Of a DNA stretch of 45,860 nucleotides, positions 1-45,860 are shown piece after piece. The stretch's first letter is position 1, and every line of letters begins with the position of its first letter. The notes below the pieces were generated by a model. That model did no database searches. It had not been told where the DNA came from and saw only the letters and a program-made list of their open reading frames with translations. The translations under genes were made by a program, and so were the position numbers. Source of the DNA: a virus; IMG/VR virus record IMGVR_UViG_3300017987_000145, positions 1 to 45,860 of that record; one strand, given 5' to 3'.

Positions 1-6
1 CGTTTC

Positions 7-459
7 CTACACCTGCTTCCTCAACGTGAGGGCTTTGACCTTGATACGGCCGGCTCTCCGTGCGGCCACAAACGCGTCGATCGTTGGGAAGTCGATCGTC
101 TTCACGTCACGGTCCTTCCCGAGCACGTGCTTCCAGAGCTTCACGCGACGTTTGTCCTCTTTAGGCTGGTCGCCCTTCTTCTGTGGCGATCGCTCCTTCT
201 GATACGTGTCGAGCAGGTCGCCGAGTTTGAGTGTCTTCTGGATCTGAATCGGGAGACCGAGGAGCTCGGCCGCAAGCAGGTTCGCTTCGTCCTCGGCGCG
301 ATCGCGGTCGCCATGCTTCAAGCTCCGCCAGCGCCAGTTGCCGCGATTCGGATCCCACCACCTGAGCGAGATGCGCCCCGGCGATCGTTCTACGACGTGG
401 ATTCGCGCCTTACCGACGTCGACCGTTTTGCTCCACTTCTCAGCCTTCGCCATAGTCAC
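7..459 (-). pseudogene. int: Tyrosine integrase, N-terminal part only (arm-binding and SAM-like core-binding domains)
   Basis: The 150 residues match the front of a phage tyrosine recombinase. A basic N-terminal arm-type domain (about 1-70, with RISLRWWDP) leads into a SAM-like core-binding domain (about 75-150, with TLKLGDLLDTYQKERSP and TIDAFVAARRAGR). A TAG stop at 7-9 ends the frame just before the window edge, so the catalytic domain (R-H-R-Y) is not present. The codons after KQ would give a family-typical VGN if a GT dinucleotide were removed from GTGTAGG, which suggests a 2-base frameshift or sequence error, or a broken gene. The GTG start overlaps the upstream stop (GTGA); an ATG two codons later is also possible. 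The role, known for the family, is site-specific integration and excision at the tRNA att site. Confidence 0.8.
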
Positions 460-815
460 CGGCTCCCGAAAGTCTCTTGCAGCTCTTCACGTATCAACTG
501 CAATCTGTCTTCAGGTGTGCCCGAGGCAAGTCTTTGGGGCTTCTTAGGGAGATCTCCGCGACGCACTCGAGGAGCCCCAGGACGGCCCATGTTGGGGACC
601 TGGCCCGACGCTACCAGCTTCCGCATCCAGTCCTTGCTGTAGCCTGACTCCTGTGCTGCTTGTAGTACGGTAAGCAGCTCGTTGTCGTGATCGACTAGCA
701 CCTCCTCGAGCTCTTCCGCGGCCCGGACCTTCACCTTAGCCTGAGCATCGGCGCCGTTGTCGATCAGAATCTGAGCTTCTTCTCGCCACTTCACCGGCAG
801 CTCGGCGAGTTTCAT
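456..815 (-). CDS. Small helix-turn-helix DNA-binding protein, excisionase-like
   Basis: This 119-residue protein has an acidic, helical N-terminal half. An HTH-17/MerR-like segment follows (about residues 50-85: TVLQAAQESGYSKDWMRKLV), with a wing region containing MGRPGAPRVRRGDLP. It lies directly upstream of int in the same operon, the usual place for a recombination directionality factor, so a role in excision is inferred. The ATG at 815 is chosen because GAGGTGATGG precedes it and because it overlaps the RusA stop as ATGA. A longer frame to 899 lies inside the RusA gene and is less likely. It could instead be a plain transcriptional regulator. Confidence 0.65.
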   Translation of the reverse strand: MKLAELPVKWREEAQILIDNGADAQAKVKVRAAEELEEVLVDHDNELLTVLQAAQESGYSKDWMRKLVASGQVPNMGRPGAPRVRRGDLPKKPQRLASGTPEDRLQLIREELQETFGSR

Positions 816-1240
816 ATTGCCATCACCTCGATCTTGAGTTCCACTCGAGGCTGTGTGCGATCGATGTCGAGTCGCGATCCGTCCCAGCTCCGGATCCACT
901 TGTCGTTGGTGATGATCTTCCGCTGCTCGAGGAAATCGGCCAGGCCCTGCTCGAAGCCGATCAGGTCGCCGCGATCGGCATCACGGTAGAAGATCGCCTC
1001 GCATTGGTACGGCTGATCGGGGAGGGCGCCTGGTTGAATCGACCTCAAATCACGATTGCCGTTGCTGGTCGTGACGGTGACCAGTGCCTTCTTCACCCAT
1101 TCGCGCCAGGCCTTCGATGGAAACACGCGGATTGCCCCTGATCGCATCTTGCAGACTGGGCAGACCTTTCCCGTGCGCACACCTTGGTTGCTGGTCTTCT
1201 TCGTGCGCGGCGGTCCCCAGATCACGAGACGGAGACGCAT
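812..1240 (-). CDS. rusA: RusA-family Holliday junction resolvase
   Basis: The 142-residue protein has the RusA layout. A GPPRTKKTS motif near the N-terminus corresponds to the family Gly-Pro-x-x-Lys signature. An acidic cluster (YRDADRGDLIGFEQGLADFLEQ) supplies the metal-binding aspartates, and ITNDKW is followed by a C-terminal beta strand. A CPVC pair near residue 28 is an extra that may bind metal. RusA enzymes cut four-way DNA junctions and in phages act on recombination or replication intermediates before packaging. The gene overlaps both neighbours. A GTG one codon upstream (1243) is an alternative start. Confidence 0.85.
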   Translation of the reverse strand: MRLRLVIWGPPRTKKTSNQGVRTGKVCPVCKMRSGAIRVFPSKAWREWVKKALVTVTTSNGNRDLRSIQPGALPDQPYQCEAIFYRDADRGDLIGFEQGLADFLEQRKIITNDKWIRSWDGSRLDIDRTQPRVELKIEVMAI

Positions 1241-1626
1241 CACCGATCTGCCTTCTCTATCTCGATCGCGGCAACTTCTGCCAGCAGGTAATCAATAACC
1301 TCGTTGGGGGTGTGTTCTCCCTCGTAGACATAACGAGCTCGTCGAATAGCCTCTTCCCATCTCTGTTTGAGCCGTGACATCGGGTGTTCAGGGCATACCT
1401 CAATGTGTTCTTTCAGCACGTCCGCCATCGTCGCCGGCACTTCGTCGTTCGGTCCGTATCGGTGGCCGCAGTAGACACAGTTGATGTACATACCGGATTG
1501 AAGGTCATGCACCCATTGCAGCAGTCGCTCGTTCTCACGCTCAAGTGTGCAGATGCGATCGGACATGCCCTGCACACCGGTTTTCGCTATTTCGACAAGT
1601 TTGTCGGTGACCTGCTCGGCGGTCAT
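1240..1626 (-). CDS. Small phage protein with a putative C2H2-like zinc site
   Basis: The 128-residue protein begins with a coiled-coil-like helix (DRICTLERENERLLQWVHDL). It then has CVYCGHRY, a spacer, and HIEVCPEHPM, a plausible Cys/His zinc site of a type common in small phage early proteins. The C-terminal third is helical and charged. The ATG at 1626 overlaps the DUF5131 stop; the longer frame to 1770 only reads DUF5131 codons in another frame. No function can be assigned. Its place between DUF5131 and rusA says only that it is an early gene. Confidence 0.65.
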   Translation of the reverse strand: MTAEQVTDKLVEIAKTGVQGMSDRICTLERENERLLQWVHDLQSGMYINCVYCGHRYGPNDEVPATMADVLKEHIEVCPEHPMSRLKQRWEEAIRRARYVYEGEHTPNEVIDYLLAEVAAIEIEKADR

Positions 1627-2975
1627 TGTGGTATCTCCTTGTACTTCCACAGATGGTCCGGGATGTCGCCTTGTCTGCCCGGGAAGCGGTGGGAGCCTTG
1701 CTTCACGAACACCGGCACTTCGGCTGCACGGCATTGATCCACGATGTCCTCGATCCATTCGACCTTGCACTCGCGTCGGTTTGGGCCGCTCTCAGCACCA
1801 ACGATCACGAGGTCAAGGCCACAAACTGACCCTTCTCGTTGCGTCCCACCCTCGCGCGCCGCCTTCGATCTGTGTAATCCGCCGTTGGTCCGCCCTGCAT
1901 CACTCGACGGTCGCCCCTCACGATCGCGGAAATCGTCTGTGGTGACGTCGCGTATTGCCTCGCGAGTTCCGGGAGTGTCACTTGTCCGGTCGCATACGTG
2001 AACCTGATGCTCACCACCTGGTCGTCCGTTAGAAACGCGGTTGGGTTGCTCTCTCCGTGTTCGTCTTTGAGCCCCGTCCGGTAGGCGTGTTTCACATTCT
2101 CCGACGGCGTTACTATCTCTAGGTTCGACGGATGGTTGTTGCTCTTCACCCCGTCGAGGTGGTTCACCACCATGCCGTCCGGTATCGGTCCGAAGAAGTG
2201 GTGGTAAACAAGACGGTGTGCAGACGCATTCACTCGTTGCCCGTTCTCCATCCTTCGAATCTGTAGGTACCCGCTTGGTGTTGGGTGTTCTGCTCGGCGA
2301 GGTTCGCACGCCACCAACCTCGATCCCCGGTTCCACCGATCGCCGCACCGAATCTTCATCCGCCAGATGCGGCCCGTTGGGTCTATTAGCAACTCGCCCG
2401 ACACCACACCTTTGTACACTTTGATTTCCGCCCTCATAGCCTGCTCCTAGATATGGTGACAGGTCCACCGGTCCAAGCGTCGGCTCGATCGAGACGAAGT
2501 GCAGCGCTGCCGGCTGTTCCAAAAGAGTGGGGATTCGCTTCTCGGCCTGCTCTTGATTCTCAGCAGTGACGCCGAGCCACACCCAGGGAAGAGGCCATCC
2601 CGTCAATGTCTCACGACATTGCGCTATCCGTTCAGGGCGCTTCGTGCAGATCAGGAACTTGAAACCGCAGCACGACTTCATTACGAGCCAGGCGCTCCGT
2701 CGCCAGATGTCGGCGTCTCGATGGAAGAAGTCCGATAGCTCGCAAACGAAGACGCGACCTGGTCTGTCGCGACCACCGATTTCGTACGGATCCCACTTGC
2801 GGGGCGCATAGAACGTCGCGTCGCTCGCCCGTATCAACTGGGAGAAGAATTCACGCCCACATCTCTTCGCCCAGGCGGCCGCGTAGCAGTTCTGGCACCC
2901 CTCTGAAACAGGCGTGCAGCCAATCCAGGGGGACCACGAGGCATCCACGTAGCCTATCTTCGATTCGCGACCCAT
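1623..2975 (-). CDS. DUF5131 (phage Gp37/Gp68-type) protein, interrupted by an in-frame insertion of about 205 codons
   Basis: Residues 1 to about 178 match the DUF5131 phage family, with WSPWIGCTPVSEGCQNCYA, CTKRPERIAQ, WLGVTAENQ and SIEPTLGPVDLSPYL. Residues about 386-450 match the end (GLDLVIVGAESGPNRR, DQCRAAEVPVFVKQ). Between them is a low-similarity, Arg/Ser/Pro-rich stretch that corresponds exactly to an HNH endonuclease gene read in another frame (1805-2437). Without the insert the protein would be about 245 residues, the usual family size. The Cys pattern (CTPVSEGCQNC) is a conserved metal or Fe-S type motif of the family, whose biochemical role is unknown. The interrupted protein may be non-functional, or the insert may be removed from the RNA. 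Confidence 0.85.
   Translation of the reverse strand: MGRESKIGYVDASWSPWIGCTPVSEGCQNCYAAAWAKRCGREFFSQLIRASDATFYAPRKWDPYEIGGRDRPGRVFVCELSDFFHRDADIWRRSAWLVMKSCCGFKFLICTKRPERIAQCRETLTGWPLPWVWLGVTAENQEQAEKRIPTLLEQPAALHFVSIEPTLGPVDLSPYLGAGYEGGNQSVQRCGVGRVANRPNGPHLADEDSVRRSVEPGIEVGGVRTSPSRTPNTKRVPTDSKDGERATSECVCTPSCLPPLLRTDTGRHGGEPPRRGEEQQPSVEPRDSNAVGECETRLPDGAQRRTRREQPNRVSNGRPGGEHQVHVCDRTSDTPGTREAIRDVTTDDFRDREGRPSSDAGRTNGGLHRSKAAREGGTQREGSVCGLDLVIVGAESGPNRRECKVEWIEDIVDQCRAAEVPVFVKQGSHRFPGRQGDIPDHLWKYKEIPQ
1805..2437 (-). CDS. HNH homing endonuclease nested out of frame inside the DUF5131 gene
   Basis: The 210-residue protein has an NUMOD-like N-terminal region (DPTGRIWRM, GYLQIRRM) and an HNH core (AHRLVYHHFFGPIPDGMVVNHLDG, NNHPSNLEIVT, NVKHAYRTG). 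A C-terminal HTH-like segment follows (TLPELARQYATSPQTISAIV). This is the standard layout of phage homing endonucleases, which cut intron- or insert-less alleles. An AGGAG Shine-Dalgarno lies 7 bases before its ATG, and its TGA falls within the DUF5131 codons for VIVG. The gene is therefore self-contained, and the inserted DNA is little more than this gene. Confidence 0.9.
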   Translation of the reverse strand: MRAEIKVYKGVVSGELLIDPTGRIWRMKIRCGDRWNRGSRLVACEPRRAEHPTPSGYLQIRRMENGQRVNASAHRLVYHHFFGPIPDGMVVNHLDGVKSNNHPSNLEIVTPSENVKHAYRTGLKDEHGESNPTAFLTDDQVVSIRFTYATGQVTLPELARQYATSPQTISAIVRGDRRVMQGGPTADYTDRRRRARVGRNEKGQFVALTS

Positions 2976-3239
2976 CTACATCTCCCGTAACTTTCTTGTC
3001 ATGTACGTGGATCCACCGAGCCCGCAGCCCGAGATGCACCCGGACAACCATCGGCCTGCGTATGTCTGGACCATGCCAGGATCTCGCCAGATCCCGGACC
3101 CGAAAGAGAACATCGAACGGTTCAACGATTACCTCGGAGCACTTGCGAGCCTGTCAACAAGCAGTACAAGCTCATCGTTCCTATATAGCTCGTCATCGGG
3201 GTCGTTTGGTGGTTTGACCTACCCAGGTTGACACCCATC
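2976..3239. other. Intergenic stretch without a convincing gene
   Basis: These 264 bases separate DUF5131 from the next early gene. This is one of the few gaps in an otherwise overlapping operon. A 76-codon plus-strand frame exists (3001-3231), but it lacks a ribosome site and ends in a Ser-rich low-complexity tail, so I do not call it. A GGGAG site for the DUF5131 start lies near its left end. A small regulatory RNA or an internal promoter is possible, but no specific motif is visible. Confidence 0.4.
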
Positions 3240-3791
3240 TCACTTCTCGACCTTGAGCGGCGACTTTTTCTTCGAGCGCTTCGCTTTTTTCGCCGGCTTT
3301 TCGGCCTCCTCAGCTTCACGTTTGGCGATGTCCGTGAGGGATTCGCCGGCCTCGTTTGTCCCGGTCGGATCTGGTGTTGATTGCTCCAGCGGCAGTTGGT
3401 CGTCGAACTGCGGGATCAGTTTGTCCTCGACGTGGCTTGCGCGTGCTCGTATGGTCTCAGCCATCTCGGGCTCGGCAAGTGAATGCTCGAGCGGACCAGC
3501 CACTCCACGCTGGTGTGTGACCAGGAGCTTGAGCCCCTCCTTCAGCACGGGCCGGTGATGCGGCAGGATCCGCGCACCGCCGTTCTTCAGTGGCTCGACG
3601 AGTTCCTCACGAAGACCCGCTACTTCGTCACGGTACTTCTTCTCCTCGGAGCGATGAAGTCTCCCGGCCTCGGTAGCGAGCTTGTCCTCGATCCGTTTGC
3701 AGTACTTTTCGACGCCGGCGGAACACAACACTGCGTCTCTCTTGCCGCTAAGATCTACGTTCACCTCTTCGAACTGGTCCTTCTTCGCCAT
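3240..3791 (-). CDS. Early phage protein of unknown function with a Lys-rich tail
   Basis: The 183-residue protein is strongly helical and charged. Residues about 30-110 contain repeated acidic and basic heptad-like stretches (KRIEDKLATEAGRLHRSEEKKYRDEV). A Pro/Thr/Glu linker is followed by a very basic C-terminus (KPAKKAKRSKKKSPLKVEK) that may bind nucleic acid. An AGGAG ribosome site precedes the ATG. I do not recognise the family. It lies between the winged-helix gene and DUF5131 in the early operon. Confidence 0.6.
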   Translation of the reverse strand: MAKKDQFEEVNVDLSGKRDAVLCSAGVEKYCKRIEDKLATEAGRLHRSEEKKYRDEVAGLREELVEPLKNGGARILPHHRPVLKEGLKLLVTHQRGVAGPLEHSLAEPEMAETIRARASHVEDKLIPQFDDQLPLEQSTPDPTGTNEAGESLTDIAKREAEEAEKPAKKAKRSKKKSPLKVEK

Positions 3792-3802
3792 GGATGTCTC
3801 TC

Positions 3803-4120
3803 CTAGTCCTGGAATTCAAATGCGACGTAAACGGTGCCGCGGCGACCGCTTCGGCCTTTGCGGCTCCGGTCTGTTTTCCTGATTCGGCCTTCGCTCTCGA
3901 GTTCCACGAGACGCGGTTGACTGACGTTCGGCGTCGTATTGAAACAGCGATCGACCTCGTCCCTGATCGCACCGTACCGCTGGCGTTTCCCAATCCACCA
4001 CGCGATCCGTTCTTTGAGGTTTTTGCCTGGCACAACAAACGCACGTGCCGCGGCCTTCTCGTGTTCCGTGCCGTTGTGGTGTGCAGGTGGTGGTGCATCG
4101 AATAGCGATGCTTGTTTCAT
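3803..4120 (-). CDS. Small winged-helix-like phage protein
   Basis: The 105-residue protein starts MKQASLFDAPPPAHHNGTEH, a Q-S-L-F type start shared by many small phage proteins. A helix-rich segment with a wing-like end follows (RYGAIRDEVDRCFNTTPNVSQPRLVELESEGRIRKTDR), which resembles a winged-helix fold. The final strand is GTVYVAFEF. It starts as TGATG on the stop of the upstream gene, so translation is coupled. The likely role is DNA binding in replication or regulation; this is inferred from the fold only. Confidence 0.6.
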   Translation of the reverse strand: MKQASLFDAPPPAHHNGTEHEKAAARAFVVPGKNLKERIAWWIGKRQRYGAIRDEVDRCFNTTPNVSQPRLVELESEGRIRKTDRSRKGRSGRRGTVYVAFEFQD

Positions 4121-4407
4121 CACGATGCCTCCTCCCTGATCGCGCTCCGCTCGACGACCATCTCGAGGAGTTCCTCGGCCGTCGCCGGCGGTTCCATACC
4201 GAATGTGCCGCGAGCGAATGGAGCGAGCTGCTGGTACCAGATGCAGTCTCTGCGGTTCGTGTACTGGGTGCTCACGAAGAGGCGGTTGGTGCCTTGCTGC
4301 AGCCACGTGGGGCACATGTAGGTGAAACAGCAGAACGAAGGGCAGACGGGTTCCACCGGTTCGTCGATCATCTGATCGAGGCGTTTGAACCAGTCGGCTC
4401 TGTTCAT
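4120..4407 (-). CDS. Cys-rich small early protein, unknown
   Basis: The 95 residues include a compact group of cysteines (CPSFCCFTYMCP) followed by aromatic and Arg-rich sequence. This suggests a metal-binding or disulfide-free knuckle. The last third is helical and acidic (TAEELLEMVVERSAIREE). Both ends overlap neighbouring genes (ATGA with the initiator-like gene upstream, TGATG downstream), which supports a real translated gene. No family is recognised. Confidence 0.55.
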   Translation of the reverse strand: MNRADWFKRLDQMIDEPVEPVCPSFCCFTYMCPTWLQQGTNRLFVSTQYTNRRDCIWYQQLAPFARGTFGMEPPATAEELLEMVVERSAIREEAS

Positions 4408-5204
4408 CGATCCGCTCGCTTGGCGTTCCAGCGCCGCATGAGGTCAGTGTCCGACACGGAGCGGGTAGTTGCTGTTGTCCTAGTGTGCTTAGCACACTCT
4501 CCAACCTCACGCGGCTCCGTGCCCTTCATGGAGGTTGGAGAGTTGCTTACGCAACTAAGGGAGGTTGGAGCCCCCATCCCCCCTCCCACCTCACCTCCAC
4601 CCTCCCCTCCAACCTCATCCTTTATAGGGACCCCGACACCTGTCGGGGTCTGGGTCCGACACCTGTCGGGGTTTGGGTCCGACACCTGTCGGGGTTTGGT
4701 TTCCACAAGTGGTTGTGGATAAGTGGCTTCTGGAGGCGTTTCACCCCGACGACTGTCGGGGTCTGGGTCCGACACCTGTCGGGGGAAGAGCGTCGTTTGG
4801 GTCCGACACCTGTCGGGGTTAGACCCCGATGCTCGTCGGGGGAAACCCCGGTCATGGAGGTACTCGTCGAACTCGCGAATGATGTAGTTCACGTCCTCTT
4901 CGGCCGGCCGCTCGTTGGGTATAAACTGGATAGGAAGCACCGCGTACCAACTCTTGGATTTGGCCCCTGGCCGGGGTGCCGACTCATGCAGGCCTGCGTT
5001 GGCAAGCCTCTGGCGGTAGTCCTCAACGGTGCGGGGTTTCATGCCGAGGCGCTCGCCCATCTTGGCCGGCGCGAGCCAGGCGCCCTCCGGACCCAGGTCG
5101 AGAGCATAGTCCTCAAGCCACACGAGCTTCTCGCTAGGAGTGAGCACTCTCGATCCCTTTATCACCCGTTGCGCAGCGAAGCGCGGCTTGTCGGGACGCG
5201 GCAC
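4404..5204 (-). CDS. Winged-helix replication-initiator-like protein with origin repeats inside its gene
   Basis: Residues 1 to about 100 form a helix-turn-helix/winged-helix domain of the phage replication type (LTPSEKLVWLEDYALDLG, KMGERLGMKPRTVEDYRQRL, then a wing at KSWYAVLP). The rest is low-complexity and follows from DNA repeats: several copies of an Asn-Pro-Asp-Arg-Cys-Arg-Thr-Gln-Thr unit reflect the palindromes at 4631-4841, and a Gly-Gly-Glu tract reflects a polypyrimidine strand. Lambda O is a known case of an initiator whose gene carries its own origin. The GTG start shares a base with the upstream TAG. The initiator role is inferred from the fold plus the repeats; no helicase loader or helicase is recognisable nearby. 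Confidence 0.65.
   Translation of the reverse strand: MPRPDKPRFAAQRVIKGSRVLTPSEKLVWLEDYALDLGPEGAWLAPAKMGERLGMKPRTVEDYRQRLANAGLHESAPRPGAKSKSWYAVLPIQFIPNERPAEEDVNYIIREFDEYLHDRGFPRRASGSNPDRCRTQTTLFPRQVSDPDPDSRRGETPPEATYPQPLVETKPRQVSDPNPDRCRTQTPTGVGVPIKDEVGGEGGGEVGGGMGAPTSLSCVSNSPTSMKGTEPREVGECAKHTRTTATTRSVSDTDLMRRWNAKRADR
4482..4616. repeat. Inverted-repeat cluster beside the palindrome array (origin-like)
   Basis: The palindrome AGTGTGCT-T-AGCACACT occupies 4482-4498. CTCCAACCTC occurs at 4499-4508 and 4607-4616, and its reverse complement GAGGTTGGAG at 4531-4540 and 4561-4570. A second hairpin, AGTTGC-TTAC-GCAACT, is at 4541-4556. A pure polypyrimidine-rich tract follows (about 4571-4620). 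Together these could form large cruciforms or serve as protein sites at the edge of a replication origin. Confidence 0.7.
4631..4841. repeat. Seven 18-bp palindromic iterons, CCCCGACA-NN-TGTCGGGG type (putative phage origin)
   Basis: Palindrome centres lie at 4639.5, 4662.5, 4685.5, 4752.5, 4775.5, 4809.5 and 4832.5. Steps are 23, 23, 67, 23, 34 and 23 bp. Copies 1, 4 and 7 keep all four outer C/G pairs, while the others have shortened left arms. The 67-bp gap holds a perfect DnaA box. The array lies inside the 3' part of the initiator-like gene. It most likely binds that initiator as iterons. Binding of the ParB-family protein encoded about 1.1 kb away, parS-fashion, is the main alternative. 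Confidence 0.8.
4714..4722 (-). promoter_or_regulatory. Perfect-consensus DnaA box
   Basis: The minus strand reads TTATCCACA, the exact bacterial DnaA-box consensus. It is placed in the only wide gap of the palindrome array (between copies 3 and 4). A chance nonamer is possible in 46 kb, but its placement within an iteron-like array argues for an origin that uses host DnaA. Confidence 0.65.
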
Positions 5205-5953
5205 TAAGTGAGGACCTCAACGAGCACTCCTCTCTCAAGATCGGTCCGGCGGCCGCGGCCGGCGTGATACCGATCGAGCTGCTCACGGGCGAGCTCTCGG
5301 GCGGCCGCCTTACAGGGTTCGCATTTTCGAGCTTTGCCGGAGAGCACGGTGACTCCGCACGTCGGGCAAAGTCTGGGCTCTTGTTGGCCGTGATACCGAT
5401 CGAGCTCTCGAGCTGCTCGCTCCTTTCGCCGGTGCCGGCGGTACCGTTCGTGATACTTCGCACGTTTCGGCGATTGCCGGAGAGCCTCTCGGCGCTTCTG
5501 TTGAGCAACCTTATCCGGGTTGGCGGCCCGCCAGAGGCGTTTGTATTCGTTCCGCCTCTCGCGAATATCGGGATTGTTGTTGTAATACTTACGAGACCGA
5601 GCGCGCCGCTCTTCCCGGTGTCGATTCTCGGACGCCCGGATCGATCTTCTCGAGGCCTTCTTCTTGTGCTCGGCACAACGGCGCGCGTAGCCGACCTTCC
5701 CGTCGACGGGTCGAGCACAGTCGGCACAGATCCCGCGGCGCATCCGCTCACATGCCGGACAAACAACACGCACGCCGCCGTTACCGTCGGTGACGTGCTC
5801 GAGCTTCGCACCACATATGCCGAACCGGCCGAACTTCCGCGGGCAATAGACCTCGCCGCTGCGCCGCTTCTCCATTTCCCGATCGCGTTTCCGCCGAGCG
5901 TATTCTCTGGCGTACTTTCGCCGGCGGGCCCGCGTCTCCGAAGGTGCGGTCAT
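5204..5953 (-). CDS. Basic multi-zinc-knuckle protein, probably nucleic-acid binding
   Basis: The 249 residues are about one third Arg/Lys. There are several Cys pairs: CPRKFGRFGICG, CPAC then CADC, and CPTC then CEPC near the C-terminus. The middle has repeated Arg/Tyr-rich helices with NPD spacers (YYNNNPDIRERRNEYKRLW, RAANPDKVAQQKRRE). These resemble the non-catalytic front part of some phage HNH proteins. No HNH catalytic core is present. DNA or RNA binding is inferred. The gene overlaps ParB upstream by ATGA and runs into the initiator-like gene downstream. Confidence 0.65.
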   Translation of the reverse strand: MTAPSETRARRRKYAREYARRKRDREMEKRRSGEVYCPRKFGRFGICGAKLEHVTDGNGGVRVVCPACERMRRGICADCARPVDGKVGYARRCAEHKKKASRRSIRASENRHREERRARSRKYYNNNPDIRERRNEYKRLWRAANPDKVAQQKRREALRQSPKRAKYHERYRRHRRKERAARELDRYHGQQEPRLCPTCGVTVLSGKARKCEPCKAAARELAREQLDRYHAGRGRRTDLERGVLVEVLT

Positions 5954-7470
5954 GCTTCAGCCTTCGCTGTCTTCTTCGACTTTGGACTCTTGGCCTTCTT
6001 CTTCTCGGAGGGCTCAGCGCGTTTCTTCTTTCGCTGCTCAGCCTTCAGTCGCTTCTTCGCCTCGCGTTCGATCTCCTTGTCGAGATCCGCGGTGTCGCGT
6101 GCAAACCAGATCAGGAAGGCAAGCGCGTGCTTGGCCGCGAGACCGTCTTCGGGCCCGGAAATGTCCCAATCGTTGGTGACCTCTCCCCACTTGCCAGGCA
6201 TCAGTGGAAAAACAGCGTTCCAGTAACGCTCGCGGAAAGAGCTCCACAGTCTCTGTCGGCCATTTCCCCCGGGCCAATCGGTGTAGGGTTCAAAGTTCAA
6301 AGCGAGGAACAATGCCACGTCATCAGGGAGGAACTGGACCTCCGGCTTTATCACTGCGATTTGGTCGGCGAACTCCTGAGCGCGCTCGGTAATGACTTCG
6401 TTCTCGAGCTCGCACTGACGTTCGATGGTTCCCATATCGGCGGTATTCGCCGGCGTTTGCGTGGACGCGTTTCGCTTCGTGACGGTGACATGGATGACCT
6501 TCCCGCGATCCGGACCCGTCACAACGATCGCAGGCTGTGCGCCTTTGTCGCTCTTTTTGGCCGGCCGCCAATCCCACCGCGCCACAACGTCCTTCCCCTT
6601 CTTCCCATAGTCGCCGGCGACCTTGACCAGGTCGACGCCCTTCTTCTTGTGAGCCTCGATCTTCTGCGTGATGTGAGCCTGGACCTTCTTGTTGAAGCAG
6701 GACCGATCGGTGCAGACGTCACGCTTCTTCAGTTCCGGGAAAAGGTCCGGAGTAAACCCGGAGCGCTTTGGACAGCTGGAGCACGAGCCGGCCTTCGCGA
6801 CGAGCTTTTCACACTTGGTGTTAAAGGGTGCTTTCTTCAGCTCGAGGTGGATCTCGTCTTCGATCCACGAGGCGAGCTCCGTCGTGGTCATGTCACCGCG
6901 CCAGGCGTTTGCCATCCGCTTGAGTGCAGCCAGCTGATCCTTCGGCTGGAGACGCGCGATCAGGATGGCATGCCCCGCGGTGAGTTCATCCTCTTCGAAT
7001 CGCTTCCTCGCGTCAGGAATGAGATCGGCAAGCTTCAACCTCTGATACACGTAGCTCTTCGACTTCCCAACCTTGGCGGCGATCGCCTCGACGTCGTAGT
7101 TCTCGCCGTTGTCGAGGAGGAACCGGAAGTGCTCTGCTTCCTCGAGGGGGTGTACATCTTCCCGCTGAGAGTTCTCGATCGCGAGGAGCTCGACTACCTC
7201 TACGTCGGTCAGAGATCGGATTGTGGCCGGGATGTGTGTCTCGCCTGCGAGCTTCGAAGCGCGCCAGCGCCGTTCGCCGGCGACGATCTCATACTCCTGA
7301 AGATTCTCGCCCGACGGACGAACAACAATCGCCTGCAGCACACCCACCTTCTCGATCGACGCCTTGAGCTCCTCGAGCTTCTTCTTGTCGAACTTCTTCC
7401 GGTTCCAGGGATTGGGATGTAGCTCGTCGACGGCGATCGCGGCCTGATTGGGAACCGTGGCAGCTGTCAC
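5950..7470 (-). CDS. parB: ParB/RepB/Spo0J-family protein with an added Cys cluster and Lys-rich tail
   Basis: The N-terminus (about 10-115) is a ParB-N CTPase-type domain with HPNPWNRKKF, GERRWR (65-70) and ENSQRED (99-105). It is followed by the HTH region (AIAAKVGKSKSYVYQRLKLADLIPDARKRF, LTAGHAILIARL). Residues about 220-265 contain a Cys cluster (CEKLVAK, CSSCPKRSG, CTDRSCFNKK), and the last 50 residues are Lys/Ala-rich. At 506 residues it is much longer than a standard ParB. No ParA gene is visible. Possible roles are centromere-like DNA binding, replication control or regulation; the palindrome array is a candidate target. The start is GTG, overlapping the upstream gene. Confidence 0.85.
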   Translation of the reverse strand: MTAATVPNQAAIAVDELHPNPWNRKKFDKKKLEELKASIEKVGVLQAIVVRPSGENLQEYEIVAGERRWRASKLAGETHIPATIRSLTDVEVVELLAIENSQREDVHPLEEAEHFRFLLDNGENYDVEAIAAKVGKSKSYVYQRLKLADLIPDARKRFEEDELTAGHAILIARLQPKDQLAALKRMANAWRGDMTTTELASWIEDEIHLELKKAPFNTKCEKLVAKAGSCSSCPKRSGFTPDLFPELKKRDVCTDRSCFNKKVQAHITQKIEAHKKKGVDLVKVAGDYGKKGKDVVARWDWRPAKKSDKGAQPAIVVTGPDRGKVIHVTVTKRNASTQTPANTADMGTIERQCELENEVITERAQEFADQIAVIKPEVQFLPDDVALFLALNFEPYTDWPGGNGRQRLWSSFRERYWNAVFPLMPGKWGEVTNDWDISGPEDGLAAKHALAFLIWFARDTADLDKEIEREAKKRLKAEQRKKKRAEPSEKKKAKSPKSKKTAKAEA

Positions 7471-7799
7471 GGCGTCCTCCTCTCAACAAGTTCTAGCTGA
7501 AGTTCCTCTCCACCGCAGCAGAGGTAGCGCCACACGTTGCCGCATCTGGTGACGCGTGTGCTGAGCCAGGTCTCACGGCATCGGTTGCATGGAATTCTGG
7601 CTGCACGGTTTGACGCACGGCCCGCTACATCAGGGTGTTCGAATCGGCCGATGCGAACGTCGGCTTTGTCCACGCGAAAAGTCGCGTAGTTTTGCCTGGC
7701 AATACTCTTTCGGTGCCGGCGTTGAGCTATGCTTTGCGGCTTCACCACACTCAACCGGGCACGCGTCGCCTGCTGGCGTTCAGTCTTGGGGTTTTTCAT
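7467..7799 (-). CDS. Small basic protein with a C-terminal Cys cluster
   Basis: The 110-residue protein has a basic N-terminal half (RQQATRARLSVVK, AQRRHRKSIARQ). Its C-terminal zinc-ribbon-like region has CNRCRETWLSTRVTRCG, a short spacer, and YLCCGGEELQ. The ATG overlaps the 3' end of the upstream gene by 20 bases, and the stop overlaps the ParB start. No family is recognised; nucleic-acid binding is plausible. Confidence 0.55.
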   Translation of the reverse strand: MKNPKTERQQATRARLSVVKPQSIAQRRHRKSIARQNYATFRVDKADVRIGRFEHPDVAGRASNRAARIPCNRCRETWLSTRVTRCGNVWRYLCCGGEELQLELVERRTP

Positions 7800-7938
7800 G
7801 CTTCTCGAGTTCAGCCAGTTCCTTCTCGGCCCGTCGTATTGCCAGGTCCGCCTGCGGGCCTGGGTAGTTGTCGTGTAACTCCTTCGCGCGCCTCAGCGCC
7901 TCTTCAGCTTCACGGAGACGAGGGTTCACGCCTTCCAT
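7780..7938 (-). CDS. Very small helical early protein
   Basis: The 52-residue protein is a single charged amphipathic helix pair (RLREAEEALRRAKELHDNY, DLAIRRAEKELAELEKHE), probably a coiled coil. The ATG at 7938 is used here. A GTG at 7929 would give the GTGA overlap typical of this operon and is equally good. The function is unknown. Confidence 0.5.
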   Translation of the reverse strand: MEGVNPRLREAEEALRRAKELHDNYPGPQADLAIRRAEKELAELEKHEKPQD

Positions 7939-8111
7939 CCATCCACCGAACACGGCAAGGATTTCCAGCACTCATCACACACCTCATCACACTGGTCCTT
8001 CGCGAACCCAGGGAACTTCTCAGCGAGCTCGGCCTCTGCCTCCTTCTGAGGCCGGCTAGTTACGAAATCACCACCGCACACGGCGCACGTGTACTTGTGG
8101 GGCTCGTTCAT
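7926..8111 (-). CDS. Small four-cysteine zinc-finger protein
   Basis: The 61-residue protein has CAVCGGDF, a helical spacer (EAEAELAEKFPGF) and CDEVCDECW, a plausible zinc finger widespread among phage early proteins. The ATG overlaps the upstream stop as ATGA. Longer upstream frames would read through the neighbouring gene and are rejected. The role is unknown, probably an accessory or regulatory protein. Confidence 0.6.
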   Translation of the reverse strand: MNEPHKYTCAVCGGDFVTSRPQKEAEAELAEKFPGFAKDQCDEVCDECWKSLPCSVDGWKA

Positions 8112-8269
8112 GTTCTCCTCACAGCAAAACGAGATGTCACCACGCGGTACCCGTCCTCGAATTCCACCATGACCGAGTTGAGACGGCCGCGGGCGATAAT
8201 GACACACCGCTGGCCTTTGCGCTCGGGCAGGCGAGCCTTCCAGTACCAGATGTAGGGGTAGTCAGACAC
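8108..8269 (-). CDS. Conserved small phage protein (YIWYWKARLPERKGQRC type)
   Basis: The 53-residue reading frame gives a compact beta-type sequence containing YIWYWKARLPERKGQRC, then VEFEDGYRVVTSRFAVRR. I recognise this as a recurrent small phage protein of unknown function. It starts at a GTG inside the end of the upstream gene and its stop overlaps the next ATG (ATGA). The coding frame fills the gap between those genes exactly, which supports it despite its size. Confidence 0.75.
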   Translation of the reverse strand: MSDYPYIWYWKARLPERKGQRCVIIARGRLNSVMVEFEDGYRVVTSRFAVRRT

Positions 8270-8675
8270 GGACTGCCTCCAAAACGACCTGCTTGTCGGG
8301 GCTGTAATACTCCCAGTACTTCCGCTCGAATTCTTCCCAGATCTCGATGCGCTTTATGCGGTCTGCCTCGCACGCCTCGAGCGTGTTTTTCTCTTTCGCT
8401 AGTTCGTCCTCCAGAAATTGGTCAGCGAAGAGCGGAAATCGCTCGGCACGTTTCCTGGCGTTGCTGATTCGTTGGGCGAGGATCTGTTCGGCCGACCGCG
8501 TCTTGATTGGTTTCGGTGTCCAGCTGGTGTACACGGCGAGCCCGTCACCGGGCGTGCGGTCTCCTTTGATAGCCTCATACATCTCCGGATCCTCGCTGTC
8601 GCCGAAGCGAGAAAGACCCCACCGAACAACGGCCCGTTCCGAAGCCTGGCCGGACGTCTCAAGGCTGTAGATCAT
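8262..8675 (-). CDS. Early phage protein, unknown
   Basis: The protein of about 137 residues has a short alpha/beta N-terminus (MIYSLETSGQASERAVVRWGLSRFGD) and a long charged C-terminal helical region (AEQILAQRISNARKRAERF, EKNTLEACEADRIKRIEIWEEFERKYWEYY). The first ATG (8675) is taken as start; a TTG two codons upstream is possible. No family is recognised. Context suggests a replication or takeover accessory protein. Confidence 0.6.
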   Translation of the reverse strand: MIYSLETSGQASERAVVRWGLSRFGDSEDPEMYEAIKGDRTPGDGLAVYTSWTPKPIKTRSAEQILAQRISNARKRAERFPLFADQFLEDELAKEKNTLEACEADRIKRIEIWEEFERKYWEYYSPDKQVVLEAVRV

Positions 8676-8686
8676 GGTCAATGTCT

Positions 8687-9001
8687 TCAGTCCTCAAACT
8701 CGTCGTCTTCGTAATCAGCGCCGACGGGAAGCGCTCGTCGATCGAGGTCTGGCATCCACACCGTGATCGGTTCACGGCGGATGCGTCGAGTTGCAGACCG
8801 GGCGATTTCTTCGGCGACCGGCGTGATGCTGTAGATCGCGCTTGCGCCGTAGAACCGGGTGAAGGCTTCCGCATCCTCGGTTTCCGGCACGTCGACTCGG
8901 AGGAAAGTCCCGCCGGCAATTGTCTCTTCTGATGCTCGGCCGGCGATTTGCTGATGGCCCATCAACTCCACGATTGCCCAGGTGTCGAACTTCTCAGACA
9001 T
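8687..9001 (-). CDS. Conserved phage hypothetical protein (KFDTWAIVELMGH family)
   Basis: The 104-residue protein begins EKFDTWAIVELMGHQQIAGR, a signature I recognise from many uncharacterised phage and prophage proteins. It continues with LRVDVPETE, FYGASAIYSITPVAEEIAR and a C-terminal acidic tail. A GGAG site precedes the ATG. The family is conserved in early regions but has no known activity. The downstream gene follows after 11 bases. Confidence 0.8.
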   Translation of the reverse strand: MSEKFDTWAIVELMGHQQIAGRASEETIAGGTFLRVDVPETEDAEAFTRFYGASAIYSITPVAEEIARSATRRIRREPITVWMPDLDRRALPVGADYEDDEFED

Positions 9002-9046
9002 TGATTCTCCTGTGTGGTGGCCCCTCGAGGTGGCCCGCAGCTGCGC

Positions 9047-9319
9047 TCAGCCACGGGCCGTTCTCAGAGGTGCTGCATGGGTCGAGTGTTTTTGGTCCGT
9101 TGACCGATGGGGCCCCGAAAGGGAGACTCGACCAACTCCCCCCTCCAAAGACGGTGGCCGGACTCCTCCCTGCCTCGACCGGCTGTAGGGCTGCGGATGC
9201 GCCGTCGCAGGTCGCTCTCCTAGCACCGCCATTCTTCTCTCTTGTAGCGTGTGCGCCCAGCACAACCTGACGAGCCTATCCCCGTCAAAGACGCACGCGC
9301 AGTGATTGCCTGTTTTCAT
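9047..9319 (-). CDS. Small early protein, N-terminal half protein-like
   Basis: The 90-residue frame starts with a plausible sequence containing CACVFDGDRLVRLCWAHTLQE, with Cys and His residues that could bind metal. Its second half (Ser/Gly/Pro-rich) looks less constrained. The ATG overlaps the upstream stop as ATGA. A shorter functional protein with a sequence error in the tail is possible. The function is unknown. Confidence 0.45.
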   Translation of the reverse strand: MKTGNHCACVFDGDRLVRLCWAHTLQERRMAVLGERPATAHPQPYSRSRQGGVRPPSLEGGVGRVSLSGPHRSTDQKHSTHAAPLRTARG

Positions 9320-10074
9320 GCCTGACGTTCCTCGGTTTTAACCGTCTCGTGAATGTGGTCCTCGAGGCTTGCGAGCTGCTCCTCCATCTTCTCTGCCGTG
9401 CAGGACGGTTTTCTGGTCCATTCCGCCCACTTCATCCGCTTTTCGTCGCTCACCGATTCGTGACTGAGGAGGAGGATCGCCCGCTTCAGCTGGTCCACGG
9501 TGGGGCCGTGGACCGCGGAGCGTAGTACATCGTGGGCGCAAAGCGCATCGACGATGGCACTCACGTACCCGCGTTTCTTTGCCATGGCGAGCACGTCGTG
9601 ATCGGCCGCGCGGTAGTCCGGCGGCTCGACTTCCTGGCCGTCCTGGTAGGTCGCTCCGTAGAGCTTCTTCGTGCCCTGCGACGTGAACCGACTCTCGGAT
9701 GTCGAGCAGCTCCCCGCGGCCACACCTAGCACTCGAGTATCGCGGCCGACAGTGACCCTGATCCGATACATCACGTGCTCAGGCGTGTAGATGTGGTCGT
9801 CGGTGTGCTCATCCAACTGCTTCACGTCGTACCGATCACCGAGCTTACTGGCGCCCCGACGGGTGAAGGCGTACGAGTCGGATTTGGGGACCTTGTAGTA
9901 GTCGTTTTCCTGGTTGACGTAGCCGTTGGACTTGTAGGTCGCCTCGACCAGGTGGTCCCTCACGAACGCGATCATCTCGAGCCGGCGCTTCAGAAACGTC
10001 TCTGATGGTGTCTCTCCGGGAGCGAAGAGTTCCATTGCCTGGTCGACGTCCACCTTCCCATTCTCCCGGTTCAC
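9316..10074 (-). CDS. Phage recombination-region protein, possibly single-strand-annealing related
   Basis: The 252-residue protein has a helical start (FLKRRLEMIAFVRDHLVEATY), a central beta-rich region (VMYRIRVTVGRDTRVLGVAAGSCST) and then ESRF. A late motif, DHDVLAMAKKRGYVSAIVDAL, follows. The GxCST-ESxF plus MAKKRxxV arrangement recurs in uncharacterised phage proteins near recombination genes, some compared with annealing proteins. I therefore suggest a DNA recombination role at low confidence. The start is GTG, overlapping the small upstream gene (GTGA). Confidence 0.5.
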   Translation of the reverse strand: MNRENGKVDVDQAMELFAPGETPSETFLKRRLEMIAFVRDHLVEATYKSNGYVNQENDYYKVPKSDSYAFTRRGASKLGDRYDVKQLDEHTDDHIYTPEHVMYRIRVTVGRDTRVLGVAAGSCSTSESRFTSQGTKKLYGATYQDGQEVEPPDYRAADHDVLAMAKKRGYVSAIVDALCAHDVLRSAVHGPTVDQLKRAILLLSHESVSDEKRMKWAEWTRKPSCTAEKMEEQLASLEDHIHETVKTEERQA

Positions 10075-10184
10075 GGCCGAGGCCCCCGCGCATCTCTCTC
10101 GTCAACCCACTTCGATATGCGGTAGAGCGCACCAGGTAAGACGATGCAACAGAGGATGATTCCCGCGATCAGTTCGCCAGGCAT
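10071..10184 (-). CDS. 37-residue single-span membrane peptide
   Basis: The frame encodes a short acidic start, one hydrophobic helix (LIAGIILCCIVLPGALY) and a charged tail (RISKWVDERDARGPRP). It begins as TGATG on the stop of the upstream membrane protein and ends in GTGA with the next gene, so it fits the coupled operon exactly. The function is unknown; small phage membrane peptides often act on host envelope or exclusion functions. Confidence 0.6.
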   Translation of the reverse strand: MPGELIAGIILCCIVLPGALYRISKWVDERDARGPRP

Positions 10185-10405
10185 CAGTTCACCAGTACCT
10201 TTTCTTTCCGGGTATCAACGAGCTTGAGCGGCGGGGTGATCACATCGATGTCGCGCTTCGACGCCTCACCGAGTCCGCGGAGAAATCGATCCATGCCGGC
10301 GTGCCACGCCTGCCGCTTCTGCCGCTCGTTGTACCAGTGAAGACCGGCGTGAAAGGCGAATCCCGCCAGAAACCAGACGATCGCGGTGATGACGAGGATG
10401 TCCAT
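10184..10405 (-). CDS. Small N-terminally anchored membrane protein
   Basis: The 73-residue protein has one N-terminal transmembrane helix (ILVITAIVWFLAGFAFHAGL). A basic cytoplasmic-type segment follows (HWYNERQKRQAWHAGMDRFLRG), then a short tail. The ATG overlaps the upstream stop. Together with the next 37-residue membrane peptide it forms a two-gene membrane pair in the early operon. No family is recognised. Confidence 0.6.
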   Translation of the reverse strand: MDILVITAIVWFLAGFAFHAGLHWYNERQKRQAWHAGMDRFLRGLGEASKRDIDVITPPLKLVDTRKEKVLVN

Positions 10406-10818
10406 CAGGCGAGCGCCGGCTCAGATTGGACGGGATAGGTGTCGATATTCCAGGCAACTCCGTGACGCTCCAAACATTCAAACCGGAGCCGTTTGGCTAC
10501 CTCGTAATTCGATCTAGCGTTACGGACGTTCTCTTCGATGTTGAGCTGGTAATCGCCAGCGTTCCACAACTCGCGCTCCGCCCAGATCGCATCGCCGTCA
10601 CCGTCGGTTTGTGTGGTCTGGCCCGCTATCGGCAAGTCGTTTTCGTCGCGACTCTTGAGAGCTTCCCGGACTTTCCTGCATGCCCATTGCTGTCGAGCAA
10701 CAGCAAGTTCTTCCTCGGTAAACACGTCATTCTGGATACAGTGGCGGGCAAGTGTTTGAATCGAACAGGCGCCCGTTGCCTGCATTGCCTCAAGAATGCG
10801 TTCTTTCTGACCTGACAT
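10405..10818 (-). CDS. Early phage protein with HTH-like N-terminus
   Basis: The 137-residue protein starts with a small winged-helix-like segment (ERILEAMQATGACSIQTLARHC, then ELAVARQQWACRKVREAL). A helical middle follows (GDYQLNIEENVRNARSNYEVAKRLRFECLERHG). It could be a regulator or a replication accessory protein. No known family is recognised. It is separated by 5 bases from the upstream gene. Confidence 0.55.
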   Translation of the reverse strand: MSGQKERILEAMQATGACSIQTLARHCIQNDVFTEEELAVARQQWACRKVREALKSRDENDLPIAGQTTQTDGDGDAIWAERELWNAGDYQLNIEENVRNARSNYEVAKRLRFECLERHGVAWNIDTYPVQSEPALA

Positions 10819-10823
10819 CAGAC

Positions 10824-11648
10824 CTATCCTTCCAACTGTTTGAGAAGTTGCCGAAGGGGCGCTTCGGCTTGCGACACCAACCGTTTTACAGACTCCTGCG
10901 ACTTCTTTCGAATGCCCGATAGGCGCTTGAGCACCTCACGGAGGTCGTATATGCGCTCGTCGGGCATCGGAGGTTTCTCGGCAGCCGTGGTAATAGCTAA
11001 ACTGCGCTCCATTGGATCATCGGATTCATTAAGCCGATAGATTTCAGCACGCTGGTCGGCCTTGTGGCGCCGGAGATAGCTCAACATTTGGTTGGCGTAC
11101 ATGGCGGGGATGTAGTCTTGGTCGACCAACGCGACCGCCCGAGGACGCTCCTCTTCGGGCAACGCGTCGAGGTGATGACGACCTTCAAGAATCTCGTAGT
11201 CCCGCCAATTCCGTTCCCGCATGAATGGGTACTCGTTGACGGCCTCGACTTCCTGAACGGCCTCTTCGACGCGAGCGGCAGTAATCGGCTTCTCTTCAGC
11301 CTCGGACCTCTCGACGGTTTTGCCCCAGGCTTCGCGTTGTTGTTCAGGCTTCTTCAGACGGGTGAGTGGACGGGCTTGACCTTCACTCACTGGAGCGATG
11401 TGTGCGCAATTGCGCACATTTTCGGCCGCTTCGGCGCCTGCGATGATCTCGTATGCGTGGCGACGTTTCCACCCCCACCGCTCCACACAGTATTCATCAA
11501 AACTCCGATATTTGCCGCCGTTCTTTGGTAGGTAGAGTTTATCTTTCTGAATCTCCGCCAGCGCCATTCCCATCTCGACAAATCCACATTCTATTCTCTG
11601 CTCCAACTCCGCGAGACGGTTTGCCTTGTTTGTGAGTGCGACCGTCAT
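10824..11648 (-). CDS. HTH/DUF3102-like phage DNA-binding protein
   Basis: The 274-residue protein begins with a coiled helix (NRLAELEQRIECGFVEMGMALAEIQKDKLY). SFDEYCVERWGWKRRHAYEIIAGA follows, the pattern of phage and plasmid DUF3102-like HTH proteins, and then VRNCAHIAPVSEGQARPL. The middle resembles ParB-associated proteins, and the C-terminus is a long helix (RLSGIRKKSQESVKRLVSQ). The ATG at 11648 overlaps the upstream stop as ATGA; upstream codons in this frame lie inside the neighbour. The role is probably DNA binding in replication or control. Confidence 0.6.
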   Translation of the reverse strand: MTVALTNKANRLAELEQRIECGFVEMGMALAEIQKDKLYLPKNGGKYRSFDEYCVERWGWKRRHAYEIIAGAEAAENVRNCAHIAPVSEGQARPLTRLKKPEQQREAWGKTVERSEAEEKPITAARVEEAVQEVEAVNEYPFMRERNWRDYEILEGRHHLDALPEEERPRAVALVDQDYIPAMYANQMLSYLRRHKADQRAEIYRLNESDDPMERSLAITTAAEKPPMPDERIYDLREVLKRLSGIRKKSQESVKRLVSQAEAPLRQLLKQLEG

Positions 11649-12082
11649 AGTTCGAATTCCGCCTTGATTGCTTCGATGACTTGGAGATTGAGCGCCAGCT
11701 GACGCTCTGCCTTCCGCGCCCATTCGGCAGCGGCCTCGCGTGTACGAAGGGTCCGGAACGCGTTCTCTGCGATGTCCTCTTCGAGATCCCGGAGTTGAGC
11801 CTCTTCGATGAGTTCGGGAGTGAGAGGGCAGGGAAGAACGCCCTGCCGTGCAGCCATTACCTCGACGAGCCAACGATCCGACCGCTCCTGTTGACCAGCC
11901 TGGACAAACCCGGCGACGATGACAGCCGCTCGCCGATTCGAGCGGCGTTCACCGTACATGAGCTGGTGCGCCGTTCCCTGAGTGACGCCGAGCTCCCGCG
12001 CCACATACTCTTCGGGCGTTACCCGACGAGGCGGGAAGTACTTGCCGATCGACGTGCGGTGCCTCAGTGTGCGGGTCGCCAT
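11645..12082 (-). CDS. HTH regulatory protein of the early operon
   Basis: The 145-residue protein (from the ATG at 12082) has an HTH-like stretch (TPEEYVARELGVTQGTAHQLMYGERRSNRRAA). Its helical C-terminus (EAQLRDLEEDIAENAFRTLRTREAAAEWARKAER) may mediate oligomerisation. It is the second gene of the leftward operon, where CII- or Cro-like regulators usually sit, so a control role is inferred. A start at 12115, overlapping the first gene, is possible. Neither start has a strong ribosome site. Confidence 0.6.
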   Translation of the reverse strand: MATRTLRHRTSIGKYFPPRRVTPEEYVARELGVTQGTAHQLMYGERRSNRRAAVIVAGFVQAGQQERSDRWLVEVMAARQGVLPCPLTPELIEEAQLRDLEEDIAENAFRTLRTREAAAEWARKAERQLALNLQVIEAIKAEFEL

Positions 12083-12086
12083 GGGA

Positions 12087-12332
12087 TCAGGCTGCTTCGG
12101 CTTTGCGGTAGGCAAATACGGCGTCCCGCACCACCGCGGAGCGGGTAAACGCGAACATCACTTCGCGGACGCCATCTGATGCGGAAAGAAATCCTGCTTG
12201 GTCCAACGCAGTCTCGATTTCGTTCTTTTCACGTTCGGTAACGGCACCGCCGATAGTCTTATGTCGTGGCGGACCTTCCCTACGGCCGAAAGGAAGGCTA
12301 TTGTCTGACGTCCTTAAGGTGTTGTTTTCCAT
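12087..12332 (-). CDS. First gene of the leftward operon, ribbon-helix-helix-like (Cro-position) protein
   Basis: The 81-residue protein has a disordered start and then IGGAVTEREKNEIETALDQAGF, SASDGVREVMFAF and AVVRDAVFAY. This strand-helix-helix arrangement resembles ribbon-helix-helix DNA-binding proteins. It is transcribed divergently from the repressor gene across an 85-bp control region, the position of Cro in lambda-like switches. A Cro-like function is inferred from position only. Confidence 0.5.
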   Translation of the reverse strand: MENNTLRTSDNSLPFGRREGPPRHKTIGGAVTEREKNEIETALDQAGFLSASDGVREVMFAFTRSAVVRDAVFAYRKAEAA

Positions 12333-12417
12333 TGGTTTGGATCCTGTGTAGCGGCTATTAAGCGTTAATACTACACTTAACTTAATAGCCTTACACTAAA
12401 CGTACAAGAGGCGAATC
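12333..12417. promoter_or_regulatory. Divergent promoter/operator region of the lysogeny switch
   Basis: This 85-bp gap is A+T-rich compared with its surroundings. A perfect 10-bp inverted repeat, GGCTATTAAG (12353-12362) and CTTAATAGCC (12381-12390), encloses a second one, GTGTAG (12346-12351) and CTACAC (12371-12376). A TACACT hexamer (12392-12397) could be a -10 element toward the repressor. Binding by the XRE repressor and by the first leftward gene product is inferred. Confidence 0.65.
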
Positions 12418-13221
12418 GTGGGCGGTACGTTAACGCAACAGGACGTTCTAGAATTCTTGATTGAGCGAAAAGGGTGGGGGCAGGCCGACTTCGCCAAGAA
12501 GCTGGGTTACACGAGTCCTGCGGCTGTAAATAAGTGGTTCTCCCGAAACCCTGAGACGTTCAGGCCGATGCGACGCAAGAGTATGCAGAAGGTTGAACGC
12601 GCAATGAGACTGCCACCTGGATTCCTGTCTCGTAAGTGGAGTAATCTTGAACAGCTTACAGAGTGGGCTGACGGATATTTTGAATCACGTTCCGAGGGCG
12701 ATTCTTTTGAGGCGAAGGTAAAGCACGGCGAGGCGCATATGAGGGCCGGCGCAAGAGCGGGCGCGTCGTTTGCGGTAACGGTTCGGCGCAATCCACTTGC
12801 ACAACTGGAAGCTCAGATACAGCTCTTAGTGAAACTCGCCGACGAATACATCGAAAATGAACAGGTGGGATTGGCCGCTGCTTGCTGGGAAGCTGCACAA
12901 ATCCTTCGGTGGACGCATACCAAGGCGACGGGACAGTTGCCCAAAGCTCTGTCGTTTCAGGACTTTGATATTGAAAGTGCCGTCCTGGCTAAGAAATCTC
13001 TGGGCGCTCTCCTTATGGGGCTGATTGGGGACCGGATGCTCAAGGATCCTGAATCGAACCTTTCGTATCATGAAGTGGTGCAGAAGGTTTTGGAGATCCT
13101 GAATATGCCCGAACTTTTTGAAGAGTTCTCTACCCCTCCAGCCGAAGAGATCGTCGGGGATTCTGAACCTGACATTCCAGACAATGATGGCGATGATCAG
13201 GCTGACGAATCAGCGGGATAG
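12418..13221 (+). CDS. XRE-type phage repressor (immunity protein candidate)
   Basis: The 267-residue protein has an N-terminal HTH domain (about 6-70: TQQDVLEFLIERKGWGQADF, AKKLGYTSPAAVNKWFSR, MQKVERAMRLPPGFL). A helical middle (LEAQIQLLVKLADEYIENEQ, AACWEAAQILRW) and an acidic C-terminus (DSEPDIPDNDGDDQADES) follow. There is no S24 autoprotease domain, so induction by RecA-driven self-cleavage is not predicted. The GTG start follows AAGAGGCG. It is the only plus-strand gene next to the leftward operon, fitting the lysogenic repressor. Confidence 0.75.
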   Translation: MGGTLTQQDVLEFLIERKGWGQADFAKKLGYTSPAAVNKWFSRNPETFRPMRRKSMQKVERAMRLPPGFLSRKWSNLEQLTEWADGYFESRSEGDSFEAKVKHGEAHMRAGARAGASFAVTVRRNPLAQLEAQIQLLVKLADEYIENEQVGLAAACWEAAQILRWTHTKATGQLPKALSFQDFDIESAVLAKKSLGALLMGLIGDRMLKDPESNLSYHEVVQKVLEILNMPELFEEFSTPPAEEIVGDSEPDIPDNDGDDQADESAG

Positions 13222-13384
13222 GCTCGATCGCGTCGGATAACGCTAGCACTGTCAGCTTCGCTGGATTCAGGGTTCGCTGAAGTAGAAAGGGGCGTCGACG
13301 GCCAGGATGGACAATCAGATAGTCTCCCGGCAACGCGTCAATTTCGGATACCGGTTTCACAATTCTAAACACAGCGGTAGGCAC
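13130..13384 (-). CDS. Small protein convergent with the repressor
   Basis: The frame of about 84 residues has a protein-like beta-rich start (TAVFRIVKPVSEIDALPGDY, LIVHPGRRRPFLLQRTL, TVLALSDAIEPIPLI), resembling small proteins with a PGDYL motif. GGAGGA lies four bases before the GTG at 13384, which decides this start over a TTG at 13396. The 3' end overlaps the repressor gene by about 90 bases in antisense, so the C-terminus is less certain. The function is unknown. Confidence 0.5.
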   Translation of the reverse strand: MPTAVFRIVKPVSEIDALPGDYLIVHPGRRRPFLLQRTLNPAKLTVLALSDAIEPIPLIRQPDHRHHCLECQVQNPRRSLRLEG

Positions 13385-13467
13385 AATGTCCTCCAAACGC
13401 TACAGTGTGATGCCCAAACTACTGTGGTGTGACGAATGTTTCAGTGACCTGCGACCCTCACGCTGAC

Positions 13468-13539
13468 GAATGTCCCAAGAACGACATATGATGCCCCAAA
13501 AACGCACTATCGGAAGCGCGGAAGAGGTGTAGGTTCGAA
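13468..13539 (+). repeat. 72-bp upstream element, copy A, with 21-bp-spaced direct repeats
   Basis: TGTCCCAAGAACG (13470-13482) and TGCCCCAAAAACG (13491-13503) lie 21 bp apart and are followed by CGGAAG and GAGGTGTAGGTTCGA. By my count it aligns without gaps to copy B (13868-13939) with about 58 of 72 bases identical. It lies about 97 bp before the zinc-ribbon gene start. This is probably a regulatory site or leader element. Confidence 0.7.
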
Positions 13540-13566
13540 GAAAACCTGAATAACGGAATCCAGCGA

Positions 13567-13776
13567 ATGCCGACAGACCAACAGATGTACGACTGCAAGC
13601 AGTGTGGGCAGAAGACGATCCATCTCGTGTCAAGACCAAGCCACCTACTCCATCTATTTCTGACCATCGTCACGGTCGGTGTATGGCTGCCAATTTGGAT
13701 ATTGGTTGCGGTGATCCGACGCGCGCCACAATGCACTGTGTGTGGGTCCAAATATACGGGGTTCCGAGTAGCATAA
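13567..13776 (+). CDS. Zinc-ribbon membrane protein
   Basis: The 69-residue protein has a split zinc ribbon (CKQCGQ near the start, CTVCGSKY near the end) around one hydrophobic segment (LHLFLTIVTVGVWLPIWILVAVI). This small two-CxxC layout with an internal membrane span is common in bacterial chromosomes and mobile elements, with unknown function. It carries the copy A element upstream and is the first of the plus-strand accessory genes. Confidence 0.75.
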   Translation: MPTDQQMYDCKQCGQKTIHLVSRPSHLLHLFLTIVTVGVWLPIWILVAVIRRAPQCTVCGSKYTGFRVA

Positions 13777-13867
13777 CCTCCGCTCAGCCGCCGCGTGAGG
13801 TAACAAACAAGGTGGCGACGCGCCTACAGAGGCCCACCGATGATGGAGTGCTTGAACGAAATTGATA

Positions 13868-13939
13868 AATGTCCCAAGAACGTAGGTTGGTGCCCCCAAA
13901 ACGCCCTAGCGGAAGCTGAAAAGAGGTGTAGGTTCGAGG
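13868..13939 (+). repeat. 72-bp upstream element, copy B
   Basis: The half-sites TGTCCCAAGAACG and TGCCCCCAAAACG again lie 21 bp apart, followed by GGAAG and GAGGTGTAGGTTCGA. The element lies about 127 bp before the DUF4041/GIY-YIG gene and exactly 400 bp from copy A. Confidence 0.7.
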
Positions 13940-13996
13940 CAAGAATCGACCTGAGACCCTTCACACATTGCCGGCGGGCAGTCAGGAAGCAATCGT

Positions 13997-15592
13997 ATGG
14001 ATCCCCGTGTCTACGAAGTCTTCATTGTCATACTCGCGATAGCGGCGATCGCCCAGACAATCAGGCATCTGTTGGCGACCAAGGTTGGGAGCAAACTGAA
14101 GGCCGAACTTGCGGAGGAGAAGAAACGTTTCACGGCATATCGACAAAAGACTGAACCGCTCAGGAAGTACGAGGCAATCGTCGATGCCGAGGGAGAAGCA
14201 GCCAGGATAAGGTCTGATGCCGCCGCCCAGGCAGCCGCGTTGAAAGCCGAGGCCGACCGGATACGGGAATCTGCACAGCAGGAGTATCAGGAGAAGATTG
14301 CCGAAGCTGAAGCCCTGGCCAGTTCAGAGCTCAAGGAGTCGAGGGCTAAGGCGAAGCAGTTGCGTGAGACTGCAGAACAGCGGCTACAGGACGCGCACGC
14401 CCTCGCGAACCAGATAGAGTCGGACGCCAGGGAGAAAGCGGTACAGATCGCCGGCGAGGCCTGGAAGGCAAAGGAAGACGCCGACCAATACGAGGCAACC
14501 GTGAAGGCGATGAAGAACATTATCAAAGGGTATGGCGACGAGTACCTGGTGCCGAACCAAAGCGTGCTCGACGAACTCGCGGCGGAGTATGATCACAAGG
14601 AAGCAGGCCAAGAGTTGGCGAAGATCAGGACGCTGATCAAATCAATGGTGAAGGGCGGGCAGGGCGCCGAATGCGACTACGTTGAGGCGTACCGTCGCGA
14701 GACCGCGATCGAGTTTGTACTCGACGCCTTCAACGGCAAGGTCGACACAATCATGGCGAAGGTGAAACACGACAACTACGGCAAGCTCCAGCAGCAGCTA
14801 CAGGATGCGTTCCGTCTCGTGAATCACAACGGCAGGGCATTCCGCAACGCGCGGATCACTCCGCGGTACTTCGATGTCATGGTGGATCAGCTGAAGATGG
14901 CTGTCGCAGTTCAGGAACTGATACGAATCGACCAAGAGGAACAACGCAGAATCAAGGACTTGATACGGGAGGAAGAGCGAGCTCGGCGCGAGTTCGAGAA
15001 GGCACTCCGGGAAGCTGAGAAGGAAGAGAAGATGTTGCAGAAGGCGATGGTGGAGGCGGAGGAGAAGCTCGCCGCAGCCGCGGAGGAGGAACGCTCGGTG
15101 CTCGAGGACCAATTGGCCACACTAAGAGAGCGTCTCGCCGAAGCCGAGGCGCGCGAGCAGAGAGCGAAGTCAATGGCGGAGCAAACGAAGCAGGGCCATG
15201 TGTACGTGATCTCAAATGTGGGTTCTTTTGGGGAGGAGGTCTTCAAGATTGGCCTTACGAGACGGTTAGAGCCGAAGGACAGGGTGAAAGAACTCGGAGA
15301 CGCGTCAGTTCCGTTTGAGTTCGATGTCCATGCAATGATCCATTCCGATGATGCACCTCGGCTGGAATACGATCTCCAGAAGTACTTCGAGCGTCATCAA
15401 GTGAACAAGGTGAATCCACGGAAAGAGTTCTTCCGTCTTCCGTTGGGAACGATTCGGGAGCGAGTGACAGAGCTGGGACACGAAACGCACTGGACCATGA
15501 AGGCCGAGGCTGTTCAATATCGCGAGACGGTTCAGATCGAGAGGAGAATGGCCGCCACCGACGCGGTCACTGCAGCCGCGACCACTGAATAA
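13997..15592 (+). CDS. DUF4041-type coiled-coil protein with C-terminal GIY-YIG (T5orf172/Mug113) domain
   Basis: The 531-residue protein has an N-terminal hydrophobic helix (VYEVFIVILAIAAIAQTI) and a long Ala/Glu-rich coiled coil. A DUF4041 region follows (about 175-320: KAMKNIIKGYGDEYLVP, FNGKVDTIMAKVKHDNYGKL, AFRNARITPRYFDVMVDQLK), then more coiled coil. The C-terminal GIY-YIG-like domain has HVYVISNVGSFGEEVFKIGL, RRLEPKDRVKELGDAS and an Arg/Lys-rich end. Such proteins occur in phages and accessory islands; membrane-tethered nuclease activity is inferred. The copy B element upstream suggests shared control with other accessory genes. Confidence 0.85.
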   Translation: MDPRVYEVFIVILAIAAIAQTIRHLLATKVGSKLKAELAEEKKRFTAYRQKTEPLRKYEAIVDAEGEAARIRSDAAAQAAALKAEADRIRESAQQEYQEKIAEAEALASSELKESRAKAKQLRETAEQRLQDAHALANQIESDAREKAVQIAGEAWKAKEDADQYEATVKAMKNIIKGYGDEYLVPNQSVLDELAAEYDHKEAGQELAKIRTLIKSMVKGGQGAECDYVEAYRRETAIEFVLDAFNGKVDTIMAKVKHDNYGKLQQQLQDAFRLVNHNGRAFRNARITPRYFDVMVDQLKMAVAVQELIRIDQEEQRRIKDLIREEERARREFEKALREAEKEEKMLQKAMVEAEEKLAAAAEEERSVLEDQLATLRERLAEAEAREQRAKSMAEQTKQGHVYVISNVGSFGEEVFKIGLTRRLEPKDRVKELGDASVPFEFDVHAMIHSDDAPRLEYDLQKYFERHQVNKVNPRKEFFRLPLGTIRERVTELGHETHWTMKAEAVQYRETVQIERRMAATDAVTAAATTE

Positions 15593-15662
15593 CCGCGTGT
15601 CCCCATAACCCACGTCCACTGCGAGATCAACGGTTGTGCGGAATTTGCACAGACATACATCA

Positions 15663-15679
15663 GTGAGGGATGCGTGGAG
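15663..15679 (+). repeat. Intergenic GGATGCGTGGAG repeat, copy 1
   Basis: GTGAGGGATGCGTGGAG lies about 75 bases after the DUF4041/GIY-YIG stop. It is the first of four copies of a GGATGCGTGGAG core confined to the accessory region. Confidence 0.6.
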
Positions 15680-15716
15680 GCGGTGGATACGTGAGATAGG
15701 TGTTATCCCGTGGTTC

Positions 15717-15947
15717 TCAGTGGAGCTTTTCCAGCAGCGTAGCCCTCAGCACGCATCGGCACTCGTGGCCGCCGTCGCGCGGCACGGCAAGGGTGCATGA
15801 ACCGGGATCTGATCGTATGCAGGCGACGAATCTGACATGTCCATCGGTCTGGTATTGCTCGATGGTGGGTTCAGAGCAAATGTAATCCCGCGGGCAATAC
15901 ATCGGGCCCAGAATTGCATCGATTTTCCGCCTGAGTTCTACATCCAT
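15717..15947 (-). CDS. Conserved Cys-containing small protein on the opposite strand
   Basis: The 76-residue protein starts DVELRRKIDAILGPMYCP, continues RDYICSEPTIEQYQTDGHV, and later has DPGSCTLAV and HECRCVLRATLLEKL. The GPMYCPRDYIC beginning and the CxCPL-like end resemble a widespread uncharacterised family of small bacterial proteins. A GAGG site precedes its ATG. It is the only clear minus-strand gene among the plus-strand accessory genes from 13.5 to 19.8 kb, so it has its own control. Confidence 0.65.
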   Translation of the reverse strand: MDVELRRKIDAILGPMYCPRDYICSEPTIEQYQTDGHVRFVACIRSDPGSCTLAVPRDGGHECRCVLRATLLEKLH

Positions 15948-16042
15948 CGGAACCTCGTTCCGTGCACGGTGCGGCTTTTCGGCTCACTTTACAACGCTCT
16001 CTGGTAGATCAAGAAAACCGAGATAGCCGCGAAAACGCAACA

Positions 16043-16098
16043 AATGTCCCAATTCCATACATCGCTGCCCCATCAGCGCACTGTTCGGATGCAAATCA
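16043..16098 (+). repeat. Upstream element, copy C (divergent)
   Basis: AATGTCCCAA starts at 16043 and TGCCCC follows with the same 21-bp offset, then CGCACT and TTCGGA as in copies A and B. A one-base indel and weaker similarity mark it as a diverged copy. It lies about 100 bp before the STAS/SEC14-like gene, the same position as copy A relative to its gene. Confidence 0.5.
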
Positions 16099-16146
16099 GG
16101 ACGTAATTTGGGCTGCGTATACATGATCCCGGCTAACGAGGTGAGC

Positions 16147-16524
16147 ATGATCAGCACGCGAATACACAGCACTATGGGATTGGTGACGCACAGGGGAAGT
16201 GGGGACCTGTCGATAAGCGAGATCGAGGAAGCGTTCGAGGCTCGCCTGCAAGATCCTGAATACTGTGCAGGAATGAGAGTCTTGTGGGACTGCCGGGAAT
16301 CCCACATCGCTAATTTTTCGGCCGCTGAACTTACCGGTCTAGTCAAATACAACGCTGACCACCAAGAATCTCGAGGTGGAGGAAGGTCTGCGATCGTTGT
16401 TTCGCGCGACGCGGACTATGGCGTTGGGAGAATGTTTCAATCCTATGCCGAACAGCTTCCGTGGGAGACCATGTTGTTTCGAGATCTCAACAGCGCAATG
16501 CGATGGCTTGCCAAAGACGAGTGA
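16147..16524 (+). CDS. STAS/SEC14-like (SpoIIAA-related) protein
   Basis: The 125-residue protein fits the alternating alpha/beta pattern of bacterial STAS/SEC14-like proteins (THRGSGDLSISEIEEAFEARL, GMRVLWDCRES, SAAELTGLVKYNADH, RSAIVVSRDADYGVGRMFQ, LFRDLNSAMRWLA). Such proteins are soluble and thought to bind small ligands or take part in signalling. GAGGTG just upstream supports the ATG at 16147; an in-frame TTG at 16108 is less likely. It is followed after 23 bases by a response regulator gene, suggesting a two-gene signalling unit. Confidence 0.8.
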   Translation: MISTRIHSTMGLVTHRGSGDLSISEIEEAFEARLQDPEYCAGMRVLWDCRESHIANFSAAELTGLVKYNADHQESRGGGRSAIVVSRDADYGVGRMFQSYAEQLPWETMLFRDLNSAMRWLAKDE

Positions 16525-16547
16525 CAAAGGAGAGCTGAGGAGCTTCG

Positions 16548-17156
16548 ATGGCCAATATTCTGATAGTCGATGACAACCCCGATCTCCTCCGTGTGCTGGC
16601 GCGCATTGTGGAGGGAGCAGGCCATGAGTGTGTGTCTGTGTCGGGGGGAAGAGAGGCGATCGAAAAGTTCGGCAATCGGAGCTTCGATGTGGCTATCGTG
16701 GATCTGATGATGCCGGAAATGGATGGCACGGAACTCATAGACTGGATGAGTAAAGAGGCTCAGAACACCAGGGCAATCCCGATGTCCGCAATCACGAACC
16801 TGTTGATCGCCCCGAGCAAGCTCACCGATGGCGTCTGTCTCACAAAGCCATTCAGGCTAGAAGAAGTGTACGCGGTCTTGGACGAGGCGCTAGAAGTGAG
16901 TTCGGGCAACGAGCAGTTGAAGGGAAAGGGGACAATCGGCATGACAGGATCTTCCGATGACCAGCATCGAGCCGAACGCCGTACAGATCACAAGTTGCGG
17001 GAGAGGGTGACAAATCTCCTCGGGGAAGTGCGAGACTTGCACGGTCAGCTGCCCGTGATGGAGGACGACGATGTCGAGGCTGCACACCGTCGCTTCCTGA
17101 AATACGCCGATATGATATGGGATCGGTTGCTCGAGGGCGACCGAACCCGGGAGTAA
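16548..17156 (+). CDS. Response regulator receiver protein with short helical tail
   Basis: Residues 1 to about 118 form a CheY-like receiver domain. It has acidic pocket D8/D9 (ILIVDDNPD), phospho-acceptor D52 in VDLMMPEMDG, S80 in the switch position (PMSAIT) and K100 in LTKPF. The tail (about 125-202) is charged and helical with no DNA-binding domain. No histidine kinase is encoded here, so a host kinase or phosphodonor would be needed. It shares an operon with the STAS-like gene. A receiver protein in a prophage is unusual; lysogenic signalling or regulation is inferred. Confidence 0.85.
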   Translation: MANILIVDDNPDLLRVLARIVEGAGHECVSVSGGREAIEKFGNRSFDVAIVDLMMPEMDGTELIDWMSKEAQNTRAIPMSAITNLLIAPSKLTDGVCLTKPFRLEEVYAVLDEALEVSSGNEQLKGKGTIGMTGSSDDQHRAERRTDHKLRERVTNLLGEVRDLHGQLPVMEDDDVEAAHRRFLKYADMIWDRLLEGDRTRE

Positions 17157-17271
17157 CAGGTGAGCTCACAGAGACTGTGGACGGAATGAGGGAGCCACAT
17201 GTTTGTGGAGGACGAAGAGAGATACGAGGGAATCCGCATAGTTGACCAATGGGCGATGGTAGCAGAGAGGC

Positions 17272-17294
17272 GGGATGCGTGGAGATCCTGAGGG
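17272..17294 (+). repeat. Intergenic GGATGCGTGGAG repeat, copy 2
   Basis: GGGATGCGTGGAGATCCTGA continues to GGGG. It lies 60 bases before the DUF2188 gene. A 30-codon frame starting near 17199 and ending inside the repeat is probably not a gene. Confidence 0.6.
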
Positions 17295-17333
17295 GAAGCC
17301 GAAGGAAAAGCTGAAGCAGGAAAGGAGTATCTG

Positions 17334-17567
17334 ATGGGTAAGAGAAAGGTGTACCACGTCACACAGAGAGACGATGGAAAGTGGCAGGTGAAACTGGAAG
17401 GAGCGAGTCGACCCTCAGATGTCCAGGACACCAAGGTAGAGGCAGTCTCACGGGGCCGCGGTAGAGCCCGAAACGCCCCTCTGGGGCAACTCAAGATCCA
17501 TAAGCAAGACGGCAGGATTCAAACAGAACACACTTATGGAGAGGATCCGTACCCGCCGGAGGGATAG
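17334..17567 (+). CDS. DUF2188 family protein
   Basis: The 77-residue protein is a clear DUF2188 member: KVYHVTQRDDGKWQVKLEGASRPS is followed by a helix (QDTKVEAVSRGRGRARN) and the end HKQDGRIQTEHTYGEDPYPP. The family is small, beta-alpha in type and of unknown function, often near stress or mobile genes. AAAGGAG precedes the ATG. The next gene follows after 30 bases, so the two are probably co-transcribed. Confidence 0.9.
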   Translation: MGKRKVYHVTQRDDGKWQVKLEGASRPSDVQDTKVEAVSRGRGRARNAPLGQLKIHKQDGRIQTEHTYGEDPYPPEG

Positions 17568-17597
17568 GGCGCTGCCACAGTTACATGGAGGTAGGAC

Positions 17598-17831
17598 ATG
17601 CCATGCAGAGTAGGAATCACGACAGATCCTGACGAACGCAAGAAGTACTGGGATAGGCATGTTGTCGGAATGACGAACTGGACAATCCTGGCGCGGTACG
17701 CCAGACGGGAGGATGCCCAGGCGCACGAGACGAATGCCGCGCAGCAATACGGCTGCCAAGCGCACGCGGGCGGGTCTGACGCAGCTGGCACGTGGCACGT
17801 ATACTATTTCAAATACACCAGAACCAAGTAA
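17598..17831 (+). CDS. Conserved small protein beginning MPCRVGITTDPDERKKYW
   Basis: The 77-residue protein has RVGITTDPDERKKYWDRHV, then NWTILARYARREDAQAHETNAAQQYGC and a C-terminal WHVYYFKYT. This is a small alpha/beta protein vaguely like truncated GIY-YIG proteins (the TTDPDERKKYW segment), but it lacks the full catalytic set. GGAGGT lies before the ATG. Similar small proteins occur beside DUF2188 genes; the function is unknown. Confidence 0.75.
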   Translation: MPCRVGITTDPDERKKYWDRHVVGMTNWTILARYARREDAQAHETNAAQQYGCQAHAGGSDAAGTWHVYYFKYTRTK

Positions 17832-17874
17832 AAGACAGCGTGCCCGCTACATCCCGCCGGAAACCCCACCACGT

Positions 17875-17902
17875 GTGAGGGATGCGTGGAGATGGTGAGG
17901 GA
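17875..17902 (+). repeat. Intergenic GGATGCGTGGAG repeat, copy 3 (longest)
   Basis: GTGAGGGATGCGTGGAGATG is followed by GTGAGGGA. It shares 22 bases with copy 4 (18543-18565), including the GATGGTGAGG extension. It lies between two accessory genes. Confidence 0.65.
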
Positions 17903-17956
17903 AAGGATAGACGAGGAGCGAAAAATGGGCATGCTAGGTTGTGATTCGAGGATTCT

Positions 17957-18541
17957 ATGAGTGTCGATGTCTTGTTGTCAGGTATCCTCGGTGCACTTCT
18001 GGCAGTACTCGTCAACATGTTCTACGAACAGGTTGCATTTCGACGCCGCGTTGCCATGGAAGTCTCCGCGTGGGTAGAGGACGTTGATGCGTTGCGGAAT
18101 CAGCTGTTTGCGGCACGGGAGATGTTGGAGCGCGCGCTGGCAAAACCACATAACAAAGAAATGTCGCGCACGTGGGAAAACCGTCTCAACACCATCGGTG
18201 ACCGCCTGGTGTCACAGGTGAAATCGAAAGCATGTGTGGTCAAGGTGGCGTTGGCGTTCGGTGAGGGGCGGGTCGCAGAGACTATGGCACACCTCCAACA
18301 TGCCATTTCAACGCTCGTGGTTGAAGAGATTGAGGCGATTCATACTGGTGACCCGAAGGCGCTCGAATCAGCTGGTATCTCAGGATTGCGAGGTGCTGTC
18401 GATGCCATACAAGAGCCTTTAATGATGGTTCTTGTTCGGCACGGCAGCCTTATGGAAGTTGTACGAACTCTTGGGAAAGGCCGGCCGTTCGATCACGGCC
18501 ACCGTAGAAGCCTTCCCGACATTCCGCAGGGAACGGTATGA
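17957..18541 (+). CDS. Membrane-anchored helical protein, possibly frameshifted near its end
   Basis: The 194-residue protein has one N-terminal transmembrane helix (VLLSGILGALLAVLVNMFY) and a helical cytoplasmic part (WVEDVDALRNQLFAAREMLERALAK, VAETMAHLQHAISTLVVEEIEAI). From about 18,425 the frame becomes basic and poorly protein-like. The +2 frame there reads FGTAALWKLYELLGKAGRSI and stays open to 18,617, just before the next gene. A frameshift or sequence error near 18,425-18,435 is therefore possible. The function is unknown. Confidence 0.65.
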   Translation: MSVDVLLSGILGALLAVLVNMFYEQVAFRRRVAMEVSAWVEDVDALRNQLFAAREMLERALAKPHNKEMSRTWENRLNTIGDRLVSQVKSKACVVKVALAFGEGRVAETMAHLQHAISTLVVEEIEAIHTGDPKALESAGISGLRGAVDAIQEPLMMVLVRHGSLMEVVRTLGKGRPFDHGHRRSLPDIPQGTV

Positions 18542-18542
18542 T

Positions 18543-18565
18543 GGATGCGTGGAGATGGTGAGGAA
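18543..18565 (+). repeat. Intergenic GGATGCGTGGAG repeat, copy 4
   Basis: GGATGCGTGGAGATGGTGAG continues to GAA, right after the stop of the membrane-anchored gene and 60-85 bases before the protease gene. If the upstream gene is frameshifted, this copy would be coding, unlike copies 1-3. Confidence 0.6.
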
Positions 18566-18627
18566 CACCCTAGACAAACAGGAACAAACCGGCATTTTAT
18601 GGCGTATTGCAAGATAAGGTTGACTAG

Positions 18628-19710
18628 ATGACGCCTGAAGACACACAAGAGATCTCGATCATAGAACGCGCCGATGCCGTCGCCGAACAGCTCGATGCGG
18701 ACGTGCTCTTCTACAATGGGAACCTCGACAGGCCAGTTTGCCTCAAACTGATTTCGGCAGTTTCTGAGAGAAATAGACGGCCCAACGCGATCCTACTCCT
18801 CGTCACACCTGGTGGCAGCCCAGACGTTGCGTTCCGTATGGCCCGGTGCTTGCAAACACAGTATCAACAATTCCACCTCTACGTATCTGGGTTTTGTAAG
18901 AGCGCCGGCACACTCGTGGCCATTGGAGCTCATGAGTTAGTTTTTGACGACCATGGCGAACTCGGGCCACTTGACGTACAGATGTCAAAGAAGGATGAAC
19001 TATGGGACATGCAATCCGGACTAACAGTAACCGCGGCTCTGTCGACATTGCAGAGCAGGGCATATTTGGCCTTCGAACGGTTCTTCCTGCAAATTGAAGG
19101 TGGTAGCGGCGGTGCCATTAAGGTCAAAACTGCGGCAGACATCGCAACTCAGCTTGTAACCGGCATATATGCCCCCCTAATACGACAGATAGATCCTCTC
19201 CATGTTGGAGAAGCAGCACGGGCGGTGCAGATAGCAGATCATTACGGACAGATCTTGTTGGAGGTGGGAGCAAACACAAACTGCGAAGGACTCGATCACA
19301 TAATATCCGGGTATCCTTCACATGGTTTCGTCATCGACAGGGAAGAGGCTAGAAAGTTATTCGACAATGTGCGCGCGCCGACTCACGAGGAATCGGTGTT
19401 GGCAAAAAGTCTGGGAGAGCATGCCCGGGCACCTATTACCCTATCGAAGATGGATGAGGTTATGTTTCTCTCAACTGAGATTAGCCTCCCAGATGGTTTG
19501 GGACTAGATCTCAACGAAGGGAAGACACCTGAAAATGAAAAAACAGACACTAGTACGGGGACGGGACCTGACGGAGTTGCTCCGCAATCGCGAGAGGAGT
19601 ATGCAGGAGACGGTACGCAAGATGACCCGGGAACAACCAACGAAGCGAGGCCCAGCGGAGGCGACGGAGGACGAACGCACAAGGCGGTTAGTCAGAACTC
19701 GTGTGGATAG
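18628..19710 (+). CDS. SDH-type Clp-fold serine protease
   Basis: The first 290 or so residues of this 360-residue protein have the ClpP/SppA-like fold. They include NAILLLVTPGGSPDVAFRMA (about 54-72), the nucleophile motif GFCKSAGTLVAIG with Ser92, the oxyanion-side ELGPLDVQ (about 111-118) and a later GYPSHGFVIDREEA that can supply the His. This fits the SDH family (Ser-Asp-His). The last 65 residues are Gly/Asp/Thr-rich and may be disordered. Family members are found in bacterial accessory regions with unknown substrates; a role in host takeover, defence or processing is inference. It is the last large accessory gene. Confidence 0.8.
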   Translation: MTPEDTQEISIIERADAVAEQLDADVLFYNGNLDRPVCLKLISAVSERNRRPNAILLLVTPGGSPDVAFRMARCLQTQYQQFHLYVSGFCKSAGTLVAIGAHELVFDDHGELGPLDVQMSKKDELWDMQSGLTVTAALSTLQSRAYLAFERFFLQIEGGSGGAIKVKTAADIATQLVTGIYAPLIRQIDPLHVGEAARAVQIADHYGQILLEVGANTNCEGLDHIISGYPSHGFVIDREEARKLFDNVRAPTHEESVLAKSLGEHARAPITLSKMDEVMFLSTEISLPDGLGLDLNEGKTPENEKTDTSTGTGPDGVAPQSREEYAGDGTQDDPGTTNEARPSGGDGGRTHKAVSQNSCG

Positions 19711-19729
19711 GCTACTCGCCAAGCATTAA
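19535..19729 (+). CDS. Small basic protein overlapping the protease 3' end (alternative frame)
   Basis: The 64-residue frame is rich in Arg/Glu helices (RGRDLTELLRNRERSMQETV, DERTRRLVRTRVDRLLAKH) and looks more protein-like than the low-complexity protease tail in the other frame. It overlaps the protease gene by about 175 bases. Either it is a real coupled gene, or the protease ends earlier through a frameshift near 19,530. No strong ribosome site is seen before the ATG. Confidence 0.4.
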   Translation: MKKQTLVRGRDLTELLRNRERSMQETVRKMTREQPTKRGPAEATEDERTRRLVRTRVDRLLAKH

Positions 19730-19758
19730 CAGGTTTGCGAACATACTGCGGAAACATA

Positions 19759-19788
19759 CCCTCTGCGTTCAACGCGCGGGGGGTTTTT
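19759..19788 (+). terminator. Probable terminator at the accessory/late convergence
   Basis: CCCTCTGCG, a short loop and CGCGCGGGGGG are followed by TTTTT. The hairpin is imperfect, but its position between convergent plus-strand accessory genes and the minus-strand late operon fits termination. Confidence 0.4.
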
Positions 19789-19842
19789 CCATCATATCAT
19801 ATGCGTTGCCAGCCGCTCCCACCGCCACGCCCGCCACAAACA

Positions 19843-20319
19843 TCACTCTCCTGCTCGGACTGAGCCTCCCGTGATCAAGCGTGTGAGTTGATTTCCAGCG
19901 CCTCGTTTCTCAGCAGTCCTGCCAATCACCCAGGTTGCGCAGATGCCGGCCCATGCGGTCCAAAACACACCGGGAATCTCGATTGACGGCGGTGCGTCTC
20001 CTGTAAAATGCGACACCCATGGCAGAATGACGTTGTTCACTGTGACGAGAACCAGGCCAGCGTACACCACAGTCGGCCGGGCCCTCTTGGTGAAGTTGTC
20101 GTCCTGCTTCAGTTCTGCCTCGAGAACCCGAGCCTTCGCGTCCATCTCAGAGCGTATCGTCTGCTCGAGCTCCGAATCGCGCGCCTGAATGAGATTCGCG
20201 ATCTCAAGCTCGGCAGCTCGCCGTTGTTCGGGCGACTCGATGAAGCGACCGAGAACGCCACCGATTGAATTGATGACCTTCCCGGCCGTTGCACCGAACA
20301 GCGATGCGATGATACTCAC
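19843..20319 (-). CDS. Holin of the 3TM type
   Basis: The 158-residue protein has an amphipathic N-terminal region (LFGATAGKVINSIGGVLGRF), a helical linker (AAELEIANLIQARDSELEQTI) and two strong hydrophobic spans (VVYAGLVLVTVNNVILPWV, VFWTAWAGICATWVIGR). This matches the Holin_3TMs family layout, including the ESPEQRRAAELE segment and RARP before the first span. The GTG at 20319 gives a GTGA overlap with the upstream gene. Holins release or permit endolysin access at the end of infection. It is the last gene of the late operon. Confidence 0.8.
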   Translation of the reverse strand: MSIIASLFGATAGKVINSIGGVLGRFIESPEQRRAAELEIANLIQARDSELEQTIRSEMDAKARVLEAELKQDDNFTKRARPTVVYAGLVLVTVNNVILPWVSHFTGDAPPSIEIPGVFWTAWAGICATWVIGRTAEKRGAGNQLTRLITGGSVRAGE

Positions 20320-20663
20320 GTCGCCCCGATCGGCAAATGCGGCTTCACGAACCTCACCCACAGCTCTCGCATCAGTATGGCGAGCACCGTAACCGTGGGT
20401 GTCTCCGCGACAACCTCAGCTGATGGAAGTGGTGTGCCGGTGATCTGATTCTGCACGACGAGAAGAATCGCGCTGATCGCTGCGACCACGATCGGCTGTA
20501 AGGCTTTCAACGATTTGACGATCGCGCCATCCACCTCCTGGAGCTTCGCTGACAGCGCCTCGAAGCTCCTGTCCTTCCAACCGATCACGAGCTTGAGTAA
20601 TCCCATCACCACGGCTGTGAGTGCGGCCGTGATCCAGGCTGAGAATTCCGTAAGCAGTTCCAT
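20316..20663 (-). CDS. Second holin-like membrane protein of the lysis cassette
   Basis: The 115-residue protein has an N-terminal span (FSAWITAALTAVVMGLLKLVI), a charged loop (GWKDRSFEALSAKLQEVDGA) and a second hydrophobic span (IVVAAISAILLVVQN). A perfect AGGAGG precedes the ATG at 20663. Being between the endolysin and the 3TM holin, it is probably a holin or antiholin partner. The family is not recognised. Confidence 0.65.
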   Translation of the reverse strand: MELLTEFSAWITAALTAVVMGLLKLVIGWKDRSFEALSAKLQEVDGAIVKSLKALQPIVVAAISAILLVVQNQITGTPLPSAEVVAETPTVTVLAILMRELWVRFVKPHLPIGAT

Positions 20664-20664
20664 T

Positions 20665-21147
20665 CTATCCTCCTTTGCTACGTTCGAAGTGAGGCAAATC
20701 ATCGAATGATTGATCATGGACTTGCCGATCGCCGTCCCAGTCGCCGCCCCAGCGTATGTTGATTCCCATCTGCGCCGCCGTTCCCAGCACAAACCCGCCG
20801 AAGTAATACCAATGAGCCAATTGCTTGGCGTAGCCGAGGATGTGTTTCGCCATCTCTCGTCGCTGTTGAGCGGACATGCGTTCCAGCAGCTCGGCCAGGT
20901 CGGCGTGCATCTTTGGCCACGAAAGTGGATCCGGAGCAGCGTCGACCGCATTCGACGGGTCGTCCAGGTGTCGGGAGTCCATTGTCTTCGACACGCCCGT
21001 CGCGACGTTTTTCCGCTGCTGCTCGATCGTGCGCTTCCCCTCGAGGACCGTGTTCGGGAAATGCTTGTCCACCTCGAGCATGAGCTGCTCGAGCTCGTCG
21101 TGGCACGTCCGGAGACGAGTAAGCGAGCGATGCGAGTAGTGGGTCAT
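20665..21147 (-). CDS. Endolysin, M15 L-alanyl-D-glutamate peptidase family
   Basis: The 160-residue protein has the VanY/M15 signatures. SRHLDDPSNAVDAAP supplies His60 and Asp69 of the zinc site, and DDLPHFE near the C-terminus supplies His153 with Asp/Glu. GINIRWGGDWDGD before it is typical of T5-like endopeptidases (IRWGGDW). The predicted action is cleavage of the peptide stem in peptidoglycan for lysis. There is no signal peptide, so a holin is needed. It starts as ATGA on the upstream stop. Confidence 0.92.
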   Translation of the reverse strand: MTHYSHRSLTRLRTCHDELEQLMLEVDKHFPNTVLEGKRTIEQQRKNVATGVSKTMDSRHLDDPSNAVDAAPDPLSWPKMHADLAELLERMSAQQRREMAKHILGYAKQLAHWYYFGGFVLGTAAQMGINIRWGGDWDGDRQVHDQSFDDLPHFERSKGG

Positions 21148-21410
21148 TCCTTCCTCAGCAGCGCGAACGCGTCCCGCCAGGCCTGGGACTCGCGCTTCTC
21201 GTGTTGTTCCATTTCTCGCTGCATCAGTGCAAGCGACCGAGACGTTTCAGCCCGGTCCTTCCTGTCCTCCTCCGCCAGTTCGACGAGTCGCGCAAGCAGG
21301 ATCTCAACTTTTCCGTTGCCGTTCTGTGGCCAGAAACGGTCGATGATCTTTGTGATTGCGATCCCGCCCGTGATGGCCACACCCACGACCGCGCCAAGCT
21401 CTGGGTTCAT
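21144..21410 (-). CDS. Small membrane protein with coiled coil, lysis-cassette accessory
   Basis: The 88-residue protein has an N-terminal hydrophobic segment (LGAVVGVAITGGIAITKII) and a long charged coiled coil (VEILLARLVELAEEDRKDR, LALMQREMEQHEKRES). The position just before the endolysin and this topology fit a spanin-like or holin-associated protein; neither is proven. Overlaps on both sides support it as a real gene. Confidence 0.65.
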   Translation of the reverse strand: MNPELGAVVGVAITGGIAITKIIDRFWPQNGNGKVEILLARLVELAEEDRKDRAETSRSLALMQREMEQHEKRESQAWRDAFALLRKE

Positions 21411-24061
21411 TTTCCAATCCTCGTAAGCGCGAGGCTCGATTCATCTTCAGTGCTGCAATTCATCGTTACCGTGACCCCGGTGTTTGTGAGCACGCGCAGG
21501 AACACGTAGTCAGCTGCATCGAGCTCGAGCGGGAGTTCGATCGTGAACGAGCCGGTCGCAGGAGAGTTTCCGTCCAGCCTGTGCGTCCGGTACGCACCGC
21601 CGTTGGTCCTGAGTACGAAGTAGGCCCACCAATTGGCGCCGCCTCCGGCAAGCCCGCTGTAGGTGGCGTTGAGGGTGGCTTTGTAACTGCCACCTGCTCC
21701 CGGCGGCACCGTGAGCCGTGATTCGAGCGGCGGAGTGGTGCTGTGAACGTCGCCGTGGTCAAACGCTTCACTGTTCCACGGCACGTCCCAGCTGTATGGA
21801 GAGCCGGTGAAAGTCTGATCCGTGTCGTGGTAGACCTTGGCGCGAGCTCGCTCGAACCCGACCGTAATACTTCCCGCCGTGGCGGAACCAAAGATGTCGG
21901 CGTAATCACGGCACCAGACAACGAAGTTCTCGCCACGCTTGTCGTGGTCGACGATGACCCCGAGTATCCACAGGCGACCTCTCACTGCGTTCGCGGTGTT
22001 CGGGTCGACCGCAACGAATCGATCGGTCTCGACCGCGACCAGGTCGCCGAGCTCGAGCTCGGGATATGCATAAACAGAGTTGAATCCGAGTGTGAGGAGA
22101 CCGGGGCCGAAGAACTTGACGCCGCGACCGCCGATTGTGTCAACCAAATCAGGTACTGCAGGCGGTGACGGGTCGTCGAGCAACTTCATCACTTCATCAC
22201 CCGGGTCTTGTGTGTCGTTCAACGACGCACGGCCGAGGTTGGTGAGTGATGACCCATGCGCGAAATACGCTTCGCCGAGATACCGATTCTCGTCTTCGCT
22301 CCACCCATATTTGACAGTCCACTGGGGTATTCGATGCTCGTATCCTGGGGACACGTAGGAGGGCTTGATCGTCTTCGAAGGAAAAACAGCGACAACAGCC
22401 TTGTCGCCGTACATATTGAAAGCCTTGACGCGTCCCTGAGACTCACCTACCGCACTCCCGTCACAGTATGCGATCGCATCGAGGAGATCTTTTGCTTCGA
22501 GTTCTTCGTTGATCCGTCTCGAGATAGTGGTCGTATCATCTTCGATCCCAGGACCTCGAAATCGGCCCGGCAGCTCTATCTGACTGTCCAGGAGATCCTC
22601 GTAGACATCCTTCAGCGTTTCGCCGGCGTAGGTGAGCGGGGCGCGGCTGCTGGTACCGGTGTTGAACCTCGGAAGTTTCGCCTTCACCAAGGCGAGAGGG
22701 CTGAATGCCGTGATCTCCATCGCGCCGTCGATCGCCTTCGGTATCGGCTCGATGAATGTGCCCATCTCCATCCAATACTGACGATCGAGATCTGGGTGCC
22801 CCCAGTAGATCCGGAACTGGATCTGGCCCACGTAATAAGTGGAAAGCAAAGAGGTGATCGCGTCGTTCCAGTCTCGCACACCGTCTTGGATCGCCACGAG
22901 CTTCGCGCTCGAGATGTAAGTCTTGAGCGTGACCGGATCGACCTGGCGGTGGATCTCCTTCACGTCCACAACACTCGAAAGATTCATGAGTGCGACATCC
23001 TCGACACCCAACCGACGCAAGATCGGAGAGACGACGCCGTTTGTGTCCGGATCGAGATCGCACTTCATCTCATAGTACCGGTTCGCAGCCAGGCCCACAT
23101 CGGCTGCTGTTTGTCCATCCTTCACCTCAACCCAAGATCCGGCTGGAATCCGTGCACTGGCGGTGAGACTGGTGCCTGACCGCTCAGAACCTTGGACTAC
23201 AAAGACGACTTCGTCAGCCGATGCCGGCGTTGCTCCGAGATCCATGTTGTTGTTCGTAAATTCGACGGTTTGCTGTGTGTAGCCTCCCTCCTGGATTGTG
23301 ATGTACGGAGTCATCGAGTCGTCGGTTGCCCCGTACAACCCGAACCCGTCGATCGTGGTCACCTTGGTGAGCGTATATCCCTTCAGGACATCACCGTCAG
23401 AATCGGTCTTGCTCGGCTGAGCCGAGTCACGGCCCCAGCCGCAATTATCCGCAGGACTGCCATCACTCTGTGCCGCATAGATGAGGATGTACGACGTGGG
23501 AAACCGGTAGTTGTTGTCGGGATCGTTCGGGACCAGTGTCTTAGGCCGCGGCCTCGGATGCACGCCGGTGAAGTCGAACGTCACTTCATGCGCAATCGAT
23601 CCACTCTCATCGACCCAGATGATTGTCGACAGCGGTACGATAACGTGGCGCCCGCGCTCAACTCGTTGGAGCCCCATGATCTGACACCCCCAACGCGCCA
23701 CTGTCTGAGGATCGCCAGTGCGCTTCGGGTGGAGCCAGGCCTTCACTTTGTGGATTTCGAAATCGCGCGGATCGTCGCCCTTCCACTGTATCTGCGCAGC
23801 GCTGTACGGAGACGCGTGGTCAAGATCGGTGTAGTACCCGTCCTGCGTGGTGTGCGTGATCTTGTCGGAGATCGTGGGCTCGATCTCGAGACTGCCGTCT
23901 TCCAGATTGTCGAGGCCGGTGAGCGAGTCCGCGTCTTCCCATCCGTCATACGTGCAGACGACGTCCGCGTTCTCGACCACTGCCGCGTACACCATCTCCC
24001 GTGCACTACATGGCACACAGCGCGTCCAGCGCTCTAACGTGGCATTCCAGTTCGACTTCAC
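21407..24061 (-). CDS. Large tail-tip protein with C-terminal C1q-like domain (receptor-binding candidate)
   Basis: The 884-residue protein begins with Trp/Asp-rich beta sequence and has a middle with tail-hub-like features (LKTYISSAKLVAIQDGVRDW, WGHPDLDRQYWMEMGTF, RINEELEAKDLLDAIAYCD). A second beta region follows (PELELGDLVAVETDRFVAV, DHDKRGENFVVWCRDYAD). The last 130 or so residues form a jelly-roll resembling C1q/TNF-like phage receptor-binding domains (VYHDTDQTFTGSPYSWDVPW, YVFLRVLTNTGVTVTMN). It is the largest late protein and lies just before lysis. It is probably the tail tip that contacts the host. The start is GTG in GTGA. Confidence 0.7.
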   Translation of the reverse strand: MKSNWNATLERWTRCVPCSAREMVYAAVVENADVVCTYDGWEDADSLTGLDNLEDGSLEIEPTISDKITHTTQDGYYTDLDHASPYSAAQIQWKGDDPRDFEIHKVKAWLHPKRTGDPQTVARWGCQIMGLQRVERGRHVIVPLSTIIWVDESGSIAHEVTFDFTGVHPRPRPKTLVPNDPDNNYRFPTSYILIYAAQSDGSPADNCGWGRDSAQPSKTDSDGDVLKGYTLTKVTTIDGFGLYGATDDSMTPYITIQEGGYTQQTVEFTNNNMDLGATPASADEVVFVVQGSERSGTSLTASARIPAGSWVEVKDGQTAADVGLAANRYYEMKCDLDPDTNGVVSPILRRLGVEDVALMNLSSVVDVKEIHRQVDPVTLKTYISSAKLVAIQDGVRDWNDAITSLLSTYYVGQIQFRIYWGHPDLDRQYWMEMGTFIEPIPKAIDGAMEITAFSPLALVKAKLPRFNTGTSSRAPLTYAGETLKDVYEDLLDSQIELPGRFRGPGIEDDTTTISRRINEELEAKDLLDAIAYCDGSAVGESQGRVKAFNMYGDKAVVAVFPSKTIKPSYVSPGYEHRIPQWTVKYGWSEDENRYLGEAYFAHGSSLTNLGRASLNDTQDPGDEVMKLLDDPSPPAVPDLVDTIGGRGVKFFGPGLLTLGFNSVYAYPELELGDLVAVETDRFVAVDPNTANAVRGRLWILGVIVDHDKRGENFVVWCRDYADIFGSATAGSITVGFERARAKVYHDTDQTFTGSPYSWDVPWNSEAFDHGDVHSTTPPLESRLTVPPGAGGSYKATLNATYSGLAGGGANWWAYFVLRTNGGAYRTHRLDGNSPATGSFTIELPLELDAADYVFLRVLTNTGVTVTMNCSTEDESSLALTRIGK

Positions 24062-25353
24062 GGGAGAAGCGCCCTGAAGTCTGAGAGAGATTGCGAACCG
24101 GGAGCGACGATCAGCGCTTCGAGTTGTTGGTGGCCAACATTATTACCCGCAACGCCCTCGTAATTGATATACAGCGAGTGCCCACCCCACACGGAATCTA
24201 GCGCGAGGGCCCCAGACGCCGGGCCTGAGGACTCGTCACCAACGTTGATTGATTGGTGCAGTTGGACCGAACCGTCGCTGCTTAATGTGCCGCGCAATTC
24301 AACGATGTCGTCGAAAGATGGTGCCGTCGTCATCGCGGATTGCGTACTACTGCCGCCACTGTTGCGAATGTTCATCGTGTAGTAGCCAAGCCTCGCCCAA
24401 ATCCGCACCGACGCATTGTTTCCCGATCCGCCTATCTGACACACTCGCGGCCAATTGCTGATCAGCGTCGATCCAACCTCGCGCAATTTTGCATATATCG
24501 TCATCGCCCGTGGCGGAGTCCAAAGCGGCAACGAAAGCGCCTCGGCGTTGCGAGTAACTGCTGCCGTGTCCGTCACGATCGGCGAGGAGTAGAACCCGGC
24601 CTCCTCCAGTTGGCAGTGGTGTAGGATCGCCGAGACCGAGTTGTTGTCGCCTACAGGCTGAACGTACACATGCCGTGTGTGCCCAACCGTCCCGGAACAA
24701 GTGACACCGAATAGGTATACCTCACCGCCGTTCGGCCCTTCGTTGAGCAACTTCGCCCCGAACACGGCCCCAGTGCCCTCATAGAGTGTGATTGCGCCAG
24801 TACTCCACGTAAGGAGCGCACCAGCGACGTAGGACGCCCCAGTAGCATCGTAGATCCTTAGCCGTGTTACACTGGCGTCGACGTTCTCGACGATGAGATA
24901 GCATGTCTCATCGTCCCCGGTGAACGTGCCGACGGATTGTATTCGGGATGACCCGCCATCGCGCTCGTGCTCGTATGCCGTCTGGCCATCGATTATGCTT
25001 GTTCTACTGGTGATGATGAAGTTGCCCGGCGACGACCACGTGTACGGTGGGCCTGGGCCAAAGTCGCTACTCAGCAGTAGTTCGTTTTCCCGCTCGTCCT
25101 CGAGGAGCAACGTCAGCGTATCGAGTATTCCGTCACCATCGGCATCAACCCAGTGAGGCCGGAAAACGTCTTCTTCCGAGGCGTGGTATAGTCCGTCCTT
25201 GCCCATGAAGTACGCTGTACCGGTCCGCGCGAAGTTCTCGATCACACCCTCGCCACGCCGAGCGATTCCGGTTGTCCGCCTGGAAAGCGTTCCGAATTGC
25301 CGGAGGGCTGCCCCGCCCGCGTAGAAAAGGATGTCACTCGGGTGGATACTCAC
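24058..25353 (-). CDS. Tail structural protein with LamG-like (concanavalin) domain
   Basis: The 431-residue protein starts at a GTG preceded by GGAGG. The front has GKDGLYHASEEDVFRPHWVD, then DGDGILDTLTLLLEDERENELLLSS, a pattern typical of phage tail proteins that carry a LamG-like carbohydrate-binding fold. The second half (about 250-431) is again beta-rich with Ala/Ser/Gly sequence (WTPPRAMTIYAKLREVGS, LALDSVWGGHSLYINY), consistent with a second such domain. The likely role is host surface adhesion at the tail tip. Confidence 0.7.
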   Translation of the reverse strand: MSIHPSDILFYAGGAALRQFGTLSRRTTGIARRGEGVIENFARTGTAYFMGKDGLYHASEEDVFRPHWVDADGDGILDTLTLLLEDERENELLLSSDFGPGPPYTWSSPGNFIITSRTSIIDGQTAYEHERDGGSSRIQSVGTFTGDDETCYLIVENVDASVTRLRIYDATGASYVAGALLTWSTGAITLYEGTGAVFGAKLLNEGPNGGEVYLFGVTCSGTVGHTRHVYVQPVGDNNSVSAILHHCQLEEAGFYSSPIVTDTAAVTRNAEALSLPLWTPPRAMTIYAKLREVGSTLISNWPRVCQIGGSGNNASVRIWARLGYYTMNIRNSGGSSTQSAMTTAPSFDDIVELRGTLSSDGSVQLHQSINVGDESSGPASGALALDSVWGGHSLYINYEGVAGNNVGHQQLEALIVAPGSQSLSDFRALLP

Positions 25354-25520
25354 GGCATCCTCCAGTATTCGACACACACCTCGACCTGGGTCCTGACGCT
25401 GTCCCCGTTTGGTGCGAGGACCGTTGTGTCGGCAACCATGTGGCAGTTGCGGTCACCTGGACCGTTCGGAGAGCCGCACGCACAGAAGACGAGCAGCGCC
25501 GATGCAACCAAGTACTTCAT
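25350..25520 (-). CDS. Small putative lipoprotein in the tail operon
   Basis: The 56-residue frame has a signal peptide (KYLVASALLVFCACG) with a lipobox-like LVFC or FCAC. A short mature part follows with two more Cys residues (NCHMVADTT, VEVCVEYWRMP). The ATG overlaps the upstream tail gene stop (ATGA) and its own stop overlaps the next GTG (GTGA), so it fits exactly into the operon. Phage lipoproteins of this kind can be superinfection-exclusion proteins or outer spanins; which applies here is unknown. Confidence 0.7.
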   Translation of the reverse strand: MKYLVASALLVFCACGSPNGPGDRNCHMVADTTVLAPNGDSVRTQVEVCVEYWRMP

Positions 25521-26353
25521 CGATCCTCCGACGGCTGGTGCTCGATGTATGGGATCTGCGCTGACTCATACGACCAGCGCTGCCCGAGCTGGAACCCGAC
25601 ACGGGACCCACCGGGCCTCACGACACAGAACGCCCGGTCGGCCTGGTCAGAGTCGGGCACAAACCACATCGGGTATCCTTTCCCGAAGAGCGTGCTCAAG
25701 TGGTAGCGGGCGAGATCGTATTTCATGAAGCCCCAAAGGTCGATGTTGAACGTGCCGACCCTGCTCCGTGTCGCGTGGCCGCGGCCGAGCCAGCCGTGTT
25801 CACTCATTGTTTCCGCCGCGTGCAGCTCGGTCATGTCCACGTCGGCCGGCCGAACGAGGTCGTCCGTTGAGTATGAGAGGCCGAGCCAGAGGCCGGTCAC
25901 AATGGGCTTTAGATCGGCTCCCATCGCAGGGAAATAGGGACGCCAGTATTTGTATCCACGAGGGAGATCGACCCTTCTGACATACGCGCCTTCCTCGGTG
26001 AGCACACCGTCCTCGAGGCGTCCAGGAGCCGAGACAGCGGGAATCGTGAGATCGAGAATCGATTCATGGGTTGTGTGGTCGTCATTCGACCCATGGAGCT
26101 CGAAGTCGTAGCCGGCGAGGTTGTGGCCGTCCATTACGAGCATATCAGCGCTGCGCACGCGATTGCACTCGACGTCGAGATATGTGCTAGAGTTTGCGGT
26201 GGTCGGAGTCCACTTATTGCTTTCGGTGTCCCTCCGACCCGTCCCAACCCTCCACGCCTCGGTACCCGTCGGTTCCTCTGCCGCATCGATCACGTGGTCC
26301 GGGAACTGATGGACGTTGAAGAAGTTCTCGACGAGAAAGACCGCGCTACCCAC
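25517..26353 (-). CDS. Distal-tail-like protein
   Basis: The 278-residue protein is beta-rich: VFLVENFFNVHQFPDHVI, then VRSADMLVMDGHNLAGYDFE and WRPYFPAMGA. Its second half has LWLGLSYSTDDLVRPADVDM and VGFQLGQRWSYESAQIPYIE. Position immediately after the tape measure and before the tail-tip genes is that of a Dit-like protein in siphoviruses. The GTG start follows GGAGGG. No specific domain is certain. Confidence 0.6.
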   Translation of the reverse strand: MGSAVFLVENFFNVHQFPDHVIDAAEEPTGTEAWRVGTGRRDTESNKWTPTTANSSTYLDVECNRVRSADMLVMDGHNLAGYDFELHGSNDDHTTHESILDLTIPAVSAPGRLEDGVLTEEGAYVRRVDLPRGYKYWRPYFPAMGADLKPIVTGLWLGLSYSTDDLVRPADVDMTELHAAETMSEHGWLGRGHATRSRVGTFNIDLWGFMKYDLARYHLSTLFGKGYPMWFVPDSDQADRAFCVVRPGGSRVGFQLGQRWSYESAQIPYIEHQPSEDR

Positions 26354-28103
26354 CGAACCCTCCTGCCGGCAGGATCCTGAATGTGCCGTCCTGGCGCGTC
26401 AGCTCGAGCAGCGCCTGGTTGATTCGCCACACCTCTGCGCCGTCCGAGCGTATGATTGCCGTGAAGTTGATCTCGCGTTCCTGGAGATCTCGCATCGTGC
26501 TGATGGCATTCGACCCGTAGCTGTCGACTTTCACCGCGACCGGCCCGCCACCTCCACCGCTCACCAGGCTCGATAGCAAACCACCGCCGGCAAGAATGCC
26601 CGCGCTCGCGACAGTTCCGACCCCGGGAATCGCGGTGAGGATTCCGGCAGCGCCACCGATGATGCCACCCAGCAATCCGCCCGATCCCTGTTGCGCTGCC
26701 TGTGCCATCTGCGAAAATGCGTTGATGACTGTGGTCGCCATTTGGTCGGTGGCTTTCGTCGCGGCACCAGCCGCACCTTCCATCGTGCCGAGAGCGTTCC
26801 CGAGTTTTCCGACAGTGTCACCAACGTCGAACTTCTTCGCGGTCCCGCCGTCGATCGAGATCAAGGGGGCCTCAAGGGGCCCAAACGGCAGCTTCGCATG
26901 TGCTGGCAGTAGTGCGGCTGTAGGGACCTCGGGCGTGACGTTGGCCGCTCCGGACTGAACATCCCAGGCCCGACCGGCAGAGTCGGCTACACTCTGCCAC
27001 GAGCCCGCCAAGTTGCCGAGTGTCTCGCCAAGGTCCGAGATGTCGCCACGAAGATTCTGTGTCTGCGTCGCCACGTTCGCGAAGAACGCGTCGGCTCCGA
27101 ACCCGCCAATCCTGAAGTCGATGTCGACGCCGGGGATCCGGTTGACCTGTTCGATCAGGAAGTTGATCGGTGTTGCAATTGCCAGCTCGAGCCCGCGGAG
27201 TACCGCGCCGACCACAGAGGAAAACGCGATCTCGAGGCCGCGTCCGAGAATCTCTCCGACGTTGAAGGCGCTCCGGATCAAAGTCTTGAACGCTTGAGCG
27301 ACGAAACCGATACTTCTGATCGCCACCTGGCCCCAGGCCACGATCTGGCCGCGGTTCTCCTCGATAGCCGTGATTAGTCCAAAGGTCTGCTCGGTGAGAC
27401 CTCCGGCCCTGTTTGTGAGGCCGAGCATATCCGCGAGGACACCGCCTAGCGTCTCCTTGAGATCGCCGAACGCGTTCGATAACTGCTGGATCGACCCGCC
27501 GACCGTCTTGGTCTTGTCCTTCGCCACCTCGAAATATCGAGCGGACTGCTCAAGGATCTGATTTAGACGTTCGGTGGCGGATCCGGACATGTCGACCTCG
27601 ATGCCATACCTCGACAACGCGTTCGTTGTGCCGCCGATCGTCTTTCCGAGCATCTGAGCTGCGGCGTTGATGTCGCCTTTGAAGAGGCCCTCTCCCAATC
27701 CGACAATCGCCTGCTGTCCCCGCTCGAGCTCGCTTGTGTTGAGCGCCGGTGCGAGAAGAGTCAGACTCTCGGTTGCGGCGAGAATTGCCTCGTCGCCCTG
27801 GCGTGTGACTCGTTGGAGATTCGACGCGTTTCGAGTAAGCTGCTCAAGAGCAGCGGATCCGGACTTGCCGGTCTGCTCGAGGGCGCTGCCGAGGCCAACA
27901 ACGGCGTCTTGTTGTTTCGTGAACGCGGTTATAAGGCTCTGGCCGAGCCTCCCAGCCGCAAACGCAGTTCCCAGACCAACCATCGCGCCCTTAAGCGAGA
28001 ACACCGATTGCCGTAGCCGTTGCATACGGCCGCGAATGCCGGTCAGAACTTTGCTCGCGAGATCTCGCGCTCGGAGAACTACCGATACGCGCTCTTCAGC
28101 CAT
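26346..28103 (-). CDS. Tape measure protein
   Basis: The 585-residue protein is largely helical, with an N-terminal coiled region and hydrophobic, Gly/Ala-rich segments near the C-terminus (LGGIIGGAAGILTAIPGVGT, SAGILAGGGLLSSLVS). The middle has LEQLTRNASNLQRVTRQGDE, then LNTSELERGQQAIVGLGEGL and TIGGTTNALSRYGIEVDMSG, typical phage tape measure motifs. By the usual length rule it would set a short tail of under 100 nm. It follows the two small chaperone genes and precedes the Dit-like gene, the standard order. Confidence 0.9.
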   Translation of the reverse strand: MAEERVSVVLRARDLASKVLTGIRGRMQRLRQSVFSLKGAMVGLGTAFAAGRLGQSLITAFTKQQDAVVGLGSALEQTGKSGSAALEQLTRNASNLQRVTRQGDEAILAATESLTLLAPALNTSELERGQQAIVGLGEGLFKGDINAAAQMLGKTIGGTTNALSRYGIEVDMSGSATERLNQILEQSARYFEVAKDKTKTVGGSIQQLSNAFGDLKETLGGVLADMLGLTNRAGGLTEQTFGLITAIEENRGQIVAWGQVAIRSIGFVAQAFKTLIRSAFNVGEILGRGLEIAFSSVVGAVLRGLELAIATPINFLIEQVNRIPGVDIDFRIGGFGADAFFANVATQTQNLRGDISDLGETLGNLAGSWQSVADSAGRAWDVQSGAANVTPEVPTAALLPAHAKLPFGPLEAPLISIDGGTAKKFDVGDTVGKLGNALGTMEGAAGAATKATDQMATTVINAFSQMAQAAQQGSGGLLGGIIGGAAGILTAIPGVGTVASAGILAGGGLLSSLVSGGGGGPVAVKVDSYGSNAISTMRDLQEREINFTAIIRSDGAEVWRINQALLELTRQDGTFRILPAGGFGG

Positions 28104-28371
28104 GATCTGTCCCCGTGATGATCCGCCGCGTTGGCTCCCTCTCCTGCGGATATGCCAGCTGCTCGACCTGGTTCTGCATTGCCTGTGCGGGTGCGTCGTT
28201 CTTTGTGAATAGACGGCCGGCTCCGAAGCCCACTCCCTGCATCAATTCAAGGAGCCTCCGAGCACTGAACCTTCCAGACTCACGCACCAGCAACACAAAC
28301 AACGGCCAGGGGAGGTCTCGAGGCGGCGGCCCGCCGTAGGTTCCCGCATACTCGACGAGCATGTCGTTCAA
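28096..28371 (-). CDS. Tail assembly chaperone, second small gene
   Basis: The 91-residue protein, between the first chaperone and the tape measure, contains YGGPPPRDLPWPLFVLLVRE and FSARRLLELMQGVGFG. In many siphoviruses this product is made by a frameshift from the upstream gene. Here it starts at a TTG that overlaps the upstream stop (TTGA), or at an ATG three codons in, so coupled re-initiation is as likely as frameshifting. The role is assisting tape measure folding. Confidence 0.6.
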   Translation of the reverse strand: MNDMLVEYAGTYGGPPPRDLPWPLFVLLVRESGRFSARRLLELMQGVGFGAGRLFTKNDAPAQAMQNQVEQLAYPQEREPTRRIITGTDHG

Positions 28372-28691
28372 ACGGACTCGTCGCTCGTCGCCGGCGTTTC
28401 CGCCGTTGTCATCCGGTCCGTCTGCCAGAAAAAACGGTTTGCTACTCGCACGAGTTCGCCGGGCAGAAGGCCGTTGAAGGCCTTGCCGGCGCCGACCGCC
28501 TTCGGGAACTCCTTCAAGAACTCGCCCATGGCCGTCATATCACCGTGTTGCATTTTCTGGAGTAGCCCAAGCAGTCGGGCTGATTCTTCGAGCGTCGGTG
28601 CCTTACACCGAATCGTCTTTCCGTTGGGAAGCTCGAGTTCGACCGCGTCGTACGCATCGAAGAACTCGCGGTCTGTACTCATTTGGTTCAT
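28368..28691 (-). CDS. Tail assembly chaperone, first small gene
   Basis: The 107-residue protein has FFDAYDAVELELPNGKTIRC, then PTLEESARLLGLLQKMQHGD and FKEFPKAV-like sequence. This is the small acidic helical type found between the tail tube/GpZ genes and the tape measure gene. GGAGG is placed six bases before the ATG at 28691. It probably binds the unfolded tape measure during tail assembly. Confidence 0.65.
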   Translation of the reverse strand: MNQMSTDREFFDAYDAVELELPNGKTIRCKAPTLEESARLLGLLQKMQHGDMTAMGEFLKEFPKAVGAGKAFNGLLPGELVRVANRFFWQTDRMTTAETPATSDESV

Positions 28692-29411
28692 CTAACCTCC
28701 TTCTGAGCCAGCAGAACGACCTAATGCGTTTGAGATTGCACCAATGGCGTCCGGGACATACCTGATCGCCCCGCTCGCTTTAGCTGTGTGCATGGCTCGG
28801 TCGAGTGCGCGGTGGAAGTTCCTTGCATAGTCTCGGTGTATTACTCGAGTGGCGGTCTCCACGAATCTGAGCCGCGCCTCGATTGGAACTGAGCGCTTAA
28901 ACGCATAAAGCTGCTTGATCTTCGATCGCCGGCCGCGCCCAGTACGTTGATACAGGCCAGCACTGGAACCAGTCGCGATAATGAACGTTCTGTCCTTGCC
29001 GAGTAACCGCCGTCCTTGGTGCCTGAATGGCCCGTAACGGGATTTGAGGGTTGGAAAACGCTTTGTCCTCCTGTGCCTGGTCCCGGTCGGAATTGCGAGG
29101 TGGCCGCTCTTCGGCTGTTTCCTGCCTCCGTGCTCGTGCTTCGCCAACACGGGCCGATCGCGATCGACCTGTAGCCTCCCCTCGAGCTTCGTCTTCGTCG
29201 CGAAGTCCTGGCGATTGATTTTGATAGTCCGTTCTATGAATTGCTTCCTCCGGAGCGTGAAACGGCGCTCGAGACCTCCACGGATCTCCCGCTGCGCAGT
29301 TGTGAGCGTGGTGTTGATCGCGCCCGCTGTGGCATATGGTATCTGCCTCTCAACCGCGCTAAACAACCTCAACGCCGGCGTGAAGTCCCCGCGCACGTCC
29401 ATTTCAACCAT
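28692..29411 (-). CDS. GpZ-like minor tail/tail-completion protein, copy 1
   Basis: The 239-residue basic protein begins with DFTPALRLFSAVERQIPYAT, continues AGAINTTLTTAQREI and RFTLRRKQFIERTIKI, and ends RFVETATRVIHRDYARNF. These segments characterise the GpZ-like minor tail proteins that complete the tail. It lies after the tail tube gene and before the chaperones. A homologous second copy is at 40111-40893, upstream of the terminase genes, which is unusual. Confidence 0.75.
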   Translation of the reverse strand: MVEMDVRGDFTPALRLFSAVERQIPYATAGAINTTLTTAQREIRGGLERRFTLRRKQFIERTIKINRQDFATKTKLEGRLQVDRDRPVLAKHEHGGRKQPKSGHLAIPTGTRHRRTKRFPTLKSRYGPFRHQGRRLLGKDRTFIIATGSSAGLYQRTGRGRRSKIKQLYAFKRSVPIEARLRFVETATRVIHRDYARNFHRALDRAMHTAKASGAIRYVPDAIGAISNALGRSAGSEGG

Positions 29412-29543
29412 CAGTTTGCTCGTTCCTCAGGCGTCGGAGTGCAAACATCAATCCTCCAGAATCGATCGCATCTGATCGCATCTGATCGTTGCCTGTCGGT
29501 CGACCCACCCTGGTCGGGGTGAGCTGGCAGGTACTGCGTCTGG

Positions 29544-29593
29544 CGAGGTGCGGGACAGGCCGGGAGAGAAGATGGCCTATCCCGCACACCTCG
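29544..29593 (-). promoter_or_regulatory. Strong hairpin directly after the tail tube gene
   Basis: The right arm of an imperfect 12-bp stem abuts the tail tube stop codon. The stem pairs CGAGGTG-CGGGA with TCCCGCA-CACCTCG with a small bulge, and an inner GGCC pair follows. No T-run follows on the minus strand, so this is more likely an RNA processing or stability element, or an attenuator, than an intrinsic terminator. The rest of the 180-bp gap (29412-29593) holds no gene. Confidence 0.5.
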
Positions 29594-30538
29594 TTAATCG
29601 TGGGTCCAGAGATGATCCATACAGCGGAATGTGAGCACGTTCCCTGTGAATCCATCCTGGTCTTCATTGCCTGGTGCCTGTACGTGCGCGACGTCGACGT
29701 CGAACGTCAGCCGCTCGCCGCCGGCGGTTCCGACCCTCACTTGAAGAGCTCGTTCCGTGCGGGCGCGCTCATCTGCCCAGGGGCTGTAAGTACTGATCGC
29801 CTCCGCTTTTGCGTTGATCGTGACCACGGGTCTGCATCTCGGGACGGCGATCCTGAGGCCGTCGATTCCGACGGAGACGTTTGGCGATGTGACACGCACT
29901 ACTTCATTGCCTTGTGCGATGGTGATTTGAGTGAAATCGGTCGCGATCGTGCCACCGATCAGCGCCGTTACGTCGACGGCGGGGGGCGGCAGTATAGCGC
30001 CATAATCGATGGTTGGGACGCTTACTTCAGTCGGGTTGTCGACCATGATCCCCTGTATCGTGTAGTGGAGGATCGTGACTTCGCCGCCTGTGACGATCCA
30101 CTCGACGTCACCTACGCATCCGTGACCTTTGAACAGCTTGTTGCCGCTGTAGGCGTAAATGGTCACGCTCTCGTGGCTGTTCACGTCACTGATCCACGGA
30201 TACTGCACGTCGACACCGGTGTTGACGACCTGATCGTTCCCGCAGGCCTGGTGCAGCGCATCCCACTCCGGAGGCGTATCCTCAGTGCCGCTGCCACGCA
30301 TTTCGACGTACAGGTTGAACGTGATGACACGGCCCTTCGGTAGTGCGGGCGGAGCCGGCTGGTTCGAGCCCGTGGCGGTCTCCTCGCGCAGGTTCTCCCA
30401 TTCATGGGCAACCTCGATGTTGCTCCACATCCGCTGCGCGACTCGTACGAAATCGGAGGACGGACTGGGAGTCGGATCGGTTCCGTAGACCGTCTCGAGC
30501 TTCACAAGTACGCCGTCGCTATCAATTGGATACAGCAT
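29594..30538 (-). CDS. Major tail tube protein
   Basis: The 314-residue protein starts DGVLVKLETVYGTDPTPSPS, and contains RVITFNLYVEMRGSGTEDTP, then HYTIQGIMVDNP and VGIDGLRIAVPRCRPVVT. This beta-rich sequence with the VKLETVYGTDPTP beginning is typical of phage tail tube proteins. The stem-loop after its stop could stabilise this highly expressed message. It follows the tail-completion and connector genes and precedes GpZ. Confidence 0.75.
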   Translation of the reverse strand: MLYPIDSDGVLVKLETVYGTDPTPSPSSDFVRVAQRMWSNIEVAHEWENLREETATGSNQPAPPALPKGRVITFNLYVEMRGSGTEDTPPEWDALHQACGNDQVVNTGVDVQYPWISDVNSHESVTIYAYSGNKLFKGHGCVGDVEWIVTGGEVTILHYTIQGIMVDNPTEVSVPTIDYGAILPPPAVDVTALIGGTIATDFTQITIAQGNEVVRVTSPNVSVGIDGLRIAVPRCRPVVTINAKAEAISTYSPWADERARTERALQVRVGTAGGERLTFDVDVAHVQAPGNEDQDGFTGNVLTFRCMDHLWTHD

Positions 30539-30553
30539 CGTTCAGTCTCCCTG

Positions 30554-31081
30554 CTACGGCTGCGCCTGGAGGTCGCGAAGGACGACCCGCACGACGAGGC
30601 CAGACGTCAGACGTCCGGATTCAAGTGGCACAAATGGCGGCACGCGATCGAACGGCTGCCGGAAGTTGTTGAGGCCGATGTTGTTAGCGGTTCTCGTGGC
30701 ACTGCCCTGGCGCTGAAGTGCAGCAAGGGACCACTCGATCGCCCGAAGCGTGTACGACGCGTCACGCAGACCTTTCGCAGTCTCGCTTTTCTGGTGGATG
30801 TATCCGATGACAGTCGGCATCTCTCCAGCTCGGAACTCCGTTGTGACTCCGGCCTCGAGCAAGATCTGGTCGAACTGAAACACCCAAATCCTGGGCCCAG
30901 TGAGCGATTCGGGAACTGAGCGTAGCGCAACCGAATCGTGGTCGAATTCGTTTTCAATCGCTGCGACGTCTGGCGGTTGGTCGTGGCCGGTATAGCGCGG
31001 CACCGTGGGCAGGAGCGTATTCACCCCCCATGTCGCGTCACCCAACCAGTCGGCGATCAGTTTCACGCCCTCGACGTTCAT
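30554..31081 (-). CDS. Tail-completion or terminator-like connector protein
   Basis: The 175-residue protein has VEGVKLIADWLGDATWGVNT, then VFQFDQILLEAGVTTEFRAG and a second alpha/beta half (AIEWSLAALQRQGSATRTAN). The position between the head-tail joining gene and the tail tube gene fits a tail terminator or completion protein; the fold resembles such small alpha/beta proteins. The ATG overlaps the upstream stop. Confidence 0.55.
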   Translation of the reverse strand: MNVEGVKLIADWLGDATWGVNTLLPTVPRYTGHDQPPDVAAIENEFDHDSVALRSVPESLTGPRIWVFQFDQILLEAGVTTEFRAGEMPTVIGYIHQKSETAKGLRDASYTLRAIEWSLAALQRQGSATRTANNIGLNNFRQPFDRVPPFVPLESGRLTSGLVVRVVLRDLQAQP

Positions 31082-31374
31082 GTTTCCTCGACCAGTGTCA
31101 CGAGCTCGAAGGCGCCGTCGGGTTCGCTTTTCCGGATCGAACGGACGCGGAATTCGGAACCGTCAACCGTGGGAACGGAGCCGACGGTGAGGTCGGGCAG
31201 CGCACCGGCCACGATCCGGATCCAGGTTTGTGTGAACTCGACCTCGAGCTGGAGATCGTCGGTCTCTTCAGTGGGGCCGATGTTCACTTCCGCCTTAGTC
31301 TCATCGCTACCCAAGACCACGTTGCACGGGTTATCTCCGAGGAACACCTCGAGGTCGTCGGGCTCGTAGACCAC
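31078..31374 (-). CDS. Head-tail connector protein
   Basis: The 98-residue protein is beta-rich (DDLEVFLGDNPCNVVL, LQLEVEFTQTWIRIVAGALP, SEFRVRSIRKSEPDGAFELV). It has a GTG start right after the stop of the preceding gene. The size, beta content and position between the major capsid gene and the tail tube gene suggest a head-closure or joining protein. No exact family is identified. Confidence 0.5.
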   Translation of the reverse strand: MVYEPDDLEVFLGDNPCNVVLGSDETKAEVNIGPTEETDDLQLEVEFTQTWIRIVAGALPDLTVGSVPTVDGSEFRVRSIRKSEPDGAFELVTLVEET

Positions 31375-31377
31375 GTG

Positions 31378-31599
31378 CTATTTGCCCTTCTTGCCAGGCT
31401 TCTGTTCCGGAGCCGTTTCGTCCTCGACTTCCTCAGGCGCCTCCTTGGGCTTGATTGCCCCGAGGTCCAACAGCCGCTTCATCTCGGCTTTGTCAGCAAT
31501 GTCGACGACATCGTCAGGTGCGAAGATCTTCTGCACGACCGGGCTCTTTTCGTTGGCCCGCGTGTTGTGGTGGATTGTGCAGGTCGCTACGTAATCCAT
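31378..31599 (-). CDS. Small virion-region protein with Lys/Glu-rich tail
   Basis: The 73-residue protein has DYVATCTIHHNTRANEKSPV, then QKIFAPDDVVDIADKAEMKR and a Pro/Glu/Lys tail. GAGGTG four bases before the ATG at 31599 decides the start. It lies just after the capsid gene; a small head-tail joining or decoration role is possible. The function is unknown. Confidence 0.5.
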   Translation of the reverse strand: MDYVATCTIHHNTRANEKSPVVQKIFAPDDVVDIADKAEMKRLLDLGAIKPKEAPEEVEDETAPEQKPGKKGK

Positions 31600-31622
31600 T
31601 GGACACCTCATGGTTGTTGGGA

Positions 31623-31652
31623 AGCCGGCGCGCTCATTGCGAAACGCCGGCT
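31623..31652 (-). promoter_or_regulatory. Strong hairpin downstream of the major capsid gene
   Basis: AGCCGGCG and CGCCGGCT form a perfect 8-bp stem around a 14-base loop, 34 bases after the capsid stop. There is no T-run on the minus strand. As with the stem after the tail tube gene, it probably stabilises or processes the capsid message. Confidence 0.5.
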
Positions 31653-31685
31653 CTCCGGTTTCAACTCGAGCTCAGTTGCCGACCG

Positions 31686-32702
31686 TTACAGGACGGTGGC
31701 GCAGAGGCTCGCGTTTACGCGATACGGCACCACCAACGGGGCGGACTGCAGCAGCAACCACCTGACCGCCGGATCTTCCTCGAGCCAGCTCTTGATGAAG
31801 TAGCGCTGTGCGTTGTATTGGGCCTTCTCATCCTGGATGGCTCCATACGCGCGGACGCCCTCGAGATCCGGACCGGAGAGGATCACCGTGCCCGACGGCA
31901 GCATGAGCTGCGTGCTGCCTGCGTCGTCGACGTAGCTGTCGCTGTAGATCCAGAAGTTGAAGTCGCCGATCGTTCCGCCGAATCGAGCCTTCCTCGCGGC
32001 ACGAGGACCGATCTCGGCAGTGGAAGCGGATCCGCGCCTGGTATCGAGGAGGTCCTTCACCTCGGTCTTGTCGCGGAAGTTCGTCCACGCATCCGGATCC
32101 ATGACGACGTCGATCGCGACCGCACCGCTATGTGTCTGGATCAGGCCCGCCCAGGTTTCGAGGTTGTCGAGAGGTACCGGCGCCGAGTCGTTCCACCGAG
32201 CGGTGGACGTGAGCGTCACCGTGAGGCCCGCTTCACGGAGATAGTCGACGACCGTGGTCGGGTACCCATCACCTGAAACGGTCACCTTACCGGTGCGAAG
32301 GGCCTCGCTCGCCATTACCTCTTCGCGGCGGGTCAGCATCTTGAGCTGGTCCTCGATCGCGGCACGAAGAGCGGCGTCTCTCCGCTCCTGCGGACTCATG
32401 TTGCCGCCGATCTGTTCGCCGATCGCCCGCTTCAAGGGGTCCGACGGATTGAACTTCCGCTTGTCCTTGGCGTACGCAGGCTTGAAGATGCCCGTGGTAA
32501 ACCCTTCGTTGTCTACCACTCGGCCTGCGCGAAGTGGGGATACAAATGGTGTGATTCGCCTCTTCGAGCTTTCGACGTCGAAGTGAATCTCCTCCGATTC
32601 CTCGGTCTGCGTTCCGGGGAAAAACAGGTCCAGCAGGAAGCTCGATGGCTGTTCGAGATCCTGGACGACCCGATTCAGAACACCAGTTGAGTACTCATCC
32701 AT
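31686..32702 (-). CDS. Major capsid protein, lambda gpE-like
   Basis: The 338-residue protein matches the Phage_cap_E type: a TGVLNRVVQDLEQPSSFLLDLFFP start, then FDVESSKRRITPFVSPLRAG, ALRAAIEDQLKMLTRREEVM, and a late GTVILSGPDLEGVRAYGAIQDE. HK97-fold capsid proteins of this class assemble with a gpD-like decorator, which is encoded just upstream. It lies in a head block of decoration, protease and portal genes. Confidence 0.92.
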   Translation of the reverse strand: MDEYSTGVLNRVVQDLEQPSSFLLDLFFPGTQTEESEEIHFDVESSKRRITPFVSPLRAGRVVDNEGFTTGIFKPAYAKDKRKFNPSDPLKRAIGEQIGGNMSPQERRDAALRAAIEDQLKMLTRREEVMASEALRTGKVTVSGDGYPTTVVDYLREAGLTVTLTSTARWNDSAPVPLDNLETWAGLIQTHSGAVAIDVVMDPDAWTNFRDKTEVKDLLDTRRGSASTAEIGPRAARKARFGGTIGDFNFWIYSDSYVDDAGSTQLMLPSGTVILSGPDLEGVRAYGAIQDEKAQYNAQRYFIKSWLEEDPAVRWLLLQSAPLVVPYRVNASLCATVL

Positions 32703-32762
32703 GATTCGTGCTCCTTACCAACGTGTGAGTAGTTGCCGCTCTGGTTTCCTTCGAGCCGCTGT

Positions 32763-33134
32763 TTACGCTTCCGTGGTCTCCCGGAGGTAGATCTGTCGTG
32801 CCACCAACCCCCAAAGGATCGACGCGACCGTGTGACCGGTCCCTAGCGTGAGGGCGGCCTGGGCGAAATCGCCACTGAAGTACGCCGTGGCTTCCACGTC
32901 CGCAGAGCTTGCGTCGCAGTCTTCCGCGAGGATCGCGATCGGAGTCTCGGACCCGTCGCCGGCGGCGGCCAGCGAGAGCACGAACTTGCCGCTCGAGTCG
33001 ATCTTTCCGAGAACTGCGCCGGCCGTGAGATTCTGACCGGACTCGATGGTCACGGTCAGCATTGACCGCGGGAACTCTCCCGCGAACAGGTTGAGCAGAG
33101 ACTTGGTCTCAGTGCTGAAGCTTGGAGAGGTCAT
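32763..33134 (-). CDS. Head decoration protein, lambda gpD-like
   Basis: The 123-residue protein has TIESGQNLTAGAVLGKIDSS, then AAAGDGSETPIAILAEDCDA and SGDFAQAALTLGTGHTV. This is the HDPD/gpD type that binds the capsid surface after expansion. The position between the protease/scaffold and capsid genes is the same as in lambda. Confidence 0.9.
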   Translation of the reverse strand: MTSPSFSTETKSLLNLFAGEFPRSMLTVTIESGQNLTAGAVLGKIDSSGKFVLSLAAAGDGSETPIAILAEDCDASSADVEATAYFSGDFAQAALTLGTGHTVASILWGLVARQIYLRETTEA

Positions 33135-33180
33135 GATGTACTATCCTCCGTGAGTGTGAACGACTGTCCTGCCGGCGCCA

Positions 33181-33597
33181 TCAGGACGCCGTCTTCTTGT
33201 GAACCTCGACCCTGCCGGCGGATAGAATTCTCCGCGCGATCGCAGCCTCGGATCCCGGATCCGACTCTTCCGAGCCGTGCGGATCTGGAGGATCGAGTTC
33301 TTCCTCGTCTTTCTCGAGGGCGTCGAGCCCGTCCTTTTTCGCTTTCTTCTCGGCCAATTTCATGCGAAACGCCGCGGTCTCAGGCGTGCAGTCGGGATTG
33401 TCCTTGCACTCCTGGATGAGGTCCTCATGTCCGGCTTCAGCGAGTGCGTCGATACCCTTCAGGCGTGCGCGCTCGGCATCAGCGCCTTCCTTCCGCCACG
33501 CTTTCACGAAATCCGGGTACTGCTCCGCGATCTGCTCGGCCGTCAGCTTTTTGGCCTCGGTGTCGGGCGTGTCAGGTGTCTTTTTCTCATCCGACAT
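33181..33597 (-). CDS. Nested in-frame scaffold protein (Nu3-like) inside the S49 protease gene
   Basis: The last 138 codons of the protease gene can be translated independently: a perfect AAGGAG lies six bases before the internal ATG. The product starts MSDEKKTPDTPDTEAKKL and is acidic and helical (AEQIAEQYPDFVKAWRKEGA, IDALAEAGHEDLIQECKDN). In lambda, gene C contains the scaffold Nu3 in the same frame; the same arrangement is visible here. Expression from the internal start is inferred from the ribosome site. Confidence 0.7.
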   Translation of the reverse strand: MSDEKKTPDTPDTEAKKLTAEQIAEQYPDFVKAWRKEGADAERARLKGIDALAEAGHEDLIQECKDNPDCTPETAAFRMKLAEKKAKKDGLDALEKDEEELDPPDPHGSEESDPGSEAAIARRILSAGRVEVHKKTAS

Positions 33598-34572
33598 TTC
33601 TGGCTCCTTGTCGTTGGCGGCCGCGCCGCCCGTGAACAGAAGTGATTTCGAATCCGATACCCGAGCTGCGAGCTCGGCGTGAATCTCCTCATACGTGCCG
33701 ATCCGATCGGCGAGACCTGCGTCAACAGCCCGCTCTCCCACCATCACGTCGCCGGCGCCATAGGTCTCAAAGACCTCTTGAGCAGTAATCCCGCGATTTC
33801 GCCCGATGGCATTGCCCATGACTTCAGCGAGGTCGTCGAGCAGCACCTGCAGGCGCGCGCGATCGTCCTTCACCTCAGGATCGAATTTTTTCTTCGGGGA
33901 TTGGCTCGAGAGGAACTCGTAGGTGTGGATACCCTGTTTCTCTTCCCATCCGCGGTAGTCGACATACGTGGAGCGCACGCCGATCGAACCGAGTACCGCT
34001 GTTTTGCCGGCCAGGATCTCGTCGGCAGCACTCGCTATCCAGTAAGCAGCCGACGCACCATCGTTTGAAACGTGCGCGACGATCGGTTTTATACCGCGCG
34101 CCTTATAGATCAATTCTCCGAGTTCCTCGACTCCGTTCACAGTCCCACCGGGACTGTCGACGGCCAGCAGAACGGCCTTCACAGCTGAGTCTTCGATCGC
34201 AGTAGTGAAGTCGGTTGCGAGCACCTGGTACGAGCTCGCACCACTGACGCGTGACAGGAGGTTACCGTACCTCATGAGCGGGCCGCGGATCGGTATCGTC
34301 GCCACACCGTCTCGCATAGTGACACTCTGCGTGTTGTCGAGCTCCCGGCCGAGCCTCGCTTCCACTGCCTCGATCGAATCGTTCTCACGGTTTGCGATCT
34401 GGAGGACGGTCTCCACCCACTCCTCCGTCATCGCCCACACTGTGCCGAGTGCCGCGAGGTACGCGCGCCGCGGCCGATCGCGTTCGCCGGCATGCCTCTC
34501 GGTGAACACGTCCGCCATCTCCTTGGGAGACATCGTCTCGAACGTCATCTGACCAGGGACGCTAGTCTTCAC
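33181..34572 (-). CDS. S49-family head maturation protease (gpC-like)
   Basis: The front 300 or so of 463 residues are an SppA-like S49 peptidase: VATIPIRGPLMRYGNLLSR, AVLLAVDSPGGTVNG, the nucleophile motif NDGASAAYWIA with Ser174, then AVLGSIGVRSTYVDYRG. The remainder is the acidic scaffold part. The GTG at 34572 overlaps the portal stop and has an AGGAGGAAG site. In lambda this protein cleaves the portal and scaffold within the prohead. Confidence 0.92.
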   Translation of the reverse strand: MKTSVPGQMTFETMSPKEMADVFTERHAGERDRPRRAYLAALGTVWAMTEEWVETVLQIANRENDSIEAVEARLGRELDNTQSVTMRDGVATIPIRGPLMRYGNLLSRVSGASSYQVLATDFTTAIEDSAVKAVLLAVDSPGGTVNGVEELGELIYKARGIKPIVAHVSNDGASAAYWIASAADEILAGKTAVLGSIGVRSTYVDYRGWEEKQGIHTYEFLSSQSPKKKFDPEVKDDRARLQVLLDDLAEVMGNAIGRNRGITAQEVFETYGAGDVMVGERAVDAGLADRIGTYEEIHAELAARVSDSKSLLFTGGAAANDKEPEMSDEKKTPDTPDTEAKKLTAEQIAEQYPDFVKAWRKEGADAERARLKGIDALAEAGHEDLIQECKDNPDCTPETAAFRMKLAEKKAKKDGLDALEKDEEELDPPDPHGSEESDPGSEAAIARRILSAGRVEVHKKTAS

Positions 34573-36178
34573 GGTCTTCCTCCTCTTCCTGCTTGCCGGA
34601 GTCCGCCTCTTCCTCGTCGGGGAGTGAGGCGGTCGCGCTGACCAGTCCGTCGCGCCGTCGCATACGCTCTTCCTTCACACGCTGGCGATGCTTCCGCTCC
34701 CAATCGCCACCGGTCATCTGAGCAGTCTCTTCGGCGAGCGTCGTGACTCCGAGCGTCGTACGGCCTTCGGCGGCCTTGATTTCCTTGAGCGGATCGATTT
34801 GACCCTGAGCTCCACCGATCCATTCCGAACCGAGCCAGGCTCGCCGGATGATCGGGTCCTGCAGGTAACCCGGCGCCGAGATGATGCCACGCAACACCCC
34901 TTCGGTAATCGCCCACTCGTAAGAGGGTTGGCAGAAGAGACGGGCTAGCCAGCAGCGGCGGGTCATGAACCTGCGCCATGCCTCGAGCATTGCCGCCCGC
35001 GACGCACTGTAGCTCGATGTGAAGTGCAGGACGAGCAGCTCGAAAGGCAGACCGATTGCTGGACCCACCTGACGAAGCACAGCCTGGAAGAATGGATCGA
35101 ACTGCGCGTTGGGCCGCGTCGGATTGGCGAACTCGACGTCCTCACCTGGAGCCAAGTCGAGTACGGCTGCCGGCCCCATTTTGTAGTTCGATGCGGCAGG
35201 TGGATCTGGATCGTCCGCATCGACAGGCGCGAGACCGGATCCGGCTTCTGCTTCGACGGCCGACTTGATAAAAGCTGTGAAGAACGAGGAGATCTCGGCC
35301 GCCGATAGTTCCGCACCGGTGTAGCGCTCGAGCTGTTTCAGCGTCTCGATCACTGGTGCGAAAATGGGTGTGCCTCGGGTCTGGCCGACACGGTCCGGCT
35401 TGAAGACGTGTAGAGCGAGCTTCTCTCCCGACTGACCAAATGCCGGCACCGGCTTCCATTGCCTCTGGCCGCGGTACAAACCGGAATCCGGATGCTTGTC
35501 TGCGACATGGTACCTGATTGGGGCCCCGAAACTGTCTATCTCAACTCCACCCTTCAGTCGATCGCTGTCAGCGCGGTCTTCGGGATTCGAGATTCTGTCC
35601 GCCTCAATCAGCTGAAGCTTCAATCCGAGGAGCTCGCCAGGGCGCTCACGGTACCGCCGGATCACCAAGACGTCGCCACGCTCCAGCTGCGAACGGAACA
35701 CAACATCCTGGAGCGTATAGAAATCGTGGCGCCTCGTGATGTCGCAGGCGTGACTCCCGGCCCAGGCAGCGAAGAAACGTTCGGCATCGCGCTCCCACGC
35801 GTCTGCTTCTTTCTCTGAGAGTCCGAGGAGATCTCGGTCGATGCGGGCATGAAGGACGAGTCCGGCGCCGACAGTGCTAGTCGCGGTTGTCTCAAGAGCA
35901 CCGGCGGCGACAGGGGCGTTGCGCACGAGGTCACTGCTTCGCCTCCGGAGCATCGGAAGATCGGGCAGCTGGTTCTCGTCTGCGTCTCCGCCTCGAGGCT
36001 GCCATTCCCTTGTCGCAGGACGGTCGGTGCGAGCGCCGTCATAGCCTCCGCTTGCGAAGCTCAAGACCGCCCGCGCGTGGAGTCGCCTGACGGCGCGTTG
36101 AGGGGCGAAATACTCGATCGCCCTGTCGATCATTGTGGGCTTGGGCACTTCGACCCGGGGAACGACGGCGGTGCTCAT
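34562..36178 (-). CDS. Portal protein, lambda gpB-like
   Basis: The 538-residue protein matches phage lambda-type portals: SSDLVRNAPVAAGALETTAT, VGAGLVLHARIDRDLLGLSE, then LQDVVFRSQLERGDVLVIRR, LKLQLIEADRISNPED, VLDLAPGEDVEFANPTRPNA, and SYSASRAAMLEAWRRFMTRR. The Glu/Asp-rich C-terminus is typical. The portal forms the dodecameric DNA gate at one capsid vertex. It follows the small head-tail gene with a 4-base overlap. Confidence 0.93.
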   Translation of the reverse strand: MSTAVVPRVEVPKPTMIDRAIEYFAPQRAVRRLHARAVLSFASGGYDGARTDRPATREWQPRGGDADENQLPDLPMLRRRSSDLVRNAPVAAGALETTATSTVGAGLVLHARIDRDLLGLSEKEADAWERDAERFFAAWAGSHACDITRRHDFYTLQDVVFRSQLERGDVLVIRRYRERPGELLGLKLQLIEADRISNPEDRADSDRLKGGVEIDSFGAPIRYHVADKHPDSGLYRGQRQWKPVPAFGQSGEKLALHVFKPDRVGQTRGTPIFAPVIETLKQLERYTGAELSAAEISSFFTAFIKSAVEAEAGSGLAPVDADDPDPPAASNYKMGPAAVLDLAPGEDVEFANPTRPNAQFDPFFQAVLRQVGPAIGLPFELLVLHFTSSYSASRAAMLEAWRRFMTRRCWLARLFCQPSYEWAITEGVLRGIISAPGYLQDPIIRRAWLGSEWIGGAQGQIDPLKEIKAAEGRTTLGVTTLAEETAQMTGGDWERKHRQRVKEERMRRRDGLVSATASLPDEEEADSGKQEEEEDRED

Positions 36179-36501
36179 GTAGGAATCACCTGCCTCACAC
36201 GGATGCCGCCCTGTCGGATCCGAGCGAGAGCTATCCTGGCAACACGCCGCTCTGAATAAAGCTGGGCAAGATCGCCACGGCCGAAGCGACGTTGACCGAT
36301 CGTATACTGCTGAGCGCCCCCTTCAATCCGGCTGATTGCTAGATAGATCGCATACAGGCGTTCCATCGCCTCGAGTTCTACCATGTCGGCGGAGGTGAAG
36401 GTGCGAGTCTGGATCACGTATGAGCCGCCGTTATCGATCGCTTCGATCGCTTCGACGACTTCGGTATGTCTTCGTTGCCAGAGTTCGCTGCTGGTTGCCA
36501 A
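36175..36501 (-). CDS. Small head-tail joining (gpW-position) protein
   Basis: The 108-residue protein is helical (SSELWQRRHTEVVEAIEAID, TFTSADMVELEAMERLYAIY, GRGDLAQLYSERRVARIALA), at the gpW position between the terminase and portal genes. The length is larger than lambda gpW (68 residues), so the family is not certain. A TTG start with GGGGGACAG upstream is used. A strong terminator lies just upstream of the gene, which implies that it has its own promoter or depends on antitermination. Confidence 0.6.
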   Translation of the reverse strand: MATSSELWQRRHTEVVEAIEAIDNGGSYVIQTRTFTSADMVELEAMERLYAIYLAISRIEGGAQQYTIGQRRFGRGDLAQLYSERRVARIALARIRQGGIRVRQVIPT

Positions 36502-36510
36502 CTGTCCCCC

Positions 36511-36555
36511 AAAAGAAAAAGGCCCCCTCCCCGCATCCCAACGGGGAAAGGGCCC
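36511..36555 (-). terminator. Intrinsic terminator after the large terminase gene
   Basis: The minus strand reads GGCCCTTTCCCCG, a loop, then CGGGGAGGGGGCC followed by TTTTTCTTTT. The hairpin and T-run are strong. A nearly identical copy lies at 45062-45101. The 142-bp gap (36502-36643) must also hold a way to express or read into the portal genes. Confidence 0.85.
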
Positions 36556-36643
36556 AGTGGCCTCTCGAGTACAGATTACTGCTCAGATTGTCTTACCCGA
36601 ATATGTGAACACCCCGGAAATGGCGCAAGTTCCTCGGTAGGAA

Positions 36644-38554
36644 TTACCTGGTGATGCCGCGTGACCTGACGCGCCGGCCACGTTTCGCCTGCGTCAGTTG
36701 CTTGCCCTGCTGCACGGCTTCGACGATCACACCCAGTTGATCGCGGACGGGACCAAGGATGATGAGGGCCGCAAGGGCATAGACCGCACAGTCCAAAGCC
36801 TCGTTCCGTTCATGCTCCTTCAATACGTATCTGCGGACAGGCCTGCCATTAACATACCGCGTATAGGCCACCTCGGACGTGAGTTGCTTGAAATATTCGG
36901 CGTCCACCCATGGAAAGTGCATGCAACGCGGACCGGCTGCGGCGTCCTTGAGCCGCGCAAAGATGGTGTCTTTGAGGGCCTCCGTGCCGAGCGGAAAGAG
37001 GTTCACCTTACCCCGGTTCTTCTTGGATGGATTCCCGACGGCGGCGCGCCCCGGTTCAGACACCCCCTTCACTGCGTGCACTCCGTATTTCTCTCGGGAC
37101 TTGCAATAGCGGTAAACCTCGTCGGTGTAATGACCTCCAGTGTCAACGCAAACTGATCTCACCTTGAGTTCGGCGCCGCACTCATGCCTCCAGGCGCGTC
37201 CAATCACCAGGTCCAGCTGCTCCCACACTTCTGTCTTCGCGGGATCGCCCCAGAGGACCTCGTGTTTGATGAGCCACGACTCTTCACCTGCACCCCAAGC
37301 CCAAGTGCTGTACTCGAGACGATCGCCCTGAACATCAACACCCATAGTGAGCACGCCGGCGCGTTTCGGAATCTCTGCTTCGTATCGCTCCCTCCGTGCC
37401 ATGAGCGAATCGTGTTGGACGTGTTCACCCGTCTCACTCCAGCTCTCGCCCAACACGGTGTTGACGAATACCTGCAGCAGCTCGTCATCGCCCTGTGCCC
37501 GAAGCCACTGCGAGACGAGTCTCGACCACGTCGTGAGAAGCGAGTAAGCCGCCCAAATGTGATAGCCGCGGACCTTCCGACCAGGTCTTGCCGCCACCCA
37601 CTTGCCGTTCCGGACCATCCACGCCTTGTGCTCTTCCGTGATCTCTGCTCCACAACCCGCCTCGAGTTCGCCGTCTTTGGAGATCTCACCACAGATGTAT
37701 ACGACGTCTATATCGTCGGTCTCTTCTTCGGTCTCGGGGTTGGAGTCCGACTTGACCGTGTATTTGAGATTCCGCCACTTGAGGACCTGCATGTGTCCGC
37801 AGTGGGGGCAGGGCACGTAGTAGTGTCGCTGATCGGAGAACGCATATGCTCGCTCGATACGAGACAGCCCCCTGATCGTAGGTGATGACGCCTCGAAGAT
37901 GGTTCTGATCGGGAAGTTCTCAGTGCGCTTGATCGCGAGCTCGAATGGATCGCCTTCTTTGCTGATACCACCCTTCGCCGATGCGGCGTGCGCGTCACGC
38001 TCGTCACCCAGTACGTTCTGGATGTTTCGCCGGCGCAGACCTGATGCACTGTTGCTTCCCATGATGACCAGATTCCCGCCCGTGAACTCCTTGTACTGAA
38101 TCGTGTCGCCACTTTCTCGCCGGCCGGACTCATGATCAGTGACACGGTTTCTGAGCCGCGGAGTGTCGCGGAGCATCGGTGCGACCTGTTCTTTCGACCA
38201 ACCTTTCGCCTCCTCGACGGTGGGGTGAATGACCATCGTGTTGGCCGCCGCCTGGTCGATCGTGTAGCCGAGGAAGTTGTTGATGGCTTCCGTGGCACCG
38301 ACGCGAGAGGACTTCACGAACACGATGTGTTCGACTGCCGGATTACCCAGAGCGTCCATGATCTCTTGCAGGTGGGGCACGCGGGATGTGCGCCAAGGAC
38401 CTGGTTCTGGAGAAGTACCCTCGCTCAGAATCCGGTGCTTATCCGCCCATTCACTTACCGTGAGGTCGGATGGAGGGGCGAAGACCGATTGCCGAAACTG
38501 CGTCTCATTCAGACGTGCGGCTTTGGCTCCGTGCAGGCGGTCTCCGAGACTCAT
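36644..38554 (-). CDS. Terminase large subunit, GpA-like
   Basis: The 636-residue protein is a lambda GpA-type terminase. It has TVSEWADKHRILSEGTSPEP, HIVFVKSSRVGATEAINNFL (Walker-A-like region, about 81-90), the acidic VLGDERDAHA region, then LTMGVDVQGDRLEYSTWAWG of the nuclease domain. The ATG overlaps the small-subunit stop. It translocates and cuts packaged DNA at cos. An HNH gene beside the terminase genes suggests a cos-type packaging mechanism. Confidence 0.93.
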   Translation of the reverse strand: MSLGDRLHGAKAARLNETQFRQSVFAPPSDLTVSEWADKHRILSEGTSPEPGPWRTSRVPHLQEIMDALGNPAVEHIVFVKSSRVGATEAINNFLGYTIDQAAANTMVIHPTVEEAKGWSKEQVAPMLRDTPRLRNRVTDHESGRRESGDTIQYKEFTGGNLVIMGSNSASGLRRRNIQNVLGDERDAHAASAKGGISKEGDPFELAIKRTENFPIRTIFEASSPTIRGLSRIERAYAFSDQRHYYVPCPHCGHMQVLKWRNLKYTVKSDSNPETEEETDDIDVVYICGEISKDGELEAGCGAEITEEHKAWMVRNGKWVAARPGRKVRGYHIWAAYSLLTTWSRLVSQWLRAQGDDELLQVFVNTVLGESWSETGEHVQHDSLMARRERYEAEIPKRAGVLTMGVDVQGDRLEYSTWAWGAGEESWLIKHEVLWGDPAKTEVWEQLDLVIGRAWRHECGAELKVRSVCVDTGGHYTDEVYRYCKSREKYGVHAVKGVSEPGRAAVGNPSKKNRGKVNLFPLGTEALKDTIFARLKDAAAGPRCMHFPWVDAEYFKQLTSEVAYTRYVNGRPVRRYVLKEHERNEALDCAVYALAALIILGPVRDQLGVIVEAVQQGKQLTQAKRGRRVRSRGITR

Positions 38555-39180
38555 ACCTTCTCGTCATATTCCGGCACGTCTTTGGCGTCGTACAGAACCT
38601 GCATGATTCGTTGCACGTGTTCGCGGACGATCGATCGTGCGTCCAGGAGCTTCTGAATCCCAATCACGTCAGGTGCGAGTCTGTTCTCAAGGGTGACTAA
38701 TTGAGCTTTCACCCTCGAGAACGCGCCCGACACGGCAGCGTTGTACTGGGCAACGGTCATGAGCTCCTTCCGCCTCAAGCCCAGCTCATATTCCGCGAGC
38801 TCCGCATCCGCGGTCGCTTTCCGGATCCGTGCCTCCTCCAGAGTCCGCGGCCTCGCGGCATCGATCGCTTCCTCCCGATCCTTCTCCCGCACCCACGCGA
38901 TACAGGGTTCAAGAGGGTAGGTGGCTTTGCGACCCTCGCCCTCGCGCGGGAGACCGCGCTCCACCCACCGCTGCACGGTTTTGGTCGTGACCCCGAAGAC
39001 TCGGGCGAGTTCGGTCTGGGTAAGAAGGGTGCGTTTTTCTACCGGAGATCTGGATTTGGAAACGGGCTTTTTCGCCTTTGCGGTCTTCTTCTTACCTGAT
39101 GTCGCTTTCTTGGTTCTCTTCGTGGATTTCCGGGAGGGCGATGTCGCCTTCTTCTTGCTCTTCTTCCTCTGGGGAGTCAT
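38551..39180 (-). CDS. Terminase small subunit, Nu1-like, with histone-like Lys-rich N-terminus
   Basis: The 209-residue protein has a Nu1-like winged-helix DNA-binding region (LTQTELARVFGVTTKTVQRW, VERGLPREGEGRKATYPLEP) and a helical C-terminus (ELGLRRKELMTVAQYNAAVS). The first 48 residues are almost all Lys, Arg, Ser and Thr and resemble an H1-type tail that can bind DNA; Nu1 itself lacks this. The role is cos recognition and motor assembly. Confidence 0.88.
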   Translation of the reverse strand: MTPQRKKSKKKATSPSRKSTKRTKKATSGKKKTAKAKKPVSKSRSPVEKRTLLTQTELARVFGVTTKTVQRWVERGLPREGEGRKATYPLEPCIAWVREKDREEAIDAARPRTLEEARIRKATADAELAEYELGLRRKELMTVAQYNAAVSGAFSRVKAQLVTLENRLAPDVIGIQKLLDARSIVREHVQRIMQVLYDAKDVPEYDEKV

Positions 39181-39181
39181 G

Positions 39182-40114
39182 CTAAAAGACCCGACATGGG
39201 TACCTCAGTTGTTGGTGTATAGATGAGCATCGACCTGGCGCGTTACCCGTAGTGTGAGGGCGCTCACAGGACCCGAGATGACCGATGAGCGCCAGTTGAC
39301 CGGCAACGAACTCGTTGTAGGTTCTGTCCCTTTTGGAGCTATTGCATTTACGACAACAAATGACGGCATTGAAGATAGAGTGCCTACCTCCACGACTCAG
39401 TGGTGTCGCATGATCTAAGGTCGCTGGGTTTGCGTGCGTAAAACGCTCGCCGCAGTAGTGGCAACGCTTTGTCGTAGCGAACAGACGTTTCACGCGATCT
39501 TTGGCTAGCGTACCGTCATCCGCTGCTGCTGCGCGCCGGCGTCTTCTGTCACCCCACTTCGCGACGGCATGTGGGTTGGCGTGCTTGTAGTTTCGTACTC
39601 GCGCTCGCTCGGCAGTGGGATTACTCCGATACTTGCGCCTATATGCGGCACGTATCGCATCGCCTTTCTTCTTGTACCATTCTCGGTATGCGGTGCGATC
39701 ATAACGCCGCCTGCTGACTCTTTGCTGAACGATGGACCACAGGATTGCCGGAACGTGAGTCCTCCGGATTTCTAACACAGCCCGCCTGAATGCGCGCTCG
39801 AATTGAACCTCAGCCGGCTGGCTTATTCTCCGGACGTTCTCCGGCACTCGTCGGGCAGCATTACGTTCCGCGAATTGCTCAGCTGTGAGGTACTCCTTGC
39901 CCCTTGTCACTGCGTATCGACGTCGTTCCTCCTGTCTCCGCTCAGTATTGCGACTAGGTACTGCTTCATGACACTGCTTGCACACTCCACTGTACTGAGC
40001 CGACTGGAACGATCCGGCGAACAAGCCCATGCCTTGCGGCCCGCGTCTGCTATCGTTCCGTCGGTAGAACGACTTGAGTGGAAGCAGTTCGAGACAGCGG
40101 CTGCAGCGTCTCAC
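39182..40114 (-). CDS. HNH endonuclease beside the terminase genes
   Basis: The 310-residue protein has an N-terminal Cys cluster (CSRCLELLPLKSFYRR, CKQCHEAV) and a basic middle with NP-type spacers. The C-terminal HNH core has CHYCGERF, DHATPLSRGG and FNAVICCRKCNSSKR. HNH nucleases next to terminases assist cos cleavage in several phages; whether this one does, or is a homing enzyme, is not settled. It overlaps the upstream gene by GTGA and leaves one base before terS. Confidence 0.85.
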   Translation of the reverse strand: MRRCSRCLELLPLKSFYRRNDSRRGPQGMGLFAGSFQSAQYSGVCKQCHEAVPSRNTERRQEERRRYAVTRGKEYLTAEQFAERNAARRVPENVRRISQPAEVQFERAFRRAVLEIRRTHVPAILWSIVQQRVSRRRYDRTAYREWYKKKGDAIRAAYRRKYRSNPTAERARVRNYKHANPHAVAKWGDRRRRRAAAADDGTLAKDRVKRLFATTKRCHYCGERFTHANPATLDHATPLSRGGRHSIFNAVICCRKCNSSKRDRTYNEFVAGQLALIGHLGSCERPHTTGNAPGRCSSIHQQLRYPCRVF

Positions 40115-40893
40115 GATTCCCGATCTCTGCCGAAGATGTCAGCCTTCGCGATTCGCACTTGCTGGCGACTGGGCGTTGAACCGCCACGCGCCTGCACTGC
40201 CCGCTCAAGGGCTTCGTGGAAGTTCGGCCCAAAACGGACATGTATTACTCGCTGAGCTGTGCTCACGAAGTCCAGCCGATCATCGATGCGCGCCTGGCTT
40301 GTGAATCGGAACAACGTGCGGATGGCGGTGTCACGTGTGCCACTGCTACCGCTGACACGCCGGTACTTACGCTTCGACCGCCTGCCTACGCGCTGGTAGA
40401 TTCCTCCGGTGCCGTCCGGGTATTGGATCATGAAGGTGCGTTTGCGGCCTCGATAGATGCGCACCCCTCCTTTGCCCACTCCCCAAAGCCTGAGTCTAAA
40501 CGCTCGCGGGCGCCCGGCCTTGGCGAGCACGCCAGCTTTTGTGCGCCGCGCTTCATCCGGTATCGCGAGAGCCTGGCGCTTTGTGGGTCGTTTGAGCCCA
40601 CCCTTTTCGAACTTGGCTAGGATGTCAGAGCGATCACCGGACCCGGGTGATTGAACGGCCACCTTCGCTTCGAGTTTTCTCTTTGTCGAAAACGGTTTGA
40701 TCTTGACGTTTCGCTCGACCCATTGTCTTCGGCGCACTTCGAACTCACTCAGCAAATGCGCCCGCTCAGTAGTCTGGAAGTCCTTGGCCGTGTTGTTGAT
40801 TGCGAGAGACGTGGCGAACGGCAGCTGGCGCTCGTACCCTTTAATGAACCGATCAGCGCGGCTTAGGTCATGTTGGACGGTAACCTGTGGCAT
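40111..40893 (-). CDS. GpZ-like protein, copy 2, upstream of the terminase genes
   Basis: The 260-residue basic protein resembles the GpZ-like gene at 28692-29411 throughout: RQLPFATSLAINNTAKDFQT with VRRRQWVERNVKI, then a central KRPTKRQALAIPDEAR, YPDGTGGIYQRVGRRSK and RLDFVSTAQRVIHVRFG. It is clearly divergent and has extra sequence in the middle. Such tail proteins normally occur once, between tail tube and tape measure. This copy may have been acquired separately or serve another virion role. Confidence 0.7.
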   Translation of the reverse strand: MPQVTVQHDLSRADRFIKGYERQLPFATSLAINNTAKDFQTTERAHLLSEFEVRRRQWVERNVKIKPFSTKRKLEAKVAVQSPGSGDRSDILAKFEKGGLKRPTKRQALAIPDEARRTKAGVLAKAGRPRAFRLRLWGVGKGGVRIYRGRKRTFMIQYPDGTGGIYQRVGRRSKRKYRRVSGSSGTRDTAIRTLFRFTSQARIDDRLDFVSTAQRVIHVRFGPNFHEALERAVQARGGSTPSRQQVRIAKADIFGRDRES

Positions 40894-40922
40894 TTCGGGG
40901 TCTCACGCGCGGATCACTGCCA

Positions 40923-41234
40923 TTAGGTAGTAGATTCTCTGAACTTCACAGCCTCAAGCCGCCAAAACTCCGCGACGACCGGATCTCCTATCTGAAAGCG
41001 CACCCATGCACGTGCGACGGCAGCCGGGATGTTGGCCTGGACATCAACGCCACTAATGTCGCGATACCACACACCACCTGCATCGTGGGTGGCTGCGGCA
41101 TTAGAGAAGTACTCAGTCCCGCGATCCCGGCTCAGGACGGCCACATTCACCGTTCCGGTCGTGATCGGGTTCCCGTCCTCGTCGGTAAAGGCGAGGGATG
41201 GAAGACGCGTGTTGTTGTTCCTGTATATCGGCAT
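40923..41234 (-). CDS. Small beta-rich virion-region protein
   Basis: The 103-residue protein has TRLPSLAFTDEDGNPITTGT, then VNVAVLSRDRGTEYFSN, ATHDAGGVWYRDISGVD and ARAWVRFQIGDPVVAEFW. Such a beta-sandwich with an amount-of-change-like domain is common in phage tail adaptor proteins. It lies between the spike-like gene and the second GpZ-like gene. No exact family is recognised. Confidence 0.55.
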   Translation of the reverse strand: MPIYRNNNTRLPSLAFTDEDGNPITTGTVNVAVLSRDRGTEYFSNAAATHDAGGVWYRDISGVDVQANIPAAVARAWVRFQIGDPVVAEFWRLEAVKFRESTT

Positions 41235-41246
41235 TCAATCCTCCAT

Positions 41247-43103
41247 TCACGGCTCGGCTTCGTCGATAGCGCCTCCGTACGTGCCTTCTGCCAGTGCAAC
41301 TCCTCCGCCATCGATCGCCACGCTCTCGTCGACACCGCCCCCGTAGACCGCCTCAGCACTTGCCACACCCCCGTAGACTCGTTCGAACAGATTTGCGCTG
41401 GACACGGTTACTTCACTTGCCGTCCAGATACCGGCCGCGCTCAAGATCGTGATCGCCAGATTTCCGAGAGAGACGTCAGTCGCGCCGGCGTTCCAGGTTG
41501 CGGCAGCCGACCCGGTTGTGACGACCAGGCCAAGTGAGACGCCTGTCGCTCCGGCTCCCCAAGTGCCGGATGCTGGCGTGATCGAGACCTCGAGGCCGAG
41601 GGAAATGTCGAGAGCTTGAGCGTTCCAAGTCCCGCCCGCACTCGAGGCGGATACGGAGATTCCGCCAAGCGTGATTCCTGTCGATCCAGCGTGCCATGAG
41701 GCGGACGCACTCGAGAGCGTGACGACCAATCCAAGGGAGACATTGCAAGCGCCAGCGTTCCATGTGGCTGCCGCACTCACAGCGGAGACCGCAATACCGC
41801 CAAGCGTGATTCCGGTAGTGCCGGCCGCCCATGTCCCCGATGCCGGAGCTGCGTTGACGGACACTCCGCCAAGCCCAACGCCAGTCGCGCCAGCGTTCCA
41901 GGTTGCGACTGCACTTGCTGCCGAGACTCCGATCCCGCCGAGGGTGATTCCCGTCGCCCCGGCATTCCATGTACCGCTGGCTGAGGCCGTGGTGATCTGG
42001 AGGCTGAGCGAAATCCCAGTCGCACCAGCTGCCCATGTCCCCGATACTGGCGATGCGTCGACGGAAATTCCGCCGAGTTGGACACCATTTGCACCCGCGT
42101 TCCAGGTAGCTGATGCCGGAGAAACATTTGCTTGAACGCCACTACTCGCGATCTCATCCGCTCCGATGTCCCAATCACTGCGCGTGTCGCCGTCGATGTC
42201 GGTGGTGATTGGATATGTTGAATCAGATGAAAGATCTGTTCCCTCACCGACAGCATCATCAGCGCTGTCTAGGTGGTAATCACCGGTTCCAGCGAAACTG
42301 TTGCTTGCGCTGTGGTGTGCATCCCCTCCAGGTGCCGACGTGTCGCTTGACATGTTGTCGGCATAATCGGTCGTGAGATTGAACGTGTTGATGTAAAAAT
42401 CGGGATTATTGTTGTCGGCGAGACAGTTCTTTAGATGGAGCGTCCATGCTGGCCATGGGCTCTTTGGTGCCAACTCGTAGCCGCGATACGAGCAGTCCGC
42501 CACCGTGTTGTTGTAACAAACGACTTCATGTCCTGTTTGGTCTGAATAGATGTGAATGCCCTTGTATCCACCATAGACGACCGTATTGACGACAATCGAG
42601 ACGACTTGGCTCATCATAAGTATCTGGGCATTTGCGGTGTTCGGCGTCCGTGTACAACGACAGACACAGGAGTCGATTCGAACATGCGTTGTGCCAGCAG
42701 TAGTAGCAGAAATCTCACGATGAGGCCAGCTATCTGATGTAGGATATGTGTTCTGTAGCTGCAACCCTACGGCTCGAACGTACGAATTTGAGATACGCAA
42801 ACATGCAGTATTGTTGTTGACGACCAAGCGATACCCTGAGGTGTCCCACGCCCCATTATGCCGGTTCGTATCAGTGAAGATGTGGACATATCGAGTTGAG
42901 TCCACCGTAAACCCAGTCACATGCACGGCAGCAGTGTCTGCGCTCCCGCTCGAACACGCACACTCACACTCGACGTATTCGTCCTCGCTTACCAAATCGG
43001 CGCTCGTGGCTCCAAAGTTCGCCGCATCTGCGGCGTTGAGTGACGAATAGTCGTATCCAGGGCCCGAGTCGGTGTCGACGAGACAGCTAACCAGGTCAGC
43101 CAT
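41247..43103 (-). CDS. Tail-spike-like protein: beta-helix plus 11 short repeats
   Basis: The 618-residue protein has an N-terminal structural tag (MADLVSCLVDTDSGPGYDYS) and a right-handed parallel beta-helix-like part (about 80-310: ISNSYVRAVGLQLQNTYP, GYKGIHIYSDQTGHEVVCYN, NCLADNNNPDFYINTF). A tandem array of 22-23-residue repeats follows (about 325-565), and a short Gly-rich end. The beta-helix with adhesive-like repeats suggests a receptor-binding or carbohydrate-degrading spike. It is encoded before the terminase genes, far from the other tail genes. Confidence 0.7.
   Translation of the reverse strand: MADLVSCLVDTDSGPGYDYSSLNAADAANFGATSADLVSEDEYVECECACSSGSADTAAVHVTGFTVDSTRYVHIFTDTNRHNGAWDTSGYRLVVNNNTACLRISNSYVRAVGLQLQNTYPTSDSWPHREISATTAGTTHVRIDSCVCRCTRTPNTANAQILMMSQVVSIVVNTVVYGGYKGIHIYSDQTGHEVVCYNNTVADCSYRGYELAPKSPWPAWTLHLKNCLADNNNPDFYINTFNLTTDYADNMSSDTSAPGGDAHHSASNSFAGTGDYHLDSADDAVGEGTDLSSDSTYPITTDIDGDTRSDWDIGADEIASSGVQANVSPASATWNAGANGVQLGGISVDASPVSGTWAAGATGISLSLQITTASASGTWNAGATGITLGGIGVSAASAVATWNAGATGVGLGGVSVNAAPASGTWAAGTTGITLGGIAVSAVSAAATWNAGACNVSLGLVVTLSSASASWHAGSTGITLGGISVSASSAGGTWNAQALDISLGLEVSITPASGTWGAGATGVSLGLVVTTGSAAATWNAGATDVSLGNLAITILSAAGIWTASEVTVSSANLFERVYGGVASAEAVYGGGVDESVAIDGGGVALAEGTYGGAIDEAEP
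41405..42135 (-). repeat. Eleven tandem 66/69-bp coding repeats
   Basis: Each unit encodes a version of SASATWNAGATGVSLGGISV with the next Trp 22 or 23 residues later. The 22-residue units carry GLVVTT-like ends and the 23-residue units GGISVSA-like ends, and both types are interspersed. The units have diverged in DNA but keep the Trp-Asn-Ala-Gly core, so selection on the protein is likely. Confidence 0.85.
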
Positions 43104-43856
43104 TTACGCCGTCGTCTTGTCCTGGATGTATCCGGCAAGAGTCGGAAGATCGGTTGATACCATACCACCCTGACCGATGATGTAATCGACTATAGTCTCG
43201 GAGACGTGATACCGTCTGCGGGCAATAAGGCGTCTCGATTTCTCTGCGAGGTCTCGCTCAAAGTTCTGCCGTACGACTGCGCGGTCGGCATCGTAGGTGA
43301 GCACTCGATTGTCATGCGAGATGACCGTGAGCCCCATCTCTGCGACCCTCCGCTCGACATACGTCGGATTGTTACCTATCGCGGAATAATCGGCTTCGAT
43401 GCGGTGTATACCAGTATCCTGGTCATAGGCCGTCTCGATGAACTGCACGCCCGACACATTGATTTCCCAAAAAGCCGCTGACGTGAGCGCATCAAAAATA
43501 CAGATGTCAAACACCACTTCGTTTGCCCCAAAGCTGTGGACCGTCCCACCCCACGAGTTGATGAACGCCTCGACGTCGGCCCTCGTCACGGCCCCGAGAC
43601 TGCCGTTGTTGTTGGTGGCGTACATCCGCAGTCTAAATCCGTCCTGCGCTAAGTCCTGGTTGACGACCTCGAAATCGACCTCGCAGTACCATGACCGCCG
43701 GTATTGTTCGTAGTCGGTCATGGGCACGCCCGGCACCTCAACCAGGACGAACGCCTCCGGCTCTTTCCCCCCGAACGGCGAGCCGGACGCCCGGACCTCG
43801 ACGAAGTCGCCCTTGTAGTGCGGCGGGTGATCGGCTTTCATGATCAGAAGCTGCAT
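43104..43856 (-). CDS. Virion-region protein of unknown function
   Basis: The 250-residue protein has QLLIMKADHPPHYKGDFVEV, then EAFVLVEVPGVPMTDYEQYR, WYCEVDFEVVNQDLAQDGF and a mixed alpha/beta C-terminal part (SETIVDYIIGQGGMVSTDLP, GYIQDKTTA). The ATG at 43856 follows the small membrane gene. It is probably a structural or tail-fibre-associated protein; no family is recognised. It is encoded just before the spike-like gene. Confidence 0.6.
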   Translation of the reverse strand: MQLLIMKADHPPHYKGDFVEVRASGSPFGGKEPEAFVLVEVPGVPMTDYEQYRRSWYCEVDFEVVNQDLAQDGFRLRMYATNNNGSLGAVTRADVEAFINSWGGTVHSFGANEVVFDICIFDALTSAAFWEINVSGVQFIETAYDQDTGIHRIEADYSAIGNNPTYVERRVAEMGLTVISHDNRVLTYDADRAVVRQNFERDLAEKSRRLIARRRYHVSETIVDYIIGQGGMVSTDLPTLAGYIQDKTTA

Positions 43857-43860
43857 ACCA

Positions 43861-44004
43861 TCATTCCTTACTGCGCCCGACACTACCGGCGGACCGCTTG
43901 GGCACACTGATCGTGTCGGAGCGACGCCGCTTTTGACGGCAGATAATCGGGATGGCCGATATGCACACGATGGCGCACACGGCCAAAATCTCATACCAAG
44001 GCAT
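43861..44004 (-). CDS. 47-residue membrane peptide
   Basis: The frame encodes one transmembrane helix (YEILAVCAIVCISAIPIIC) and a basic C-terminus (RQKRRRSDTISVPKRSAGS). GGAGG before the ATG supports it. It sits between two virion-region genes; a small membrane protein with regulatory or lysis-related function is possible. Confidence 0.6.
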   Translation of the reverse strand: MPWYEILAVCAIVCISAIPIICRQKRRRSDTISVPKRSAGSVGRSKE

Positions 44005-44063
44005 GCCGCGCCTCCTCCCTTGCTCAGTCATCGATGTATGTGCTGGCAGTCGGAAAGCCACGC

Positions 44064-44537
44064 TTACGCCGTCGCCAGGTTGATCAGAGCGCCATTCGCC
44101 GGCGTTGGGATTGTAACCGTGAGGTCTCCACCGTTCGTCGCCGCCGGAAAACCGGAGTCGTGTGACGAGATCAGCCTCGAAGTCGTATCGTCCGAAACAC
44201 CCTCCTTGACGATCTCGAGCGCGGCCGCAGTCCCTGCGTCGATTGCGGTCCAGACGAGGTCGGCGCAATCGAACGTCGACCGATCATTGGTCTTGTCGAC
44301 CGCAATCGCTTTCGACGCGAGAGTTTTCCGGCCAGATCCACCCCAACCCCCAGTGTAGCCAGTACCGGAGAGCTCGGCGTCGACGACATCATTCGCACCC
44401 CCTGCGTCGACGACATCATTGTCTCGGTCTGCCGTATAGGTGTTGTCTCGCAGCAATCCTTTGATCGTGTCTGTGAGGAGATCGATCGTACCGTCCCAGA
44501 GCTCGGAGCTCCCGGTGTTGTATAACAGGTCAGCCAT
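44064..44537 (-). CDS. Virion-region protein, tail-structure-like
   Basis: The 157-residue protein begins MADLLYNTGSSELWDGTIDL and continues with GGWGGSGRKTLASKAIAVDK and a Thr/Ala-rich end (LTVTIPTPANGALINLATA). The MADL start is shared with the spike-like protein (MADLVSCLVD), suggesting a similar virion-attachment tag. It precedes the membrane peptide gene. The function is unknown, probably structural. Confidence 0.55.
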   Translation of the reverse strand: MADLLYNTGSSELWDGTIDLLTDTIKGLLRDNTYTADRDNDVVDAGGANDVVDAELSGTGYTGGWGGSGRKTLASKAIAVDKTNDRSTFDCADLVWTAIDAGTAAALEIVKEGVSDDTTSRLISSHDSGFPAATNGGDLTVTIPTPANGALINLATA

Positions 44538-44540
44538 CGA

Positions 44541-45047
44541 TCAGCCCTCCGTTGAGTCGTCGGCATCGGGATCGGCGTATCCCTCGACGAGCTTTTGAGC
44601 GAATCTCTCGCGATAGTCTGCGATCCGCTCTTTGGTTATTGATCTGCGGTCCTTGAACAGCGCGAGGTAGAGATTTAGATGTTCGCCGCCCGCCGGCCCG
44701 TGTCCTCGTTGGCGAGTCTCTCGAGCCGGGAGCTCGCCGGCATCGCGCATAACCGTGACGCGTCGCTTCTGCTCGTCAGACAGAAGCGTGCCCCAGCTGT
44801 AGAAGGCGCCGAGCTCGTCGTTCCAGCGGAGATCATCCGCGCGGAGCTTGTACCGAAACTGCTTGTTTTCAATCACGACGATCAGAGCATCCTCGAACGC
44901 CTCTACAGTCACGATCCCGCGCGCGCTTGGATTGCGCGGATCCTGACCGCCGAAGCCAACGATCGCGAGCTCGTCGCCGTTTCTGATTACCGGATCCCCG
45001 ATCTTCGGAATCCGCCCGAGTGCGAATGAAATCATTTTCTTCTCCAT
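44541..45047 (-). CDS. Small alpha/beta protein of unknown function, early in the late operon
   Basis: The 168-residue protein has FALGRIPKIGDPVIRNGDEL, then IVTVEAFEDALIVVIENKQF and a helical C-terminus (LFKDRRSITKERIADYRERF). It begins just after a strong terminator, so a promoter should lie in the 45,048-45,060 region or transcription must pass the terminator. No family is recognised. Confidence 0.55.
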   Translation of the reverse strand: MEKKMISFALGRIPKIGDPVIRNGDELAIVGFGGQDPRNPSARGIVTVEAFEDALIVVIENKQFRYKLRADDLRWNDELGAFYSWGTLLSDEQKRRVTVMRDAGELPARETRQRGHGPAGGEHLNLYLALFKDRRSITKERIADYRERFAQKLVEGYADPDADDSTEG

Positions 45048-45061
45048 ATGTGGCGGTAAAC

Positions 45062-45101
45062 AAAAAGGCCCCCTCCCCGCATCACAGCGGGGAAGGGGCC
45101 C
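45062..45101 (-). terminator. Intrinsic terminator, copy of the one at 36511-36555
   Basis: The minus strand reads GGGCCCCTTCCCCG, a short loop, then CGGGGAGGGGGCC followed by TTTTTG. The flanking GGCCAC and GAGAGG are also shared with the copy after TerL. It would end transcripts of the two small Cys genes. Confidence 0.8.
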
Positions 45102-45144
45102 GGTGGCCTCTCAGACTACAAAATGGGGAATCCTGGCGATTTGC

Positions 45145-45453
45145 TCAAGCCGCCGGCACGTTCCCGCGTGTTTCCAAAGTTGTGAGGATGCCGAGATCCT
45201 CGTACAACTCTGAAATCAAGAACTGATGTTTGGTGTAGTACTCGTATTCTTCCTCAGTGAGTGCAACGACGACACACACGCCGCTGGAGCCCGTGCCCAT
45301 GACGTGCAAACGTTGCCCGCAGCGCCTGCCACCTTTTCGGTACCCGCAGATCGCGAACATCGATCCCGTGTTGAGCTGGATACGCGAGAGCGGCTGCCAG
45401 CATTTCGGACACATCGGCATCCGAGCCCTGCAAAACAGCACGGGCCTATTCAC
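45145..45453 (-). CDS. Zinc-ribbon protein (first late-operon pair)
   Basis: The 102-residue protein has CPKCWQPLSRIQLNTGSMFA, then CGYRKGGRRCGQRLHV, a clear zinc ribbon. An alpha/beta tail follows (LTEEEYEYYTKHQFLISELY). The GTG start overlaps the upstream stop. Small zinc-ribbon proteins near late genes can act as regulators (like Com), which is only a suggestion here. Confidence 0.6.
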   Translation of the reverse strand: MNRPVLFCRARMPMCPKCWQPLSRIQLNTGSMFAICGYRKGGRRCGQRLHVMGTGSSGVCVVVALTEEEYEYYTKHQFLISELYEDLGILTTLETRGNVPAA

Positions 45454-45662
45454 GCCGCGTTCTCCCGAGCCTCGAGGCGCTCACATGACATGCCGTCAGA
45501 TACGATCCACAAGTTGGTGCTCACCGGAATGCGCAAGGTTGTCGTCCGTGGATGCTTGGGGCCGTCGGGATGACAACAGCGGCCGAACGTATGATCATCA
45601 GAGATCACTCGAGGCGATCCGTCGACCTGAAAGTGCCTGCAGGAGAGGCAATCGGAAGTCAT
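45450..45662 (-). CDS. Small Cys-rich protein next to the right att site
   Basis: The 70-residue protein has CLSCRHFQ, then HTFGRCCHPDGPKHPR and SDGMSCERLEAR, a plausible zinc-binding set. Its ATG overlaps (ATGA) the stop of the frame that runs in from the att core, suggesting it is translated after the integrase frame in the circular phage. It is the first gene of the late direction. Confidence 0.6.
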   Translation of the reverse strand: MTSDCLSCRHFQVDGSPRVISDDHTFGRCCHPDGPKHPRTTTLRIPVSTNLWIVSDGMSCERLEARENAA

Positions 45663-45859
45663 AAAGCACCCCGAAATTTTGCTACGGTTATTGCTACGGT
45701 TTCGGGTGTATTTTGGGGCGTTTCGGCCAATATCGGCGACCGACGCCGGCAGCCGTAAGTCGTTGTGAGGTGGCGGATTAGGCCGTTTTCGGGAAGTTGC
45801 GCACGAGAATGGGGTTCAGGGGGTCGTGGGTTCAAATCCCACCGTCCCGATTGTCTAAG
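45659..45859 (-). CDS. Frame open through the att core; possible C-terminal end of the integrase in circular phage
   Basis: The frame is open from the right edge to a TGA at 45659-45661 and has no start of its own. Its beginning is antisense tRNA (RWDLNPRPPEP), which appears at the ends of many tRNA-integrating recombinases. Its end reads TVAITVAKFRGAL. The integrase gene at the left edge reads in this direction, so in the circular phage its frame could run across attP and end here. The catalytic part is absent from the window, so the join is not visible. The ATGA overlap with the next gene is the best support. Confidence 0.45.
   Translation of the reverse strand, partial: LRQSGRWDLNPRPPEPHSRAQLPENGLIRHLTTTYGCRRRSPILAETPQNTPETVAITVAKFRGAL
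45679..45702. repeat. Tandem 12-bp direct repeat near att (possible integrase arm sites)
   Basis: TTGCTACGGTTA and TTGCTACGGTTT are directly adjacent, about 107 bp from the att core. Integrases of this class bind paired arm-type sites at such distances. The repeats also encode TVAITVAK in the open frame, so coding constraint is an alternative explanation. Confidence 0.4.
45809..45850 (+). other. Right att core: 3' half of a tRNA-Pro(GGG)-like gene
   Basis: The sequence has an anticodon loop ATGGGGT (45809-45815), a 3' anticodon stem, the T-arm GTGGG-TTCAAAT-CCCAC (45826-45842), the acceptor 3' strand CGTCCCG (45843-45849) and discriminator A. No matching 5' half precedes it, so it is not a complete tRNA. 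It fits an attR core left after integration, with the intact tRNA regenerated at attL, which is outside the window. Only 10 bases of flanking, presumably host, DNA follow. Confidence 0.75.
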
Positions 45860-45860
45860 C

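Follow-up and report, generated by a model that had tools for sequence, protein, structure and literature searches.

A complete HNH endonuclease gene is nested out of frame within a DUF5131 gene whose own reading frame stays open across the entire insert. The window (i.e., the whole stretch of DNA that was analysed) is a virus record of 45,860 bases that encodes a lambda-type terminase and a portal. The nested arrangement, with the HNH gene at 1805-2437, had been put forward in the original prediction and is confirmed here, with open reading frames, Pfam matches and the codon signature all in agreement. The best explanation, which we favor with moderate confidence, is that a ShiLan-type homing element has inserted here, with an enlarged but whole host protein as the most likely state. 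The features of the locus are as follows:

1623-2975, minus strand: composite host ORF of 450 aa, consisting of a DUF5131 N part, a nonsense stretch of ~205 aa and a C part (ORF without internal stop; Pfam)
2448-2975, minus strand: residues 1-176, forming the DUF5131 N part and carrying the C20/C27/C30 cluster of conserved Cys residues (Pfam, alignment of relatives, mostly pLDDT >90)
2444-2448, minus strand: AGGAG, the Shine-Dalgarno of the HNH gene, whose ATG follows after 6 nt (sequence inspection)
1805-2437, minus strand: HNH endonuclease gene, 210 aa, ATG start and TGA stop, +1 relative to the DUF5131 frame (ORF, Pfam, fold)
within 1805-2437, minus strand: HNH_3 domain (residues 73-115) and helix-turn-helix region (residues 138-173) of the HNH protein (profile, model)
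1809-2447, minus strand: inserted DNA at its largest possible extent (comparison with relatives)
1805-1808, minus strand: GTGA, in which a host-frame GTG (V390, a possible restart for the C part) overlaps the HNH stop TGA (sequence)
1623-1808, minus strand: DUF5131 C part, residues 390-450, with the motif VIVGAESGP...W...DQC...VPVFVKQ (tblastn and alignment to relatives)
1240-1626, minus strand: next operon gene, whose ATG overlaps the DUF5131 stop (ATGA) and whose Shine-Dalgarno AAGGAG lies inside the last DUF5131 codons (sequence)

The nested endonuclease gene and its operon

The DUF5131 profile (PF07505) matches two stretches of the composite protein (Pfam, overall E 1.2e-54), and the C part was assigned by tblastn to relatives. 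Both codon-position GC and a codon-usage score indicate that the native coding frame is the HNH frame within the insert and the host frame in the two flanks. The HNH gene had also been credited with a Shine-Dalgarno and a stop of its own; the former is present (AGGAG, 2448-2444), and the latter is present as a TGA, but one lying within the host codons GTG ATC (V390-I391).

The 210-aa HNH protein contains an HNH_3 domain (PF13392; E 9.1e-17, 60.9 bits versus a Pfam cut-off of 24.8) and keeps all six residues that are invariant among 37 phage HNH relatives (H74, N92, H93, N105, E107, and N114). It resembles I-HmuI both in sequence (phmmer, 4e-7) and in its structure model (Foldseek, 3.6e-6), which places a helix-turn-helix region behind the HNH core. 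The endonuclease looks intact by these measures, and profile, invariant residues and fold together point to an I-HmuI-like (HNH_3) homing endonuclease for which cleavage activity would be expected.

The genes that follow DUF5131, which start at 1626, 1243, 815, and 459, are joined by overlaps of the form ATGA or GTGA. Because the operon genes overlap so tightly, a host-frame stop without a restart would uncouple the genes downstream; judging from the arrangement, such uncoupling would be avoided both by the open host frame and by the GTGA in which the HNH gene ends. In a separate part of the window, the palindrome-like motif (C/T)CCGACacCTGTCGGGG occurs six times at 4631-4818, with one copy matching on both strands, against a chance expectation of 0.03. 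This array falls within an ORF at 4404-5204 (minus strand), near a ParB-like gene at 5950-7470 (minus strand), and could represent putative binding sites for a replication or partition protein.

The insertion site and the host protein

All of the ~190 DUF5131 relatives retrieved from viral contigs and species genomes are uninterrupted at the insert site; this set contains a few near-duplicates, as well as two members that are truncated or frame-broken for other reasons. Amongst 59 aligned relatives, the N and C parts are separated by a loop of 6-65 aa (median 19), compared with 215 aa here, and this is the most length-variable loop of the family. The original prediction that the insertion falls exactly between two conserved segments stands as far as the separation of the N and C parts is concerned, and is refined in that the site is a variable loop adjoining a conserved motif rather than a position inside it. 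Comparison with uninterrupted DUF5131 genes, which had been suggested as a way to map the precise boundaries, confirmed the insertion but could only bracket its borders (left between 2447 and 2438, right between ~1830 and 1809), since the closest relatives are only ~40-50% identical and the loop itself is variable. No convincing target-site duplication or flanking repeats were found around the insert. Immediately at the right-hand junction, Trp 389 (W in 59 of 59 aligned relatives, a conservation that is somewhat overstated because this Trp was part of the search pattern for many of them) is replaced by Leu, a change that may mark the junction.

A second carrier of the composite was found neither in viral contigs, GTDB genomes and phages nor in plasmids, the last of which were searched with the HNH protein only. 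With a single carrier and no close relative, the pattern of presence and absence supports insertion but not spread, and because no second carrier was found, homing is proposed by analogy only. Free-standing HNH-like genes were observed within a few kb of uninterrupted DUF5131 genes at two other loci (L006, 908-1210 and 7085-7219; L145, 1271-1474 and 2198-2422).

The literature search returned no paper mentioning DUF5131, whose function appears undescribed there, and a sequence search returned no solved structure. In an AlphaFold model built with the 59 relatives, the N and C parts are mostly predicted at pLDDT >90. The insert is predicted at pLDDT ~40, with residues 180-380 devoid of secondary structure and modelled as a disordered loop, an outcome that AlphaFold gives almost by default for an insert absent from the alignment. 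Taken together, the two DUF5131 parts match radical-SAM barrels, most closely that of spore photoproduct lyase (207 residues in the range 1-426, Z 13.4), with further matches to viperin-like proteins, RlmN, and others at Z 10-11.6. A radical-SAM fold agrees with the conserved cysteines C20, C27, and C30, and the modelled structure makes DUF5131 a probable radical-SAM enzyme. R, G, E, P, S, and T abound in the host-frame stretch of the insert, which on a disorder scale exceeds 98% of comparable alternative frames from GC-matched genes. A tolerated loop is plausible because both parts fold confidently and the insert stretch is disorder-prone; of the three explanations offered originally (a spliced intron, a tolerated interruption, or a recent insertion), the tolerated interruption is the best supported, owing to the AlphaFold model and the radical-SAM barrel match. 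Recency keeps some probability, as neither a second copy nor a close uninterrupted relative was found.

The host sequence itself provides signs of both retention and loss. The Cys cluster is complete and 40 of 47 conserved columns are unchanged; of the 59 relatives, only 4 have lost as many as the seven columns that differ here, or more. Judging by these differences and the lost Trp 389, the enlarged DUF5131 protein may be impaired.

The open host frame

Across the insert, the host frame contains 0 stops and the third frame contains 17. When the HNH gene was shuffled synonymously, 4.5 host-frame stops arose on average and the probability of none was 0.0044, while real phage genes show ~0.82 of the shuffled expectation. 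Counted empirically, 205-codon stretches in which the equivalent frame is wholly open make up 2 of 196 among the genes of this window and 22 of 929 among GC-matched phage genes. An open frame would thus arise by chance in ~1-2.5% of cases, or in ~0.3-0.8% after multiplication by 1/3 for the kept phase, figures that are uncorrected for the fact that this case was picked for the present look. These results are suggestive of selection on the host frame, although its openness is also within reach of luck. None of 80 other phage HNH loci surveyed has an alternative same-strand frame that is open throughout, and as nearly all of them are AT-rich they provide a weak control. One phage locus (L277) carries a 174-aa HNH gene at 1517-2066 with 47% GC and a single stop in the +2 frame; at its end this gene runs into the beginning of a large ParB/methylase-like ORF, possibly as another overlapping insertion.

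The chance estimates bear on the possibility that the insertion is recent or neutral, with DUF5131 inactivated or dispensable and its frame open by luck. Such a history is compatible with the empirical occurrence of equally open frames, and the replaced junction Trp, the 7 of 47 conserved residues that differ, and the failure to find a second carrier would fit it as well. However, neither half of DUF5131 has gained a stop or a frameshift, codon use is coding-like in both halves, and the Cys cluster persists along with the 40 conserved columns, and we regard a recent or neutral insertion with a luckily open frame as unlikely. Tentatively, and with clearly less confidence than the homing insertion itself, out-of-frame homing genes might form a 'frame-neutral' class, in which host-frame stops would be removed by selection, the host enzyme would remain whole while carrying a disordered loop of 200 residues, and the GTGA end would keep the operon translated; the present copy, with its own Shine-Dalgarno, would then be dual-coded, with both frames used.

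The proposal that the insert is an intron spliced from the message was not supported. No Rfam family reaches its gathering score anywhere in the window, and over 1600-3000 no intron match appears even at E<=10. The HNH ORF spans nearly all of the insert and leaves no room for an intron outside it, and RNA folding of the insert region equals that of shuffled sequences (z 0.02). A group I/II intron was rejected on these three grounds. HNH proteins of the I-HmuI family are commonly intron-encoded, yet given the same results we consider it highly improbable that the HNH ORF resides in such an intron, or in some unrecognised self-splicing RNA, that leaves the mRNA by splicing. A hairpin sequestering the ribosome-binding site, as in mobE, was also sought, with no unusual folding detected (z 0.41). 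Alternatively, the host-frame product of the insert could excise itself as an abnormal intein, which would suit an insert that is stop-free and in host phase; but a Pfam scan of the composite host-frame product finds DUF5131 only and no intein splicing domain, the insert is predicted to be disordered, and the host frame is not the native frame within it. An intein accordingly deserves almost no credence.

Related elements and a proposed mechanism

Out-of-frame HNH genes in mycobacteriophage DNA methylases were described in 2025 by Arsenault, Gosselin, and Gogarten as the 'ShiLan domain' (PMC11855218). The ShiLan methylase frame is free of stops, has no intron or intein, and has an insert predicted as a loop (PMC11855218); a second out-of-frame HNH case is Pacc40 gp60 (PMC11855218; PMC9957025). 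The ShiLan, Mantra, and Starcevich sequences were fetched, and the open methylase frame was reproduced, including in the 84%-identical Mantra copy. Between the ShiLan and Mantra elements, 0 host-frame stops were observed versus 1.03 expected (P 0.30), so that persistence of the open frame is not significant. In Mycobacterium phage Starcevich (L291, 2501-3085), codon 12 of the ShiLan-type HNH frame is a TGA, whereas the methylase frame is open; the endonuclease there may be broken or may start later.

The element described here is a clear further example of this recently described type, the kind itself being already known. In both, a phage host gene harbours an HNH gene read in a different frame, the host frame is stop-free, no intron or intein signal is present, and the insert is predicted to loop out from the host fold. 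Their sizes are also similar (195-aa HNH and 202-aa insert in ShiLan; 210-aa HNH and ~205-aa insert here). New here are the host gene (DUF5131, with a radical-SAM fold, versus a methylase), the HNH type (an HNH_3 core with a helix-turn-helix versus flanking zinc fingers), the frame (+1 versus the third frame), the gene's own AGGAG ribosome-binding site (none was found for ShiLan), and an HNH stop that, unlike that of ShiLan, is supplied by host codons overlapping a GTG (GTGA). Similarity to the ShiLan HNH protein is limited to the surroundings of the HNH motif (36% over 50 aa), and no DNA-level match to the element was found among phages. I-HmuI (PDB 1u3e) shares the HNH fold and sequence with the present protein but is group I intron-encoded, whereas no intron is detectable here.

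Other homing endonuclease genes interrupt their hosts in a different manner. In mobE within Aeh1 nrdA and mobA within T4 gene 60, HNH homing endonuclease genes lie inside the host coding sequence without an intron (PMC2988022), and the host becomes two coding regions, whereas the host frame here runs through without a stop. In Campsomeris mtDNA, cox2 contains an insert with a probable nuclease gene and an in-frame ORF bridging both halves, and protein analysis identified two separate polypeptides (PMC5374615). That insert differs in being 3 kb long with antiparallel ORFs and in having its two proteins established by experiment; the bridging in-frame ORF is common to both cases, and Campsomeris warns that such an ORF can still yield two pieces. 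These precedents for split genes, as well as the HNH TGA/host GTG overlap, which is of the same kind as the overlaps joining the other operon genes, lend some weight to a gene in pieces, in which the C part would be made separately through termination and reinitiation at the GTGA, the pieces would assemble, and the open host frame would be incidental. However, nothing stops ribosomes that start at the DUF5131 ATG, so that a full-length product should also arise; the separate C piece would be only 61 aa; and no good Shine-Dalgarno lies at the right distance from the GTG. A gene in pieces is thus a rather improbable outcome, slightly more so than a recent or neutral insertion; split expression and an impaired host nevertheless form the chief competitors of the preferred reading.

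In the preferred reading, a homing insertion with a whole host protein, an I-HmuI-like HNH gene would have entered the variable DUF5131 loop out of frame, without an intron or intein, and the net length of the insert would have kept the host phase and left no host-frame stop. Ribosomes that initiate on the DUF5131 ATG would cross the insert to produce a 450-aa protein with ~205 disordered residues looped out of the barrel, while others would start at the HNH Shine-Dalgarno, produce the endonuclease, and terminate at the TGA overlapping the host-frame GTG. Through this GTG overlap, translation could also proceed to the C part and to the closely overlapping genes downstream. DUF5131 alleles that lack the insert, carried by co-infecting phages, would then be cut by the endonuclease and acquire the element during repair. 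We infer the translation of both frames, the activities of the endonuclease and of the enlarged DUF5131 protein, and homing itself from the arrangement and its parallels.

The obvious AGGAG ribosome-binding site removes, for this element, the translation puzzle raised for the ShiLan case. Since gene callers report either the 450-aa ORF or the HNH gene, such elements are easily missed. The question of selection for an open host frame in these elements becomes directly testable. Out-of-frame HNH insertions extend beyond the methylases of mycobacteriophages, the same arrangement having been reached with a different host gene, HNH type, and frame.
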